From contig OY725503.1 in NCBI GenBank assembly GCA_963281255.1, positions 3,534,001 through 3,598,000 on the forward strand: DNA of 64,000 nt. The letters run 5' to 3'. This DNA comes from Aphrocallistes beatrix. Its lineage: Eukaryota > Porifera > Hexactinellida > Sceptrulophora > Aphrocallistidae. The notes beneath the pieces were generated by a model. It ran no database searches. It saw only the letters and a list, made by a program, of their open reading frames with translations, and had not been told where the DNA came from. Below, piece after piece: positions 1 to 64,000 of this stretch; position 1 is the first letter of the stretch, and the number at the start of each line of letters is the position of its first letter. The position numbers and the translations under genes are program-made.

Positions 1-324
1 ACAAAAAAGTTTGATCACTACTGAAAACTTTTTCTAATTTAGGAATGAGTAAATTAAGTAGAATTACTAGAAGACTAATTAGCTGAATATATAGAAAATA
101 GTGAGCCAGCCTCCGTGGGTGGTCTTCTGCTATAGTGAGTACTAAGTAGTCCCAAATGTACTAAACTATTACACTGTTGATATCAAAAATAAAAATAATT
201 AATAAACATATTGACTAAGTATGTTCACTGTGGTCGTGTAATGTCCTAATGACTAAATTCATACTTCTGTATAAAAAATCTAGAGGGTGCTAACTAGGTC
301 GCTATTTCATTCTGAAATTTATCA
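1..324. other. Intergenic, 3' flank of sulfotransferase A; duplicated sequence
   Basis: No gene is seen. From about 187 to 324 the sequence is nearly identical to 2652-2796, the same position downstream of the second sulfotransferase gene. It therefore belongs to the segmental duplication that made the sulfotransferase pair. Confidence 0.7.
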
Positions 325-1230
325 CTACACTTCAAATATGAGTTTGTCACGGAGAGAATTCCCTTTCAGTTTGCACTCAATCAGGTCATCAATGATCCTA
401 TTTTGTTCAGGAGTCAGCACATTCTTCCATTCTCCCACAACTCCTTTCCGAACGTGAGCATCATCTTCCTTTTGTCGCGATTTAATTGTAGATCGAAATG
501 AAACATAATCGTTAGCTTTCATTGCTTCAAAATTAGTTTCTTTTTCAATCAATTCAAACAATTCTTCAGTCATCTTTAAGCCAGTAAATGTAGATAATTC
601 ATAGACTTTTTCTTTGAAATTCGTGTGTAACTCTTCGTACGATAAAGTTAACACGTTGGGATCATCTCTATGTTCCCACCAACCAATGACATGATCGAAC
701 CAACTTCCATACTCTGCCTGTCCTTCTGTATATATATCGAAATAATGATCAAAAGTACCATCATATTCAAATAGCTTCTTACCGCAAGTTTGATGATAGC
801 AAGATATAACATTATCTTTTGGATTCCTGAAACAGTAGATGTATTTAGCTTTAGGGTTCTTGGGAATCAGAAAATAAGGGAGATGGGATTTGAAAATTCG
901 AGGAGCAGGAATGCTGTCTATTTCACTTCTGAGTGGATAGTTTCTACCTGTGAGATATCTTTCTGCTTCTTCTCTTGATTTAAAAAATGGGAATTCAATG
1001 TAGGGAGACTGCTTGGCAATATTATCATCAAGTTTTGCATGAGACTTCATTATTCCCAGTATGTGTTGGAGCCAAGTTGTACCAGATCGAGGATAGGTAC
1101 ATACAAATATGTCGGAGTCTCTTGGTTTGAATTCAGTCGTGAGTTCTGTTAACCATTCGATATTTGAAAAAGGTGGAAATCTCATTTCCTTAAACAATAT
1201 GTATTTTGGCATTTGTATATGCTCAGCCAT
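325..1230 (-). CDS. Cytosolic sulfotransferase (SULT family), copy A
   Basis: Predicted to move sulfonate from PAPS to a hydroxyl or amine acceptor in the cytosol. The 301-residue length is usual for SULT1/2-type enzymes. YPRSGTTWL at residues 46-54 is the 5'-phosphosulfate loop, KSHLP at 114-118 carries the catalytic His116, RNPKD at 135-139 is the 3'-phosphate region, and RKGVVGEWKN at 261-270 is the C-terminal PAPS signature. The following KNVLTPEQNRII segment resembles the dimerization region. The gene is one exon. An AG acceptor-like site lies 10 nt before the ATG on the coding strand. A second copy lies at 2797-3702 in the same orientation. The substrate cannot be told from sequence. 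Family assignment is firm; a subfamily symbol is not. Confidence 0.95.
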   Translation of the reverse strand: MAEHIQMPKYILFKEMRFPPFSNIEWLTELTTEFKPRDSDIFVCTYPRSGTTWLQHILGIMKSHAKLDDNIAKQSPYIEFPFFKSREEAERYLTGRNYPLRSEIDSIPAPRIFKSHLPYFLIPKNPKAKYIYCFRNPKDNVISCYHQTCGKKLFEYDGTFDHYFDIYTEGQAEYGSWFDHVIGWWEHRDDPNVLTLSYEELHTNFKEKVYELSTFTGLKMTEELFELIEKETNFEAMKANDYVSFRSTIKSRQKEDDAHVRKGVVGEWKNVLTPEQNRIIDDLIECKLKGNSLRDKLIFEV

Positions 1231-1925
1231 TCACTCTATTCTAAAATTTAATGAGAAGGAATTTTTTAAATCTCTTTTGTAATGCTAAGTCCTGGAAATA
1301 TATGTTAAATGCAATTTGATACTTTTGGTAAAAAGGTGCAACATTTTGAAAAACCTAAACCCACTGGAAATCTCTACCATACAAAGAGTATTTCAGTTTG
1401 ATTATGGTGCAAATCGGTTCAGTACATTTTCCAGTTACTAGCTGATGATGATGATGATGTACGTACGTAAGTACATTTGAGAGATGCCATCAGGCATCTC
1501 TCTAACAGTATCAGAATAAAAAATGGATATGAGGTGGAATTTAGCAATAAATAAGATGGTGAATAACCTAGCACTATACACTAACAACTGCATAAAAAGA
1601 AGAAATAGAAAGGTTTTGATCACTGTTGAAAACTTATTTCTTCAGCTCCCAAGAGTTATTGGTCGCTAAAAAGTATCAGCAGCCTTCTCACTAAGAAATT
1701 TAAACCAGTGTAACATTGTTCAAGTTTTGATAAATTATTAGTAGTGATGATTATTGTTCATAGGCGTAGTATATGATTCTAGAGACTGAGTCAACAATCA
1801 AAATGGAAGAGGTACGTGACACCTCACGCTGAGAGTAATGGGTGCGTGGACCGAAACGGATTAAGAACCATTGTTGTAAGGGGCTCGAGTATTTTTAACA
1901 AATCCTGGACATTTACGTTTTCAGG

Positions 1926-2500
1926 AATGGGTTTATCTAGGATCAAGGCTGGATTCGGTTAACCGGTTAACCGGCTAACCGCCGTCAATCACGGTTAACG
2001 GTTAAGAAAATCTTGGATCGGTTAGCCGATCTGCTTTATTTTCTAAATATTTAGACTAATTTCATTGCTTTTCGATGGAGATTCATGAAAATTACTTCTA
2101 AAATTTTGATATTTTATTTCTATTTTTCTAACCAAATAGTATATTTCGAGACCATTGAAAATTGTAAATTTTTCAATATTAGGTTAAATATTAGTCGACA
2201 AATCCATATTTATACTAATTAATATTGACATCGGTTAACCGGTTAACCGCCCTGGAGGAAACCAAAATAACCGACCCCGAATATCGGTTAACCAGCCCCA
2301 GCCCTGCTAGGATTTTCCAGTTCGACACTTTTTTTGAATGTGATAAAGGTAATATGGCGCCCAAACAGGGGTTTATCTTGTAATTCCAGGGGTGGTAGCA
2401 ACCTGACACCAAAATCGAATCACCCTGCAAGTTCCTTGGTTCTCTCGACGATACCAAACTGGCACCTATAAGCTCCGGGGGAACACCTAGATAAACCCCA
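1926..2500. mobile_element. Host TIR element carrying the nested hAT insertion
   Basis: GGGTTTATCTAGG at about 1929 and CCTAGATAAACCC at about 2487 are inverted relative to each other. Without the 1944-2306 insertion the element would be about 210 bp. One end of a related copy lies at 60066-60106. Confidence 0.55.
1944..2306. mobile_element. hAT-like MITE rich in GGTTAACC motifs
   Basis: The left end starts CAAGGCTGG and the right end finishes CCAGCCCTG, forming imperfect terminal inverted repeats. Both ends carry GGTTAACCGGTTAACC-type palindromic subterminal motifs. It is flanked by CTAGGAT (1937-1943) and CTAGGATT (2307-2314), a 7 to 8-bp target duplication typical of hAT elements. An unoccupied related site is visible at 60072-60093. 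Confidence 0.8.
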
Positions 2501-2796
2501 GCTTTCAGGGAAAGATTGGATTTTCCTGTCAATTCGTATCAAATGGTGTACGAACTAGGTGACGGGAAGATTTTGATAAACGTTGTAAAGATTTATAATA
2601 TAGTATATATATAATATGAATTATTAAGTTAAACAATCGTCATTGTTGATTTCAAAAATAGAAATAATAATTAATAAACGTATTGACTAAGTATGTTCAC
2701 TGTGGTCGTGTAATGTCCTAATGACTAAATTCATACTTCTGTATAAAAAATCTAGAGGGTGCTAACTAGGTCGCTATTTCATTCTGAAATTTACCA

Positions 2797-3702
2797 CTAC
2801 ACTTCAAATATGAGTTTTTCACGGAGAGAATTCCCTTTCAGTTTGCACTCAATCAGGTCATCAATGATCCTATTTTGTTCAGGAGTCAGCACATTCTTCC
2901 ATTCTCCCACAACTCCTTTCCGAATGTGAGCATCATCTTCCTTTTGTCGCGATTTAATTGCAGATCGCATTGTAACATAATCGTTAGCTTTCATTGCTTC
3001 AAAATTAGTTTCTTTCTTAATCAATTCAAACAATTCTTCAGTCATCTTTAAGCCAGTAAATGCAGATAATTCACAGATTTTTTCTTTGAAATTCGTGTGT
3101 AACTCTTCGTACGATAAAGTCAACACGTTGGGATCATCTCTATGTTCCCACCAACCAATGACATGATCGAACCAACTTCCACCCTCTGCATGTCCATTAG
3201 TGTAGATTTCAAAATAGTCATTAAAAGTACCATCATATTCAAATATTTTCTTATCGCAAGTATGATGATAGCAAGATATAACATTATCTTTTGGGTTCCT
3301 GAAACAGTAGATGTATTTAGCTTTAGGGTTCTTGGGAATCAGAAAATGAGGGAGATGGGATTTGAAAATTCGAGGGGCAGGAATGCAGTCTATTTCACTT
3401 CTGAGTGGGAAGTTTCTACCTGGAAGATATTTGTCTGCTTCTTCTCTTGATTCAAAAAATGGAAATTCCATGAAAGGAGATTGTTTATAAATTATATCTT
3501 CAAGTTTTGCTTGAGACTTCATTATTCCCAGTATGTGCTGGAGCCAAGTTGTACCAGATCGAGGATAGGTACATACAAATATGTCGGAGTCTCTTGGTTT
3601 GAATTCAGTCGTGAGTTCTGTTAACCATTCGACATTCGTAAAGGTTGAAAATCTGATTTCCCTAAACAATATGTATTTTGGCATTTGTATATGCTCAGCC
3701 AT
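2797..3702 (-). CDS. Cytosolic sulfotransferase (SULT family), copy B
   Basis: Tandem paralog of the gene at 325-1230, with the same length (301 residues) and collinear motifs: YPRSGTTWL at 46-54, KSHLP with catalytic His116, RNPKD at 135-139 and RKGVVGEWKN at 261-270. Differences cluster at residues 14-25, 68-95 and 146-175. The latter two include regions that line the acceptor pocket in known SULTs, so substrate preference may differ; that is inference. Single exon. A TTATTATTTTAG acceptor-like tract ends 13 nt before the ATG. Duplication extends into both flanks. The catalytic and PAPS motifs are intact, so this looks like a working enzyme. Confidence 0.95.
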   Translation of the reverse strand: MAEHIQMPKYILFREIRFSTFTNVEWLTELTTEFKPRDSDIFVCTYPRSGTTWLQHILGIMKSQAKLEDIIYKQSPFMEFPFFESREEADKYLPGRNFPLRSEIDCIPAPRIFKSHLPHFLIPKNPKAKYIYCFRNPKDNVISCYHHTCDKKIFEYDGTFNDYFEIYTNGHAEGGSWFDHVIGWWEHRDDPNVLTLSYEELHTNFKEKICELSAFTGLKMTEELFELIKKETNFEAMKANDYVTMRSAIKSRQKEDDAHIRKGVVGEWKNVLTPEQNRIIDDLIECKLKGNSLREKLIFEV

Positions 3703-5978
3703 TTGTCTTTAAGTTCTAAAATAATAAGTAAATATTTAATTCCTCTAAATATATATTGAAATGAGTCAACACTATTAAATTCTTATTTTACGATGCGCCA
3801 AGAAATTCTAAAAAATCATTTAATTAAACCCTAAGTTGCCCCAGGAATGTGTTGCGTCATTTCCGGTTTAAGCTATTTTTAACGGGGAAGCCATTCAAGT
3901 TCGAGGTAGTTACTATAAATAGAAAAATCCCTGAGGCAAATTAGGGTTGTAATTGGTATTATTTTCTATGTAATCCATAGATATGTACAGATATTCAGCT
4001 AATCAATTCTATTTTAAGTCACATGTAATGCTAAGTCCTGGAATTATTGGTTAATGCAATTTGACGGCTTCTGGTCAAAATTTGTAAAAATTTGTAAAAC
4101 CTAAAACCAACTGGGCATCTAACTAAATCTTGGTGGGAATGTTTTCAAATAATCGATTTTATGATTATTTAATTCTTAAAATCTCTCACTCTTAAACCCT
4201 CGCCTGGCTAGGTCTCAAAAGTATAAATAGAGAAAACCCCACTTTCATTTTCACTTTCAGTTCACTTTCAATGTACTTTCATTTTCACTTTCAACATTCC
4301 TAGCCAGCCGCGGGTTAATTAACAAACATTCGCAAATATCAGAGAATTTAGATGCTTACATCATCTAAAGTTCTAAACGAACGAATATTCAATATTCATA
4401 AGAAGAAGGTTTGTTCATCATCACAACTTCGAATATTCGTTTCAGTCCGATTATAATATATCGCAATTCTCTTTTTAAACCCTACTTTAGCTAGGAATGT
4501 TGAATTGAAAGTGAAAGTGAATTGAAATTGAAAATGAAAGTGGGTTTTTTTCTATTTATACCTTTGACCCCAAGTCATCTTAGGGATAATTATTAACAAA
4601 GTAAAATAGTAGTCACTCCCTAGGGCTTCGTTTTAACTGGGAGTTATTAACCTGCGGTTGGCTAGGAATGTTGAAAGTGAAAATGAAAGTACATTGAAAG
4701 TGAACTGAAAGTGAAAGTGAAAGTGAAAGTGGGGTTTTCTCTATTTATACTTTTGAGACCTAGCCAGGCGAGGGTTAACCTACTTGGACTCGGAATGTTG
4801 AAGTGAAAGTGAAAGTTAATTGAAAGTGAATTGAAAGTGAAAATGAAAGTGGGATTTTTCTATTTATACTTTGTACCCCAAGTCTAAGTAGGGTTATTAA
4901 TTAACTGTATCTTTGGTACCTGTAATAATATTACCATGTCCATACATAAGTAAAGTATGACAGTTGTATACCCCTAAATCGTTCGTTGCAATTTCGAATG
5001 CTCGTTTCAATCTCAACAAATAGTTATACAATTATCGAAGGCTCCGAAGCCCCGCTTTTAGCGAAGTAAACTCGTAGTTATAGTTACCCGTGACATGATT
5101 ACCAAATACCTAACTATAAAACACTGAATTATAACCATGGCATATCCATTGATACGAAAACCCACACTAACCTGCCGGGTTCATCTAGCTCTATACGAGC
5201 GCAATACGACTAAAATAGAGTATCTCTATTACTTGTACTTGCTGCTAGGCTATACATTTATTACATTGGACGATGTGGGAGTCTATTGTTTGAGGAAATG
5301 TACCGTTGTACGCTAGATAAACTTGCTCACTTGTGTATCATACATGTCAACCGCTCCGCTTTTTCATTTTTCTAGTGAGCGAATTTTTAGGGTTGTCTCG
5401 ATTTTTCATGAAATTTCTCCATTATAGTACCCCAATTTTTAAACCAGAAAGCGACGTATTGTTTATTTGATGTCCCCAGGCTGCGGTTACGCAATTTCCG
5501 CAAGTAGGCTTCGTTATTTGTTAGTATAATACTGTATTGCTATTATTGTCGCGCAAACATTTCTTAATACTGCTAGCCAATCAGATTTCAGTTTCACATC
5601 GTCTTTATAAAGTTGTCTGTATGCATTGAGACTGAGTTAGGTCTAATCCCTATTGATTAATTATCTTCATATCCAGCTGTAATGATGAATACCTAGAACA
5701 TGATGGTTAGTCATTGAGAACTATGTACACAACTACACATATAAGAAATATTTGGTACAAATTAGGTGCAATTCGACCTTTAGTAATATAATTTTCAGGA
5801 ACAAACGTACATAAGGACATTACACACCGTTTATGTCAAGTAATCTCCTGCAATAGAACCTGCACTAAAACTATTTATAATATAATGGGTTTTTTAGCCT
5901 GTATTCAGATGGGGGGTACGTAAATTTTGTGTTTAACTGTTCCTTGTTTAACCCCCTTATTATACTCCTAGCAAATCA
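3703..5978. other. Long intergenic between SULT B and the RhoGEF
   Basis: No gene is seen. The first part holds five related TIR elements (3824-4900, listed separately). Segment 4015-4110 matches the region upstream of SULT copy A. The remainder, 4900-5978, is AT-rich and has no recognised feature apart from an excellent acceptor-like tract, a pyrimidine stretch ending in CTCCTAG, 7 nt before the RhoGEF ATG. Confidence 0.5.
3824..4900. mobile_element. Cluster of five TIR elements with GAAAGT arrays and a TATA-like box
   Basis: Approximate units are 3824-3954, 4192-4322, 4475-4590, 4646-4778 and 4776-4900. Each has inverted ends of the type TTAACCCTCGCCTGGCTAGG. Four contain runs of GAAAGT or GAAAAT and a TATAAATAG (or reverse) box at one end; the first has the TATAAATAG box but no array. 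The 4192-4322 unit is inverted relative to the three that follow, and it is nearly identical to the reverse complement of 4646-4778. They look like MITEs that multiplied locally. The superfamily is unknown. Confidence 0.7.
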
Positions 5979-8900
5979 ATGACTTCTCGAGATCAGAATT
6001 TTGATAGCACTGCTTCATCAGAAAATTCTGACAACACATCCGTAAACTATCAGACAGATAATGTGATTTCTCCTTATTTGGAATTCTTTAGTTCAAAGCC
6101 TTTCATTCAGTATAAAGAGTTTCTTCAAGCTCGTTTCCTCTACCTGACTGGAGCTAGAGAGTGTGGACACCCTGTTCTCATCGTTGACGTCCACTCCCTC
6201 AAACTATCAGGCCTGCACAACCACCCTAACCTCCAAAAGTTTCTTCGAACTTTCATACGTCTGTGTTCAGGAGAATATATTGATGTTGGGATATTTACGA
6301 TTTTGGATTCGCGAAATGGCGGTACGACGGCTGCTAAATCATTTCTGAATGCAATTAAAAGTGGGAATTTATTTCCTCTCCATGAAGTAATAGTTATAAG
6401 ATCGAAATCGTCAGCTTTTGCGAACAGTCCAAACATGATTGGGGCAGCTAAGGTGAAATATGTCAAAGATTTACCGTCTCTCTCCGCTCATATCCTGCTG
6501 AACAACTTGACTACTTTCCTAGGGGGAGCTCTCAATTTCGATTATGATCACTGGCTTCTAATCATACAATTGTTCCAAGATAATATCGAAAAGACTTCGT
6601 CCCTTATCCGTTCCATGCAAACCCTCATACTCGAGATTGAAAACCTCCACTATGATAGTGAAACCATAATCAACAGGTCGCCCTCCATGATGACACAACA
6701 CTTTGGACAAGTACAGGAACTTACGCATGGATTCATGGACGTGACTTACGGCCTGTCCGAATTTTCAAACTTGTTAGAGAAAATCACTCTGGATCAATCG
6801 CCTATATCTTGTACTCCTGGTTTTTGGGACTTGTTCTGCAAGATTGAGAGTCTGCGGAAGAAAGTGAAAAATGGAGATTCTCACTTTCAGGAAGTGTTCA
6901 GGATCCATCAGGACAAGATGAGGAACTGCGTGAAAGCTTGCGAATTGAAACTTCTTATCCTCTCTGTCAACTCCGATGCCGAGATTGGATTGAAGAATTT
7001 ACACGATTTCAAGGCAAAGATTCCTTTTTCATTTGACGAGGCTCGTCAGTTCGGAGAAGATTTTGAGAAGATTTCGATTGTGATTAACGAAAGGCTTGAA
7101 CATGAAATTCTTGCGATTGAGAGAGAAGTAGAGTACCTCACATCTCGGCAGCTACACTGCGAATATTTTACCAAACATTTCGATGCCCTGAAGAAAAATT
7201 TTGTCGAACTTCAATCTATCATCCATGAGCTATCATCTCAGTTCATGGAATTTACAGATTACTATTGCAGGGCACAGATAGTAGAAGACTGGTGTCAGCA
7301 TTTGAAAGAGATGCTCTCGAATACCTCCTCATCAGAAAATAACTCCAAAAATTACGTCAAGAAACTGAACAAATGGATTCATGATACTCAGACAATGATG
7401 TGTGATCGCATGGCTAAGCAAGCGGATGTCTTATCTGGATCTTATGTGAAGGAGCATCACAAACTACTCAAGGAAGAGGTTGACGCGATTCTGTCCGAGT
7501 TAGAGCAGCGAAGAAATGGAATAGAAGCAGCAATCAAAGCGAGATCTGTGGCAAGCGGGAACTTCTTCGAAAAAATATTGAAACCGTCGACTCGTAGGAA
7601 CGACAAGACTTCTGAGCCCCAATCAAAACTCAGCTTGGAACCAAGTCACCCGACTCAAGCGCAAATCCCGAATATTAGCCCAATGGAGTCCATATCGTCC
7701 CTCACCCTCCTCGCAGGTGATGAAGAAAAGGAGAAAAGAGTGCTGATGCAGCGACAGTTCATCTTCAAAGAGATAATAGAAACGGAACGAACCTACTGCG
7801 AAGACATGAAGTATGTCATCACCAACTTTGTCAACGACAAAAGCGAGAACTGTCCAGACTCTGTGGTTAAGCACGCGACAGTTATATTCAGTAACATTGA
7901 AGAGTTGTACGCCTTTCATAATGATATTTTTCTTGAGGAATTGAGGAAGTTTATTGATGCGCCTCAAAACATAGGAATCTTAATTGTCAAACAGAAGTAC
8001 AACTTCCAATTATATTCCACTTACTGTAAGAATCGACCTCAATGCGAGAACTTCCTCTCCCAACACCCGGAACTGTTAGACTACTTTCAGCAGAGACAAT
8101 TATCCTTCGGCAACAGACTCCCTTTCTTGTCCTACTTGATTAAGCCCATTCAACGCATAACTAAGTACCAACTTCTGCTCCGGGATATGCTCAAGAATTC
8201 GGAGAAGGCGCCTGATGCGCATGCCTATCTTCAAGAAGCCACCGACTGCATGCTCAAAATCCTCAAGAACCTAAACGATACTCTGTACGTGAACGCCATC
8301 AAGCACTTCCCTGGCAATATCCTGGAGCAGGGCCAGCTGTTACACCAGGACGAACTCAAGGTTAAGTTGATGCTCAATAACAAAGCTAAGCTCGGCATCG
8401 GGAAGGTGAGAGCTCAGACTCAGCAAGTGTTTCTGTTCGAGAAGTCAATCGTTTTCACGAAGAAACAGAAACTGTCACAGAACATAAACGACCTTACTCA
8501 TGATCACATTTACCTGTACAAGTCCCACATCATGACGACCGATCTTATTCTACGCGAAAGCTTACAAGGAAATCAATCAGCTTTCGAGGTCATCGTCCAT
8601 AAGCAGAATTGCTCCTACATCCTAGCCGTACAGGATCTGGACACCAAGACGAAATGGCTGCAATCTGTCAACGTGCTGCTCCAAATACAGTTCAGTAAGA
8701 TGCGGGAGCTCGCCATCCACAAGACCGGGGTCACTGGTCCCCAGGGCCTCTCGAAAGCTGTGGTAGAGCACGGAATGGCTAAACTTGAATCTACTCTTAG
8801 CGAAGTGTCTCCTTCTCCTTCTAGATCTATCTCGAGCACGGAAAGCGATGAGAAAAGCACTTCCACCGATGAAACACAGTTTAGGATCAAACACAGATCT

Positions 8901-9347
8901 GCGATTCACCCAAAGTCACGTAAAAACATAAAGAGTTCAAATCTTGTTATGGATTCGTCTCGCCCATCTTCTCTGCTTGCCAGCTCCGTGTCCGATACGC
9001 AAATCACAGCTCCTGCCAAATCGAAACCTGAGTGTGTATCGGATGTCTCTAGCTCAGAAGATGAAAGTAAACTCAGTATTGCCCAGGGCCTGCAGAAACC
9101 GCTCTTCTCAGAAGAAGAGAATCTCCTCGTCGGCTCCTTACGGACCTACCGCATCCAGAAGGACTATAAACCTGACACCTCGAACCCCCATGGCATCAGA
9201 GTCAAGGCGGGCCAGTCAGTGATGGTGCTAGGCCTCCGTCCTAACGGCTTGTGGTGGGTGCGGACATTGCCGCCATCTCCAATGATAGAAGGCTGGTTGC
9301 CTCAAGATGTACTCAATCCTTCCATTTCTCCGGCGCACAAAGTTTAG
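5979..9347 (+). CDS. Dbl-family RhoGEF with Sec14, spectrin, DH, PH and SH3 domains (MCF2L/DBS-like)
   Basis: A guanine nucleotide exchange factor for Rho-type GTPases at membranes. The 1122 residues are encoded by one exon. A CRAL-TRIO/Sec14-like domain spans about 45-190 (VLIVDVHSLKLSG, ILDSRNGG), followed by helical spectrin-like sequence to about 540. The DH domain is about 590-775 (FKEIIETERTYCEDMKYVI, then LIKPIQRITKYQLLLRDML, the conserved CR3 helix). The PH domain is about 775-915. A Ser-rich linker follows, then a C-terminal SH3-like domain at about 1055-1114 with a conserved GLWWVR and GWLP. This order matches DBS/MCF2L; kalirin and Trio are much longer. The ATG follows a strong acceptor-like tract. 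GTPase specificity cannot be read from the sequence. Confidence 0.93.
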   Translation: MTSRDQNFDSTASSENSDNTSVNYQTDNVISPYLEFFSSKPFIQYKEFLQARFLYLTGARECGHPVLIVDVHSLKLSGLHNHPNLQKFLRTFIRLCSGEYIDVGIFTILDSRNGGTTAAKSFLNAIKSGNLFPLHEVIVIRSKSSAFANSPNMIGAAKVKYVKDLPSLSAHILLNNLTTFLGGALNFDYDHWLLIIQLFQDNIEKTSSLIRSMQTLILEIENLHYDSETIINRSPSMMTQHFGQVQELTHGFMDVTYGLSEFSNLLEKITLDQSPISCTPGFWDLFCKIESLRKKVKNGDSHFQEVFRIHQDKMRNCVKACELKLLILSVNSDAEIGLKNLHDFKAKIPFSFDEARQFGEDFEKISIVINERLEHEILAIEREVEYLTSRQLHCEYFTKHFDALKKNFVELQSIIHELSSQFMEFTDYYCRAQIVEDWCQHLKEMLSNTSSSENNSKNYVKKLNKWIHDTQTMMCDRMAKQADVLSGSYVKEHHKLLKEEVDAILSELEQRRNGIEAAIKARSVASGNFFEKILKPSTRRNDKTSEPQSKLSLEPSHPTQAQIPNISPMESISSLTLLAGDEEKEKRVLMQRQFIFKEIIETERTYCEDMKYVITNFVNDKSENCPDSVVKHATVIFSNIEELYAFHNDIFLEELRKFIDAPQNIGILIVKQKYNFQLYSTYCKNRPQCENFLSQHPELLDYFQQRQLSFGNRLPFLSYLIKPIQRITKYQLLLRDMLKNSEKAPDAHAYLQEATDCMLKILKNLNDTLYVNAIKHFPGNILEQGQLLHQDELKVKLMLNNKAKLGIGKVRAQTQQVFLFEKSIVFTKKQKLSQNINDLTHDHIYLYKSHIMTTDLILRESLQGNQSAFEVIVHKQNCSYILAVQDLDTKTKWLQSVNVLLQIQFSKMRELAIHKTGVTGPQGLSKAVVEHGMAKLESTLSEVSPSPSRSISSTESDEKSTSTDETQFRIKHRSAIHPKSRKNIKSSNLVMDSSRPSSLLASSVSDTQITAPAKSKPECVSDVSSSEDESKLSIAQGLQKPLFSEEENLLVGSLRTYRIQKDYKPDTSNPHGIRVKAGQSVMVLGLRPNGLWWVRTLPPSPMIEGWLPQDVLNPSISPAHKV

Positions 9348-10622
9348 CTAATCACGAGTGTTGTATATACTGAAGCTCTCAACTATTTGAATGAATGCTA
9401 CCCCAGTTAGGTAATTATTTTTGTGTATATATAGGTATTTGGCTTGTAAACACTTTGCAATTTATTTTATACGCTTTTTCTTTTAAGATACAATTATATT
9501 CTGCAGCTTGTTATGAATGCAATTAATTCTAAGTTAATTCTGAACTTTGTACTTTCTCTTATTTAAAATGTTATCAATCGTCTGGTGGAGAGGAATTGTT
9601 GGAACTATTTTAATTATTTTCAGGCATTGCATCGAGAGTCCTTTCTTCGCTGTTTTGGTCCCTGTTGAAATAGACAGATTGCGATTGACTGAGGATAATT
9701 CGGTGGAAGGATACAAATATGCAGAGGTATCGTTTGGGAGATATTTTTAATTTGCATCTAAACACTTATCCATGGAGCCTGCATCAGCATTGACAAGCTT
9801 TCTGTATATTATTGCCTCGCAATCTTCAATCGTGAGGATGGAGAATATACCAGCAGACACTTGCACAGAGCTATTCGGTTGATGTATCTGGACTGTGAAT
9901 CGGGAGAATTGGGACATGTCTTTACTTATGCACCGTGGATTGGGCACAAGGGATTATCTAGGAGCGCGAGACGCTTATTTATCGATTTAGGCGTATTAAA
10001 ATTTATGGATTTGAGACTAGGAGCGTATCTCTGGAGGCTGTATACTACCCTGATTTGGCAATGTATGTAGTAAGTGTAATAGACGTCCTACTTCAAGCCA
10101 GTTTACATTAGCGCCAGCAGATGTCTGCTTTGGGTACGAAGTGTTGCCAGTCGCGCAGCGCAAGCGAGCGAGGCACATTCATAGTTTTGTATAGTACATA
10201 GTGTAGTGTAGCATCTTCGTATTTGAACATTTGTTGTATCAACTTTCAAAGTAGCAAACCATAACATCCAAGCAGTCACATCCTGCTGGTGTATGATACT
10301 TTTGTTAACTAATTATAATACGTATAAGAATTCGATTTCCAAAGGAACCCATATAAGTCTATCTTACCATGGATTCCAGATTATTTCTAATATCCTCTCA
10401 ACTCACTGACGGTTTAACAGTGTTAGTTTGCTTCGTTTGTTCTAACAATGGAAGTGAAACAATGATCCATTGCATTGCATCGATAATATATAACTTGACT
10501 GCTTCTGCTTTCAGTATAATACGAGTAACTTTAAGTCACATTCCTAAACTCTCATTTCAGTTTGAAAATTCTGGTAGTAGGTTTCTGTAGTTCAGTAAGT
10601 GTAGCTATTTCCGCAGAAGTTG
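9348..10622. other. Intergenic RhoGEF to vigilin; one doubtful spliced frame
   Basis: The RhoGEF 3' UTR is AT-rich. Two open stretches, 9568-9726 and 9836-10070, could join in phase across a GT-AG interval, but the product resembles nothing I know (see findings). Near 10150-10175 is a short relic of the GCGCAGCGCAAGCGAGCG repeat found elsewhere in the window. The last bases before the vigilin start, TATTTCCGCAG, look like a 3' splice acceptor. Confidence 0.45.
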
Positions 10623-13600
10623 ATGGCTAGTTCGGATGAAGAGGGTATTTCTAAGAGTTCGCAATATTACGGCGAGTTATTCCCTCCTCTTTCGACAGGT
10701 GGACACTCACCCCCCTCTGCCTCACAGGCTAAATCCAATGCCTCCAAGAGTGCAGGCACGAAACTAAAATCAAAGAACATCACACAGAGTCTTACAATTC
10801 CGCTGCAGAAATGCAGTTTCACAAATTTCGGCACTCGCGACCAGACAATGAATGACGCTTGTAAGCTGGTACGAACTGAAACCGGCTGCCAGCTAGAGGT
10901 ATACTCGGACAGGGAAGAGATTCGCATTATGATCACAGGATTGGCAGAGAACGTGAAACAAGCGAGGAAACGTCTGACGTACGAGTTGGAATCCAAAGAG
11001 ACGGTCCAAGTTCACGTGCCTAAGGACTTGCACAAGCACATTCTCGGAAAGAAGGGACAGAAGCTGATTGACATCCAGAGGGAGACCGGAACTAAGATCA
11101 CAGTCCCGCGGGCAGATAGTGAGTCGGAGATGGTGAACATTTCCGGACCTAAAGATAACCTCCTAACTGCCCAACAACGTCTATCCGACATCATCCAGGA
11201 CAGAGCGAATAAGAACATCCTCTACCTACCTTTCCCTAGGGAGCTGGTGCCATTCCTACAGAAGGAGGGCGATACCATCAGGGACCAGTTCGATGTGAAC
11301 TTGTCCTACCCCAGTCGCAACTCAGAGAGCTCAGAGGTCAAACTGACCGGCGAAAACCGGATGCTAGACGCCGCGAAGGAATGGATTAACAAGTTCTCTC
11401 TCCAGCAGCAGGCCTCAATCACCACAGTGAAGGCGAACATCCCTAAATCCAAATACAAGTATATTATCGGGAAAGACGGCCGTAACGTGCGAGAAATAAT
11501 GAATAACTTCAATGTGTCTGTTGAAATTCCTGCCAAAGATGATGGAGATGAGCATGTAGTGTTGAGGGGACCTCGAGACAAAATCAACGAAGCTCTGAAA
11601 GACATTGAGAAGAAAATGAACTCTTTCCTGGAAACTGTCCTCAAAGCTCCTCCCTGGTCCCATCGCTACTTCATCGGACATAAAGGGGAGGAGCTAGCCA
11701 ATCTGAAGTCAGAGTTTCCAGATGTAAATGTGGAGTTTCCACGTGTGAAGACAGAGCTGGGCAGGAGTGATGAGGAGGGGATGAAAGAGGACGAAATCAA
11801 AATCCGAGGGGACCCCCAGCAAGTGATCCGAGTGAAGGAACGCATCGAGCAGTTACTGAAGGACATCCTGTTGACGCTGACACACGAGGAGATAAAGCTG
11901 AACAACAAGTGTATCGTGTCTAGGAACACCAAAAGGCCAGCACTCACGGGTCTACTGAAATCCGCGGTGTATAAGGCCAGAGCGAGCGGGATTGCGGTTA
12001 GGTTTATGGCGGATAAGAACCAGCTCCTCCTCGACGGGGACATCGACCGAGTCCACCAGACGAAAGAGGATCTCCTGAAGCGGATCGCTCAGGTGGAGAA
12101 GTCCAAGGAGCGAGACCTGGTGGTGGCCTACTTCCTGCACCCCTTGGTCCGCGGGGAGCCTCATGAGGCCGACTCGACACGGGCTGTGGAGAGGAACCAC
12201 GGTGTGAGGATCAAGTTCTTCGGGATCGAGGACGATCCATCCGAGGTCATCCGCATCTCAGGAGAGATCGAGAGTGTGGATGTAGCTTATAAGGAACTGA
12301 AACTTAAGGTGAAAAGGTTGCAGGAAGATACGGTGAGCAGAGATGTAAAGCTGTACGAGGAGTTCCATGACCATCTGGAGAACGGAGCAGGGAGAAGAGA
12401 GCTGCAGAGAATCAAAGAAGAGACGCACTCACGTATCCAGCTGTTCCGTGAGAACCACGTGGCAATCCTTGTGGGAACAGAGAGGGACATCTTGAAGGCG
12501 GAGCAGCTGCTGATACAAGCACAGGACAAGTTCTTGGACACTGTCACTGAGAGTCTGAACATTCCCAGCCAGCTGCATCGAGTGATAATCGGACAGAAGG
12601 GGAAACAGGTGCAAGCGCTGGAGGCAGAGTTTGGCGGGGTTAAGATCCATATGCCCTCCCTGGATGAGAGACAAGCGGCCGATGAGAAGTTCAACCCAGA
12701 CCTGGTGACAGTGACTGGCCCGAGCAAATCAGTCGCCAAAGCGGCGGACAAGATCAAAGAGATCGCATCCAAACCGGAGAACTGCTTCGAGGAAGTGAAG
12801 ATCTCACCTCAGCACATGGCCTACTTCCGGAGTTATCGCCGCGCGGGGGTCATGTTACACGATCTGAGGGAGGAGTTCAATGTGAGGACGTTCCTCCCGG
12901 CCCGCTACGACCGCACTCTGTCCGAGCATGACAAGAAGCTGATCACCCTGATCGGGGGCAGTAAGCAGGTGGTACAGGCCAAGAAGGAACTGGAGAATAT
13001 CATAAGCGGGCTGGAGAAAGAGGTGCGAGAAATGGAAAGTATGCCGCAGTCCTACCGACGTAACTTCTTCAAGCATAAGGCAGAGCTGCTGATAGATCTA
13101 GAGGAGGATTTCGATGTCAAAATCTCACTTTCCAAAGGCGAAGGGGAATTCTGTGACATCACGGTGGATGGACCTAAGATTTTCGTGGACTCCTGCCTTG
13201 CCGAGATTAGAGAGCTGATACAGGCGTGGGACGACGAGGTAACTCGAGAGGAGACGGTGGAGCCGACATATCTACCTCGCATACGAGGGAGGGGGAACCA
13301 GAACCTGTTCACTCTGGAGGAGGAGTTCAATGTCGAGATTAAGGTGGTGACGCCTTCAAACGCACCTGCTGTACTGGTTGTGACAGGCGCCCCGTCCCAG
13401 GTGGACCAGGCGATGGGGGCCCTGCTCAGCTATGTACCGGTGGAGAGGGAGATCGACATTCCGCCGAGGTTTGTGCGAGTTATGAAGAGCGGAGAAGTGC
13501 AAGACCTGGAGCAGAAATACTCCGTGAGGATAGACCTGCCACGTCGCGGGTCTACCGGTATGACGTACGTGCAGGGACCTGCCGAACCGGTGGAGGAGGT

Positions 13601-14489
13601 GATGAAGGAGTTGAGTGAGCGAGTGGAGCGATGGATCCAGGAGGAAGACGAAGAGGCTTCTAGAAACTTCTATTTGGAGATAGACATTCCGAAGGAGTTC
13701 CACCCACGCATCATGGGGAGGGGGGGTGCCTTCAGGAAGCAGATAGAAGGAGACTTCGGTGTCAGTCTGAAGTTCCCCAGTCAGATGTCAGATGAGACGT
13801 CGGTAGGGGTAGTGGGGGTACAGGAGAATACAGAGAGAGCGCAAGGATTCATCCAGGATCAGGTTGTAACTAGTTAACGATAGAAATACAGTCAGGTGGC
13901 TAGTGATTTTTTTAAAAATTGTTCCCTTATTCTCTGGTAATTCATATAATTAGACCTGACTGTATATGATCTTACGAGTGCCTAACTAACTGACTGAGTT
14001 TACCTCCCATGTATTTAGATCGAGAAGTGGGGATCACAGACTACCATCTCTGTCAGTATACACCACAGATACCACGGTAGGATCATCGGTGCTAAAGGCA
14101 GGGCGATCAATAAACTGAAAGAGGACTTCGGGATTGTCTCCATCGACTTTCCTAAGAACCCATCCCTACCCAACCAGAACAGCGTCCGTATCACCGGGTC
14201 GCATGAGAGCATAGAGCGCTGTCGGGCCCATCTGCTGGAACAGGTGGAGGAGTGGGACAAAGTGGAACCTTCTGACCCACAGCCTGAATTCTCCAGGCGC
14301 CCTACGAACCAGCATGCCGCACCCACCTCCGTACACTCCCAAGGGTTCTCTGTCATGGACGCACCATGGACCAGTCCCCCTCCCGAGCCTTCCTTCTTCT
14401 CACAGGACGACTCTGACTTTCCGACTCTCCAGCCGACCCCAGCAACACACAGCAAGGCGGGCAACTGGGCCGCGAAAGTCAAGCACTAA
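10623..14489 (+). CDS. HDLBP: Vigilin (multi-KH RNA-binding protein), two exons
   Basis: Vigilin binds RNA through many KH domains and is linked to ER-associated translation, tRNA and mRNA metabolism. Exon 1 is 10623-13862. A 156-bp GT-AG intron spans 13863-14018 and exon 2 is 14019-14489. The phase is exact, giving about 1236 residues against 1268 in human. Tandem KH repeats run the whole length. Intact GXXG loops include ILGKKGQKL, IIGKDGRNV, FIGHKGEEL, IIGQKGKQV and, in exon 2, IIGAKGRAI. Several repeats are degenerate (FLQKEGDTI, FFKHKAELL), as in known vigilins. The start is the ATG in MASSDEEG; the TTG one codon upstream is not used. The tail is Ser/Pro-rich, ending ANWAAKVKH-like, typical of vigilin. 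Confidence 0.96.
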
Positions 14490-15097
14490 CAGGTGTCTCC
14501 ACCTGTTTGTTCATAACAATTGTATCTATTCTTCACAGAATTAGATATGTGCTACTCTCTACCCCATCTATCTATTTTAGACTTATAAAATTAGGCTAGT
14601 ATTAAAGTTTAGCTGATACTTATCAATCTGGATTATTTAAATTCTTAATTAAATTGATTGCTGTGTACACATATGTACTGGGGATATTGGAAAGGGATTA
14701 CTTATATGTTAGCTGGCGATATTTTAAAGCGCCTTAAATTTGCATTATCGGCCAGATTTGATTTCTATCGAACAAAAAACTTCTTACATCGCTCCATTAG
14801 ATAAATATTATCGGCGGCCGACATATAAATAAAGCATATTGAAATTTTTACATGAGGGTAAATACAAACTTCTGTGTACTGCATTAAATACAGCTATCCG
14901 TCATCTCAATGTCCTACAGTCGAAATCGTTTTTTTTGTCCATTTAATTACACTATCTAGGCGACAAAAAAATCAGATGAAATTACTATGAGTAAAACAAT
15001 TTATGCAAATATTTATGACAAAAAAAAAACGATGAGACAAAAAAAAACCGGTGCCAAAAACCCGATTTCGACTGTATTTCCGGCAGTATGTGTGAAA
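14490..15097. other. Intergenic vigilin to cyclin H
   Basis: AT-rich and no gene seen. In-frame codons upstream of the cyclin H start (from 14987) encode a lysine-rich stretch unlike the family. An acceptor-like ATTTCCGGCAG ends at 15086, 11 nt before the chosen ATG, which argues that the upstream codons are intronic or outron sequence. Confidence 0.5.
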
Positions 15098-15964
15098 ATG
15101 TTCAATGAGAGCACACACAAGAAGCACTGGCTCTTCCCTAGCCTCGCTGACGTGCTGGAGCTGAGGAGAAAAGCTTGTGAGAGTCACTTGGACGCGTACA
15201 AACCGAGTTCTCCCATTTCTCTGGGAGAGCAGAGCCTTCTTATCCGATACTATTCCAAAGAGCTGGTCAAATTCTGTTCTGTGTTCCAACCGCCAGTACC
15301 CCCCGGCTCCATCTACACAGCACTCATCTACTTCAACAGACTCTACCTCCGTCAGTCCGTGCTCCAGCTCCAGCCACGAGACATGATGTTCTCCTGTGCC
15401 TACCTCGCCTTCAAGGTAGAGGAGTACAACCTCTCCATCGATCAGTTTCTCAAAGTCCTGCCGAAAGATATGCAGCAGCAAGTGGGACGGACAGTTATCG
15501 CTTTCGAGTTGACCATCATGAGTAGCATTGACTGTGAGCTGACGGTGTACAACCCGTATCGACCGCTGCATGGACTTCTCACTGACATGAAGGTGCGGCA
15601 CTCTGAGGAGATAGAACAACTGGAGGAGAAGAGCAGTCAGTACCTGTCCAACTCCATTCTGACAGACGTAGTGTTCCTGTATCCGCCCAGCCAGATGGCG
15701 CTCTGTGCTATCTACATTTCTTCCCAAGAGCTGGCATTGGATATAGAACAGTATTTGGAGGAGTGCATCTTCTCTGACCAACCGGGCGGGATGGAACAAG
15801 CTCTCAAGATGATGCGAGAGCAAGACAACATTGTGAAATCGCATTTCGAGCTGTCTCGAGATGACACAGAGTGGAAAGCAGTTGAAAAGAAATTGGAAGG
15901 TTGTAGGAACCCTGAGTTTGACCCTGGAGATCCCCAGTTTGTATTCCGAGCTAAGAGCCTTTAA
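15098..15964 (+). CDS. CCNH: Cyclin H, CDK-activating kinase and TFIIH subunit
   Basis: Cyclin H partners CDK7 and MAT1 in the CDK-activating kinase and in TFIIH, in the nucleus. From this ATG the protein is 288 residues and begins MFNESTHKKHWLF, matching the family opening (human MYHNSSQKRHWTF). The cyclin box segments EFCSVFQPP-like, ALIYFNRLYLRQSV, CAYLAFKVEEYN and YNPYRPLHGLL are all conserved. The second fold and a short tail end in PQFVFRAKSL. The acidic/lysine C-terminal tail of human cyclin H (323 residues) is reduced. A further upstream in-frame ATG at 14987 would add 37 unusual residues and is not favoured. The 428-codon antisense frame is a shadow. Confidence 0.95.
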   Translation: MFNESTHKKHWLFPSLADVLELRRKACESHLDAYKPSSPISLGEQSLLIRYYSKELVKFCSVFQPPVPPGSIYTALIYFNRLYLRQSVLQLQPRDMMFSCAYLAFKVEEYNLSIDQFLKVLPKDMQQQVGRTVIAFELTIMSSIDCELTVYNPYRPLHGLLTDMKVRHSEEIEQLEEKSSQYLSNSILTDVVFLYPPSQMALCAIYISSQELALDIEQYLEECIFSDQPGGMEQALKMMREQDNIVKSHFELSRDDTEWKAVEKKLEGCRNPEFDPGDPQFVFRAKSL

Positions 15965-16451
15965 CTTTTTGTTCAGTATATTATGTCTCTGTGTTTTAAC
16001 TGCTACGAGAAATCTTTGTTTGTTCCTAGTACTATACCACAAGCGCGCTTCGCTTGCTTGCGCTGCGCGGCTGGCAAACACAAAGTGTCCGACAGAGGCA
16101 TCTTTTGAGCGCCTAGGCTCACATTGATTAATTGTAAGGTAGATAAGATCTCTAAATACGTCTGTCTTACTGTTATAATCAATATCAACTGAAGAATCAC
16201 CAAATTTGTCAAATTTTTTGATGTGTAATGGTAACGGCATAACAGAGTGATGAGTCAATAAGACAAACGTATTTAGAGATGTTGTCTACCTTATAATTAA
16301 TCAATGTGAGCCTAGGTGCCAAAGAACGCCTCTGGCGGACACAAAGTGTTCGCCAGCCGCGCATCGCAAACAAGCGAGCGCGGTTGTACATATATAGTAG
16401 ATACACATTGATCGAGTTTTAATAGTAAGGATTAGCATTCTCAGTGAAGGA
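15965..16451. repeat. Fold-back repeat of the AAGCGCGC dispersed family
   Basis: Two arms of about 130 bp (about 16038-16175 and 16265-16390) are inverted copies of one another around a centre of about 90 bp. The arms carry the GCGCTTCGCTTGCTTGCGC motif, the TGTGTCCG hairpin core and TCACATTGATTAATT. After the right arm comes ATCGAGTTTTAATAGTAAGG, a terminus shared with copies near 50435 and 60480. It fills the space between cyclin H and the NDUFA3-like gene. Confidence 0.8.
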
Positions 16452-16730
16452 ATGGGAGCAGAGTTGTACAGATTCGCAAAGATAGGTTGGCAGAGAGAAC
16501 CGGTGATTTTCATTTCTATCGTAATCGGTTTTGGCTCACCGCCCATCTTCGTGATGTTACCCACAACTCAGGATAGATTCAGAGACATCCGGTCCTTCCC
16601 CAGGGAGTACCCGTGGCCAGAGAATTCGGACGAGCGACGCAAACCGATACTAGAACTGAAGTTCAAACAACAACACGAAGACCCTGTCAGGGACTACATT
16701 CAGTATCAATTCAAAGATGATCTCTTCTAG
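16452..16730 (+). CDS. NDUFA3: NDUFA3-like small subunit of mitochondrial complex I
   Basis: A 92-residue protein with one membrane segment at about residues 17-37. It shares with NDUFA3 a short basic/aromatic start, then W followed by EPVIFISIVIG and a PP motif, then a Y-x-x-P region (FPREYPWPENSD versus YNYPVPVRDDG in human). NDUFA3 is an accessory subunit of the inner-membrane arm. Human NDUFA3 is about 84 residues, so the length fits. The C-terminal 30 residues do not match well. The gene begins 7 nt after an acceptor-like TTCTCAG and lies 142 bp upstream of glomulin on the same strand. The assignment rests on a short motif and could be wrong. Confidence 0.6.
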   Translation: MGAELYRFAKIGWQREPVIFISIVIGFGSPPIFVMLPTTQDRFRDIRSFPREYPWPENSDERRKPILELKFKQQHEDPVRDYIQYQFKDDLF

Positions 16731-16872
16731 TTGAGACTCGCATACGAATACGTGCTAGAACATATGTTATGTCCTGTGTCTTATGATATATCGCCGTGGT
16801 TAATGAAACCGTTTTGTTCTCTTTACTTCAGATGTGAATTGATTATTTATATTTGCCAACAGAACGTTTAGC

Positions 16873-18621
16873 ATGGAATCTCACAGCCACTCTCTACTCT
16901 CTCGTATAGAGACCTGCGACACTTCACACCTCTCCACCCTGCACCAGGACATCTACAACCTGTCCGGGGAGGAGCTAGGGGGGCTAGTTCTAGACCTCAT
17001 TCCCGCTCTCTTCCGTAGGCTCCAGCTGGACTCACATCTCACCTCTCTACACGCACTCGAGTATGTTGTCACCAGCTGTAGCCCTAAAGAGGTGCTCCTC
17101 TCTCTGATGGAGGTCAGCTGCTCGACCGCAGACACCTACAAGCCTACCCTCTACCTGCTCCACCTCAGGATGCTAGCTCTCGTCCTCAACAGCCTCCCCC
17201 CCTCCTCCCTCAGCCACGCCCTCCCCGCACACACCCACTCACTCCTGCAGATAACGGAGCAGCTCAGCGAGACAGGGGACTCTGACACGGAGGTGTGGGA
17301 GGGAGGAGGAGGAGAAGGGGGAGGAGGGGTGGAGTGGCTGTTATCTCTACATTCTGTTTTCGATATAGACTTCAAATCGAATCAACTCAAACTTATCAGT
17401 GCGAAACGTAGCAACAGATTCGAACTGAGTACTCTCCTCATCTCTAACTCTCTCCTCATCTCATCTCTCCGCTCGCTACAGGAGACCTCCCTGCCATACC
17501 TCCAAACAGAGTTCTCCTCCACCCTCGCCTTCCAGCTGTGGCTCCTGGGTCTCTCCCTCAGACTCCAGCTCACGCACCGAGACCCCTGCACGCGGTTCCT
17601 CTTCAGCCAGATCATCAGGTGCAGACTGAAAGCTATCCTCGCACTGACCCACTTCACAGATCTCAGCTCCCTCCTCTCCTCTGTCGACACGTTTCCGGAA
17701 CAGGAGGGGGAGCAGGAAGGTTTTAAGAAGATGGTCGGGCTAGGCTTGTCCCTCTACATCCACCTCTCCATTTCACACCCACAACGTCTCCTCCTGGACC
17801 CTGTCCCCCTCTGTCTATCCCGTGGGTACCTGTACGAGTGCATGTGTCCGGTGTCCAGTGTCCTCCTCTCGCATTCCGCGCCTCACATCACATCTCTGGG
17901 GCTGTCCCTGCTAGAGGGGGAGGGGTCGGCCTCTTGGCTGCTGGGGGGACAGAGCGAGTGGGAGACTCACGGGGAGATTTGCCACTTCCTCACAGAGGTC
18001 ATGCTGTACAGTGAAGAGGAGAAATGCAGACAGAGAGCAGTGCTCCTATTCAAGAAACTTCTCCCCTTCTACCCACCGCCACTCCTCCACTGGCTCTACC
18101 GATACCTCTTGTGGAAGGTACACGCCCCCCCGGCTGTCGGCTTCCTGATCTCCTCCTTGAAGGAGGAGGTACACGCGACACTGTCAGGGTGTCGGGGGGA
18201 GGGGCACAAGGAGTACTTCACTGGCACTGCTCTGCTCTTGCTGCTGAGGAGAGTGGTGCGGGTGGGAGTCACTGAGCCTGGCCAACTCTTGGAACAGGCT
18301 GACCCCATCCTCAGCTCCCTCAACCTGCTACGCTACCTGATGCTACGGGACCCTAGGGAGAAGAACCACACTCAAATCTGGCGGCTTTTCTCCCGCATCG
18401 ACGCATACTCCTCCCATCTCTCTCTCCTCCTGACAGAGGCTATCCATCAGACTGGCAGAGACCTGGAGCTGTCGCAGAGCGAGGAAAGTCGGACGAAGAG
18501 AAACTCTGTCCCCTCACACCCCACCACGCTAATGCTGCAGCAAGATCTCAACAGACTAGCCCTCCTCCAGGACCTGAATGCCCGCCTGAGAGAGATCCTA
18601 TCACAGAGTGCCACTGTATAA
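16873..18621 (+). CDS. GLMN: Glomulin, CRL ubiquitin-ligase regulator
   Basis: Glomulin is an all-helical HEAT-like protein that binds the RBX1 RING and blocks E2 recruitment to cullin ligases. The 582-residue length matches the family (594 in human). CSPKEVLLSLMEV (about residues 69-81) aligns with human CNPKELLLGLLEL. Near the C-terminus ADPILSSLNLLRYLMLRD (about 477-494) aligns with the human SDRIMASLNLLRYLVIKD segment in the RBX1-binding part. A Gly/Glu-rich low-complexity insert (GGGGEGGGGVEW, about 143-155) is unusual. Codon use is very C/T-rich compared with neighbours. Single exon; a TTGCCAACAG acceptor-like site precedes the ATG by 10 nt. Confidence 0.88.
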   Translation: MESHSHSLLSRIETCDTSHLSTLHQDIYNLSGEELGGLVLDLIPALFRRLQLDSHLTSLHALEYVVTSCSPKEVLLSLMEVSCSTADTYKPTLYLLHLRMLALVLNSLPPSSLSHALPAHTHSLLQITEQLSETGDSDTEVWEGGGGEGGGGVEWLLSLHSVFDIDFKSNQLKLISAKRSNRFELSTLLISNSLLISSLRSLQETSLPYLQTEFSSTLAFQLWLLGLSLRLQLTHRDPCTRFLFSQIIRCRLKAILALTHFTDLSSLLSSVDTFPEQEGEQEGFKKMVGLGLSLYIHLSISHPQRLLLDPVPLCLSRGYLYECMCPVSSVLLSHSAPHITSLGLSLLEGEGSASWLLGGQSEWETHGEICHFLTEVMLYSEEEKCRQRAVLLFKKLLPFYPPPLLHWLYRYLLWKVHAPPAVGFLISSLKEEVHATLSGCRGEGHKEYFTGTALLLLLRRVVRVGVTEPGQLLEQADPILSSLNLLRYLMLRDPREKNHTQIWRLFSRIDAYSSHLSLLLTEAIHQTGRDLELSQSEESRTKRNSVPSHPTTLMLQQDLNRLALLQDLNARLREILSQSATV

Positions 18622-19026
18622 CGGCGTAGTGTAGCAACGTGCGAGGAGCTCAATCTATTTTATCCTCGTATGCTAATACAGTCAGAGTCGCTTATTATGA
18701 ACCACCAGGGGACCCAGTAATGTGTTGATGTAATAGAGAACTTCATATTCATCGAACTTGATTCAATACATATCCTATGTGTGTAATTAAGTTGAGACAT
18801 ACTACTTAGTACTTACTAAAGATCTTTAGAGCCCTCTGGTTGAGACCAGAAGATTAATTCATAATAAACGACCCTGACTGTATTGTACTTCCTTTCGTTT
18901 GATTATGTTTAAGTTAACCTTCTGCGAATATTAGTATACGTAGGCTCAAAAATTTTGAACACCCCGCCCTCGTATAATGTAATATCAACAGTGTGTTATC
19001 GTTCTTGAGTCCATCAGCTGTAGCAC
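18622..19026. other. Intergenic glomulin to GST 1, containing a small TA-flanked MITE
   Basis: Apart from the element at 18679-18880 there is only AT-rich sequence. Just before the GST start, TCCATCAGCTGTAGCAC is shared with the same position before the second GST. Confidence 0.5.
18679..18880. mobile_element. Tc1/mariner or pogo-type MITE, 202 bp
   Basis: Ends are CAGTCAGAGTCGCTTATTAT and its near-inverse ATAAACGACCCTGACTG, flanked on both sides by TA (18677-18678 and 18881-18882). The second member of the family is at 50763-50942. Confidence 0.85.
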
Positions 19027-19722
19027 ATGTCGGAACTTAAGTTATTCGTGGACATGATCTCACAGCCGTGCAGGGCTGTCTGTCTCTTGCTGGAGATTAA
19101 CAACATTCCTTACACGAAAGAGGTTGTCAACCTGCTCAAGCAGGAGCAGTTAAGTCACGCAGAATTAAAGAGTCTGAATCCTAATGGTAACGTTCCAACC
19201 TTGAAAGAGGGGACATTTTCGCTGTACGAGAGTGGAGCCATCCTCCGATATCTCTGCTCCTCCCGCAAACTACCGGATCACTGGTACCCACAGGAGCTGA
19301 AGACGAGGGCTAAGGTGGACCAGTACCTGGACTGGCACCATTCTACCATCCGGGCTGGATCGACTGGTTGGTTCTTTAACCAATACATCATGAAGAAACC
19401 GGCGACAGATCCGAAGATAGTCGAAAGCAAGAAACTTCTCGCGAAGAGCTTGGGCATCCTAGACGGCCACACTTTGAAGGACAGTGCATTCATAGCAGGA
19501 GACAAGATCTCCATCGCAGACCTTCAGGCATTGAGTGAGTTAGTACAGCACTGGATGGTACAGAAGAATGTGTATGCTGGCTATCCCAATATAGAGAAGT
19601 GGGTGGATGCTTGTCTACAGCAGCTACAACCACATTTTGATGAGGTGCACTCCCTCGTATACACCCTTAGGGACAAACAGGTGTTCGAGGTGGATTCTGA
19701 GCCGCTTAAACCGAAGCAATAG
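19027..19722 (+). CDS. Theta-class glutathione S-transferase 1
   Basis: Conjugates glutathione to electrophiles in the cytosol. The 231-residue length fits theta GSTs. The N-terminal thioredoxin fold carries SQPCRA with catalytic Ser12 (theta enzymes use Ser), the cis-Pro in NVPTLK and the ESGAILRYL glutathione site. The C-terminal helical domain starts RAKVDQYLDWHHSTIR, aligning closely with human GSTT (RARVDEYLAWQHTTLR). FIAGDKISIADLQAL is the conserved folding motif. Single exon. A near-identical gene follows 185 bp downstream on the same strand. Confidence 0.95.
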   Translation: MSELKLFVDMISQPCRAVCLLLEINNIPYTKEVVNLLKQEQLSHAELKSLNPNGNVPTLKEGTFSLYESGAILRYLCSSRKLPDHWYPQELKTRAKVDQYLDWHHSTIRAGSTGWFFNQYIMKKPATDPKIVESKKLLAKSLGILDGHTLKDSAFIAGDKISIADLQALSELVQHWMVQKNVYAGYPNIEKWVDACLQQLQPHFDEVHSLVYTLRDKQVFEVDSEPLKPKQ

Positions 19723-19907
19723 CATATTTAAAATTGACGTTGTTGCTAGAGAACTTTTACCTTTTAGAAGCTTTATATTGTATCGATATTTTGTATAGAT
19801 GTTGAGATCACATTAGTCCTCACTTGTGAACTTATAGTAATGGATTTTATTAAATCTAGCAGTATAACATACAGTGTGGTTGTTGTCCAGTCCATTAGCT
19901 GTAGCAC

Positions 19908-20603
19908 ATGTCGGGACTCAAGCTATTCGTTGACATGATCTCTCAGCCGTGTAGAGCCATCTGTCTCCTGCTGGAGATTAACAACATTCCTTACACGAAA
20001 GAGGTTGTCAACCTGGGTAAAGGCCAGCAGTTCACTAACGCAGAACTACAGAGTGTGAATCCTAACTGTAAAGTTCCAACCTTGAAAGAGGGGACATTTT
20101 CGCTGTACGAGAGTGGAGCCATCCTCCGATATCTCTGCTCCTCTCGCAAACTACCGGATCACTGGTACCCACAGGAGCTGAAGACGAGGGCTAAGGTGGA
20201 TCAGTACCTGGACTGGCACCATTCTACCATCCGGTTTGGATCTTCTGGTTGGTTTTTTAGCCAACACATGTTGAAGAAACCGGTAACACATCCTCGGATA
20301 GTCGAGAGCAAAAAGCTTCTAATTAAGAGCTTGGACATTCTAAACGACCACACTTTGAAGGACAGTGAGTTCATAGCAGGAGACAAGATCTCCATCGCAG
20401 ACCTTCAGGCAGTGTGTGAGCTGACACAGCACTGGATGGTACAGAAGAATGTGTATGCTGGCTATCCCAATATAGAGAAGTGGGTGGGTGCTTGTCTGAG
20501 GGAGCTACAACCACAGTTTGATGAGGTGCACGCCCTCTTATACAAGGTTAGGGACAAACAGATATTCGGAGTGGATTCGGAACCGCTTAAATCGAAGTTA
20601 TAA
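19908..20603 (+). CDS. Theta-class glutathione S-transferase 2
   Basis: Tandem paralog of the gene at 19027-19722 with the same length and motifs: Ser12 in SQPCRA, KVPTLK, ESGAILRYL, RAKVDQYLDWHHSTIR and FIAGDKISIADLQAV. Changes are spread over residues 36-50 and 110-150. The second set lies in the helical domain that forms the hydrophobic substrate site, so substrate range may differ (inference). The block TCCATTAGCTGTAGCAC before the ATG is shared with GST 1, so the duplication included promoter-proximal sequence. A poly(A)-signal-like AATAAA lies near 20725. Confidence 0.95.
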   Translation: MSGLKLFVDMISQPCRAICLLLEINNIPYTKEVVNLGKGQQFTNAELQSVNPNCKVPTLKEGTFSLYESGAILRYLCSSRKLPDHWYPQELKTRAKVDQYLDWHHSTIRFGSSGWFFSQHMLKKPVTHPRIVESKKLLIKSLDILNDHTLKDSEFIAGDKISIADLQAVCELTQHWMVQKNVYAGYPNIEKWVGACLRELQPQFDEVHALLYKVRDKQIFGVDSEPLKSKL

Positions 20604-20999
20604 ACCCCCATTTTATTATTACGTTATTGAGGAATTCGTTAAGCTTTATATTGCATTTTGTATAGATACGTATCGAGATTCCATTAGTTACCACCTTACC
20701 ACCTTGTCCATTGTGAACATGTAGTAATAAATTATATTTAATTCCAAGTTGAAACAATGTCTAATAACTGAAAGTGCATAGCTGTGGCAAAGCTGTCATA
20801 CATTAAACTGCCTGCAGATTGAAACCTAGATGCGAAATAGTAGAAATGGGAAATGGGTCAATATATACAAACTCTTAAAAGTGTCGGAATTGAGAGGAAG
20901 TGTTTCGCATGTTTTCTCGATTGGACTTTGACGCAGTACTTACTTGGAATTAGAACATTCAAACTGTTGAGTAGCTACTAGCACTACCTCCTATCCTAC
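20604..20999. other. Convergent 3' flanks of GST 2 and sestrin
   Basis: AT-rich sequence with polyadenylation-like AATAAA near 20725. No gene or repeat seen. Confidence 0.5.
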
Positions 21000-22556
21000 C
21001 TACTCAAAACTATAATTTTGGTAAGCCCGTAACGCGTACAAGATCTCTGCTTTTTGCCGTCCCTCCATAAGGATGATGTTGATATGGATCTTCTCTGTGT
21101 ATTCGAACGGGTCAAGTTTATCGAACTCTTCCTGCCCGAATAGAAACGGGTAGTAGGTTATCTTCTTGATGGGAATACGTATGTCTTTGATGAGTTGGGT
21201 GATGTTCTTGTACTTGTAGTCTTCGTAAAAGTGTCCGAGTAGGCACTGAGTATAGCGTTTCAGTCCGAGTCTGATTTCGGAAGTGTTGTCACAGTCCACC
21301 GGTCCAACTTTCCCGTAGGTGAGCGCGTCCCCCATCTTGAACTCATCGTCTACAATCCTCTCCGTGCCGTCCTGGCACATTCTCTGCAGCAGTGAGTATC
21401 CGTGTTCCAGCCAGTTATACTCAGCAGCGCGGCAAATCCCTTCATCGTGGATTCCCTCTTCAGGCTTGAACTCTTCTCGCTGCAACTGCTCCTGACACAG
21501 GTAGCGCTGCAGATACGGGTGCGGCTGTAGCGAAGAGGCTGAGGGGCTAATGGGGTCAAGAGTTGCTAGAGCGATGAACTCTTTCTCCACGTCTGTCTCG
21601 TGGCAGTTGATGGCTGAGTCGATAGTTCTGAGGTTGGCGACCAGCATTTCGGCTACCTTCTTGCCCGGACCGGCCTTGGAATCAGGATCGGATTTGGCGG
21701 CGAGCGAAGCGATCTTTGAGAGTGGGTGGTCGTTCTCGAGCTTGATACCGCAGCCTAGCGCCAGTTGAGACAGGGAGTGGTAGCGGGAGAGGATCAGGAA
21801 GGCGTGCACGATCTGTTGGAAGCTCCATCGATTGTCTGGGACTGGGTCGTTCACGAGTTGGCTGACATGCTTCTTTTCCAGTTTCCAAGGAGCGGTGGCG
21901 AGAATTCTGTTCACTTCTTCCAACTTTCGGAGCTTTGTTGGAATATTCTGCAGTCCTTCCAGCCAGGAGAGAGGCCCCTTCTGATCCAGGAAATTCATTT
22001 CCTCCAGGGTGACCAGATAGAGACAACCCTGGGATGCTGCAGCCATAATGGCGATATAGTGTCGCCAATGGGCTGGGAGCACGTTACTCCCGTACATGAT
22101 CTGCTTGTGCGCTTGGAGGAACACGTTCAGGAACTTGGGATGGTAGCCGAGAAGGTAGATGAGGTTAGATACCCGCGACTCCATTTCAAATGCATCCATG
22201 AAACACTCATACGGATCTGTCGTCTCAGAGGCTTGTGACTGTTCACTTATTTTTGAGTGTTTTGTGTCTTCGTAGAACCTAGAAGGTTGGTCGAGTTTTT
22301 TGGTAATGATTTCATACTTAGATTGTAATGCTGTCTTTATTTCTTCCAAGTTCCCCACGATGTCTGAGTTCTTCAGTCTGTAGAACATGGTGCTCAGTTC
22401 AGGAAGAAATTTGTCGTGTAATTCTGCAAAAAGCAACTCCTTACCACTCGAGTCCAATCCTGACATGGATTGCACCAGATTGAGGAGAGATTCTGTTTTA
22501 GAACTGCGCGTTGTTTGCAGCGAGGATAAAATAGAAGCGATTTGATCTGGATTCAT
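21000..22556 (-). CDS. SESN: Sestrin, stress-inducible regulator of TORC1
   Basis: Sestrins bind GATOR2, sense leucine in vertebrates and have an AhpD-like N-terminal domain with weak peroxidase activity. The 518-residue protein has the conserved WRHYIAIMAAA helix (about 164-174) followed by Cys178 and Tyr180, matching Cys125 and Tyr127 of human SESN2. The residue aligned with SESN2 His132 is Glu185. The C-terminal half has the family segments LRKLEEVNRILATAPW, SLSQLALGCGI, YEDYKYKNITQLI and the ending ILYALRAYQNY. Single exon; most invertebrates have one sestrin. An inferred acceptor is not obvious before this ATG (AAAAATAAAG precedes it). Confidence 0.95.
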   Translation of the reverse strand: MNPDQIASILSSLQTTRSSKTESLLNLVQSMSGLDSSGKELLFAELHDKFLPELSTMFYRLKNSDIVGNLEEIKTALQSKYEIITKKLDQPSRFYEDTKHSKISEQSQASETTDPYECFMDAFEMESRVSNLIYLLGYHPKFLNVFLQAHKQIMYGSNVLPAHWRHYIAIMAAASQGCLYLVTLEEMNFLDQKGPLSWLEGLQNIPTKLRKLEEVNRILATAPWKLEKKHVSQLVNDPVPDNRWSFQQIVHAFLILSRYHSLSQLALGCGIKLENDHPLSKIASLAAKSDPDSKAGPGKKVAEMLVANLRTIDSAINCHETDVEKEFIALATLDPISPSASSLQPHPYLQRYLCQEQLQREEFKPEEGIHDEGICRAAEYNWLEHGYSLLQRMCQDGTERIVDDEFKMGDALTYGKVGPVDCDNTSEIRLGLKRYTQCLLGHFYEDYKYKNITQLIKDIRIPIKKITYYPFLFGQEEFDKLDPFEYTEKIHINIILMEGRQKAEILYALRAYQNYSFE

Positions 22557-25196
22557 CTTTATTTTTTTTAAAATGGATAAAAAAGAAGGGATTCGGAATT
22601 GGAGTACTTCTATGTAGTTCTCAATCTGGTTTCTATTTATACTCTGCCATTGAGACTCAGCTCTGTATTGTAAGACTAATATTTTCTTGCATAAGTAAAG
22701 GTAAATGAAAGGTCTAAATAAACGGAAGGTGTGGTTTGTTGACGTAGTTAGAATGATCTAATCAAGAGAAAAATCGTGGTGAAACCAAGCTGTCTGAAAT
22801 GTAGTGTTGAATAAAAGATGAATAAAAGATGAAATTTCGAACAAGTTGAATCGAAGATGCGAGCACAATCTCGACTTCTCATTCGAACTATGAGGGAGCA
22901 TATATTTCTTTACAAAAGACTACCTCTTTTGTAAGACGTAAAATTATAGTGCATAGTTCAACACTATGCAAGTGCTTGGATAGAATTCTCCATTCAAAAG
23001 CTTCATTGATTCTAAATTACAGATAATATTCTCGCCCAAACGTAGATAATACACTTAAAATATAAATAAATTGCAAGGATTTTGATATTGTCACGAAAGA
23101 ATGAATGGAATTGGTATGAATCTTAAAAACTATGTAAATGTGTTATTGTATGGAATATTTAATTAAAAAGTTCTGCCGAGACATAACATTGCATTGAAGA
23201 CAAGAGAGTTGCTGACTATCCAAAATTGCCTCCGAAACAAAGCTAGTCATTCGATATATGCAGTGGAATGTCTACTGATCGTTCGAAATACCCACGCATC
23301 TATCTTATTATAACAACCAACGAGGAAAAAAGGATATTGCAACGCCACAATATGTTTACATCTGTTACTCCCGATAAATCTCCTCCGCAACTCCCATGCA
23401 ATTGCTTGTCATTGTATCACAGACCTAATTTCCTTTTACATTCAATAAATTTCTTGTGTAGAGCAATATCTTCAGCCTTATACAAAAAGGAAATTAATTA
23501 TTCAGTAGAAAGGTCACGTGTACAGCTGTGTACTGTTCTGCTTACTCCATCAATTAAAATCACGATGTCGTCAAATTTGACAGTCGACGGATTATAATTG
23601 CAGTCTGCAATGGAAAACTGAAGTGTATATTTTATTAAGAATCACGTTACAAGGAGAAATGCTATATTTTTCGTGGAGATATGCCTTGTTAATTTCACTC
23701 GACGAAATCTTAGTAAGGTTGATTCACCAGATTAAAATGTGCAAATGTGGGTTGTTAAGGCATGATATAACTGAAACAATTCTAAAATTGTCCTGTTGTA
23801 AGGATCATTGTCTGCTTCTTTTATGGCATAACAATTCATCTTATTTCGATGATGCTACATATTTCTACATCGTCGAATCCTTCTCGATTACGCAAATGCC
23901 TGTACAGCTAGATCAGCTATACTGAAATTAGTAAACAAGAATTCGTCATTAGCACTTCATAAATATAGCTCTGTGGTTGTCCATGCATAAAAAATGCGTT
24001 TACACCGTCTACGAGTCCACACTGTAACATCTACATACACTATATCCATATGTTCACACCTACATTTAAAGGTGTTGGTGAGATCTCAACAGTTAATAAT
24101 ATGAGGTGTTCCACTATGTCGAATCAAACAAGATAAAGTGAATGTGTTTCATGATTTGTTGACAAATAAATACGAAAAATAACACACATCTGCCTCTGGT
24201 GTTCTTCTGGAGCTGCACTAGAGCGTATTTTCTCGTTAAGAATGTGATTCGAAACCTCCTAAGCAATTCAGAATAAACAATTATACTATCTATAAATTGT
24301 TAAATAGTTTGTTTATTAGGATAAGTGGTAAGTTTATCTGGTTCGTGTCCCCTTTGATGATATTCCATCTAATTTTATTGGATATAGTGATAATTTGGCC
24401 CAAAATTATCACTGTATCCAATATCTACTGTGTATATCAGACAGGAATACTAGCTTGCTGTGTGGAAGTATATTCTTAAATGTAGGGAGGGGCAGACTAT
24501 TCGGATTAAATTCATTGTCGGTTAAAATATAGAGTCGAAATATTTTGTTTGAGAATATTAGAAAATGTTGAGGAAATACCGTATTGCTTCGAATAAGCGC
24601 CCGGGCGCTTATTTATTTCGTGCACCCTTTAGACCCGGCGCTTATTTTTTTCATTCACTATTTTGACCCGGCGCTCTTTTTTTTGTTTACTACATTGACT
24701 GGCACTTTTATTTTTACCACAACTGAGAATGTTAGTTCTATTAAAAAAGGATAATGTAATGTTTCAAAAAGCACTTGTATCTATGCCACTACTGAGAATA
24801 CTAGTTTGATATGATGTTCAGAGAACTAAAATGCCCCGGCGTCCGACGCTTATTCGAGCCCCGGCGCTTATTTATTTCGCTCACCCTTTAGACCCGGCGC
24901 TTATTCAGGGAAATACGGTAAGCAAAGTCGACGTAATGAAATTACTCGAACAATTGGGTGAGGTATTAGGAAAGAGAACAAAACAATCAAACATTGCACA
25001 ACCCATGGCTCTATCATGAGTTACCTCTAATATTATAACTTGAAGCACCCCCTCCTTAGATTTTTTTGCTCTCATTATTACGCACTGTGAGATGTGAACA
25101 GGTCATCAACGCAATCATGACGTAAATAATTGTGTAAGTTCCTAAGATAATCAACTATTAACACAACGCTAATTGCAATAGAATGGCTCAATTACT
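22557..25196. other. Long intergenic sestrin to UTP23
   Basis: The sestrin promoter region would lie at 22557-23000. Two open frames, 23268-23597 (109 codons) and 23623-23925 (100 codons), have no recognisable domain and AT-rich codons, so they are not called. A TIR element sits at 24577-24920. Nothing else was seen. Confidence 0.45.
24577..24920. mobile_element. TIR element with ACCGTATT ends and CCCGGCGCTTATT repeats
   Basis: Left end TACCGTATTGCTTCGAATAA and right end TTATTCAGGGAAATACGGTA are inverted copies. The motif GACCCGGCGCTTATT recurs several times in one orientation near both ends. About 344 bp, non-coding. The TA at each outer edge may be a target duplication or part of the inverted repeat. 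Confidence 0.75.
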
Positions 25197-25952
25197 CTAA
25201 GTGCACTCTTTGGAACTATCCAAATTGTTCAATACAGTTCTTGCTTTCTGCTTCATCTTACGTTTCCGTCTCTGTTTACTTCTAACACTTACTTCATTCC
25301 GATTTTCTACCAAATTCGTATTTTTCTTGCTTGATATACGAGAGAGTGGGTTCGGGCCTTTACGGACTTTTCTTCCGCGTTTTTTGACACCTATTTCATT
25401 CATGGGTAACTGCGCCTTCAGTCCTCTGATGGTACTCTTAGTGCCTGCGGAAGGTAGCAGTTTGGAGGATTCTATTTGCTGTGTACGTAATTTAGTCTGT
25501 GTAGATGGAGCTTCTAGCACCAGGGTGTTGTTAGCTAGTGTTAGGATTGGAGTGCCAGGGACGCTCCTTCCTCGACTCCGTAGGTCCCGGTCCAAGGTCG
25601 CCAGCATGTAACGCTTCCTGTTCTCTTCCCCGATCAAACTCAGAAAGCAGTCTGCTATCCCATTTACTGTCTCGTGACTGCATTTAAGGCATTTATACTG
25701 TTTGAGGATGTGGAGACCTCCTCGGAATGGCTCCCCAAGAAAATCGATCTCTTTCAAGGCACATTTCGTAGTGAACAGTTTGACTGAAGCAGAAAGGTAA
25801 TTTGACAACTGCTCGCGAATATTTATTTTATGCTCCAGGGCGGACTGACAGAATGTCCCGTCTATTAATATCTGAAAGGGTTCGTGGAAGTTAAAAGTTG
25901 TCCTTAATAGTTGCAAAACACGCTTGGCTTGTTTCTTCCGTTTATATTTCAT
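25197..25952 (-). CDS. UTP23: UTP23, small-subunit processome PIN-domain protein
   Basis: A nucleolar protein of 18S rRNA processing that binds snR30/U17. The 251-residue protein begins MKYKRKKQAKRVLQLLRTTF, like human MKITRQKHAKKHLGFFRNNF. EPFQILIDGTFCQSAL contains the PIN-domain aspartate Asp31, and ATLDRDL contains Asp121. The zinc-binding CxxC-x-H type cluster is Cys88, Cys91, His93 and Cys102. The Lys/Arg-rich tail includes KGPNPLSRISSKK, matching human SGPNPLSCLKKKK, which is a UTP23 signature. Single exon. An AATTAG acceptor-like site lies 13 nt before the ATG. Confidence 0.95.
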   Translation of the reverse strand: MKYKRKKQAKRVLQLLRTTFNFHEPFQILIDGTFCQSALEHKINIREQLSNYLSASVKLFTTKCALKEIDFLGEPFRGGLHILKQYKCLKCSHETVNGIADCFLSLIGEENRKRYMLATLDRDLRSRGRSVPGTPILTLANNTLVLEAPSTQTKLRTQQIESSKLLPSAGTKSTIRGLKAQLPMNEIGVKKRGRKVRKGPNPLSRISSKKNTNLVENRNEVSVRSKQRRKRKMKQKARTVLNNLDSSKECT

Positions 25953-27432
25953 TTGAAAACGTAACTAATTGCAGAACTGGGCGAAAACTCCGATAAAAAG
26001 TGCAATACAAATATTTAATTTAGAAAATTGTAAATTTTTAAAAAAATTATTTTATTCAAGACATTTCAGGAAGATGAAATTTTATAATTAAAATTAGTTG
26101 AGTTTATATTGAAATCAGAGGAGTAGCGAGGGTGCGGCAAATGTGTCCAAGGCCTCAACCAAATAATTGTGTGCCACATCCTAAAATTCAGTCGGCTACG
26201 TCTCTAATTGAATTGCACGTGTATTCCGCACGTGTCTAACAAATAATATCACTTTTTATCATAAATATTTACTCTTAATATGGCTTTGATTGAAGTTAAT
26301 CAAGTCAGAATATTGCAGGCTATTTCTGCTTACTGACACATTCTTCATCACGCTTATGCTCCTCCTCCATAGATGCTGCTGCAACAGAAAGCCCAACACA
26401 CACATGTGAACATCTGTATTAGGATAGTAAAACAAATATTTGGAGCTAGAAATGGGATACATATGTATAAAGTAGAAGCTGTGTAATTTGAGGAGTAATG
26501 CATCAACAGAACAGAGCAGTTTATATAAATGATCTAAAAATATGACTCAACAGCTACTCCCATCCTTAAAACCAATTAAAACTTGGAGGTCGACAAAAGG
26601 TCATGAATGTAGTAAATTGATCAGGCAATATAATCGTTTGTGTTTACAAGGCAAAATCTATAGTCAATCATTGTAATGTTGTCTGAAAACATATCACGCC
26701 ATTGATTCAAAGTAATGGTGAAATTATATCTTAATTGAAACTGTTGAAGAGGTGGGCTTAACTTATGTAAGATAGCCGATTGCCTCATCACATACTACAA
26801 TATCATCCCTTCCTACATTGTTTAGCTGGGAAGTTGATTATAAAATGTAAATCCGTAATTGTAGAAATCTAACTAAGTTGTCAAATTATTTTAAATTGTA
26901 TGACATTCTGACAAGAAATTCAAATTCATCAAATTCGAGTTGTTTCGGGTAAGAAATCCTTAAAAAATAAACCAAGTTAGGATTCTCATCGAAAATCCAT
27001 TAAGAACCTATATCTACAGTCTAGAGCACTAAAAGAATTGGTTGTCTTCCCAAACCCAGTCATTGTTAGTTATAATCATCGAACAGATAGTGAATTGATG
27101 AGTTTTAATTAAGGTGAAAAGGAACTGAAACTCAGAATATGTTACAAATGTGACGTAACCAACTTGATTCTAGATCGCTCGGGGAAAATACATTGCTCAA
27201 CTTGTCTTGTACATAAATATGACAAAATACACTTGCATTCCAATATCTGTGGAGTAGAATAATAATAGCATGGAAAATGAATACGATGCCATATTAGAAG
27301 TGTCAATTTGTCATATTAGTTTACCCGAAGTAGGTTAATGGGAAAATGTAGAATGGACAGTATCGCATAAAATGCATAAAACACCTGAAATGGAATTAAA
27401 TTTCGCAGGGTAAGGGGCGAAAATAATAAGAA
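25953..27432. other. Intergenic UTP23 to the bZIP cluster
   Basis: AT-rich, 1.5 kb, with no convincing open frame, tandem repeat or inverted repeat that I could see. A TTTCGCAG acceptor-like site lies near 27408, upstream of the first bZIP gene. Confidence 0.5.
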
Positions 27433-27801
27433 ATGGAAAAACCATCCATGCAGCAGGAAGAGCTAAATGCTATTTTACGAGACGATTGGAGAGAACAAGC
27501 AAGCAGCTCTCTACTAAAATTGATTGATCGGAAAAAGTTGAGTCTCCTCTCTACGAAGGAGATAAAGGAATTATTGAATGGGAATTCTCCCCCCCAAGAG
27601 CTAGCCGCAGTACTGAACATGAAAACTCAGATAAGCAACAAAAAAGCGTATAGGGACTACAAACGAAGAGAGAAGAAGGAGCAGTCCCAGCTGTCTCGTA
27701 AGATAGAAACTATGCACCTGGAAAAGAAGAGATTGATAGATGAGCGATCTTCTCTCATGACTGACATACTCTTTTATCAAGAATACTTCGCCTCGCAATA
27801 A
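27433..27801 (+). CDS. Small divergent bZIP protein, Maf-like layout
   Basis: A 122-residue protein that looks like a reduced transcription factor. Residues 38-62 (LLSTKEIKELLNG, then LAAVLNMK) resemble the extended homology region before Maf basic regions. The basic region is at about 69-82 (NKKAYRDYKRREKK), followed by a leucine-zipper-like coil to about 115. The canonical bZIP core NxxAAxxCR is changed to N-K-K-A-Y-R-D-Y-K, so DNA specificity is uncertain. It has no activation domain, as in small Mafs. Two related genes on the other strand follow at 28077 and 29886, and a remnant of this gene's 3' end is at 29141-29180. Confidence 0.6.
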   Translation: MEKPSMQQEELNAILRDDWREQASSSLLKLIDRKKLSLLSTKEIKELLNGNSPPQELAAVLNMKTQISNKKAYRDYKRREKKEQSQLSRKIETMHLEKKRLIDERSSLMTDILFYQEYFASQ

Positions 27802-28076
27802 TTATAAAGCAAACTGGACACAAGCAGGACCGAGTAACTACATGTAGCAGCTTTTAACTACAACGCTGGTGTACCAGCTCGCAGCTTTTGATAATTCTGC
27901 GTTCTTTATTAAAGAGCTGAGCGTTAAATATATTGATTGATACGTCGTATTTTACAAATGCAAAATATATAGTACTTTGAGAATTTTCTCACAGTTGCAA
28001 TATTGCTGCTTTAATCAATGTGAATTCAATGGACAGAGTACATGCAACGCGCTAATAAGCAAATTTATCTAAATAA

Positions 28077-28457
28077 TCAATTTTTGAAGGAGCAGTTTGG
28101 GATTGCAGAGCTCTTAAGCTGAGAAATTTCGCTTTGCAAAGCTTGTTTTTCGCGAAGCAGATCTTGGCGTTTGCTCCTAAGAGCCTGGAGCTCGAGTTCA
28201 AAGTATTTTTCACGCTGCCTATATTTATTATAAGCAATTTGCTTGCTGGTCTTCGTCTTGAAGTTGAGAATTCTAGACTCCTCGCTCTTGCTTAAGAGTG
28301 AAGTTGCCCGCTTTATCTTCTCAGTTGAAGTGTTATGCACCTTCTGTTGGTCTAGCAACGCCTCTAGTGAAGTCACTCCTTTGCTCCTCAGCTGACGCCA
28401 ATCATTCTGAAGAATGTTTTCTATGCACATGAAGCGTTCATGTGTAAGCTCACACAT
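28077..28457 (-). CDS. Small divergent bZIP protein, paralog A
   Basis: A 126-residue protein with a helical N-terminus (ENILQNDWRQLRSKG), an EHR-like segment (STEKIKRATSLLSKSEESRI, about 43-63), a basic region at 71-84 (SKQIAYNKYRQREK) and an amphipathic coil with heptad Leu to about 115. The usual invariant Asn is Ser71. Its promoter-proximal block 28458-28545 is nearly identical to 30249-30340 before paralog B and contains TATAAATA on the coding strand (28491-28498), about 35 nt from the ATG. It may act as a dimer partner of the neighbouring bZIPs; this is inferred from co-location. Confidence 0.6.
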   Translation of the reverse strand: MCELTHERFMCIENILQNDWRQLRSKGVTSLEALLDQQKVHNTSTEKIKRATSLLSKSEESRILNFKTKTSKQIAYNKYRQREKYFELELQALRSKRQDLLREKQALQSEISQLKSSAIPNCSFKN

Positions 28458-28889
28458 TGTAATATCCGATTTACCCGGTCACCATGCAGATATTTATAAA
28501 GATTGAAGATCAAAATCAGCCAACCTAATATTGTCACCTTTTTATTTTTTATACCTTCACACATGCAAAATTTCATCTTTTTCTGAGTGTTTAACATCAC
28601 AATTAATTACTAAATTTAATATCATACTACGGCTAGTGCAAACTTGTAATGGATTGTATGAATAGAATGAGTCACATTTGAATTAGTGAAAGTTAGAATA
28701 TTTATTTGTTGCAATTTTAATTCAATCTAATAAACAATTGAAGGGATGGTCCAATTCTAATTAAAGACTTAGACAAAATTCAATTTTTTTCTAGTAATCC
28801 CAATAGGGTAGTTTAATAAAGTTCAGTGTTCTACATTAGTTTACTGTCAGGGTTAAATAGACATTACACTGTTGAGGTGCAGTATAACC

Positions 28890-29130
28890 AGGAATGGTAG
28901 AAATTGACAGGTAAACTTTTATTAATCTCCTCGCAAATTACATCGACAGCTTTCCCAGCTCTAAGTTTAATGCGTTGTTATCTGAAAGTCAGTCCTGTAA
29001 TCAGGATTCTTTTTTCCAGGGTTTTCCAGGGTCCCAGCAACTATCTGTTCGCACTTGTGCTTCTATGTTCCAAGCCTTTTCAGTTGGTCCTATAACTCTC
29101 CTGCGGAGATTGCAGAGTCTAGGTCCATTT
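28890..29130 (-). pseudogene. Decayed 3' fragment of CIP2A
   Basis: The stretch from about 29010 to 29130 aligns with 31019-31140 of the intact CIP2A gene. Shared words include TATCTGTT, TTGTGCTTCT-like and GAGATTGCAGAG, with scattered indels. The flank before it also aligns in order with the CIP2A 3' end. Frame is lost. It is the left-over of a tandem duplication of the bZIP-CIP2A unit. Confidence 0.65.
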
Positions 29131-29140
29131 CCAGCTTGTT

Positions 29141-29180
29141 ATTAAGAATACTTCCTCGCAATATTATAAACCAAACTGCA
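29141..29180 (+). pseudogene. Remnant of the plus-strand bZIP gene 3' end
   Basis: GAATACTTCCTCGCAATATT and the bases that follow match 27780-27825, the last codons and 3' flank of the bZIP gene at 27433. Only about 40 bp remain. Confidence 0.55.
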
Positions 29181-29335
29181 CACAAGCTATTCATTGTCAC
29201 TCACTTAAAATGCCACTCAACCACCTCTTCATTCATAAATGCCTCTTTCACAGTCTTTGGCTAATATTCTCAACTCAAAATGCTGCTCTTCCCTCTCTGT
29301 TTACATATATTTCATTGAAATGGTGGACAATTGTG

Positions 29336-29447
29336 GGAGTAGGACTAACGCCTACATCTGAAAAAGTAGGACTAATGCCAAACTTAGGAGTAGGACTAAC
29401 GTCTACAAGTCAGAATTAGGATTAACGTCTACATGCGGAGTAGGACT
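29336..29447. repeat. Imperfect minisatellite, GTAGGACTAACG units
   Basis: About five diverged units of roughly 20 to 30 bp carry the core GTAGGACTAACGTCTACA. Confidence 0.65.
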
Positions 29448-29885
29448 AACGACGCGCCCCCGTCCCAGCTAGCAGATTTTGATTTATCCATGGTTTCTTA
29501 TTATGGCTTTTTTATTAAAGCGATATAGAGTGGAATTCACATTATTAGGAACTCAGGTTTTGTTCACGAAGAAGTTGTTAATACGCGAAGATGCTAATAA
29601 GGCAACAGAATTAATATAAAATCTACACTTGGGACTTGAAAATTGGTTGCTAATAGAGCAATGCTATTCATAGGGGAATTGCTAATAGGCGAACTCTACC
29701 GTATATAGATTACGTCGTATTATATACAAGTAGTTGGAACATACATATAAATGCTACTTTGGGAAATTCTCAGTTGTATTATTGCAGCTTTAATCAATGC
29801 AAATTCAAAAGACAGAGCACATGCATACAACGCGCAAATAAAGCAAATTTATCAAACTAATCAATTCTTGCAGGGTAGCTTTTGT

Positions 29886-30248
29886 CTATTTGGGATTGCA
29901 AAGTTCTTTCTTGAAAGAAGAAACTTCGCTTTGCAAAGCTTCTTTTTCGCTACGCAGATCTTGCCGAATGATCTCAAGAGCCTGGATCTCCAACTTATCG
30001 TTTTCCTCCTCCTGTCTCCTTTTTTTATTAGAATTTTTCTTTCCTACCCTTGTCTTATAGAGTAGAATTCTAGACTCCTCGCTCTTGCTTAAGAGTGAAG
30101 TTGCTCGTTTTATTTTTTCGGTTGAAGTGTTATGCACCTTCTGTTCGTCTAGCAATGCCTCTAGTGAAGTCACTCCTTTGCTCCTCAGCTGATGCCAATC
30201 ATTCTGAAGAATGTTTTCTATGCACATGAAGCGCTCAAGCTCACACAT
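29886..30248 (-). CDS. Small divergent bZIP-like protein, paralog B
   Basis: A 120-residue paralog of the gene at 28077-28457. Residues 5-61 are nearly identical to paralog A, and the zipper is similar. The basic region is replaced, without any indel, by a Lys/Asn/Glu-rich stretch (GKKNSNKKRRQEEEN, about 69-83). No bZIP core consensus remains, so it may not bind DNA or may act as a dominant partner; that is inference. The block before the ATG is shared with paralog A and has TATAAATA on the coding strand at 30282-30289, about 34 nt from the ATG. Confidence 0.55.
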   Translation of the reverse strand: MCELERFMCIENILQNDWHQLRSKGVTSLEALLDEQKVHNTSTEKIKRATSLLSKSEESRILLYKTRVGKKNSNKKRRQEEENDKLEIQALEIIRQDLRSEKEALQSEVSSFKKELCNPK

Positions 30249-30703
30249 TGCAATATCCGATTTACCCGGTCACCATGCAGATATTTATAAAGATTGAAGA
30301 TCAAAATCAGCCAACCTAATATTGTCACCTTTATTTTGTATGCTTTCACCATGCTAAGTTTCAATTGTTTCTGAGTGTGTTAAGCATCACAACTACGTAA
30401 TTCTTAATTGTAATATTATGCAACGGCTAGTGCAAAACATAAGCAATAAAATATAACAGTAGACTGAGTCATATTTTTTTAGTGAAAGTTAGGATATGTA
30501 TTCGTTGCAATAATTTATTCAATCTTAGTGAATATACTTAAGGGATGACCCAATTCTAATTAAAGACTAGAAAGGGAAACTTCATAAACTTTTTCTAGTA
30601 ATCATAATGATCCCAATAGGTTAGTTCAATAAGTTCAGTGTTCTACATTAGTTTACTGTCAGGGTAAAATAGACATTACTGTTGAGACGTTATGGCATAG
30701 CTA

Positions 30704-33442
30704 TCACTTGGTAGTAGGAGACTCAGGCTTATTGGAGCTTCCACTTAGATTGTGTATCATCGCAGCCAGCTGTTGCATCTTCTCTAGCTGTACTCTTGTC
30801 AGTTTCTGATCTTCCCTCGCAGTTTCCAATGCTGCGCTCTGTTTCAAGTTCTCAGCATGCAATGCATTCACTCTCTCCTGCAGCTGTTCCCTGCCCTTTT
30901 GAGCATTGGATGCCTGTTTCGCTAGAGAGTCCCGCTCTGCGGTTATCTCTGCCAGCTGTCTCTCTATTCGAGACAGCATCGTACCATCCTGTGCTAGTCT
31001 CACTCCCATCTCTTTCAGGTTTTTCTCCTTCTCAACAAGTATCTGTTTGCTCCCGTGTTTCTCTGCTTCGAGTTCTCTCAGCTGCTCCAATAGCCTCGCT
31101 TGCTGGGATTGCAGAGTGTGGAGATTCACTTCCAGCACTTCCTGAGTCTTGCGCATGTTTAGAGAAAGACTAGACTCAGCTTTCAAGTTCTTCTCCAGCT
31201 GTTCGCACTGCTCGCTCCTCTCCATCAGCTCGGCTCGTGTCTGCGAGTATTTCCCTTTTATTCCTTTGAGAGTATTCATGTCTCGGCGAAGAGACTCATT
31301 CTCATCCAACACCTCCTTCTCCCGTTCACTCAGCCGCTTCGATCTCTCCAGCTCCCGACTCAGCTCTGCTTCTAGTGCAGAGAGACTCTTGCTCGCACTC
31401 TGACACTCACTCTCACTCTCAGCGCGCTTGCATCTGAGTTGAGCCACTAGTCTCTCGGACTGCTGCAAGGAGAGGGATTTGGCTTCTAGTAGCGCCTCCA
31501 GCTGGGACACTTTCGTGTCTAGGGTGGAGAGTTTGTACTCGTAGATGTCCACGATGTCTGAATTTCGCATCTCGGAGAGGGAGAGTCCACTCCTCAGCCG
31601 CTCGATCGAGCTCTCCACTGAGTCTGGGCTCAGTTCGATCGGGGGAGACAAGTGATCGGGTGTGCTCTCTCCTGTCCTCCGTTCCAACCATCCCGAGCTG
31701 TGTGTCTCCACCTGATTCCTGAGCTGCTCCATTTGCTCGCTCCGGTTAAGTGAGTCTGAAGCGAGAATATTTCCAAAGTTGGACAGGTGAAAGTTGGGAA
31801 GCTGCAACGCTTCCCTGAGCATCTGCAGGGTCAGTACTGTCTCGTGTCTGGAGGCGTGAGTGAGGGCGTGGGAGAGGTAGGGCAGTACACGGGGGTCCTC
31901 CAGCACGGAGGTGTACGCCTTCTGGTAGCAGGCCTGTGTCCGCTTGAGACAGGCCAGCAGGGACACGGTGGCGAGTAACAGCTGTATGGTCGCTGTCTTC
32001 TCCTCTACCGATCCTTGCTGCTGGATGAGGAAGAGGGAACTGTTCGCGCTGAGAGAGAAGGTGTACAGGTCCAGTAGGAGCTGCTCCGACAGGGAACTTG
32101 AGAGGGAGGAGAGGAGGGGTGCGTGGCGGGACAGGGTGCACATGAGCTGTAGCAGCTTGACTAGCTTGGTGGCGTAGAGATTGGATGCGAGTCCCTCGTG
32201 TTGCTGCCTTTCTGCACGCACACAGTTCTTGGCTACGTTGAGCTGCTTAACTAGCGCTGGGACGAGTTGGGTCGAGAGATGAGGCGGACCAGCCTCCATC
32301 TCGAAAAGTTCCTTCAGGAAATCGAGTGCGAGGAAAACGGTGCTATGGTTGTGTTGCAAGGGCTGCCCCACCCAGTTCAAGAGGTCGGAGAGTCCAGGGG
32401 GGAGTGAATGAGTGGATCTCTTGACTGCGTCACTGGAGTCGAACAAGAATATCCTCACGAGAAGGTAGGCGGGCTTTTCAAACCTGGAGATGGTTAACAG
32501 AAGCCGAATCAGGTCAGAGACACGAGTTCCCTCAGAAACGGACAGCAGAGAGGAGAGGGTGTGAAGGGACTTGAGCAGTGCCCCGTATTTCTCCAGTGCC
32601 TGCTGCACGCGTACTGTCTGAGTGATGCTAGAGAAGAGATCCACTGCCGAACGCACGACCAGTTCTGCTTCCTCCACCGTGTCTGAGGGCTGGGACACCA
32701 GCTTGAAGATGAGCTGGAACGTCTGCTCCACATTCTTCTCACTGAATATCCTCACTCCGAGGTCCTCATTCAGCCAGAGCGAGGAGAGGATGCAGAGAGA
32801 CAGCACGATGACTGCCAGGGACTGGTCCTTCAGACTGGAGATAAGCAGGCGGTTGAGGGCGCCGGAGCTAGACAAACCCTTCAGGTAGGCTTGTACTGAG
32901 AGGTTGGAGTAGGCTAGGTTGGATATTATCTCGAGTGAAGCGGTTCTGTACTCGCCGTGTTTCCCTGAGAGTAGCGCCTGCACCGAGAACTCCAGGATGT
33001 GCTCTGCACAGCCGTTGGGACAGGTGAGGGTGAGTTTGTATGAGAGTGTCTGTAACAGTTTCAGAACTTGCAGCACGTTGGTTTGGTAGATGGGATCAGT
33101 GGATCTCTGGAGGAAGTGTGCCAGATTGGCGACAATACCCTTCTGCAGACACCGTCTCAACACCTCTCTGTCTAGAATCAGATAGTTCAGCACCATCAGG
33201 CACTTGTGCACCAGGTGTGGGGTCCGGAGTCGCCCTTCGATCAGCTGAGTGAGCCCGGACAAGATGACGTCATGCTCGAGGATGACCTGCTTTGATTTGG
33301 TGCTGAGTTGGCGCTGGTTGGTGGAGACGGTGAGAATGAGGTCGAGTTGGTGCTCACATTCCTCCTGGTTCTCTCCACTCGGGTGTCTCTTGTACTGGGC
33401 TAGTTTGGAGGCGAGACCCTGTAGTACTGGACAGAGGTCCAT
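30704..33442 (-). CDS. CIP2A: CIP2A, inhibitor of protein phosphatase 2A
   Basis: CIP2A inhibits PP2A-B56 and, with TOPBP1, tethers broken mitotic chromosomes. The 912-residue length matches human (905). The N-terminal armadillo-like helical part runs to about 560 (LSLCILSSLWLNEDLGVRIFSEKNVEQTFQLIF aligns over its whole length with human). The coiled-coil part starts at about 627 with DIVDIYEYKLSTLDTKVSQL, against human [20 protein letters not shown], and continues ERLVAQLRCKRAESESE. The end AAMIHNLSGSSNK matches human IAMIHSLSGGK. Single exon here. The ATG directly follows an acceptor-like TTAATCTGTCAG and lies 163 bp below the stop of the coiled-coil gene on the same strand. Confidence 0.95.
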   Translation of the reverse strand: MDLCPVLQGLASKLAQYKRHPSGENQEECEHQLDLILTVSTNQRQLSTKSKQVILEHDVILSGLTQLIEGRLRTPHLVHKCLMVLNYLILDREVLRRCLQKGIVANLAHFLQRSTDPIYQTNVLQVLKLLQTLSYKLTLTCPNGCAEHILEFSVQALLSGKHGEYRTASLEIISNLAYSNLSVQAYLKGLSSSGALNRLLISSLKDQSLAVIVLSLCILSSLWLNEDLGVRIFSEKNVEQTFQLIFKLVSQPSDTVEEAELVVRSAVDLFSSITQTVRVQQALEKYGALLKSLHTLSSLLSVSEGTRVSDLIRLLLTISRFEKPAYLLVRIFLFDSSDAVKRSTHSLPPGLSDLLNWVGQPLQHNHSTVFLALDFLKELFEMEAGPPHLSTQLVPALVKQLNVAKNCVRAERQQHEGLASNLYATKLVKLLQLMCTLSRHAPLLSSLSSSLSEQLLLDLYTFSLSANSSLFLIQQQGSVEEKTATIQLLLATVSLLACLKRTQACYQKAYTSVLEDPRVLPYLSHALTHASRHETVLTLQMLREALQLPNFHLSNFGNILASDSLNRSEQMEQLRNQVETHSSGWLERRTGESTPDHLSPPIELSPDSVESSIERLRSGLSLSEMRNSDIVDIYEYKLSTLDTKVSQLEALLEAKSLSLQQSERLVAQLRCKRAESESECQSASKSLSALEAELSRELERSKRLSEREKEVLDENESLRRDMNTLKGIKGKYSQTRAELMERSEQCEQLEKNLKAESSLSLNMRKTQEVLEVNLHTLQSQQARLLEQLRELEAEKHGSKQILVEKEKNLKEMGVRLAQDGTMLSRIERQLAEITAERDSLAKQASNAQKGREQLQERVNALHAENLKQSAALETAREDQKLTRVQLEKMQQLAAMIHNLSGSSNKPESPTTK

Positions 33443-33605
33443 CTGACAGATTAATTAACCTCCAACACTACTAACCGCTTTAGTGAACGAAATAAATTCG
33501 AATGAATTGAAAGGGATAATTTAAAACGGTTACAAAATAGATATAACAAAGCAGTCACAGTTGGGTAAGTGTAGATAGGAGCACCTGTGATTCCATACAA
33601 GGCTA

Positions 33606-36110
33606 TTATACGTCTGTATCTGATTCAGGTTGATTCTGTTTGAGTTGTTCCAGCTGTAACGTTAGTTCCTTAACCTGAGAGCTCCAGTACTCGCTACTCT
33701 CCTTCATCTGTAGACTCATCTCCGAACAACGGCGGACCCAGTACAGTTTAGTGTCAGGCGAGATTTCCACGTCTCGCAGCTTGCTCATGCTCTCTCCCAG
33801 CTCCACTTGACTCAAGCCCTTCTGCAGAGCTCGTTTGTAATTCTGAGAGAAGTTGGGTGAGTTCTTCTTCTCACTGGGCAGGAATGGCAGAGAGTTGACC
33901 ATGACACCTACGCTCCTTAACTCGTGAGGGGGCAGATTGTCCCCCAGGGGATCTTCGCTCTGGTGTGGAAAGAAACCCGTGCGTACCTCCTGAGAGGAGA
34001 TGGAGGAGGGAGGAGATAGACCTCTACTTCTCTCTTGAGTTAGTTTGATCTCTCTCTGTAGTTTTTCTTTCTCCATGCTGGACTCCTTCAGTTTCTCCTC
34101 ACAGTTACGTACCTAAACACAATGCAGAATGAATCTTTATAAGGTAGCGAATACCAGTCAACAACTATAACTCCATATTTGGTAATCGCCTCTATAATAC
34201 AGTCCTTATATAGGTACAGTAGGTATAATGTAATTCTTTATGGCCATTGGACTGTACTGGAATTTCTAAGGTCGGTTATTATCCTATCACCTGCTGGTTG
34301 ACTGCTTGCAGTTGAGTTTTGGTCCAGATATGTTTGCCAGCTGTCTTGGAGAGCTGCTTCTGCAGGTTACTGGCCTGTCCAGTCAGTTTGTCAATATCCT
34401 GCTGCTTGCTTTGGAAAGACTCGACCAGTTGCTCCTGCGTTTCCAAGCTAGTCTGTAGTGCCTTGTTCAAGTCCGCTACTCTATGCTCCAAATGCTCACA
34501 CGCTACACTCTTCTCTCTGTGTAACTGCTGGAGATGTGCATACTCTTCTAACAACTCTGTCAGTCGATGGTTACTGTTCAGAGCCTGCTGCTGGTTACTC
34601 TCCACCTCTTGATTCTTCCTATGGACAAACTGCATTAAGACTCGACTCGTCGGTACACAGCATATGCTACGTACTTCCTCAAACTTTCATTATACTGCGT
34701 CCTGCACACTTCGATCTCCAACTCCGATTCCTTTAGTCTCTGCTCCAACTCTGCTATTTGTACAGATTCAGACATAGCCTGAGAGCTCTTCTCCTCCTAC
34801 ACAGTTACGCTAAAACTGCACTTGACATAACTGTTCACAAATCAAAAATTCTCACTCGAACTCTTGCTAGCATTTCTTCATAGCTTCGTAGCTTATCTCT
34901 GGAAGCAGTCAGCTCATCTAACAGTCCCTCCATCTCCTGTCTCACATCTGTCAGCTCCCCGTTCTGTGGATCGAGTTCTCTCGGTGCTGCATGTCTATTT
35001 AAACAATGATAAACAACACTATGTACCATGGATGAACCTCAACCAACCTAGGTGCATGGCACGAACGCCTCGCCGCCACTGCTCTCCGCAGCAGGTCTAT
35101 CTCCTGTCTCAAGCTCTCCAGTCGCTGCACCATCGTCTCGTTGTCCCTCTCCCTCCCCTCCAGTTCGTCTTCTCGTCCCTTCAGCTGGTTCTTAAGCTCG
35201 GACAGTTCCCGCTTTACTCGATCCCGCTCCCTCTTGACTTCATCTCCGTCCCTCCTCTCTGTGAGCATTCCCTGCGTGAGTTCGTAGTTTTCATCTCGCA
35301 CCTGAAGCAAGAAGGATTCCAACTCTGTTCTCTCTTTCTGTAACCGCTCTACTGCGCTTCTAGTCTCTCCTAGCTCCTCTTCTATCGCGTCTATTCCATC
35401 ACTAACGCATACAAATAAACTCAATTCAGTCTGTGCATGTCATGTGCTGCTGTTACCTTGTACGCGCCATTCTCTCCAGCTGGCGACTACATTCCTCTAC
35501 GCCAGAACTGATGTTAGTGTAGCAGCTCTTGAGTCTGAGTAGCTCCTCAGTCAGCTGCTTCTTCTCTTGGAGAGACTGCTTCAGTCTGGACAGCAGCTCT
35601 CGATTGAAAGTGTGCAGACTAGTTTCTTCTTCTCCTAAATACAAATACACCGTACTATTGAACTCTGTAGTATGAGTGAGGTTAATGCTGGTAGGTTTAC
35701 TACCTTGGTCAAGACAGATGGAGAACTGATGTTCTAAGTCTCTGATTCGCTCCCGCATCTGCTCTAACTCCTGAGGAGCCTCTTCTCCGGACGGCATGTC
35801 TTTCAGGGCCTGGAGCGTGGAGAGGTACTTGCCTTGCCAGAACTGGAGTTTGTCCGCGGCGTGTCTCTCACTTTCTCCGTACAGCCGTGTCAGATCTGAG
35901 ACCTAAGTAGCACAGGGGTGTCATACCACTATGACGTCATGGTAATACGCTATGCCGCATCATAACCTTCTGATGCAGGCTTCTGAGCTTGGCCCCGTAC
36001 ACCTCGGAGAGTCTCTGCTCCTCGTTCTGTGAGTAGGGACAGGTGTCAACATCTGGAGGAGAGGCGGGAACGCTGTCCTGTACAGGAGACTCCGGACTCC
36101 GTACTGCCAT
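33606..36110 (-). CDS. Coiled-coil protein of unknown family, eight exons
   Basis: Exons in coding order are 36110-35967, 35902-35704, 35634-35457, 35401-35048, 34994-34856, 34796-34675, 34618-34291 and 34112-33606. All junctions are GT-AG and the phases close exactly, giving 656 residues. Introns are 53 to 178 bp. The protein is almost entirely coiled coil, with charged heptads such as RKELSELKNQLKGREDELEG-type sequence and a Pro/Ser-rich N-terminus (about 1-25). A less coiled segment near the C-terminus contains KLYWVRRCSEMSLQMKESSEYW. I do not recognise the family; centrosomal, ciliary or Golgi coiled-coil proteins are all possible. Start chosen because an acceptor-like GATTAG lies 3 nt upstream. 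Confidence 0.8.
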
Positions 36111-36211
36111 AGCTAATCACAGCAAATAGATTCGAAACGTAAGTGGTTTGAATGAATAAGAAGAATTGGCATAATAATCTCATAATAAGTAACACTACAG
36201 CCAAATACCAA

Positions 36212-37285
36212 TCAGTCACTCTGACTGCTAACAGCGGAATTATTTACAACTCCGGATATAGGGGCGTTCGAAACAGGACCGCCCCCTGTACCCCCCGAGG
36301 AGGCTGGAGGGAGATTGGATCCACTCGTGAAGGAGGGTCCCAGTCCATACAAGTGTCCGTTATACTTCTCATCGTCAATTTCGCCCTCAAAGAACATCTG
36401 CTTCATCCTGAAGAATGCAGCTCCTGTGAGGTTACTGTCTGAACCGGCTTGATGCTTTTCTCCGATCCTCTCTATCTCCAGCGTATCCGCTACCTGAGAT
36501 TAGACGTAAATAAACAAACAAACAAAAACAAACAAACAAACAAACAAACAAACAAACAAACAATCAGATATAAACACGTACTTCTTGCAGGCCTCCTTTG
36601 AGGTTCTTGCAGGACTTCATGATGTACTTGACATCGTAAACCTTAGGGAAGTAGAGACGGAGCAGGTCGAAGAACTCGGACTCCTCCACCGGCAGGTTCT
36701 GACAGGTGAGCAGACGGAGCAAGTAACCGAAGTCGTATCCAGAATGGAATGTGATCCAGGCCACATTGTCACACAGCACCAGTCCTGAAGAGATGAGCAG
36801 CTCTGCCAGTTCTGGGATCTCGATCCCTTCCTCTTCGTGTCGTTTGAAATCCATTCCTGAGTTGTTGAGCAGTTCTATCGAGTCCTGCGCGTACATGTCC
36901 TGGCCCAGGTTGAAGCGGAAGTTGAATTGCCAAGTACACGGGCCTTTATCCGGCTGGTAAGATATGTAGGTTAATTAACACATATCCATATATGGACATG
37001 TACATAACTAGTTATTAGAATTACTTTCTTCCCGTCTGTGTCGAAGAAAGTGATTCCAAGCTGTATGATCTTGAGCATGTCTACGTTCACCCTCAACAGC
37101 TGGTACTGATACTCTGAAGCAGAGCGAAACTCGCCCCGCGGGCGGGCAACCACTCCAGGGAATTCGGTGTCCATTGCCACGCAGGGGAACTTCTGGACAA
37201 TGAAACGAATTCGAGTGAACTCTTCTTCCAGGTTGTGCTTCCAGATGTTCACAATCTCGTCCTCCTCGGGGGGCGGAGCTTGCAT
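36212..37285 (-). CDS. CNOT7: CNOT7/CNOT8-type CCR4-NOT deadenylase, three exons
   Basis: Catalytic poly(A) nuclease (CAF1) of the CCR4-NOT complex. Exons are 37285-37025, 36953-36582 and 36493-36212, with GT-AG introns of 71 and 88 bp; 304 residues against 285 in human. The DEDD active-site residues are seen in AMDTEFPG (first D and E, about residue 38-40), in WITFHSGYDFGYLL (third D) and in the HQAGSDSNLTGAAFFRM segment (last D, with the His of the DEDDh-like end). The 30-residue Gly/Ser tail is lineage-specific. Intron 2 contains an AAAC microsatellite (36515-36562). The next gene on the strand starts only 101 bp after this stop codon. Confidence 0.95.
36515..36562. repeat. (AAAC)n microsatellite in CNOT7 intron 2
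   Basis: A run of AAAC units within the intron 36494-36581. Confidence 0.9.
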
Positions 37286-37664
37286 GCTACTGCTGCCTGT
37301 TAGTTATGGCTAATACTAGAAATGGTGCAGATAAGCATTGTAATATACACAAAATAAGTTTTTCGCTAGTGGTTAGTGTTACTATTAGCTGTGAGCTTGG
37401 TGAAATTTGTAGTTTTGTTGGACGCATTGCAGGTTTGCATTGACATTTCGGGTTGCAAGATTTTTTCAAGCACCGCAACTCCTTTTTAATGCTTTGTGAC
37501 TACGACATAAAAGAATCATTGGTGCTTGCTTCTCTCATTTCGAAGGAATTCGATTGATAATAGGAGTTAGCCTGCTATAGTCTCTAGTCGGCAACCCAAA
37601 AAGTTCCTGAGCGATTAAGCAAGGTGCTGAATATATTTGCGAATTTGAAATAAACAAATTTCAG
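37286..37664. other. Intergenic CNOT7 to initiator tRNA
   Basis: Nothing recognised. This interval should contain the CNOT7 promoter. The first bases on the coding strand before the ATG read GGCAGCAGTAGC. Confidence 0.4.
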
Positions 37665-37736
37665 AGCAGAGTGGCGCAGTGGAAGCGTGCTGGGCCCATA
37701 ACCCAGAGGTCGGTGGATCGAAACCACTCTCTGCTA
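37665..37736 (+). tRNA. Initiator tRNA-Met (CAT)
   Basis: A 72-nt cloverleaf closes exactly: acceptor AGCAGAG pairs with CTCTGCT, discriminator A. The anticodon stem-loop TGGGCCCATAACCCA has anticodon CAT flanked by the three G-C pairs typical of initiators. The T loop ATCGAAA (A54 in place of T) and the A1-T72 pair are eukaryotic initiator hallmarks. No intron. T-rich bases follow from 37739 as a Pol III terminator. Confidence 0.97.
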
Positions 37737-37738
37737 TA

Positions 37739-37750
37739 CTTTTTCTTTTT
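37739..37750 (+). terminator. Pol III termination T-run after tRNA-Met
   Basis: ACTTTTTCTTTTTG directly follows the tRNA; runs of five T are standard Pol III stops. Confidence 0.8.
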
Positions 37751-37806
37751 GCTACAAAACAAATTATTGAGACATTGTGCCTTTGGCTAGTCGTTGGCCA
37801 TAACAG

Positions 37807-38087
37807 CAGCGGTGTTTTGCCAAAAATAGAAGTGGGGGGGGCCTTCCTTCCCGTAAAAAAGTTATGTTTTTTCGTGAAACTTTAATCCTCTGATGGTATA
37901 GAAATGGTGATAATAAGAAAGAGAAAAAGAATATAGTTAGTTTAAAATGGCATCAATTGATTTGAATTTGTTATGCTACGTAATACATTCTAAGGCTAAA
38001 ATTAAAATGGTAGTCAGCATGAGGTAAGGAGCGCCCCCCCAAAGCGAAAAAAGTGGGGGCAGCGCCCCCCCCCCCAAAACACCACTG
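37807..38087. mobile_element. hAT-type MITE, 281 bp, with perfect 8-bp TSD
   Basis: Ends CAGCGGTGTTTTG and CAAAACACCACTG are inverted with one mismatch. The flanking 8 bp CATAACAG are identical on both sides (37799-37806 and 38088-38095). Poly-G and poly-C tracts lie inside each end. Non-coding. Confidence 0.95.
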
Positions 38088-38095
38088 CATAACAG

Positions 38096-38862
38096 GCCTC
38101 TCAACTCTCACGAATTTACCATATGATATCTCACGATTTTCTGCATGCCATCACACGCTTTGTTTAGATTACAGGTTGAGAGATCTGCAGTCAGTGAACA
38201 TGCTCACTCGACTTTTCAATACTTCACTATAGTATTGTGGCCAACTTCTATGATTGGCTATAAAATTTTGTTTTTCTCGGTGATTTTCCTCCTGACCAAA
38301 CCATAAGAGATTAGGGTGTGATATTCTGGGATTAGGTGCTTTGAGAATATGGGGTGTGCACCTCGGGGTACGATTTTCGATCCGACACGAAATGACTAAA
38401 ACAGACACCTTTGAATGGCCAGACAAGGTGTGAACTCAGAATCCATGATTGAATGCAGCCTTATCATTTCTTTTGACGAATAAGGTAACACCTTTTGCAG
38501 TTGCATATTTTCTTGTGACGTACAATTTTCACAATCTTTATTTAAAAAATTTCATATGCGATTCAAATTCTATTGTCTCTAGTCTAACACAAATGACCAA
38601 GAGCTAACTTATATGGGATATTATAGGTGGTACAGAGTTGAGTACATATACGTATTCAGAACTTGGTTGTTCTTCTATGAGAAATTCAAATGCTTTAGCT
38701 AAATTAAAGCGAAAATATCGATACACAGGCGTAACATAAGAATGCATTAAATTTCTCTTATTTTTCTGTGGTTTCATATATGAATCACTCACTCGAGACT
38801 CGACCCAGCGAGCATTCTCACTCGACTTTTCAATTTAGGGGAAATAGGGGGTATGGTGGAAG
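38096..38862. other. Repeat-derived spacer with GCATGCTC/ACTCGACTTTTCAAT motifs
   Basis: CATGCTCACTCGACTTTTCAAT near 38198 and GCATTCTCACTCGACTTTTC near 38812 are direct copies of the terminal motif of the TIR element at 38980-39500. No gene seen. Confidence 0.5.
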
Positions 38863-38979
38863 CAGGGCCGGCGACAGGGGGGGGGTAGCTTGGGGTAAAA
38901 CCGGGGGGGCCGTGGTAAATAGGGGGCCCGGGTAAATAGGGACCCCAGGTCGGCATGTAATAGTTTCTTTAGGATTTAA

Positions 38980-39505
38980 GCTTATAATAAAAAGTCGAGA
39001 GAGCATGCTCGTTAGGTCGAGAGAGCATGCTCGTTATTTACTCCATTGGGCTAAGCAGAACTTTCGTCCCAAAAATTTTTGTTTTATTAGAGACTAAAAT
39101 AAATTTGCACTAATATGTAAGGAATGGAAAGTGAGGCTTTTGGAGTGGAGTATGTTTGAAAAAAAGGGTGAAAATGAGGTATTTTGATTGAGAAATCAAT
39201 AGGTGCAAAAAGTGCATTTCATGGGACGAAAGTTCCATCATTCCTCCATTGGTTACCAGCTTCATACCTACTTATAATAGTAGGAAGTTATTACAAATAT
39301 GAAACTTCTCGAACTAATTTAAACCAATTTTACATCAGGATTTTTATAGGTGATACTCCGTACGGGAAGTACAGTATCTAGGATATGTAGTAGATTCAAA
39401 TCAGTAAATACTTGTACCTTTTTTGAACATAAAGAAGGTATAAATGTAAAGAGCATGCTCTCTTGACCTAATGAGCATGCTCTCTCGACTTTTCAATACC
39501 TCGAT
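38980..39505. mobile_element. TIR element nested in the hAT element
   Basis: The left arm AAAAGTCGAGAGAGCATGCT, with a second GAGAGAGCATGCTC copy about 16 bp further in, is mirrored at 39450-39497. Inverted arms are about 50 bp. The centre is non-coding. Confidence 0.8.
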
Positions 39506-39541
39506 TTAAGATGTCCATTGTAATTGTGTCTTGTATGGAGG

Positions 39542-39880
39542 TATTTAAAATATTTTAGCGCATGCGCTAAAATATTTTAAATATATGACAAGTATGTATA
39601 TTTCATATTGCAATTTGTAAAATGTCATGGAAAGTGTTGTGTTGTGTCGTGTCGTGTCGTGTCGTGTCGTGTCGTGTCGTGTCATGTCGTGTCGTGTCGT
39701 GTCGTGTCGTGTCGTGTCGTGTCGTGTCGTGTCGTGTCGTGTCGTGTCGTGTCGTGTCGTGTCGTGTCGTGTCGTGTCGTGTCGTGTCGTGTCGTGTCGT
39801 GTCGTGTCGTGTCGTGTCGAATATTTTAGCGCATGCGCTAAAGTAAAACAGCGCATGCGCTAAAATATTTTAAGGTGATA
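39542..39880. repeat. (GTCGT)n array between GCGCATGCGC palindromes
   Basis: A perfect 42-bp palindrome centred on GCATGC occupies 39542-39583. A pentanucleotide array of about 37 GTCGT units runs from about 39633 to 39818 with one GTCAT variant. It is followed by two further AGCGCATGCGCT cores (39828-39839 and about 39850-39861) flanked by AATATTTT. Apparent long open frames here in three frames are products of the repeat. Confidence 0.95.
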
Positions 39881-40713
39881 GGCCCTCAAATTTTGAAAAA
39901 AATTCTCAAATCTAAATATATTGTAATTTAGTTTTTATATCATTCTAGGATGTCTAAATCATCCGATAATGAGATATTTTGTTAATCCAATGGTTATTTA
40001 TGTACTTATAGCCGGTCAAATCTGGCCTTTCTCAATCAAAATCTATTAATTTAAATTTTTAAAATTATCAATTGGTGCACATCCGTATGAACACCCTAAC
40101 TCAAAAAATATTCACATTTTAAGCACAAACATATTGTAAAAAACACGCAATATACTCTGCTTAAGCTAGTAGCGAAGCCCGATTTTTAAATCAAAGGAAA
40201 GTTTAAAAGCTGAAAATTATTTTGTCCCAAAAATTCCTGAGTAAATGGCTTGACAAAATATTTTTCAACATAAAAAAATATTAAAGTTAAAATTGAAAAA
40301 AATAACTTCGCTACTAGCTCAATCAATCGCTAATAATGATTTTTGAACAGTTAAATCAACTTGATCCTAGTCAATAGTGTAATTATCAGGAACGGCCCAA
40401 CCACGGATATTGTATAGGATTCAGACTTTGAGTGACTATAACTTCATATTTATTCCTAGTTCGAAACTCATATTATGCATTAATTCTTATACTAACTAGT
40501 ACTATCCAAAAACACTATAACAATAGTTGAATTAAGACTTTGATTTTTGGGGTTTCGTCACCTTAAATATATGCTTGTATGTACATAATAAGCTTGTATC
40601 ACAATATGAATTCCTTTGTTTCAGTTTTCACTAATAGAATAATGGAGGGGCCGGGTTGGAGGGGCCCGCCAGAAATCTTACTAGGGGGCCCGTAAATTCT
40701 GTCGCCGGCCCTG

Positions 40714-41072
40714 GGTGGAAGTAGTAATAGTTCACACAAATAGTTCACATAAAAACCACCATTAATCCTAATGCTAAAAAGTCGAACCATTTCCTAAATC
40801 TGCAATTCGAACTATTTCCTTTTTCGAAAAGTCGAACCATTTCCGCATTACCAAATAGGGCTATTAGGAGATGTTAAAAGGAACGAATTTTGGGATAAAT
40901 GTTCAGGTTTTGAACCTCCACCGGCCATCTCCCACCACTAGGTAATAGAAGAATTAATATCGGAAGGTCAATCCCACCACTAATTAATCCCTAGTGTACA
41001 TACATACAACAGAAAATTAAAAGGAAAAATTAGGTATGTTATACACTATTGATATAATCTAATTAGTAGAGA
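40714..41072. other. Intergenic before NDUFS8
   Basis: Short tandem copies of AAAAGTCGAACCATTTCC lie near 40775-40850. Otherwise nothing. An ATCTAATTAG acceptor-like site lies 6 nt before the NDUFS8 ATG. Confidence 0.5.
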
Positions 41073-41723
41073 ATGATACGGATTTTACGTTCGAGTAAGA
41101 GAATATTCAAAGTAAATCCTTTGACTCGACCACTCTTACCGTCTCGCTCAGCTTCTGAGCAGCACCCCATCACAACCCCTGTTCACGGGTACAAGTACGT
41201 GACGGGACATCCTGATGATATTCCAATGGACTGGAAGTCTACGATGGACAGAAATGCTAACACTCTCCTCCTCACTGAATTGCTCTTCGGACTGTTTCAC
41301 GTGTTCGCTTCTATGTTCAAAGAACCGGTCACCATCAACTACCCATTCGAAAAAGGACCGCTAAGCCCGCGGTTCCGAGGGGAGCACGCCCTCCGGAGGT
41401 ACCCCAACGGAGAAGAGCGATGCATCGCCTGCAAACTCTGTGAAGCTATTTGTCCCGCTCAAGCTATCACGATCGAAGCTGAGGAGCGAGTTGACGGCAG
41501 TCGTCGAACGATCCGGTATGATATCGACATGACAAAGTGCATCTACTGCGGTTTCTGTCAAGAGGCGTGTCCAGTCGACGCGATAGTAGAGGGACCCAAT
41601 TTCGAGTACTCAACTGAAACTCACGAAGAACTACTTTATAACAAGGAGAAGCTACTGAATAACGGGGATCGGTGGGAAAAAGAAATAGCAGCTAATATAG
41701 AGGCAGACTTCCTCTATCGATAA
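41073..41723 (+). CDS. NDUFS8: NDUFS8, TYKY iron-sulfur subunit of complex I
   Basis: Carries clusters N6a and N6b in the mitochondrial matrix arm of NADH:ubiquinone oxidoreductase. The protein has 216 residues, with a basic, Ser/Arg-rich N-terminus (about 1-30) that fits a mitochondrial presequence. [12 protein letters not shown] at 117-128 and [12 protein letters not shown] at 156-167 are the two 4Fe-4S motifs. [22 protein letters not shown] before the first motif and [20 protein letters not shown] after the second are near-invariant in eukaryotes. Single exon. Confidence 0.97.
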
Positions 41724-42112
41724 GTATCTAACTACGTGTATCTTCGATCGTGTAAGTTATTCGTTATAATGATTATAAAACCGTTTGTTTGAATTTCTTA
41801 TTATCACATGTGCCCATTAATGGAACTCCTATAAGGAGATGCTCTTATGGCTTGGATGATGTACCAGTTCGTCCGTTCACACATTCTTGCGAAATCTAAC
41901 AGTTTGCTATTTATTAAATGTATGAGGTGCACCTATATTTTCGCGAAATTTCATAGTTCGCGAATTTTAGGAGCATGCCTTCACTTTCTATGACTTTGCA
42001 ATACAAGTTGACTGCGCAATGAATTAGGTACTTAGGTATGTATCTGTAATAAAGTTGATATTGTCTGCTACAGTGTTGCTAGCGTGGTAGGCTGTCAGGA
42101 GTGTAAGAGGGG
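41724..42112. other. Intergenic NDUFS8 to rabaptin
   Basis: AT-rich with no gene or clear repeat. CTGTCAG near 42098 is acceptor-like, ahead of the rabaptin ATG. Confidence 0.4.
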
Positions 42113-44581
42113 ATGGATCAGGAAACAGAGACAGATCTGCGAGAAAAGATCCTGGATCTGGAGGCGAGGCTACACACTAACGAGTCAGACTTCAACCAAC
42201 AGAGGTCAAAGTTCAAATCCATCCTCATAACGCATGAATCTGAACTGAAGCTGCAACTAGACAAGATCGAGGATCTGAACTCAGAAAACGCCGCCTTTAG
42301 ACACCAGCTGGATATCCTAGGACAGGAGCACAAGGAGGCACATGAGCTGCTACAGCTGTCACAGACCATGGATTCGCAGGAGTTCGAGCGGCTCAAGACA
42401 AACCTGGAACAGGAGCAAGCCTCCCTCCGCCAGAGCTTCCACCTCCAGCTACAAGAGTACCAGGCGCAGTTACAGCTGGAGTCTGTACAGCGAGCCAAGT
42501 GGTTGAAAGAAAGGACCGGCCTGATTCAGGAAGTGGGGAAGCTGAGGACCGCTCTGGACTCTCTGAAGCAGCAGAAGGCGTCCGGCACCCTAGAGGACGA
42601 GATGAGTCGAGCACAGGAAGAGAGCTTCAAGCTCAAGAACCTGGTTCTCCCCCTCGAGACGGAGATAGCCAGTCTGAAGCGACAGCTGGAGGATGCTAGA
42701 CGCGAAGTTCCGCGAGCTGCTTCTGACACTCGGACTCCGCAAGCAGACCTGATCCAGTTCGACACAGACCCACCGGCAAGTGTCCCCACGCCCCATGACA
42801 GCTTCCTCAGCACCATCCTCTCCACAGAGGACATCGAACAGCCAGCTGACAACCCCGGCGGTAGTGGTGGGAAAGGGGACGAGGTGTTCAATCCACTTTT
42901 CGACACCCACTCTTCGGTCGGACTGGTGCAGCAGATCCTGGACATCAGCCAGGAGAGCAGTGAGGTGGAGAGCAGGAGAGAGGAGGAAGAGAGACTGAGG
43001 GGGTTGGAGGGGGAGGTGAGAGACTGTCAGATGAGGTGCGCCAAGTATGAAGGTCTCTTGGACGAGCTGAGAGCGGACAAGGAGGAACTGATGGATAAAA
43101 ACGGTTCTCTGACGTACCATCTCTCCTCGATAACACGAGACATGAACAAGCACCGAGCCATGGCCGCGAGGATGCGAGACCTCGTAGCAGCTGTCAGTGA
43201 GGAGGCACTCACCCAGCGACCAGACCGGTTCCCCTCATCAGACTGGGAGCAGGTGCAGGAGTACATTAGCTCCGATTTGGCTAGCACCCCGATGGCATCC
43301 GGGGATAGTCTACTCACTCTGAGTCCGGTCAAGTTCTCCATGTGGGAGGGGAGGGCAGAAGATACAGGGGGCAAGAAGATAGAGGAGCTGGAGAAGAGAA
43401 ATCGAGAGCTAGAAGAGGACGTGAGAGCTCTCCAAGCTACCAGGTCCTCAGGACCGATCGAGAGCAGTCAGACACAGAAGCAGATGACATTCCTGAAAGT
43501 GATCGTTGACCAGCAGAGACAGTCACTAGTGAAGGAGCGGAAAATACGCGTCGATATGAAGAAGGAATTCTCCCACCACCTGTCCAACATCATGTCGCTT
43601 GAAGAAGCGTACTCCGACAAAGAGATAGGAATGAACAAACAGCTGTTAGAGATGAGAGATGAACTGAAGGAAGCTAAGAGTGATGCACAGCAACAAGTAG
43701 CTGCCCTCATGGATGACAGAGAGAAGTTAACGGCACGTATCCATCAGATCGAGGGGGGCTACACCTCCCTGGAGAGCCAGAGGGAAGGGGAGCTGAAAGG
43801 GTACAGCGTACAACTGAACGAGGAGAAGTACCGGAAGTCCGAGGCGGAGAATAACGTGGCCGCTCTCACTGACCAGCTGTCCAGTGTGCAGGAGTCGAAG
43901 CAGAAGCAGCACAGCGAATTCGCTGGGAAACTCTCCCTCAAGACCGACCAGATCACCAGACTCCAAGAGGAGAAGCAGAGCTTGGAGCGGGGCTATGCTG
44001 AGGAGGTGAGCGGACTTAAGAAGCAGCTGACCGATCTGTCCCAGACGAAGAAGCAGCTGGAGATAGTGCAGAACACGAAGGAAGAGCTGTTGAAGGAGAA
44101 CCAACGGCTAGAAGGGGAGCTAATGGAGCGAGACAAGGAAAAGCGTACACTGAACGAACAGTTGTCAAATGAGAGATCAGTGCTAGCAGAGAAGGAATCT
44201 GCCTTTAAACGCCTGAAGACAGAACTGAATACGAATGAAGAGGTACAACGTGACTTCGTGCAGCTGTCTCAACAGCTACAGAAGCAAGTGGCAGAACTTG
44301 AAGACGAGCGGAAAGTATTACGGTGGGAATTCGAAGATGACATACCACAGTGCCGTAACTGTAGTCAGGTGTTCAGCAAGTCGCATAAAAAGCATCGATG
44401 CAAGCACTGCTGTATGTTATTCTGCAGTGAGTGCAGCCAGCAGGTTGCTGAGAATCTGCAGAAGAAGGAGGTCAGGGTGTGTGAGGCGTGTTATAAACTG
44501 ATTGACAAGCCCACCTTCGTGTCTTCCCTCTCCAAGAAGAAGCGCTCTACCTCAGTCCCGCAGGAACAGAGCAAGTCGTAG
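42113..44581 (+). CDS. RABEP1: Rabaptin with a C-terminal FYVE zinc finger
   Basis: Rabaptins are dimeric coiled-coil effectors of Rab4 and Rab5 on early endosomes, with Rabex-5. The 822-residue protein starts with a long coil. TLEDEMSRAQEESFKLKNLV (about 161-180) aligns with human ENEMKKAQEDAEKLRSVV, and EVQRDFVQLSQQLQKQV near 708 aligns with human EQVQRDFVKLSQTLQVQL, the Rab5-binding end. A FYVE-type finger follows at about 743-800: CRNCSQVF, HKKHRCKHCCMLFCSEC and RVCEACY. The RRHHCR motif is KKHRCK, and WEFEDD precedes it in place of WxxD. This finger is absent from human rabaptins. Middle part Ser/Asp-rich (about 200-300). Single exon. Confidence 0.9.
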   Translation: MDQETETDLREKILDLEARLHTNESDFNQQRSKFKSILITHESELKLQLDKIEDLNSENAAFRHQLDILGQEHKEAHELLQLSQTMDSQEFERLKTNLEQEQASLRQSFHLQLQEYQAQLQLESVQRAKWLKERTGLIQEVGKLRTALDSLKQQKASGTLEDEMSRAQEESFKLKNLVLPLETEIASLKRQLEDARREVPRAASDTRTPQADLIQFDTDPPASVPTPHDSFLSTILSTEDIEQPADNPGGSGGKGDEVFNPLFDTHSSVGLVQQILDISQESSEVESRREEEERLRGLEGEVRDCQMRCAKYEGLLDELRADKEELMDKNGSLTYHLSSITRDMNKHRAMAARMRDLVAAVSEEALTQRPDRFPSSDWEQVQEYISSDLASTPMASGDSLLTLSPVKFSMWEGRAEDTGGKKIEELEKRNRELEEDVRALQATRSSGPIESSQTQKQMTFLKVIVDQQRQSLVKERKIRVDMKKEFSHHLSNIMSLEEAYSDKEIGMNKQLLEMRDELKEAKSDAQQQVAALMDDREKLTARIHQIEGGYTSLESQREGELKGYSVQLNEEKYRKSEAENNVAALTDQLSSVQESKQKQHSEFAGKLSLKTDQITRLQEEKQSLERGYAEEVSGLKKQLTDLSQTKKQLEIVQNTKEELLKENQRLEGELMERDKEKRTLNEQLSNERSVLAEKESAFKRLKTELNTNEEVQRDFVQLSQQLQKQVAELEDERKVLRWEFEDDIPQCRNCSQVFSKSHKKHRCKHCCMLFCSECSQQVAENLQKKEVRVCEACYKLIDKPTFVSSLSKKKRSTSVPQEQSKS

Positions 44582-45208
44582 TTAGTTTGTAATTTCGTGG
44601 ATTCCACTGGTTTTATCCTTGCCCACGCTCTATGAGGTATTTGTATTATATTTCTTGTATATTTATAGTTAACACTAAATCGCTGATTGTTTTCGTTAGC
44701 TCTATAAGGAGATGGTTTAGACTGTCTAGTACTTTCGTCTGTACGCCATATTCTGCGAAATATGACAGTCCGATTCTTAACAAATTCGGTATGTTGGGTT
44801 TCCATCATGGTGTAGAGATACATAAATTACTTATTATTGCAAAAGTTAATGATGTCCGATTTTAGGTCATATAAGTTTCATATTTTGACACTTTTTAATG
44901 TGAAATTTAAGAAGTAATATGATATCCCAAACGGCATATTATGGAAAATCTTATGTGGAGTCCTTAGGAAGTTGTGTAAATATATTTCGAGATATATTAA
45001 CATACTTATAGCATCTGCAGATAATACAACTCGTTTGAAGATAGATATGGGATCTCAACGGATAGTACCTAGTACTTATCGCTCTTCTTGAGCTCACTAT
45101 CAATCTGCCGACCAACATTTTTATAACACAGCACAATGTAACATTCTAATGGCATAGAGTACTATGCGCTAACACCGATTGAAAGAATAAACTATCACAT
45201 TTAACGAC
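44582..45208. other. Convergent 3' flanks of rabaptin and PLA2-like gene A
   Basis: AT-rich; no gene, tandem or inverted repeat recognised. Confidence 0.5.
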
Positions 45209-46054
45209 TTAGCATGAATAACTATGGCATTTGAATTTCCACACAGAAAGACAAGCCATTGTCACCATTCCTTGAGTTCGACAGCATTCGTCATGTTGTA
45301 AACAACCTTGATGCAAACAACAGTCACCACACACCCAATTCCAGCATCTGGTGTCTGGACCGCACATACCTAGACAGGTGGAACCACTGGGTTTCTGTTG
45401 ACACCCTTCACATTCAGGGTTAGGACACTGTTCTCTTCTTTCCCTCCTATGATCTCCGAACTCCTGATTTTCATTCTCACAATCCGATACGAGCGCTTGT
45501 GCAGCAATGAATATAGACAATAAACTGGGGAAGTCTTTTCCTAGCACTCCAATCTCTCCGAGTGCGAGTGCTAGACTCTCTACCATCTTTAGATTGTACT
45601 TTCCTTTCAGTTCCGAGAGCGCGAATGTCTTGGTTATATTTGCTGATGGCTGCTGCTGTATTTTACTGTATAACATCTCATCCACTTCTTCATTCAGGTT
45701 ATCAGGCATGTCAGTTACGTGAAAAGCTGTTTTCTCCCAAGGGTTTTCAATAAATACGAAATCTCCTATCTGCATGTAGCCAATAGCGTTATCTTTAAAT
45801 TTGTAGCTCATGATAACTTTATTATTGTCTGCATTTGAGAGGTTTAATACTGATTGATCATTAGTCACTTTCGAATAGAAATTCAGTGAATTTCCACCTT
45901 CAAACGCTGGACTCTGAAACTTGCCATCAACTATATCCTGACTCGGCTCTTTTTTTAATTTAATAGATCCATATTTGGTTTCAAAATATGTTTGACCTTC
46001 AATGATTATCACCAGCATTCCTAAAAGAATCCAAACAAGCAATAACGTAGCCAT
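45209..46054 (-). CDS. Secreted PLA2-like Cys-rich protein, copy A
   Basis: A 281-residue protein with a signal peptide at about 1-20 (LLLVWILLGMLVIII, then EGQ). A conserved N-terminal region of about 24-190 includes SLNFYSKVTNDQS and LSELKGKYNLKMVESLALALGE. The C-terminal Cys-rich domain (about 210-281) has CLGMCG, CWNWVCGDCC and HQGCLQHDECC; His254-Asp255 in a C-x-x-H-D-x-C-C setting resembles the secretory PLA2 active site. A canonical calcium loop is not evident, so catalysis is unproven. Similar proteins occur in cnidarians and other invertebrates, generally uncharacterised. Divergent paralog at 48836. Three 22-bp tandem repeats lie immediately before the ATG. Confidence 0.75.
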   Translation of the reverse strand: MATLLLVWILLGMLVIIIEGQTYFETKYGSIKLKKEPSQDIVDGKFQSPAFEGGNSLNFYSKVTNDQSVLNLSNADNNKVIMSYKFKDNAIGYMQIGDFVFIENPWEKTAFHVTDMPDNLNEEVDEMLYSKIQQQPSANITKTFALSELKGKYNLKMVESLALALGEIGVLGKDFPSLLSIFIAAQALVSDCENENQEFGDHRRERREQCPNPECEGCQQKPSGSTCLGMCGPDTRCWNWVCGDCCLHQGCLQHDECCRTQGMVTMACLSVWKFKCHSYSC

Positions 46055-46057
46055 ATT

Positions 46058-46123
46058 TTAGAATTTTATCAAAAAGATTTTAGAATGTTATCAAAAAAAT
46101 CTTAGAATGTTATCAAAAAAATC
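46058..46123. repeat. Three 22-bp tandem repeats abutting the PLA2-like A start
   Basis: TTAGAATGTTATCAAAAAAA-type units at 46058-46079, 46080-46101 and 46102-46123; the first is slightly diverged. They end 3 bp from the start codon, in its 5' UTR or promoter. Confidence 0.85.
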
Positions 46124-46569
46124 TATTTTATATTTTCACGAGATATGGATACAATATCATCATATTCACACTCCATTGTTTTACTATATCACGGGTATAA
46201 CCTCAATTTTTCTATAGAACACCCATCACAAAGAAAATATATTCAAAGAAGACTTTTTGCAAATATTCAATTTATAAAATAGACCATTCAAATGCAAAGT
46301 TTTCTAGCTTCCCAGAATCAGCCTTGATGTATTGAGCGTTATACGTAACAAAGTTGCATGGAGTTGCATGTTTCTACTGAAATAGTAAAGATCAGACACA
46401 TCAAGTTTGAATTTCCCATCGTATTTATTAACTTATTACCACGAAAAAAAATGTCAGTCGACATACTGTTAATGCAACTCCATTAAGTGACATAGGAAGC
46501 GAAATCGATTGATTATAGTGCATAATACATACCTCGATTGCTGTTAACGTTACTCTGAGTCTTTCAAAT

Positions 46570-46762
46570 ATAATGATCTTTAAAATGTGAACTTTTTGGG
46601 TTCAAATTGACATTACATAAAATTATTATATATAATTATTATATAACAAGCGCGCTTCGCTTACTATAATGATATTTAAAATGTGAACTTTTGGGTTCAA
46701 ATTGACATTACATAAAATTATTATATATAATTATTATATAACAAGCGCGCTTCGCTTACTTG
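46570..46762. repeat. 96-bp tandem duplication
   Basis: 46570-46665 and 46666-46761 are nearly identical, from ATAATGAT to the GCGCGCTTCGCTTAC motif. The second copy continues into a full AAGCGCGC-family element. Confidence 0.9.
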
Positions 46763-47424
46763 CGCTGCGGGGCTTGCGGATACTGTGTGTCCGCAGCGCC
46801 TGGAGTTACTAAATCTAGCCTATTTTGTAATTTGTTTACTTTATGTATCTATTGTAAACAAAAGTAAACAAATAACTTATCATATCGATCTGAAAATATG
46901 ATTTTCGAAATCTATACACCCCTAAAAACCCCATATTAACCGTTGGAAGCTAGTCTCTAGCATAATTTTCAAAATTCGTCAAATGGTGTTAAAATATGTA
47001 TATAAAGGTGTGAAAATATACGCAAAACCTTTTTATTACTAATACACTATAATAAGTTATTGCTTTGAAATATTAATAACAATGACAGCCTACAATAGTG
47101 TCGTACAATGATTTCTATTGTGGGGGGAAGCTGTGCATAGTATTGTATAGAAAAGGTGTTAAAAATTGTTTTCCATTTTTTTGCAGAGATGCTAAAGTTT
47201 CGCTTAGATCTTCAAAATTAATCGTATATTCATCATCTGACACCTACATGCCAATTTTCGTATCTCTACGACTTGCCAATTCTTCAATCAATTCGGACAA
47301 ACAAACAAACAAAATCCTAGCGTTTAATATAGAAGATACAAGCGCGCTTCGCTTGCTTGCGTTGCACGGCTTGCGGACACTGCGTATCCGCAGAGTCACC
47401 CTGCGGGCGCCTGGAGTTACTCAA

Positions 47425-47962
47425 TCTAACCTATTTTGGGAATTTTTTGTTTTATATAAATATTGTAAACAAAAGTTAACGAATAATTTCTCATAGGGAT
47501 CCGAAAATATAATATTCTTAATCTACACCACTAAAAACCCCACGTCAACCGTTGGAAGCTAGCTAGTCTCTAGCCTATTTTTGTAATTTGTTTACTTTAT
47601 GTATCTATTGAAAAAAAAGTAAACAAATTAATTATCAAATTTACTCGAAAATATGATCTTCGAAATCTACACCCCTGGAAACCCCATGTCAACCATTGAA
47701 AGCAAGTTTCTAGCATATTTTTGAGATTTGTTTACTTTATGTATCTATTGCAAACAAAAGTAAACAAATTGATCATCATCAAATTTACTCGAAAATATGA
47801 TATTCGAAATCTACACCCCTGAAACCCCCATGTCAACCGTTGAAAGCAAGTTTCTAGCATATTTTGAGATTTGTTTACTTTATGTATCTATTGCAAACAA
47901 AAGTAAACAAATTGATCATCAAATTTACTCGAAAATATGATATTCGAAATCTACACCCCTGA
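47425..47962. repeat. Tandem repeat of about 140 bp
   Basis: Units share TTTGTTTACTTTATGTATCT, AAGTAAACAAATT, GAAATCTACACCCCTG and CATGTCAACCGTTG. TTTGTTTACTTTATG recurs near 47588, 47728 and 47871, with older copies at 47430-47575 and 46810-46975. Confidence 0.85.
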
Positions 47963-48474
47963 ATAATTATACAATAATTATATAATTATTATACAATTAT
48001 TATATAATTATTATATAATAATTATATAATAATTATATAATTATTATATAATTATTATACAATTATTATATAATTATTATATAATTGTTATATAATTATT
48101 ATATAATTATTATATAATTATTATACAATTATTATATAATTATTATATAATTATTATATAATTATTATACAATTATTATATAATTATTATATAATTATTA
48201 TATAATTATTATACAATTATTATATAATTATTATATAATTATTATATAATTATTATACAATTATTATATAATTATTATATAATTATTATATAATTATTAT
48301 ATAATAATTATATAATAATTATACAATTATTATATAATTATTATATAATTATTATACAATTATTGTATAATTATTATATAATTATTATATAATTATTATA
48401 TAATTATTATATAATTATTATATAATTATTATACAATTATTATATAATTATTATATAATTATTATACTGAATTA
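47963..48474. repeat. AT-rich satellite of TATAATTAT units
   Basis: About 510 bp made almost only of TATAATTATTATATAATTAT with occasional ATACAATTAT variants. The sequence can pair with itself and form hairpins. Confidence 0.95.
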
Positions 48475-48835
48475 TATGAATGAATTCTTCGAATAATTCA
48501 TAATTCTTTGCCATTTTTTAATGAATTAGTCAACTTAGATATAAAGTATAAAAAATAGGTTGGATTGAGTAACTCCAGGCACCCGCTGGCGACTCTGCGG
48601 ACACACAGTATCCGCAAGCCGCGCAGCGCAAGTAAGCGAAGCTTGTCAACTACTATACAGGTATTATAATTTTTAGAACACAATCTAATTATTTTCAATA
48701 TTATATCATTACACTTGCAGGTTTCGTTCTACGAGGTGTGAATGAATTCTAAAATGGTATATGTGTACAGTAAGAGTTGGCTAACCTAAAAAATTGTATA
48801 AATAAGAAAAAACATCGTTCTAAATGTAAAATATC

Positions 48836-49609
48836 ATGTTTACAAAATTTGCAATTGGAATTCTAGTAACTTTCTTCGTCTCAAGTTTTGCGGAGGAATA
48901 CTATGCCACTAACTACGGAGTTGTTCAATTCTACACTTTGCAGAAAAATGAATTAGCTGGAAAATTTACTCCCTTGGACAAGGCATTTTCATTGAATTTC
49001 TACTCTAAACAGAGTAATGACCAATCAATGTTAGAAATCACAGAGGGCGAGGATAACGATGTCATAATCAGCTACAATTACAAGAATTCAGCTGGTAACA
49101 TGCAGATAGGGGATTACCAATTCTTTGAATACATTGAAGATAATGTAGGTAGCGCTGAGAATGTATCTCGAGATTTTGCATTCATGGAACTGAAGGGACG
49201 GTATGACCTGAAAATGCTAGAGGCTCTAGCTTTTGCACTGGGAGAAGGGGTTGGTTTGTACGGAGAAGACTACCCCAGTGCAATGTCTATCTACCTCGCT
49301 GCTAAGGCACTAATCACTCCCTCTATCCCTTCTACTTCTCTCACTAGCTACACAGCAGCTCAATGTGATACAATATCAGGGACAGGAGGATGTGCTAACT
49401 CGAAAACCAATAACTGCACGAGGAAGCCAGTAGGCAGTACCTGTTTCGGAATGTGTGGCTATAGTGATTATTGCTGGTCATTTATATGCGGGGACTGCTG
49501 CATCCATAGAGGATGTTGCCTGCATGACATATGCTGCAGAAAAAGTATGTGGTCATATCGATGTTTGATCCTTAAGGGCTTTACTTGTACCAATTTTCAT
49601 AAATGTTGA
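48836..49609 (+). CDS. Secreted PLA2-like Cys-rich protein, copy B
   Basis: A 257-residue paralog of copy A, transcribed away from it. Signal peptide at about 1-19 (FAIGILVTFFVSSFA). It shares YYATNYGVVQF, SLNFYSKQSNDQS, MQIGDYQFFE, MELKGRYDLKMLEALAFALGE and, in the C-terminal domain (about 186-257), CFGMCG, CWSFICGDCC, HRGCCLHDICC; His230-Asp231 matches the putative active-site dyad. The link between domains differs and lacks the dibasic RRERRE stretch of copy A. Single exon. Identity between copies is moderate, so the duplication is old. Confidence 0.75.
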   Translation: MFTKFAIGILVTFFVSSFAEEYYATNYGVVQFYTLQKNELAGKFTPLDKAFSLNFYSKQSNDQSMLEITEGEDNDVIISYNYKNSAGNMQIGDYQFFEYIEDNVGSAENVSRDFAFMELKGRYDLKMLEALAFALGEGVGLYGEDYPSAMSIYLAAKALITPSIPSTSLTSYTAAQCDTISGTGGCANSKTNNCTRKPVGSTCFGMCGYSDYCWSFICGDCCIHRGCCLHDICCRKSMWSYRCLILKGFTCTNFHKC

Positions 49610-50385
49610 TTGCGTCACTCTCTTCTCTGCTCATTTCCCCTTCGTTTAAATACTACTATTAGGCCTGCAACAACTAATGCTACTGATCTACAACTGCTAC
49701 TGATCTACAACTACTACTGATCGAATTTACTAGTTGCCTTAGCTAATAAGTATTGTGTTAGGTATTACTTCTATCTGCTTATTACTAATGATTATTTAGT
49801 TTATCCCAGTATTAATTACTATTCTAGTTTCTAAATTTATGAATTACCGCCATTAAAATTATTGTTCTATCGGTATTTTGACTATTAATAGCTACAAGCG
49901 CGCTTCGCGCTTGCTTGCGCTGCGCGGCTGGCGGACACTTTGTGTCCGCCGGAGGCTCCCTTCGGTCGCCTGGAGTCACATTGGTTAATTATAAGGGAGA
50001 TAACATCTCTAAATATGTCTGTCCTACTGTGCTAATCGATATCACTCGAAAAATCACCAAATTTGTGAATTTAAAAATTTTTGATGCGTAATGATGACGT
50101 CATAACAAAGTGATGAGTCATCATTTTTTGATGATTGTTACATCATATGTGAGGTATGTTAGTATACAGATTCTATTAAAATTTCAGCCTTCTATCTCCT
50201 ATAATGGCTGAGTTATGCCCGAATAACTGTGTTGCTTAACTTTTAAAAATATGACAATGACGTCATAATTCCATGATGAGTCGACATTTTCGTCTGAGCT
50301 CAGAACTTACTGGAGCCATAGCCAAAAGACTCCCACATGCCAAAAATCAGCTTTCTGCGCCTGGCAGTTTCTTCAATCAATTCGT

Positions 50386-50427
<42 letters not shown>

Positions 50428-50762
50428 AATATTAATCGAGTTTTAATAGTAAGGATATTATCTAATATAAGGTTGCACAAACAAGCATTATTAACAGTTG
50501 AGATCTTATTTATATTTTTCAACTTTGCAATTAAGGTGTTAAAATACAGGAATAATCGCATTTTGCGGAAGTGATAATCAGCGCACATTTATACTAGAAA
50601 GAGATTCCGGGACACGCGAAATTTTGTAGCAATCGGACTGTTAGATTTCGCAAGAGCGTCCGTGGGACATACATACATGCATACATACATCACATGTACG
50701 GGTGCAGAATGCCGTCTATGCTGCTCAAGGTCATCTTATGGATCTGCAGTAAAAATGAAATA
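49610..50762. other. Intergenic with a long AAGCGCGC-family element
   Basis: The 49610-49890 part is AT-rich 3' flank. A complete-looking dispersed element covers about 49895-50455 (listed separately). The tail at 50600-50690 contains CGTGGGACATACATACATGC, a simple ATAC repeat. Confidence 0.55.
49895..50455 (+). repeat. AAGCGCGC-family dispersed repeat, longest copy
   Basis: Starts ACAAGCGCGCTTCGCGCTTG, has a GGCGGACACTTTGTGTCCGC hairpin, AAATCACCAAATTTGTGAAT and TGATGACGTCATAAC motifs, an (AT)n run at 50389-50424 and the end ATTAATCGAGTTTTAATAGT. Related copies: 15965-16451, 46646-46810, 47338-47420, 48565-48645 and 60338-60545. No coding capacity. Confidence 0.8.
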
Positions 50763-50942
50763 CAGTCAGGGTCGCTTATTGAACCAGAGGACAAAAAAAT
50801 CTGTTCATAATAGATATACTCTATATTAAGCGAACTTGATTCAATACAAATCCTATCTAAAAAATGAAATTGGGATCAGGAGGTTAGTTCATAATAAATG
50901 AATGTTCATATTAAGCGGGTTCATAATAAGCGACCCTGACTG
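50763..50942. mobile_element. Tc1/mariner or pogo-type MITE, 180 bp
   Basis: CAGTCAGGGTCGCTTATT at the left and AATAAGCGACCCTGACTG at the right are perfect 18-bp inverted repeats; TA flanks both ends. Same family as 18679-18880. Confidence 0.93.
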
Positions 50943-51389
50943 TATTTTTAAATACTACTTAGGACATTCAAAAAGTTCTCATCCCATATCTATATCTCAA
51001 ATAATAGTGAAAATTGGATATTTTCGATTTGTCCATTGCATTGTATTCCAATTTATATATTGGTTTATTTTAGGACAATTATTGTGGTTCCTACATTAGA
51101 TTTTTGTACATCGGTTTAGAGTAGTGTCGAAAAGTTGGAATCTTCACATTGAAAATGACTTAAAACTAAATTTGGAGAATAAAAATGTGAAAATCGTAAA
51201 ATAAGATCATTAAAAGGTTAAATATTAAGAACTAATGTGAAAAAGTAAACGAGAGGTGTCCAATAGAATTGCTCGTGTTGAAAAAATATCATGCCACTTT
51301 TAGTGGATTTTTGGGTAATTTTCGCCACTTAAAAAGTGGGACAGTAGTAGTAGTAAACCACTTCAAAACACTTATTCCCTCAGCCTAAA

Positions 51390-52027
51390 CAGGGGCGGAT
51401 CCCGGATTTCACGAAAGGGGGGGCCCAAAGCGAGTGGAACGAGCGACTTTTGGGGGGGGGGGTCTGGGGGGTCTCCCCCCAGAAATTTTTTTGAATAATT
51501 ATATTAAAACCCATATCGAATGACCATTTGCATATACTATACTAAGATTCATAATATTTTTTAGTATGTAATACTGTGCCACTGTATTACCACTAGAGAC
51601 TGAAAACTAGCAGCTGCTGATGGCTAGCACTCAGTCTCATCACCTGCGTTATCTAATAGATTTCTTAACTTCATCAAGCGTGGTCTTTTGATGGCAAACC
51701 GATCTACAATCTCAGAATACGTGAGATTAATGTCTTTGTGGACATAAAGAAGAATTAAATCATTTAATCGTTCTTCACCCATTGAACTACGGAGTTCCGT
51801 CTTTACATATGCCAGGGCAGAATTGGCCCTCTCAACAGTAGCAGATGTCACTGGTGCTACTAACAAAAGGTCGATGTTTTTCTAGATTGCCTTTCTAGAT
51901 TGGCCTAAAGAAAATGGGCCCCCCAAATATGTAACAAGGAATATACTACTACGAGAACGAGTGCATTAGGCTAGTCCTCGAAGGGGGGCCCAGGCCCCCT
52001 GGGCCCCCCCCCCTGGATCCGCCTATG
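51390..52027 (-). mobile_element. hAT element remnant with transposase C-terminus
   Basis: Ends CAGGGGCGGATCC and GGATCCGCCTATG are imperfect inverted repeats. Poly-G and poly-C tracts lie just inside. It encloses a fragment of a hAT transposase at 51624-51866. Flanking bases (AGCCTAAA and CTAAAACT) do not form a clean 8-bp duplication. Confidence 0.8.
51624..51866 (-). pseudogene. hAT transposase dimerization-domain fragment
   Basis: The 80-codon frame includes PVTSATVERANSALAYVKTE and LNDLILLYVHKDINL, the pattern of the hAT C-terminal dimerization domain (S-x-x-x-E-R-x-F/N-S). The N-terminal zinc finger and catalytic core are missing, so it is dead. Confidence 0.85.
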
Positions 52028-52547
52028 CTAAAACTAGAATAATAGAGAAGTCAATCTATATGTTAGTTTATGCGTAGAATTCGATGGAGGGATCAGTTTT
52101 AATCTAAATTTGCTCAGAACTGAAATATATCAAAGGGAACCCCAAAAATCACGTTCAAAGGGACTACCTTAAACCGATGTACAAAAATCTAATGTAGGAA
52201 CCACAATAATTGTCCTTTAAAATAAACCAATATACAAATTGGAAGATGATCCCCTAAGGAATACAATGGACAAATCGAAAATATCCTATTTTCACTATCA
52301 TTCGAGATACAGATTTGGGATGAGAACTTTTTGAATGCCCTAAGTACTAGTAATATATGCAAACGGACTATACTGCAATTACCCTCATCACTGTCAGGAT
52401 GCGTATTATGAACCCCTCTATGTAAGGAATATGTAGTTATTCCGAGTAACGTTTTACTTATAAGTCTCATGAAAAGATTGTTCCCGAGATTAGTTCGGAT
52501 TTCGATTGCTTCAGCTGATTGTGTAAGCTCAATAGAAGTACGCAGCA

Positions 52548-53591
52548 ATGTCTATTAATCAAACTCACAAGCGGAAGCGATTGAGAAAAGATAGGATCAC
52601 ATACGGTAAAAGGAAGCAGAAGTTAATAGATGGGAAAATCATAGAACAGTTCTATGAGGTGGGTAGTGAGACTGATGTCAGTATAGACTGTCCATTATTT
52701 GAACTACCACAAAGTCTAGCAGCTCCTCAGGTGGAAGAAACCGCGTTTCAGAAAGACTTCCTTCCGAAACTCTGTCTGCCTCAACTGCTAACATCGAAGG
52801 ACGTAGTGAGTCGAATGGGACAGCTAAACTTTGTGGGAATCAAGTCTGTAACAGAAAAGGTTGAGTCAGAAAACGAAGATCCGTGTTTTATCCGAGAAGA
52901 TGAATCAGTAGGCTTCAAGTGCAGCAAGAGAAAGAGGACGAAAGCGAACAAACGTAAGGCAGTGAGTGACAGCCTCCTGGCCCCTAGTGATAGCGACAGT
53001 AATGATGAGCTGGGCATCGAAACTTCAGCTTCTAGCACTCCCCTTCACTCCCACACCGAAACGAGACTCTATGCTACAGCCAGTAGCAGTCATGCACACC
53101 CACAAGCACAAGCTTTGGGTAGAGAAGCTAGCACACACTTAGATGCAGACGACGAGGAAAGTTGTTTTGAAACGGTTATCTCCGACAGGCATTTATCACA
53201 TGATGTAGAGATGAAGGATTTATCTGTCCAACTAAAGAACAAGGGGAAGAGGAACCTACTCAGGGACCCAGAGCTAGTTAACAGTATTATCACTCAGTTC
53301 GTGGAGAGCACACAAAACCAACTAGCCATCCCCACACGCATTGACAAGTTCGGCTTCAGGATCATCCGCTGTCTCTCTCTGGCTCACGGGGTTAAAGTCA
53401 AACTGTTGGAGCATTGCCATTTCGGCTGGTGCCCCCTGTTGGCAAGAACCGCCCGCACCAGTGTAAGAGACAAGGTCCTGCTAGAGCCGATGCTTAACCT
53501 CCTACGAGAGGAGTCCAGGCAAATAAACCGCCGACAGAAATCTCGTAAAAGCCTGCTACCTGATCCAGCACCCTCCATCTCTACTCAGTGA
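52548..53591 (+). CDS. Basic nuclear-type protein with an R3H-like domain
   Basis: A 347-residue protein, single exon. It starts with a Lys/Arg-rich segment (KRKRLRKDR and KRKQK, about 8-25), followed by an acidic/Ser middle with a second basic patch at about 125-138 (KCSKRKRTKANKRK) that fits a nuclear localization signal. Residues 245-290 (IITQFVESTQNQLAIPTRIDKF then FRIIRCLSLAHGVKVKLLEH) fit the R3H nucleic-acid-binding pattern, though the R-x-x-x-H core is R-I-I-R. No G-patch or helicase motif is seen. I do not recognise the family. It lies 219 bp upstream of the SH2-like gene on the same strand. Confidence 0.7.
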   Translation: MSINQTHKRKRLRKDRITYGKRKQKLIDGKIIEQFYEVGSETDVSIDCPLFELPQSLAAPQVEETAFQKDFLPKLCLPQLLTSKDVVSRMGQLNFVGIKSVTEKVESENEDPCFIREDESVGFKCSKRKRTKANKRKAVSDSLLAPSDSDSNDELGIETSASSTPLHSHTETRLYATASSSHAHPQAQALGREASTHLDADDEESCFETVISDRHLSHDVEMKDLSVQLKNKGKRNLLRDPELVNSIITQFVESTQNQLAIPTRIDKFGFRIIRCLSLAHGVKVKLLEHCHFGWCPLLARTARTSVRDKVLLEPMLNLLREESRQINRRQKSRKSLLPDPAPSISTQ

Positions 53592-53810
53592 CACGTAACA
53601 GCCTGTATATTCTAAGCTAGGACATATTGTATTGTGCCATGCATGCAGAGATTTTGCACTTATTATGTAATCTGATTTGTACTATAGAAGGGTGGTGGCG
53701 GAATTTCAAAACGGGAAGGTGGGATATATGATATTTCCTTTGTTGTACCTCCCTCAACCCCATACATCCGCCACTAATTTGATTTGGGCATCAAAATTAG
53801 TTGTAACTAG

Positions 53811-55919
53811 ATGGCATCCTGTCAGAATCCTGGATTCAAGAAGGATACGACCGCCGTCTACTCGACAGTGAACAAGAACCCCGTTGGGAAGAAGAAGTCC
53901 GGACACAAGCAACAGGTAGAGGACGCGCACAAAGGAGGGCAGAAAGAGTTCGTGATACAGGATTATGAGATGCCGGATATAGGTGGACCCCTGATGGAAG
54001 TGACCCCTTTACCCTTCCAAGACAGCGTCTCCCCCTCTCCCCCTGTGGACACTATCTTCACTAACTTAGATAGCTACCCGCTCGAGGAGCAAATAGACAT
54101 GATATACGCTTCCTCTCGAAAGTTCACACCTCTCTCCGTTAGTCGCAGCACCCCAGCGGTTGCCGGGGGTGGAATGGAGTCGGTCCAAAATTCTAACTCT
54201 GCTTTCGACCGCGCATTCCGAAAGTGGGAGGATAAGATGCAGAAAGGAGGATTGATAGAGAAGACAAACACCATCAGGTCTTGGTCCGATTTCGAGCTGG
54301 TGGTCGGCGAGACGAACCCCCCTCTCCCGCCCAACTTGGACCTCTCACAAAAACGAAACACTTTAGAATTGATTCGGTCCCCTTCCGATGTGACGGAGCG
54401 GCTAGGCAGAGAAATCGCTCTCAATCTGGACAAGTGGTACCTGGATTCGGTCTGTAGTCGGTGGGAAGTGGAACAGCTGTTGTCGGACTCGGATGTGGGT
54501 GCGTTCTGCATCACGAACCCAGATAACAACGGCTTCCTGAACTTGTATCTACGTGTGGATCCCCTCATTCACAACACCAGCCTAGAGCTACACAAGATCG
54601 GGATCCTGTATCGACGCTATAAGATCCGTGAGTCCCCAGAGTACTTCTATTCCCTCTCCTCCCTCCTTACTTACTTCTGCTCCCAGTCTACCACCCTCTC
54701 ATCTGACATCTACCTCTTGTCACCTCAAACTTTTCTGCAGCCAATGATGAGTCCAGGAGCCAAGGTAAAGCTAGAGACCTACCCCTTACCCCTAGAAGAG
54801 AAGGATAAAATTTATTCAAAGGCGAGAGATTTCGCGATAGGACACGAGACTTGGTTAATAGGCGCCTCGAATACGGTAAAGGTGCACGAGCGACTGAATC
54901 GAGATCACACCACTAACTTCCTCATCTGGCACTGTCAGGACACGGCCTCTCCCTACCTCTCCATCTTCTTCGAAGACAACGTCATATTCGAGTGCAAACT
55001 GAAGGGTGGCAGTATGGGCTTCGAGATCCAGGACTGTCCCATCATATTTCCCTCCATCTCTGTCCTACTCAGCTACCTCTCTCTCTTCAACAGCTCCTAC
55101 ATCCCATGTAACATCCGCTACTCCCCACGTGCACTCGGCCTACCCCCTCCCAACTACCACTCACAGAATCTGCTACAGAAGCTGAAGTTGGAGGCGTTTC
55201 TTACGGAGAAGAAGGGCCACTGGTTTCATGAGGTGAAAGATGAGAGTGCGATTACACCTCTGTTACGCTTCAGACATATCGGCTCTTTCCTGGTGACAGT
55301 AAGCGAGACGACTAACTACACTCTATCAATGAGATACTCACTCCAGACTATCTTACATTTCCCCGTCTCGAAGAACAGCTCAGACTATACACTCAAACTA
55401 GGGACCTTCATCGATAGCTACTGCTCTCTGCCCGCCCTGCTAGCTAACAGTCTGCAGTTGGTGAGCGTTAAGCAGGGGAAAGAGAATGTGGTTGTAACGC
55501 AGGATCCGGCCTATCCATTTGTATTCTCGTTCGATGCGAAGAGGCATAAGATCATGAGTCAGATCACGTACAAAAAGGAGGACATGAAGAAACACCTGAG
55601 AGAGACGGAGCCTCTCTGGTTCCGAAACGGAAATCCTCCCGACGACACCAGGACCCTGTTCTTTGTCCCCCTAGCCCTCAGGGGACATTTCATTCTCTTC
55701 AGTAACGAGTCCATCCCCTTTATGACACTCTATCTCCTAACCGAGAAGAAACCACATCTGGTGGTGGAAGAGTGTCTCATCGAATCGAATGCAGAGGGAA
55801 CTATTCTCGCAGGAAAGGGCCCTACCTGTTCCGATCTCATAGAACTCATTTCCTACTGCTGTCTGCACAAGCATGAAGCTCTACCTTTAACTTTGGTGCC
55901 CCCGCTCACTACCAAATAG
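53811..55919 (+). CDS. Protein with four degenerate SH2 domains in tandem
   Basis: A 702-residue, single-exon protein. A basic N-terminus (about 1-50) and Pro/Ser linker are followed by four SH2-like folds at about 207-305, 345-440, 470-555 and 602-700. Each keeps an opening W/H-x-x-x, a G-x-F or F-L-x strand and paired F..SL..LL-type helix. The pTyr-binding Arg of the FLVRES strand is replaced in all: FCIT (Thr235), FLIW (Trp373), FLVT (Thr496) and FILF (Phe630). No kinase, phosphatase or GAP domain. It likely acts as a scaffold by other surfaces. The ATG directly follows TTGTAACTAG. No known family recognised; domain calls are by eye. Confidence 0.75.
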   Translation: MASCQNPGFKKDTTAVYSTVNKNPVGKKKSGHKQQVEDAHKGGQKEFVIQDYEMPDIGGPLMEVTPLPFQDSVSPSPPVDTIFTNLDSYPLEEQIDMIYASSRKFTPLSVSRSTPAVAGGGMESVQNSNSAFDRAFRKWEDKMQKGGLIEKTNTIRSWSDFELVVGETNPPLPPNLDLSQKRNTLELIRSPSDVTERLGREIALNLDKWYLDSVCSRWEVEQLLSDSDVGAFCITNPDNNGFLNLYLRVDPLIHNTSLELHKIGILYRRYKIRESPEYFYSLSSLLTYFCSQSTTLSSDIYLLSPQTFLQPMMSPGAKVKLETYPLPLEEKDKIYSKARDFAIGHETWLIGASNTVKVHERLNRDHTTNFLIWHCQDTASPYLSIFFEDNVIFECKLKGGSMGFEIQDCPIIFPSISVLLSYLSLFNSSYIPCNIRYSPRALGLPPPNYHSQNLLQKLKLEAFLTEKKGHWFHEVKDESAITPLLRFRHIGSFLVTVSETTNYTLSMRYSLQTILHFPVSKNSSDYTLKLGTFIDSYCSLPALLANSLQLVSVKQGKENVVVTQDPAYPFVFSFDAKRHKIMSQITYKKEDMKKHLRETEPLWFRNGNPPDDTRTLFFVPLALRGHFILFSNESIPFMTLYLLTEKKPHLVVEECLIESNAEGTILAGKGPTCSDLIELISYCCLHKHEALPLTLVPPLTTK

Positions 55920-56058
55920 CTGTGAGTAATTCCTATTCTTATCCATGGTGTGTTGTATATATTCGCGTACACTGTATAGTGTGGATTTAATGATGTGTAT
56001 ATATAAGTGATGAGGTACAGGTTATCAGATCGTAATATACTAATGATAAGAGGTGAGG

Positions 56059-56889
56059 TTACAACATGAAAGGCAGGTCATAGTTCTTCTCTCCAGTCCC
56101 GAAATAGAGGTAGCCGTACTTCCTGCTGTTTGGTACATGGAAGGAGGAGAACCCAATCCAATTCAGAGAGCGTAGCACCACCAGACCGCTGCCCCTCTCC
56201 GGCTGTAGGCTCCAGCACCCGAGAGGGATGTCAGCCTCGAGAGTGTCCAAGAAGTCGAAGGCCGGATCTCCGGTGCTGTCCCCTTCTTGTTTCTTGAACT
56301 CGCGCAAGTGTAGGTAGGACGCGAGCTTGGTGGAGTGTCCCTCTGATAGCCCCTCGAAGCACCCATTCACTATCACCTGCTCCAAGGGGGTACGCATTAG
56401 GGCGCCTCTAGGCGCGAGACTGCATTCCTTCTCGATCAACTTGACAACCGCGGCCAGTCGATCCTCTTCCTTCATCTTGAGTGCGCTGGAGGTGTCAGGC
56501 ACCCCGCTGGCCTCCTGGGTGTACAGGGTCTCTGATTGCTCGTAATCAAAGGCTGGGTCACCTGTGAAGCGACCTTTGACCTTTTGTGCCTTTGACAGCA
56601 TCTCAGGGGTCACATGGTTCATGAGTCCCCAGTTCAGAGCGTCCTGAGAGGAGAGATACTTCCTGTCCAGTATCTGATCCCCTCCTATCCCCACGGCTAT
56701 GTAGTAGTTTCGCTTCACACCATGGATTCGACCCCAGAAGCAGACTCGCTGGAACTTATTCTTGCTCTTCTCTAGGATGAGGCTCGTCTGCAGGGACGCC
56801 ATCTCTTCCTGTGATAGGATAGTGCCGCAACCCTCCAGGTAGCCAATGTCGCTCAGTAGCTTGTCAGAATCCATCCACTGCACTAACAA
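56059..56889 (-). CDS. RSPH9: Radial spoke head protein 9
   Basis: Subunit of the radial spoke head that couples the central pair to dyneins in 9+2 motile cilia. About 271 residues from the internal ATG at 56874 (MDSDKLLSDIGYLEG), which matches the start of human RSPH9 (276 residues); the upstream ATG at 56889 adds five residues. The segments FQRVCFWGRIHGVKRNYYIA, VKGRFTGDPAFDYEQ, APRGALMRTP, FDFLDTLEADIPLGCWSLQ, VVLRSLNWIG and the terminal YGYLYFGTGEKNYDLPFML are collinear with human. Single exon, 192 bp downstream of CNPPD1 on the same strand. Confidence 0.97.
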   Translation of the reverse strand: MLVQWMDSDKLLSDIGYLEGCGTILSQEEMASLQTSLILEKSKNKFQRVCFWGRIHGVKRNYYIAVGIGGDQILDRKYLSSQDALNWGLMNHVTPEMLSKAQKVKGRFTGDPAFDYEQSETLYTQEASGVPDTSSALKMKEEDRLAAVVKLIEKECSLAPRGALMRTPLEQVIVNGCFEGLSEGHSTKLASYLHLREFKKQEGDSTGDPAFDFLDTLEADIPLGCWSLQPERGSGLVVLRSLNWIGFSSFHVPNSRKYGYLYFGTGEKNYDLPFML

Positions 56890-57081
56890 TATTCTAAAGC
56901 AATAATTTAATAAAATTCCAATCTGCTAACAGATAAGATAAAATAAATAGGATTTCTCACACGAAAAGAAAATCAACAAATATTAGTTCAATGTTATAAG
57001 TCTGAAAGAGAAATGACTCGCTAGGTGCTGAGTAGTGTGATTAATGGAGGAATTTAGCCTAAAAAGAGAGATGGTAGGCTG

Positions 57082-58107
57082 CTACGTGAGGAGGCCTATC
57101 TGCGGTTTGTCGTACAGGGGCGTATCAATCAGGTCGAGAGGAGAGAGCAGTGCCACGCATCCAATGTCACAGAAGTCCTCGCCTACAAAGGTCCAGGTCC
57201 TGTTTGCGTCATGTCCCTGGAATAAGAGGGAGAAAGGGGACATGTTCGTTAAGTTAGGCAGAGTAGGCATCGGTTCCTTGTGGTGCAGAGGTACTTGTGG
57301 AGTGTACTCAGTTTCTGCTAGCATACTACTACCTCTTAGCTCCTCCACAGCATTGTATGGTGATACGAGGCCTTTGTCTGTTGGTTGGGGCAGGAATGAG
57401 AATATCTTCACAGCTACGCTGAAGGCTAAGACACCTGTCAAGTAGAACGCGAACGAGGAAAGAAACGCAATGCCCATGTTTCGAATGGAAGTGTGAAATT
57501 TCGCGTTGAAATCCTCCCAATTGAAAAGAGACAGGATCTCCCCATATGTACAGTAGCCTCTCCGCCTAACCAGGTCTGTGACTATTTGCGCTTCAATTTC
57601 TTGACTGAATTTCTTGAATTCTTCCGGAGAGATGTACAACTTCCACTCGATAGCGTTCAGAAACTCAGTTTCCAGTTCGTTGACTTCTTGTACACTCCTA
57701 CTACTGAGACGTGCCCACTCCCTGTTACTGATAGCCTCGTACTCCCCACTATCAATGAGGAACTTGTTCGATAGGATCATTGAGACCAGGAACAAGTCGA
57801 ACGTGTTCAGACTGTTCCGAGTGCATTTCTTGTGGTACAAATTCGCGTAGGCGAGTCCCAGTATCATGCAGTAGGGAGAGATCATAGCGCGACGACACAG
57901 AGTGGAAGCTGAGTTGAGAAGGCGTCGAGAGGGGCAGGAACCCGTGAGGGTGGCCATCTGGTTAACAGTGAAGGAGTTCAGATAGATTGACGCTTCTTCG
58001 AAGGAGTAATCTTCTAGCTCATCTTCCAAGTCGTCCTGGGGAGAGCAAAGAGATATGGTCTTCTTATGGCTTATCCAGTTATTTACCCTGTAGTACTCCG
58101 ATTCCAT
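57082..58107 (-). CDS. CNPPD1: CNPPD1, cyclin Pas1/PHO80 domain protein
   Basis: A membrane-anchored atypical cyclin of unknown role. 341 residues, single exon. The cyclin box covers about 60-165: CRRAMISPYCMILGLAYANL, FDLFLVSMILSNKFLIDSGE and ETEFLNAIEWKLYISPEEF align with human ACISPCSLVLALIYAE, DLFLISMMVASKYLYDEGE and ERGFLSAMDWHLYTDPREI. A hydrophobic helix at 212-238 (MGIAFLSSFAFYLTGVLAF) fits the predicted transmembrane segment of the family. The C-terminal 100 residues are divergent. RSPH9 follows 192 bp downstream; there is no known functional link. Confidence 0.92.
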   Translation of the reverse strand: MESEYYRVNNWISHKKTISLCSPQDDLEDELEDYSFEEASIYLNSFTVNQMATLTGSCPSRRLLNSASTLCRRAMISPYCMILGLAYANLYHKKCTRNSLNTFDLFLVSMILSNKFLIDSGEYEAISNREWARLSSRSVQEVNELETEFLNAIEWKLYISPEEFKKFSQEIEAQIVTDLVRRRGYCTYGEILSLFNWEDFNAKFHTSIRNMGIAFLSSFAFYLTGVLAFSVAVKIFSFLPQPTDKGLVSPYNAVEELRGSSMLAETEYTPQVPLHHKEPMPTLPNLTNMSPFSLLFQGHDANRTWTFVGEDFCDIGCVALLSPLDLIDTPLYDKPQIGLLT

Positions 58108-58668
58108 CAGAATAATATCTCAGTGTATAGGACTATGTTTTATGTGGAGTAGATAATTGAATTCTTTTGTTTGAGAGTGCTTATATAACTAAATGGAACA
58201 CACGTCTATAGTCCAGCTGATTCGAGGTACAGTGTCGGAGAAACGCAATTTCTATCGCAATAATAGCACTACGAGTGAGGTTAAAAGTTGTAAAATAATA
58301 TTAATAAGCAGTTTCATTATTGTCAATTTATATTTAGAATCGACAGGAGAACATACTGAATACGATTGAAAATATTTGGTTTAAAAATGCTGAAAAATAG
58401 TGATATCATATATCTTTTACGTAGCAATTGTATAATATTTCCACGAAATGGAGTAATAATTGATTTAACACATTGTATTACATCACATGGCAATTACATG
58501 GTAACAACACAGGATAAATTAGTGAAAATTTACCCTGCTTACTTGTGAAATCAGATTAACCTTACAGAAAGGTGGTCTTTGTGGTTTCATCTACTTCCTT
58601 GATTCAAATTGATGAGTATAAATATAGTCAACAAGATATTTTATTTGTAAACAAGGCATATTATCAAG
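58108..58668. other. Divergent intergenic CNPPD1 / seven-TM gene
   Basis: AT-rich promoter interval for both genes. No repeat or gene recognised; a 60-codon frame at 58366 has no support. GAGTATAAATATAG near 58614 is TATA-like, about 45 nt upstream of the seven-TM ATG. Confidence 0.5.
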
Positions 58669-59805
58669 ATGGATGGTCTGGAGATTAGGGCATCAGATGA
58701 TTTTCAGAATACACCGCGGCTAAAGATACTAAGTATTATCTCAGGAGGATTGATTTTTGTATTTTTAGTCTTGCCATTATTCTTTTGGGTTACCTATTTC
58801 GTTCATAACACATGGTGGATGAAGAAAAAGCTGAAAAGCTTACAGAGGATGGATAATTTGACAATTTCAAGCCAGCAGCTCTTAAAACACACCCGTATTG
58901 GATACATCAAGAGCATCTACATCCTAACTTTTCTAGTTCTTGAGTTTTTGGGAGCCATTTCTGTCGAATTCCTATTGATGCATTATTTTGGAACTATTAA
59001 AGCGAATTTTACCATAACAAGAAGAAATTGCGAAATTCATCATTATGAAGCACATGCCTTTACTAGCACATCTCTTCGGATCAATGTAGCCCTTAATTGG
59101 TCAATAAATTTCGCAAGCTTAGCTATGAACATGCTGCCTCTTATATACCTCGCCAAAGCGTATGGGTACAAGTTCTACTCGAAAAATCTGGAAGCAACGA
59201 TGATAATTTTCATTATACTACAATCAATCGCTATCTTCGTTATCAAGACATTTCGTTTTAGTTTCTTTCTTCTCAGTCCACTCGTGTTCATTCTTGGTTT
59301 CATAAATGTTTGTCTCTACAACAAATTCAGTCGCGTGTTCTATCACGTATTGAGGGAGAGAGTTGAGGATGCAAGATTTGAAGATGTGCATATTTTCAAA
59401 GAATTGGATAGAATGAAAAAGATATTTCGCGCAGGAAACTTTGCATTTCGCCTCTACCTCTCACTATGTCTATTATCAACTTTTTATCTGCAGGTCTGGT
59501 GGTGGATAGAGACACTCGTGCAAAACACTTGTATCATCCAGGTATTATTAAGGTTCAAACACTTAGAAATTCCTTCAAAAAACATAATCAACTCCTCGAA
59601 AATATGGGACTATTTTATAATATACATCACCCCCGTATTGGATAGCGTGTTCCTCACAGTACCTATAGTCCTGTACGGTATTATGAACGTGGCCATCTTC
59701 GTGTTTTGTTTTAACGAAGTCTACAAAAAGGTCCGCTCAAGAGCTCCTCGCTACGGCGGACTACTCTCAGGCTCAATACTCGGAGAAAGGCTAATCGTCA
59801 AATAG
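58669..59805 (+). CDS. Orphan seven-transmembrane protein
   Basis: A 378-residue, single-exon protein with seven hydrophobic segments at about 20-45, 82-105, 138-162, 177-195, 198-218, 258-283 and 318-350. The first inter-helix loop is strongly basic (WWMKKKLKSLQRM), which by the positive-inside rule puts the N-terminus outside, as in GPCRs. A sequon NFT at 113 lies in the predicted outer loop. No DRY, NPxxY, CWxP or other rhodopsin-class motif is seen, and no signal peptide. Loop 5-6 is basic and amphipathic. It could be a lineage-specific chemoreceptor or a non-GPCR membrane protein. AATAAA-like signals follow near 59878. Confidence 0.65.
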   Translation: MDGLEIRASDDFQNTPRLKILSIISGGLIFVFLVLPLFFWVTYFVHNTWWMKKKLKSLQRMDNLTISSQQLLKHTRIGYIKSIYILTFLVLEFLGAISVEFLLMHYFGTIKANFTITRRNCEIHHYEAHAFTSTSLRINVALNWSINFASLAMNMLPLIYLAKAYGYKFYSKNLEATMIIFIILQSIAIFVIKTFRFSFFLLSPLVFILGFINVCLYNKFSRVFYHVLRERVEDARFEDVHIFKELDRMKKIFRAGNFAFRLYLSLCLLSTFYLQVWWWIETLVQNTCIIQVLLRFKHLEIPSKNIINSSKIWDYFIIYITPVLDSVFLTVPIVLYGIMNVAIFVFCFNEVYKKVRSRAPRYGGLLSGSILGERLIVK

Positions 59806-60840
59806 TTTATGTCAGTGACCCAGTCAAGACTGAGTGTGCAGTGGATGGATGCTATTTTCATTTTAAGAATACAATGCTAATAAATAATGTGTTGATATAC
59901 CCAGTAGATTTGTATATATAATTGAAATAAATTGGTTGTAAAATAAATAATAATATTTCAGTTATTAATATTTATCAACGTTTGTTAAGAACAAGATATT
60001 TACCAAATCAGACGGCTTCAATTCATCAGTGGAAAGGAGGTTAGTACGAAAGGTATTGTAGATGGGGGCATGGGTTTATCTAGGATTATCCAGTCCGGCA
60101 CATTGTATTTAGGTAACATCAAATGTACGTATAATTATCAATAGGTAATCAAACATGCAAGTAAACATCTTCAACTCGTTTATATAATGTGAGCATCAAA
60201 TCATTACATGATATGTGAGAACATAAAACTAAGTCTTAGCTTTGTCTTGTAGATCACTCTCAGCCTACTGTAAGCATTATTTACTAAAATTAAGTAAGGT
60301 AGGGAGGTCACTTAACTCATGATTTATTACTACAAGGCCGCTGCGAGGCTGACGGACACTTTGTGTTAAGGCTCACATTGATTAATTATATGGTAGATAA
60401 CATCTCATAATCGATATCGCTCGAAAAATCACCAAATTTGTCAATTTATAATTTTTTTTGATGTGTAATGATGACGTCGAGTTTTAATAGTAAGGATAGA
60501 TATATATACAAACATTAATCGAGTTTTAATAGTAAGGATATAATGACGCTACAACATTTGTAGGCGACAAGATAATAATAGTTTTGTCGTTCTAAGAATT
60601 ATTCTTAAAATTCGTTAAAAATTGTTTGAGAAGACTCAGATATATTTCTAAGAATTTTAGTGAATACTCCCCCAGTCCCAGGTCTCTATTGATATTCTGT
60701 GTAGTGTAATGGATTAATGTATTCAAATCTCTAAAAGACAGACTAATCATGCACTAAAAGAAAGACACACAAAATAGTGCCATGCAAGTTCTAAAACAAT
60801 GTGTTTGTGTTAAAGTAAGATAGACGACTAAAAACGTAGC
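59806..60840. other. Convergent flanks with repeat relics
   Basis: Holds the single end of the GGGTTTATCTAGGATT element (60066-60106) and an AAGCGCGC-family relic (about 60338-60545), which contains the CGAGTTTTAATAGTAAGGAT end twice. No gene seen. Confidence 0.6.
60338..60545 (+). repeat. Truncated AAGCGCGC-family repeat with doubled 3' end
   Basis: Contains GCGAGGCTGACGGACACTTT, TCACATTGATTAATTATATG and AAAAATCACCAAATTTGTC in family order. CGAGTTTTAATAGTAAGGAT occurs at about 60478 and again at about 60519, separated by an AT spacer. Confidence 0.75.
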
Positions 60841-63800
60841 TCATAAAAGCCCCGCCTCTTTAACCATGCCATAAAAAGCGCCTCCTTTTTCGATCAGCGC
60901 CTTGGGAGTGTCATGCTCAATAGACTTTCCCTGAGCCATCACTAGCACTTGATCGTAATCGAGGATAGTTTTGAGACGATGAGCGATTGTTATAACTGTA
61001 CAATCGACGAAATGTTCTCTGATAGTTTTCTGGATGATGTCATCTGTTTCCATGTCAATCGCGGCAGTAGCTTCATCCAGAACAAGGATCTTAGTCTGTC
61101 GCAGGAGAGCTCTGGCTAGACAGACCATCTGCCTTTGTCCCACACTTAGATTCTCACCTCCCTCTTGTATGATGAAGTCGAGACCCTCAGGCATCCCTTT
61201 CACGTGTTCTTTTAGGTGTGAGTGCTCCAATGCTTCCCATATGCGAGAATCCGGAAGAGTTTCTAAAATAAATGAGTGTATGTTAAAACATGCACAAGTT
61301 GAGAGTTGTTTGTCACCTATAAATAGTATATTGCATTAGTTTGCAAATATCGGTTAATGTAGAGATCTTGTACTTGTACTACCCTATATAGCGCCACGAT
61401 ATTACAAGTAAACGTGAGGAATACGTTTTTAAATTTTATGCTTACTGAAGGGATCTAAGTTGGAACGGATGGTGCCAGAAAACAGGACAGGGTCTTGGGG
61501 AATTATTGTGAGTCGAGAACGTAAATCACTCAGTCCCACATCTGCTATATTCACTCCGTCTATCATAATATTTCCTTCAGCAGCCTCCAGGATCCGAAAC
61601 AGAGCTAGCGTCAGAGAGGATTTGCCAGCTCCTGTCCTGCCTACGACAGCCAGCTTCTGACTGCCCTTTACCTCCAGGTCCAGTTTGTCTATCACTACAT
61701 CCAGGTCCGGTCGATACCGGACGCTGTATTGGTTGAACTGGACTACTCCCTGTTGTGGCCAGTTCGCAGGCAGGTTTATGTTCTCTGTCACTGCCGAGGC
61801 CTCTGTTTTCAACTCAGCGTACTCTTTCACTCGTTCCACGGACACGATGTTAGCTTCCAGCTCTGATGTCATGCGCACTAACCAATTCAAGATTAGAGTA
61901 ATATTCAGTGCATAGCTGATCGACAACCCGATAAGACCTGCGTTGGTAATATGTAGCTGTCTCGAGATGACGGCAAACAGGGCAGCAAAGAACACCACAA
62001 AATGGCCCGCAAACTCCAGTCGAATGGCCAACCACCTATTCGCACATATGCTAGGATAGTAAACTTCTTGATTGTGATCAACTCTTCGCTCATTTTCAAG
62101 GATAAAGTCATTCTGTCGCTTATACCCGCGAATCGTACAAACTCCAGTCAGAGACTCCTGGAAATGAGCGTAGATGGGAGAGCGCGTGATGGACTCGATG
62201 CGCTTCAGCTGACGAGAAGAGGCCACATAGAATCTCTGAACGCATAGATAGAAAATCAGGAGTGGGATAACCACAGTTAGAAAGAGGGGCGTGGCGTAAG
62301 ATATGATAATGATGGTGATTACTACAGTAAAGAAAGTCCAGAGAAATTCGCGAATTGAGCTGGGAATAGTTTCATCAATGTAATATATGTCCTTTGAGAA
62401 TCGGTTCATAATTCTTCCAATGGGTGTGGTATCAAAGAAGGACATGGGACAGCGAAGTATATTCAGAAGAATAATTTTATGAAGGTGGCGAGAAGCGAAA
62501 ATTGCACCAAATGCAAACAGAAAACTAGAAACGAAGGTGAATAAACCCTGTACAATTCCTAGACCCCCATATACTCCGAGGTAGAGACCCACTTCAGGGT
62601 CAGTACTGGTAACATTGGTTGCATTCGTTCCATTCGCACCTTGTGTGTACTGGTTACTCCAGTAGGCTAACCATATAGAAGTGCCTCCACTAGCCGCATA
62701 AGTGAGGATTAATGCCAACAAGATCAACACGGACAGCACTAATCCGACAGACTTAACATAGGCGAACACTACGCTCATGTTGACTCGACCCGAGTCGGCC
62801 TTCTCTTCATCGATCAGATTTCCACCTTTCTCACTCTTTGCCTTCTCAGTGTCGTCTTTTTTATCCACACCTCCTAGTTCTTTGACAACACCCTCAGGGC
62901 TCTTTAAAGTTTCAATTTCGTCAACTTCGTCGTTCTCTGTGGCAGCATCAACTCCATTATCATGATGCACAAAGTTATTGATTAATTGGGCAATTCCACC
63001 ATTGTCCCTCATCACTGCAGCGTAATTGCCTTGTTCAACTATCCTACCATCTTGAAACATTGCTATACTGTCGCTTTCCGACACATAGTTGAGGTTATGC
63101 GTTACGAATATCCGAGTCTTGTTCTTCAACAGACCGTTAGGACCTATCACCTCCTCGTAGATGTGTTGGCCCACGTGTGCGTCCACTGCAGATAGTGTGT
63201 CATCCAGGAAGTACACGTCACAGTCCTGATACACAGCTCTGGCCAAACTCACTCTCTGCTTCTGGCCTCCACTCAGGTTGATGCCCTTCTCTCCGATCTC
63301 CGTCTGGTCCCCTGTGGGCAGGATCTGGATGTCAGTTTCTAGAGCACACGCCCTCAACACGTCCTGGTACCGGTCTGGCTGTTCCGGAGCTCCGAATAGG
63401 ATGTTGTCCTTCAAGCTGGCATTCTGCATCCAAGCTATTTGAGGTACGTAAGCTACTGTGCCTTGGACTCTAGCTTCTCCTTTTTGTTTTTCCATCTCAC
63501 CAAGGAGTGCCATCAAAAACGAACTCTTACCACTACCTACTTGACCTATCACGGACAAAAGGGAGCTTGGGTCGACGCGGATGCTGATGTTCTGCAGGAT
63601 AGGTGTGCTTTGTTTCTGCCAAGAGAAGTTTGCATTACTAAGTTGGATGGCCGCCTCACCCAGAACGGCTGGATTCCTCTTCCATTTCACACTTTGAGGA
63701 TCAAGATCCTCAAGGTTGAGGAACTTGTTCATTCTCGTTACGGAGACGCTACACTCGACTAGCAAAGAGACTAGAAACGGCAACATACTTATCGGGAAAC

Positions 63801-64000
63801 GTAGAATGTTGAACAGAGCCAAGGCAACAAATGCGCTTTCAGGTGTTAAGGGATTTCCGCTGAGGACATATGTAGCAAACGAGGCCAGGGAAACCATTAG
63901 TGGACTTGTCATCCATATGAAGGCATCGACAGAACCCAGGATTGCAGAGTATTGCAACATCTTCATCTCTTCGTTTCGTATAGAAAGCACTTCATCTCTA
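60841..64000 (-). CDS. ABCC1: MRP1-type ABCC transporter, C-terminal part (5' end beyond window)
   Basis: ATP-driven exporter of glutathione, sulfate and glucuronide conjugates in the plasma membrane. The visible part is the exon 64000-61446 plus the last exon 61262-60841, with a 183-bp GT-AG intron and exact phase (TTC A|AA ACT). The upstream exon continues off the window. NBD1 has GQVGSGKSS (Walker A), NLSGGQKQR and VYFLDD; NBD2 has GRTGAGKSS, NLSVGQRQ, ILVLDEATAAID and IAHRL. The NBD1 Walker B aspartate is followed by Asp rather than Glu, as in MRP1. VLSIRNEEMKML and LALFNILRFPISMLPFLVS match MRP1 and its close relatives better than ABCC4. The linker is acidic and Lys-rich. Confidence 0.95.

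Follow-up and report, generated by a model that had tools for sequence, protein, structure and literature searches.

What can a protein do that carries four SH2-type domains in a row and lacks the FLVR arginine in every one of them? The question is raised by a single gene in a stretch of 64,000 nucleotides from the glass sponge Aphrocallistes beatrix (contig OY725503.1, positions 3,534,001 to 3,598,000, forward strand), which we refer to as the window. Nearly all SH2 domains bind phosphotyrosine; of the more than 120 in humans, only three lack the FLVR Arg, those of RIN2, TYK2 and SH2D5 (PMC7530234). The gene and its neighbours are placed as follows:

53811-55919, plus strand: single-exon frame of 702 amino acids with four Arg-less SH2-type domains (ATG at 53811, stop at 55917-55919)
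52548-53591, plus strand: adjoining frame of 347 amino acids with no Pfam match
56059-56889, minus strand: radial-spoke-head gene, convergent to the four-SH2 gene (PF04712, E 1e-14)

The initial annotation had described a full-length frame, and this description holds: the 702 codons that start with ATG 53811 contain no internal stop on the plus strand, an in-frame TAG lies directly 5' of the ATG (53808-53810), and the remaining five frames over the same interval have between 23 and 45 stops each. Aphrocallistes vastus has 12,409 single-exon transcripts as compared with 19,578 genes (PMC10282587), and Oopsacas minuta has 1.59 introns per gene (PMC10280926). Since intron-free genes are thus common in glass sponges, a long intronless frame is in itself unremarkable. 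Among the other scanned frames of the window are ordinary animal genes, encoding vigilin-type KH repeats, a sestrin, a rabaptin-like protein and an ABC transporter. The window also has a 912-residue single-exon frame with an N-terminal match to CIP2A (30704-33442, minus strand; E 2.9e-38) and two pairs of frames of equal length. One pair (325-1230 and 2797-3702, both minus strand) starts with a sulfotransferase and the other (19027-19722 and 19908-20603, both plus strand) with a glutathione S-transferase; in each, the second member is probably a tandem duplicate of the first.

Elsewhere in the genome we found two paralogs with the same four-domain layout, L002 and L003, of 784 and 786 amino acids, which lie in tandem on contig C10 and share 23% identity with the window protein. 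Two protein searches of the genome (100.5 Mb, 28 contigs), with five candidates scored in each, returned no further family members and no broken copies.

C10:3978000-3987999 (L052): tandem four-SH2 paralogs, with frames from 2842 and 6410

We compared the window protein with SH2 profiles in several ways. The segments are listed below with their scores against an SH2 profile built from 47 stretches at fetched loci of the sponge's own genome and with hhalign percentages, for which each domain was combined with its paralog counterparts and compared, profile against profile, with SH2. The N-terminal tail served as a control and gave an hhalign value of 0.4%.

53811-54407, plus strand: N-terminal tail, residues 1-199, no recognised domain; Tyr at 17, 52, 89 and 99
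54420-54710, plus strand: SH2-type domain 1, residues 204-300 (profile 19.7 bits; hhalign 95.6%)
54825-55148, plus strand: SH2-type domain 2, residues 339-446 (profile 4.8 bits over 345-426; hhalign 80.3%)
55206-55463, plus strand: SH2-type domain 3, residues 466-551 (profile 27.7 bits over 466-536; hhalign 97.5%)
55611-55895, plus strand: SH2-type domain 4, residues 601-695 (profile 6.2 bits over 624-688; hhalign 95.3%)

Over the whole protein, the own-genome profile scored 64.0 bits (E 9.9e-18 for a nominal 20,000 targets) in four stretches in order, separated by gaps of 39 to 87 residues, part of which are domain ends. L002 scored 43.4 bits and L003 41.7 bits; in both, the profile detected the first three positions and barely the fourth (-0.5 and 0.1 bits). 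When each segment of the window protein was shuffled, the real score was never reached by any of the shuffles that yielded a score (1,536 to 1,938 of 2,000), with a narrow margin for domain 4 (11.1 for the real segment vs a shuffle maximum of 10.3). A family profile made from three positions recognised the fourth position above all 2,000 shuffles in seven of eight cases; the exception was domain 3 of the window protein, whose score 3 of 2,000 shuffles equalled or surpassed. Pfam SH2 exceeded its cut-off (21) in domain 3 only (residues 471-533, 27.6 bits, E 3.3e-6). Domain 3 excised alone scored 18.3 bits, below that cut-off, and domains 1, 2 and 4 excised alone gave no Pfam SH2 match even at E 10; domain 1 of the two paralogs gave Pfam SH2_1 matches below the cut-off (E 4.9e-4 and 5.3e-4). 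No non-SH2 Pfam family passed its cut-off in the 702-residue frame, DUF7063 appearing below cut-off only. The N-terminal 199 residues had no Pfam match, and there was no match in PADLOC or NCBIfam.

We also searched PDB sequences. A profile pooled from domains 1, 2 and 4 and their L002 counterparts, from which domain 3 was excluded, gave 134 matches at E up to 10; among the matches listed, 60 of 60 were SH2 proteins by name, the best being p85alpha (E 5e-9). Taken position by position, the domain 3 profile matched SH2 chains (best E 9.6e-6), 15 of the 16 rows for domain 1 were SH2 chains, all weak (best E 0.1), domain 4 with its partners gave a single weak match, to Lck (E 0.19), and domain 2 with its paralog partner gave none. 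The whole 702-residue protein, searched with phmmer, matched three SH2 chains only (E 0.24 to 0.64). At the level of structure, an AlphaFold2 model of domain 2 (pLDDT 59.8, moderate confidence) has an SH2-like order of strands and helices. Its structural neighbours were SH2 proteins by name in 50 of 50 cases among the matches listed; in Foldseek, 49 of 50 among the matches listed were SH2, with a ribosomal protein at rank 41. A single-sequence model of residues 196-702 reached a pLDDT of 32.4, too low to use; the one usable model among the four segments, that of domain 2, suggests an SH2-like fold. By sequence, the match to SH2 profiles is present across all four segments, individually weak in domains 2 and 4. 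The own-genome profile and hhalign, together with the pooled PDB search for domains 1, 2 and 4, support four SH2-type domains in a row, as first proposed, and the profile searches point to SH2, not to a different family. With nothing but SH2 above the Pfam cut-off, we could also confirm that there is no recognised catalytic domain.

We next consider the phosphate pocket. A canonical phosphotyrosine-binding SH2 domain has Arg at betaB5, and all four window domains have another residue there. The four substitutes named in the initial annotation are at the positions it gave, in the FLVR-Arg column of the alignment:

54513-54515, plus strand: Thr235 codon, betaB5 (FLVR) of domain 1, from the SH2 alignment
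54927-54929, plus strand: Trp373 codon, betaB5 of domain 2, from the SH2 alignment and within the predicted betaB strand 370-374
55296-55298, plus strand: Thr496 codon, betaB5 of domain 3, from the SH2 alignment; Thr in both paralogs too
55698-55700, plus strand: Phe630 codon, betaB5 of domain 4, from the SH2 alignment

The hhalign alignment of domain 2 is out of register around betaB, so the assignment of Trp373 rests on the SH2 alignment and the predicted betaB strand. The betaB5 residues of L002 are Ala300, Gln428, Thr558 and Thr713 (L002 numbering), and L003 has the same four; in domain 2 of L002 the position depends on the register, falling on Gln428 or on a neighbouring stretch, and neither has Arg. 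The window protein and its paralogs thus have four ordered SH2-type domains in a shared layout, with the betaB5 Arg absent throughout.

For comparison, we aligned 47 other SH2 stretches of the same genome, a sample from 49 fetched loci (30 of 72 places found by a genome Pfam scan, 15 further regions and four others) after removal of domains with fewer than 56 profile positions, domains with E >1e-3 and exact duplicates. The 72 rows of the Pfam scan are a lower bound, since the window protein is itself absent from them and such a first-look scan misses domains of this kind. The betaB5 Arg was found in 0 of 8 family domains (window protein and L002) vs 45 of 46 comparison domains, a set that selection by SH2 profile biases towards Arg-bearing domains; one of the 47 has a gap at this position, and the lone domain without Arg, the middle SH2 of the three-SH2 protein L040, has Trp. 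We take two further alignment columns to be alphaA2 and betaD4, and the assignment of every position name other than FLVR to a column is likewise ours. An alphaA2 Arg is present in two of eight family domains (Arg217 in domain 1, and domain 4 of L002) vs 36 of 47 comparison domains, and a betaD4 His in one of eight (His516 in domain 3) vs 35 of 47; the two occur together in none of the eight. By contrast, the Trp, Phe and Leu of three core columns are present in 8 of 8 family domains, vs 38, 37 and 38 of 47. Across the eight family domains, the pattern is one of a kept SH2 core and a phosphate pocket that, in the three pocket columns compared, is mostly lost.

The initial annotation had argued from the open frame that the protein is under selection. 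Because glass sponges have many intron-free genes, the paralogs are the better argument: both are full length and have kept the same layout at 23% identity to the window protein, and the open frame alone is a weaker one. Between the recent paralogs L002 and L003, constraint is mild, with an overall dN/dS of 0.605, a value of 0.286 in domain 3 and, on few changes, one of 1.29 in the N-terminal part. Their DNA is near-identical in the first two domains, with one silent change in domain 1 but none in domain 2, and diverged over the linker and domain 4 (dS 0.198, dN 0.122, dN/dS 0.616; 41 replacement vs 17 silent changes), a pattern that looks like gene conversion.

We also compared the domains with one another. 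Those of L002 are mutually alike (shuffle z 5.5 to 8.5). Of the six pairs in the window protein, two are similar, domain 1 with domain 2 (z 4.7) and with domain 3 (z 3.6), and the other four are no more alike than shuffled sequences (z -0.4 to 0.7); domain 4 of the window protein has little in common with domain 4 of the paralog (z 1.7). A domain tree groups seven of the eight family domains at a weak fork (83/88), with the L002 domains as a subgroup (94/78) and window domain 4 outside the group, and all eight fall on one side of a branch in 14% of 200 bootstrap trees. The simplest reading, weakly supported by these comparisons, would be that one Arg-less ancestral domain was multiplied. The window protein and the paralog each have a single stretch of the form F-x3-F-x2-W, at 132 and 72, respectively. 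We dropped it as a shared N-terminal motif: the N-terminal regions of the two proteins have no significant similarity, with 110 of 500 shuffles reaching their score.

We then compared the window protein with known SH2 systems. JAK proteins have the architecture FERM-SH2-pseudokinase-kinase; neither a FERM nor a kinase or pseudokinase domain was found in the 702-residue frame, where Pfam gave only SH2 and, below cut-off, DUF7063. TYK2 shares with the window protein an SH2 fold without the betaB5 Arg, having His in its place, and JAK SH2 domains hold receptor tails without needing phosphotyrosine, often with an acidic Glu where it would be (PMC7530234). They differ in having one SH2 domain each, where the window protein strings four together and has nothing else that we could recognise. 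SPT6 likewise carries SH2 domains in tandem, and its C-terminal SH2 lacks a canonical phospho-site (PMC7530234, PMC3507883). SPT6 has two, in a transcription elongation factor, of which the first has Arg and binds phosphothreonine, whereas the window protein has four and none with Arg. The tandem SH2 of SPT6 is preceded by a transcription-factor core, and no such core was found upstream of the four domains, where the 199 residues are without a Pfam match. A frame at another locus of the same genome (L043) looks SPT6-like.

The C-terminal SH2 domain of p85alpha, the PI3K regulatory subunit, is a canonical phosphotyrosine binder. It is the best PDB match of the pooled profile of domains 1, 2 and 4 and second in the Foldseek list for domain 2, a match that speaks for the fold and descent of the window domains and not for their function. 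In SH2D5 and RIN2, one SH2 domain is accompanied by domains of other kinds (VPS9/RA or PTB), for which the 702-residue frame gave no Pfam match. Both lack the FLVR Arg as the window domains do, and SH2D5 has Trp there, as in window domain 2 (PMC7530234).

We propose that these proteins form an all-pseudo-SH2 family that may act as phosphotyrosine-independent multivalent scaffolds, a proposal to which we give about even chances. An Arg-less SH2 domain would have been repeated four times and the array then copied into paralogs, with the SH2 core retained and the phosphate pocket largely lost. Each module might hold an unphosphorylated or acidic peptide through the SH2 groove or surface, in the way that JAK-family SH2 domains hold receptor tails, and further docking sites could lie in the N-terminal tail. 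For the four-SH2 protein, we infer peptide binding and its mode, multivalency and the function of the tail by analogy.

Other readings of the same data have to be weighed. Retention of the core columns in 8 of 8 domains is also what is seen if the SH2 folds pack on each other or on a partner copy as a structural or oligomerisation core, their grooves empty of peptide; the matched stretches are 39 to 87 residues apart, however, a spacing that does not demand tight packing, and we think such a core rather unlikely. Phosphotyrosine might still be bound by other basic residues, as in the C-terminal SH2 domain of p120RasGAP, which coordinates it through a betaD4 Arg and a betaD6 Lys (PMC7530234). 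The alphaA2-like Arg217 of domain 1 and the betaD4-like His516 of domain 3 could serve in this way, but none of the eight domains combines an alphaA2 Arg with a betaD4 His, 0 of 8 have the betaB5 Arg, and bulky betaB5 residues occupy the pocket floor in domain 2 (Trp) and domain 4 (Phe). Residual phosphotyrosine binding appears improbable to us.

The array could instead be decaying, descended from a phosphotyrosine-binding ancestor under relaxed constraint, with the proteins being lost. The dN/dS of 0.605 between the tandem paralogs, the 41 replacement vs 17 silent changes in the linker and domain 4, the value of 1.29, on few changes, in the N-terminal part and the long branches of the tree are all consistent with decay. 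Three frames have nevertheless stayed free of stops over 702, 791 and 793 codons, with identity as low as 23% between the window protein and its paralogs; the core columns, unlike the pocket columns, have kept their residues; and neither protein search of the genome, with five candidates scored in each, found a broken copy. We regard decay as quite improbable. Finally, known Arg-less SH2 domains occur in the SPT6, JAK, RIN and SH2D5 families (PMC7530234), and the window protein might be a divergent member of one of these. Against this, no kinase, FERM, PTB, VPS9 or other non-SH2 domain passed the Pfam cut-off. The window protein has four SH2-type domains, as compared with one or two in those families, and we see very little chance that it belongs to any of them.

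Returning to the proposal of a phosphotyrosine-independent scaffold, we can extend it only tentatively to the view, which we find somewhat doubtful, that glass sponges multiplied an already phosphotyrosine-blind SH2 domain into a four-module, phosphorylation-independent scaffold with no described counterpart in other animals. We found no protein of several Arg-less SH2 domains in the portions consulted of the open-licence literature on SH2 domains and on glass-sponge genomes, and the term "SH2" is absent from the main text of two glass-sponge genome papers (PMC10282587, PMC10280926). That the scaffold is undescribed, as the initial annotation had it, is consistent with this literature; as regards sequence collections, the claim has been set against viral and prokaryotic ones only. 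Pattern searches for relatives gave 50 matches in a viral contig collection and 133 in a collection of prokaryotic genome contigs, none of them confirmed; given the nature of the collections, and patterns taken from the poorly aligned N-terminal part, this negative result says little. If the proposal is correct, evolution can retain and multiply the SH2 fold for a task that needs no phosphotyrosine, and the eight distinct domains of the family, with their varied pocket-floor residues, would be natural material for probing the ligands of a freed fold.

The genome encodes other proteins with several SH2 domains. L040 (C11:1646500-1652500) has a 665-codon frame from 1571, with three SH2 domains after about 280 N-terminal residues that, judged by eye, we take to resemble a caspase-like fold; its only Pfam matches are SH2, DUF7145 and DUF7063. 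Like the window protein, L040 (C11:1648070-1650064) carries several SH2 domains in one frame, the middle one with Trp at betaB5; it differs in that the two flanking SH2 domains retain Arg and in that all three follow the stretch of about 280 residues. L041 (C9:258500-263000, minus strand) has a 558-codon frame with two SH2 domains and an N-terminal region that is L040-like by eye. L040 and L041 are perhaps a second multi-SH2 family of the sponge.

We also inspected the mitochondrial contig, of 17,996 bases. It has an atp9-like frame, TGA is read as Trp, and COX1 and COB have AGA at conserved serine sites; both the identity of atp9 and the conservation of these serine sites are our assumptions. 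The AGR codons were reassigned to serine in all three glass sponges known at the time and in no demosponge reported there, and atp9 was retained (PMC2267718). The mitochondrial features of the contig accordingly point to a glass sponge (Hexactinellida). The cox3 gene appears to be split over two reading frames (L038, about 8806-9590), which fits the programmed frameshifting that has been described in glass-sponge mitochondrial DNA (PMC2267718).
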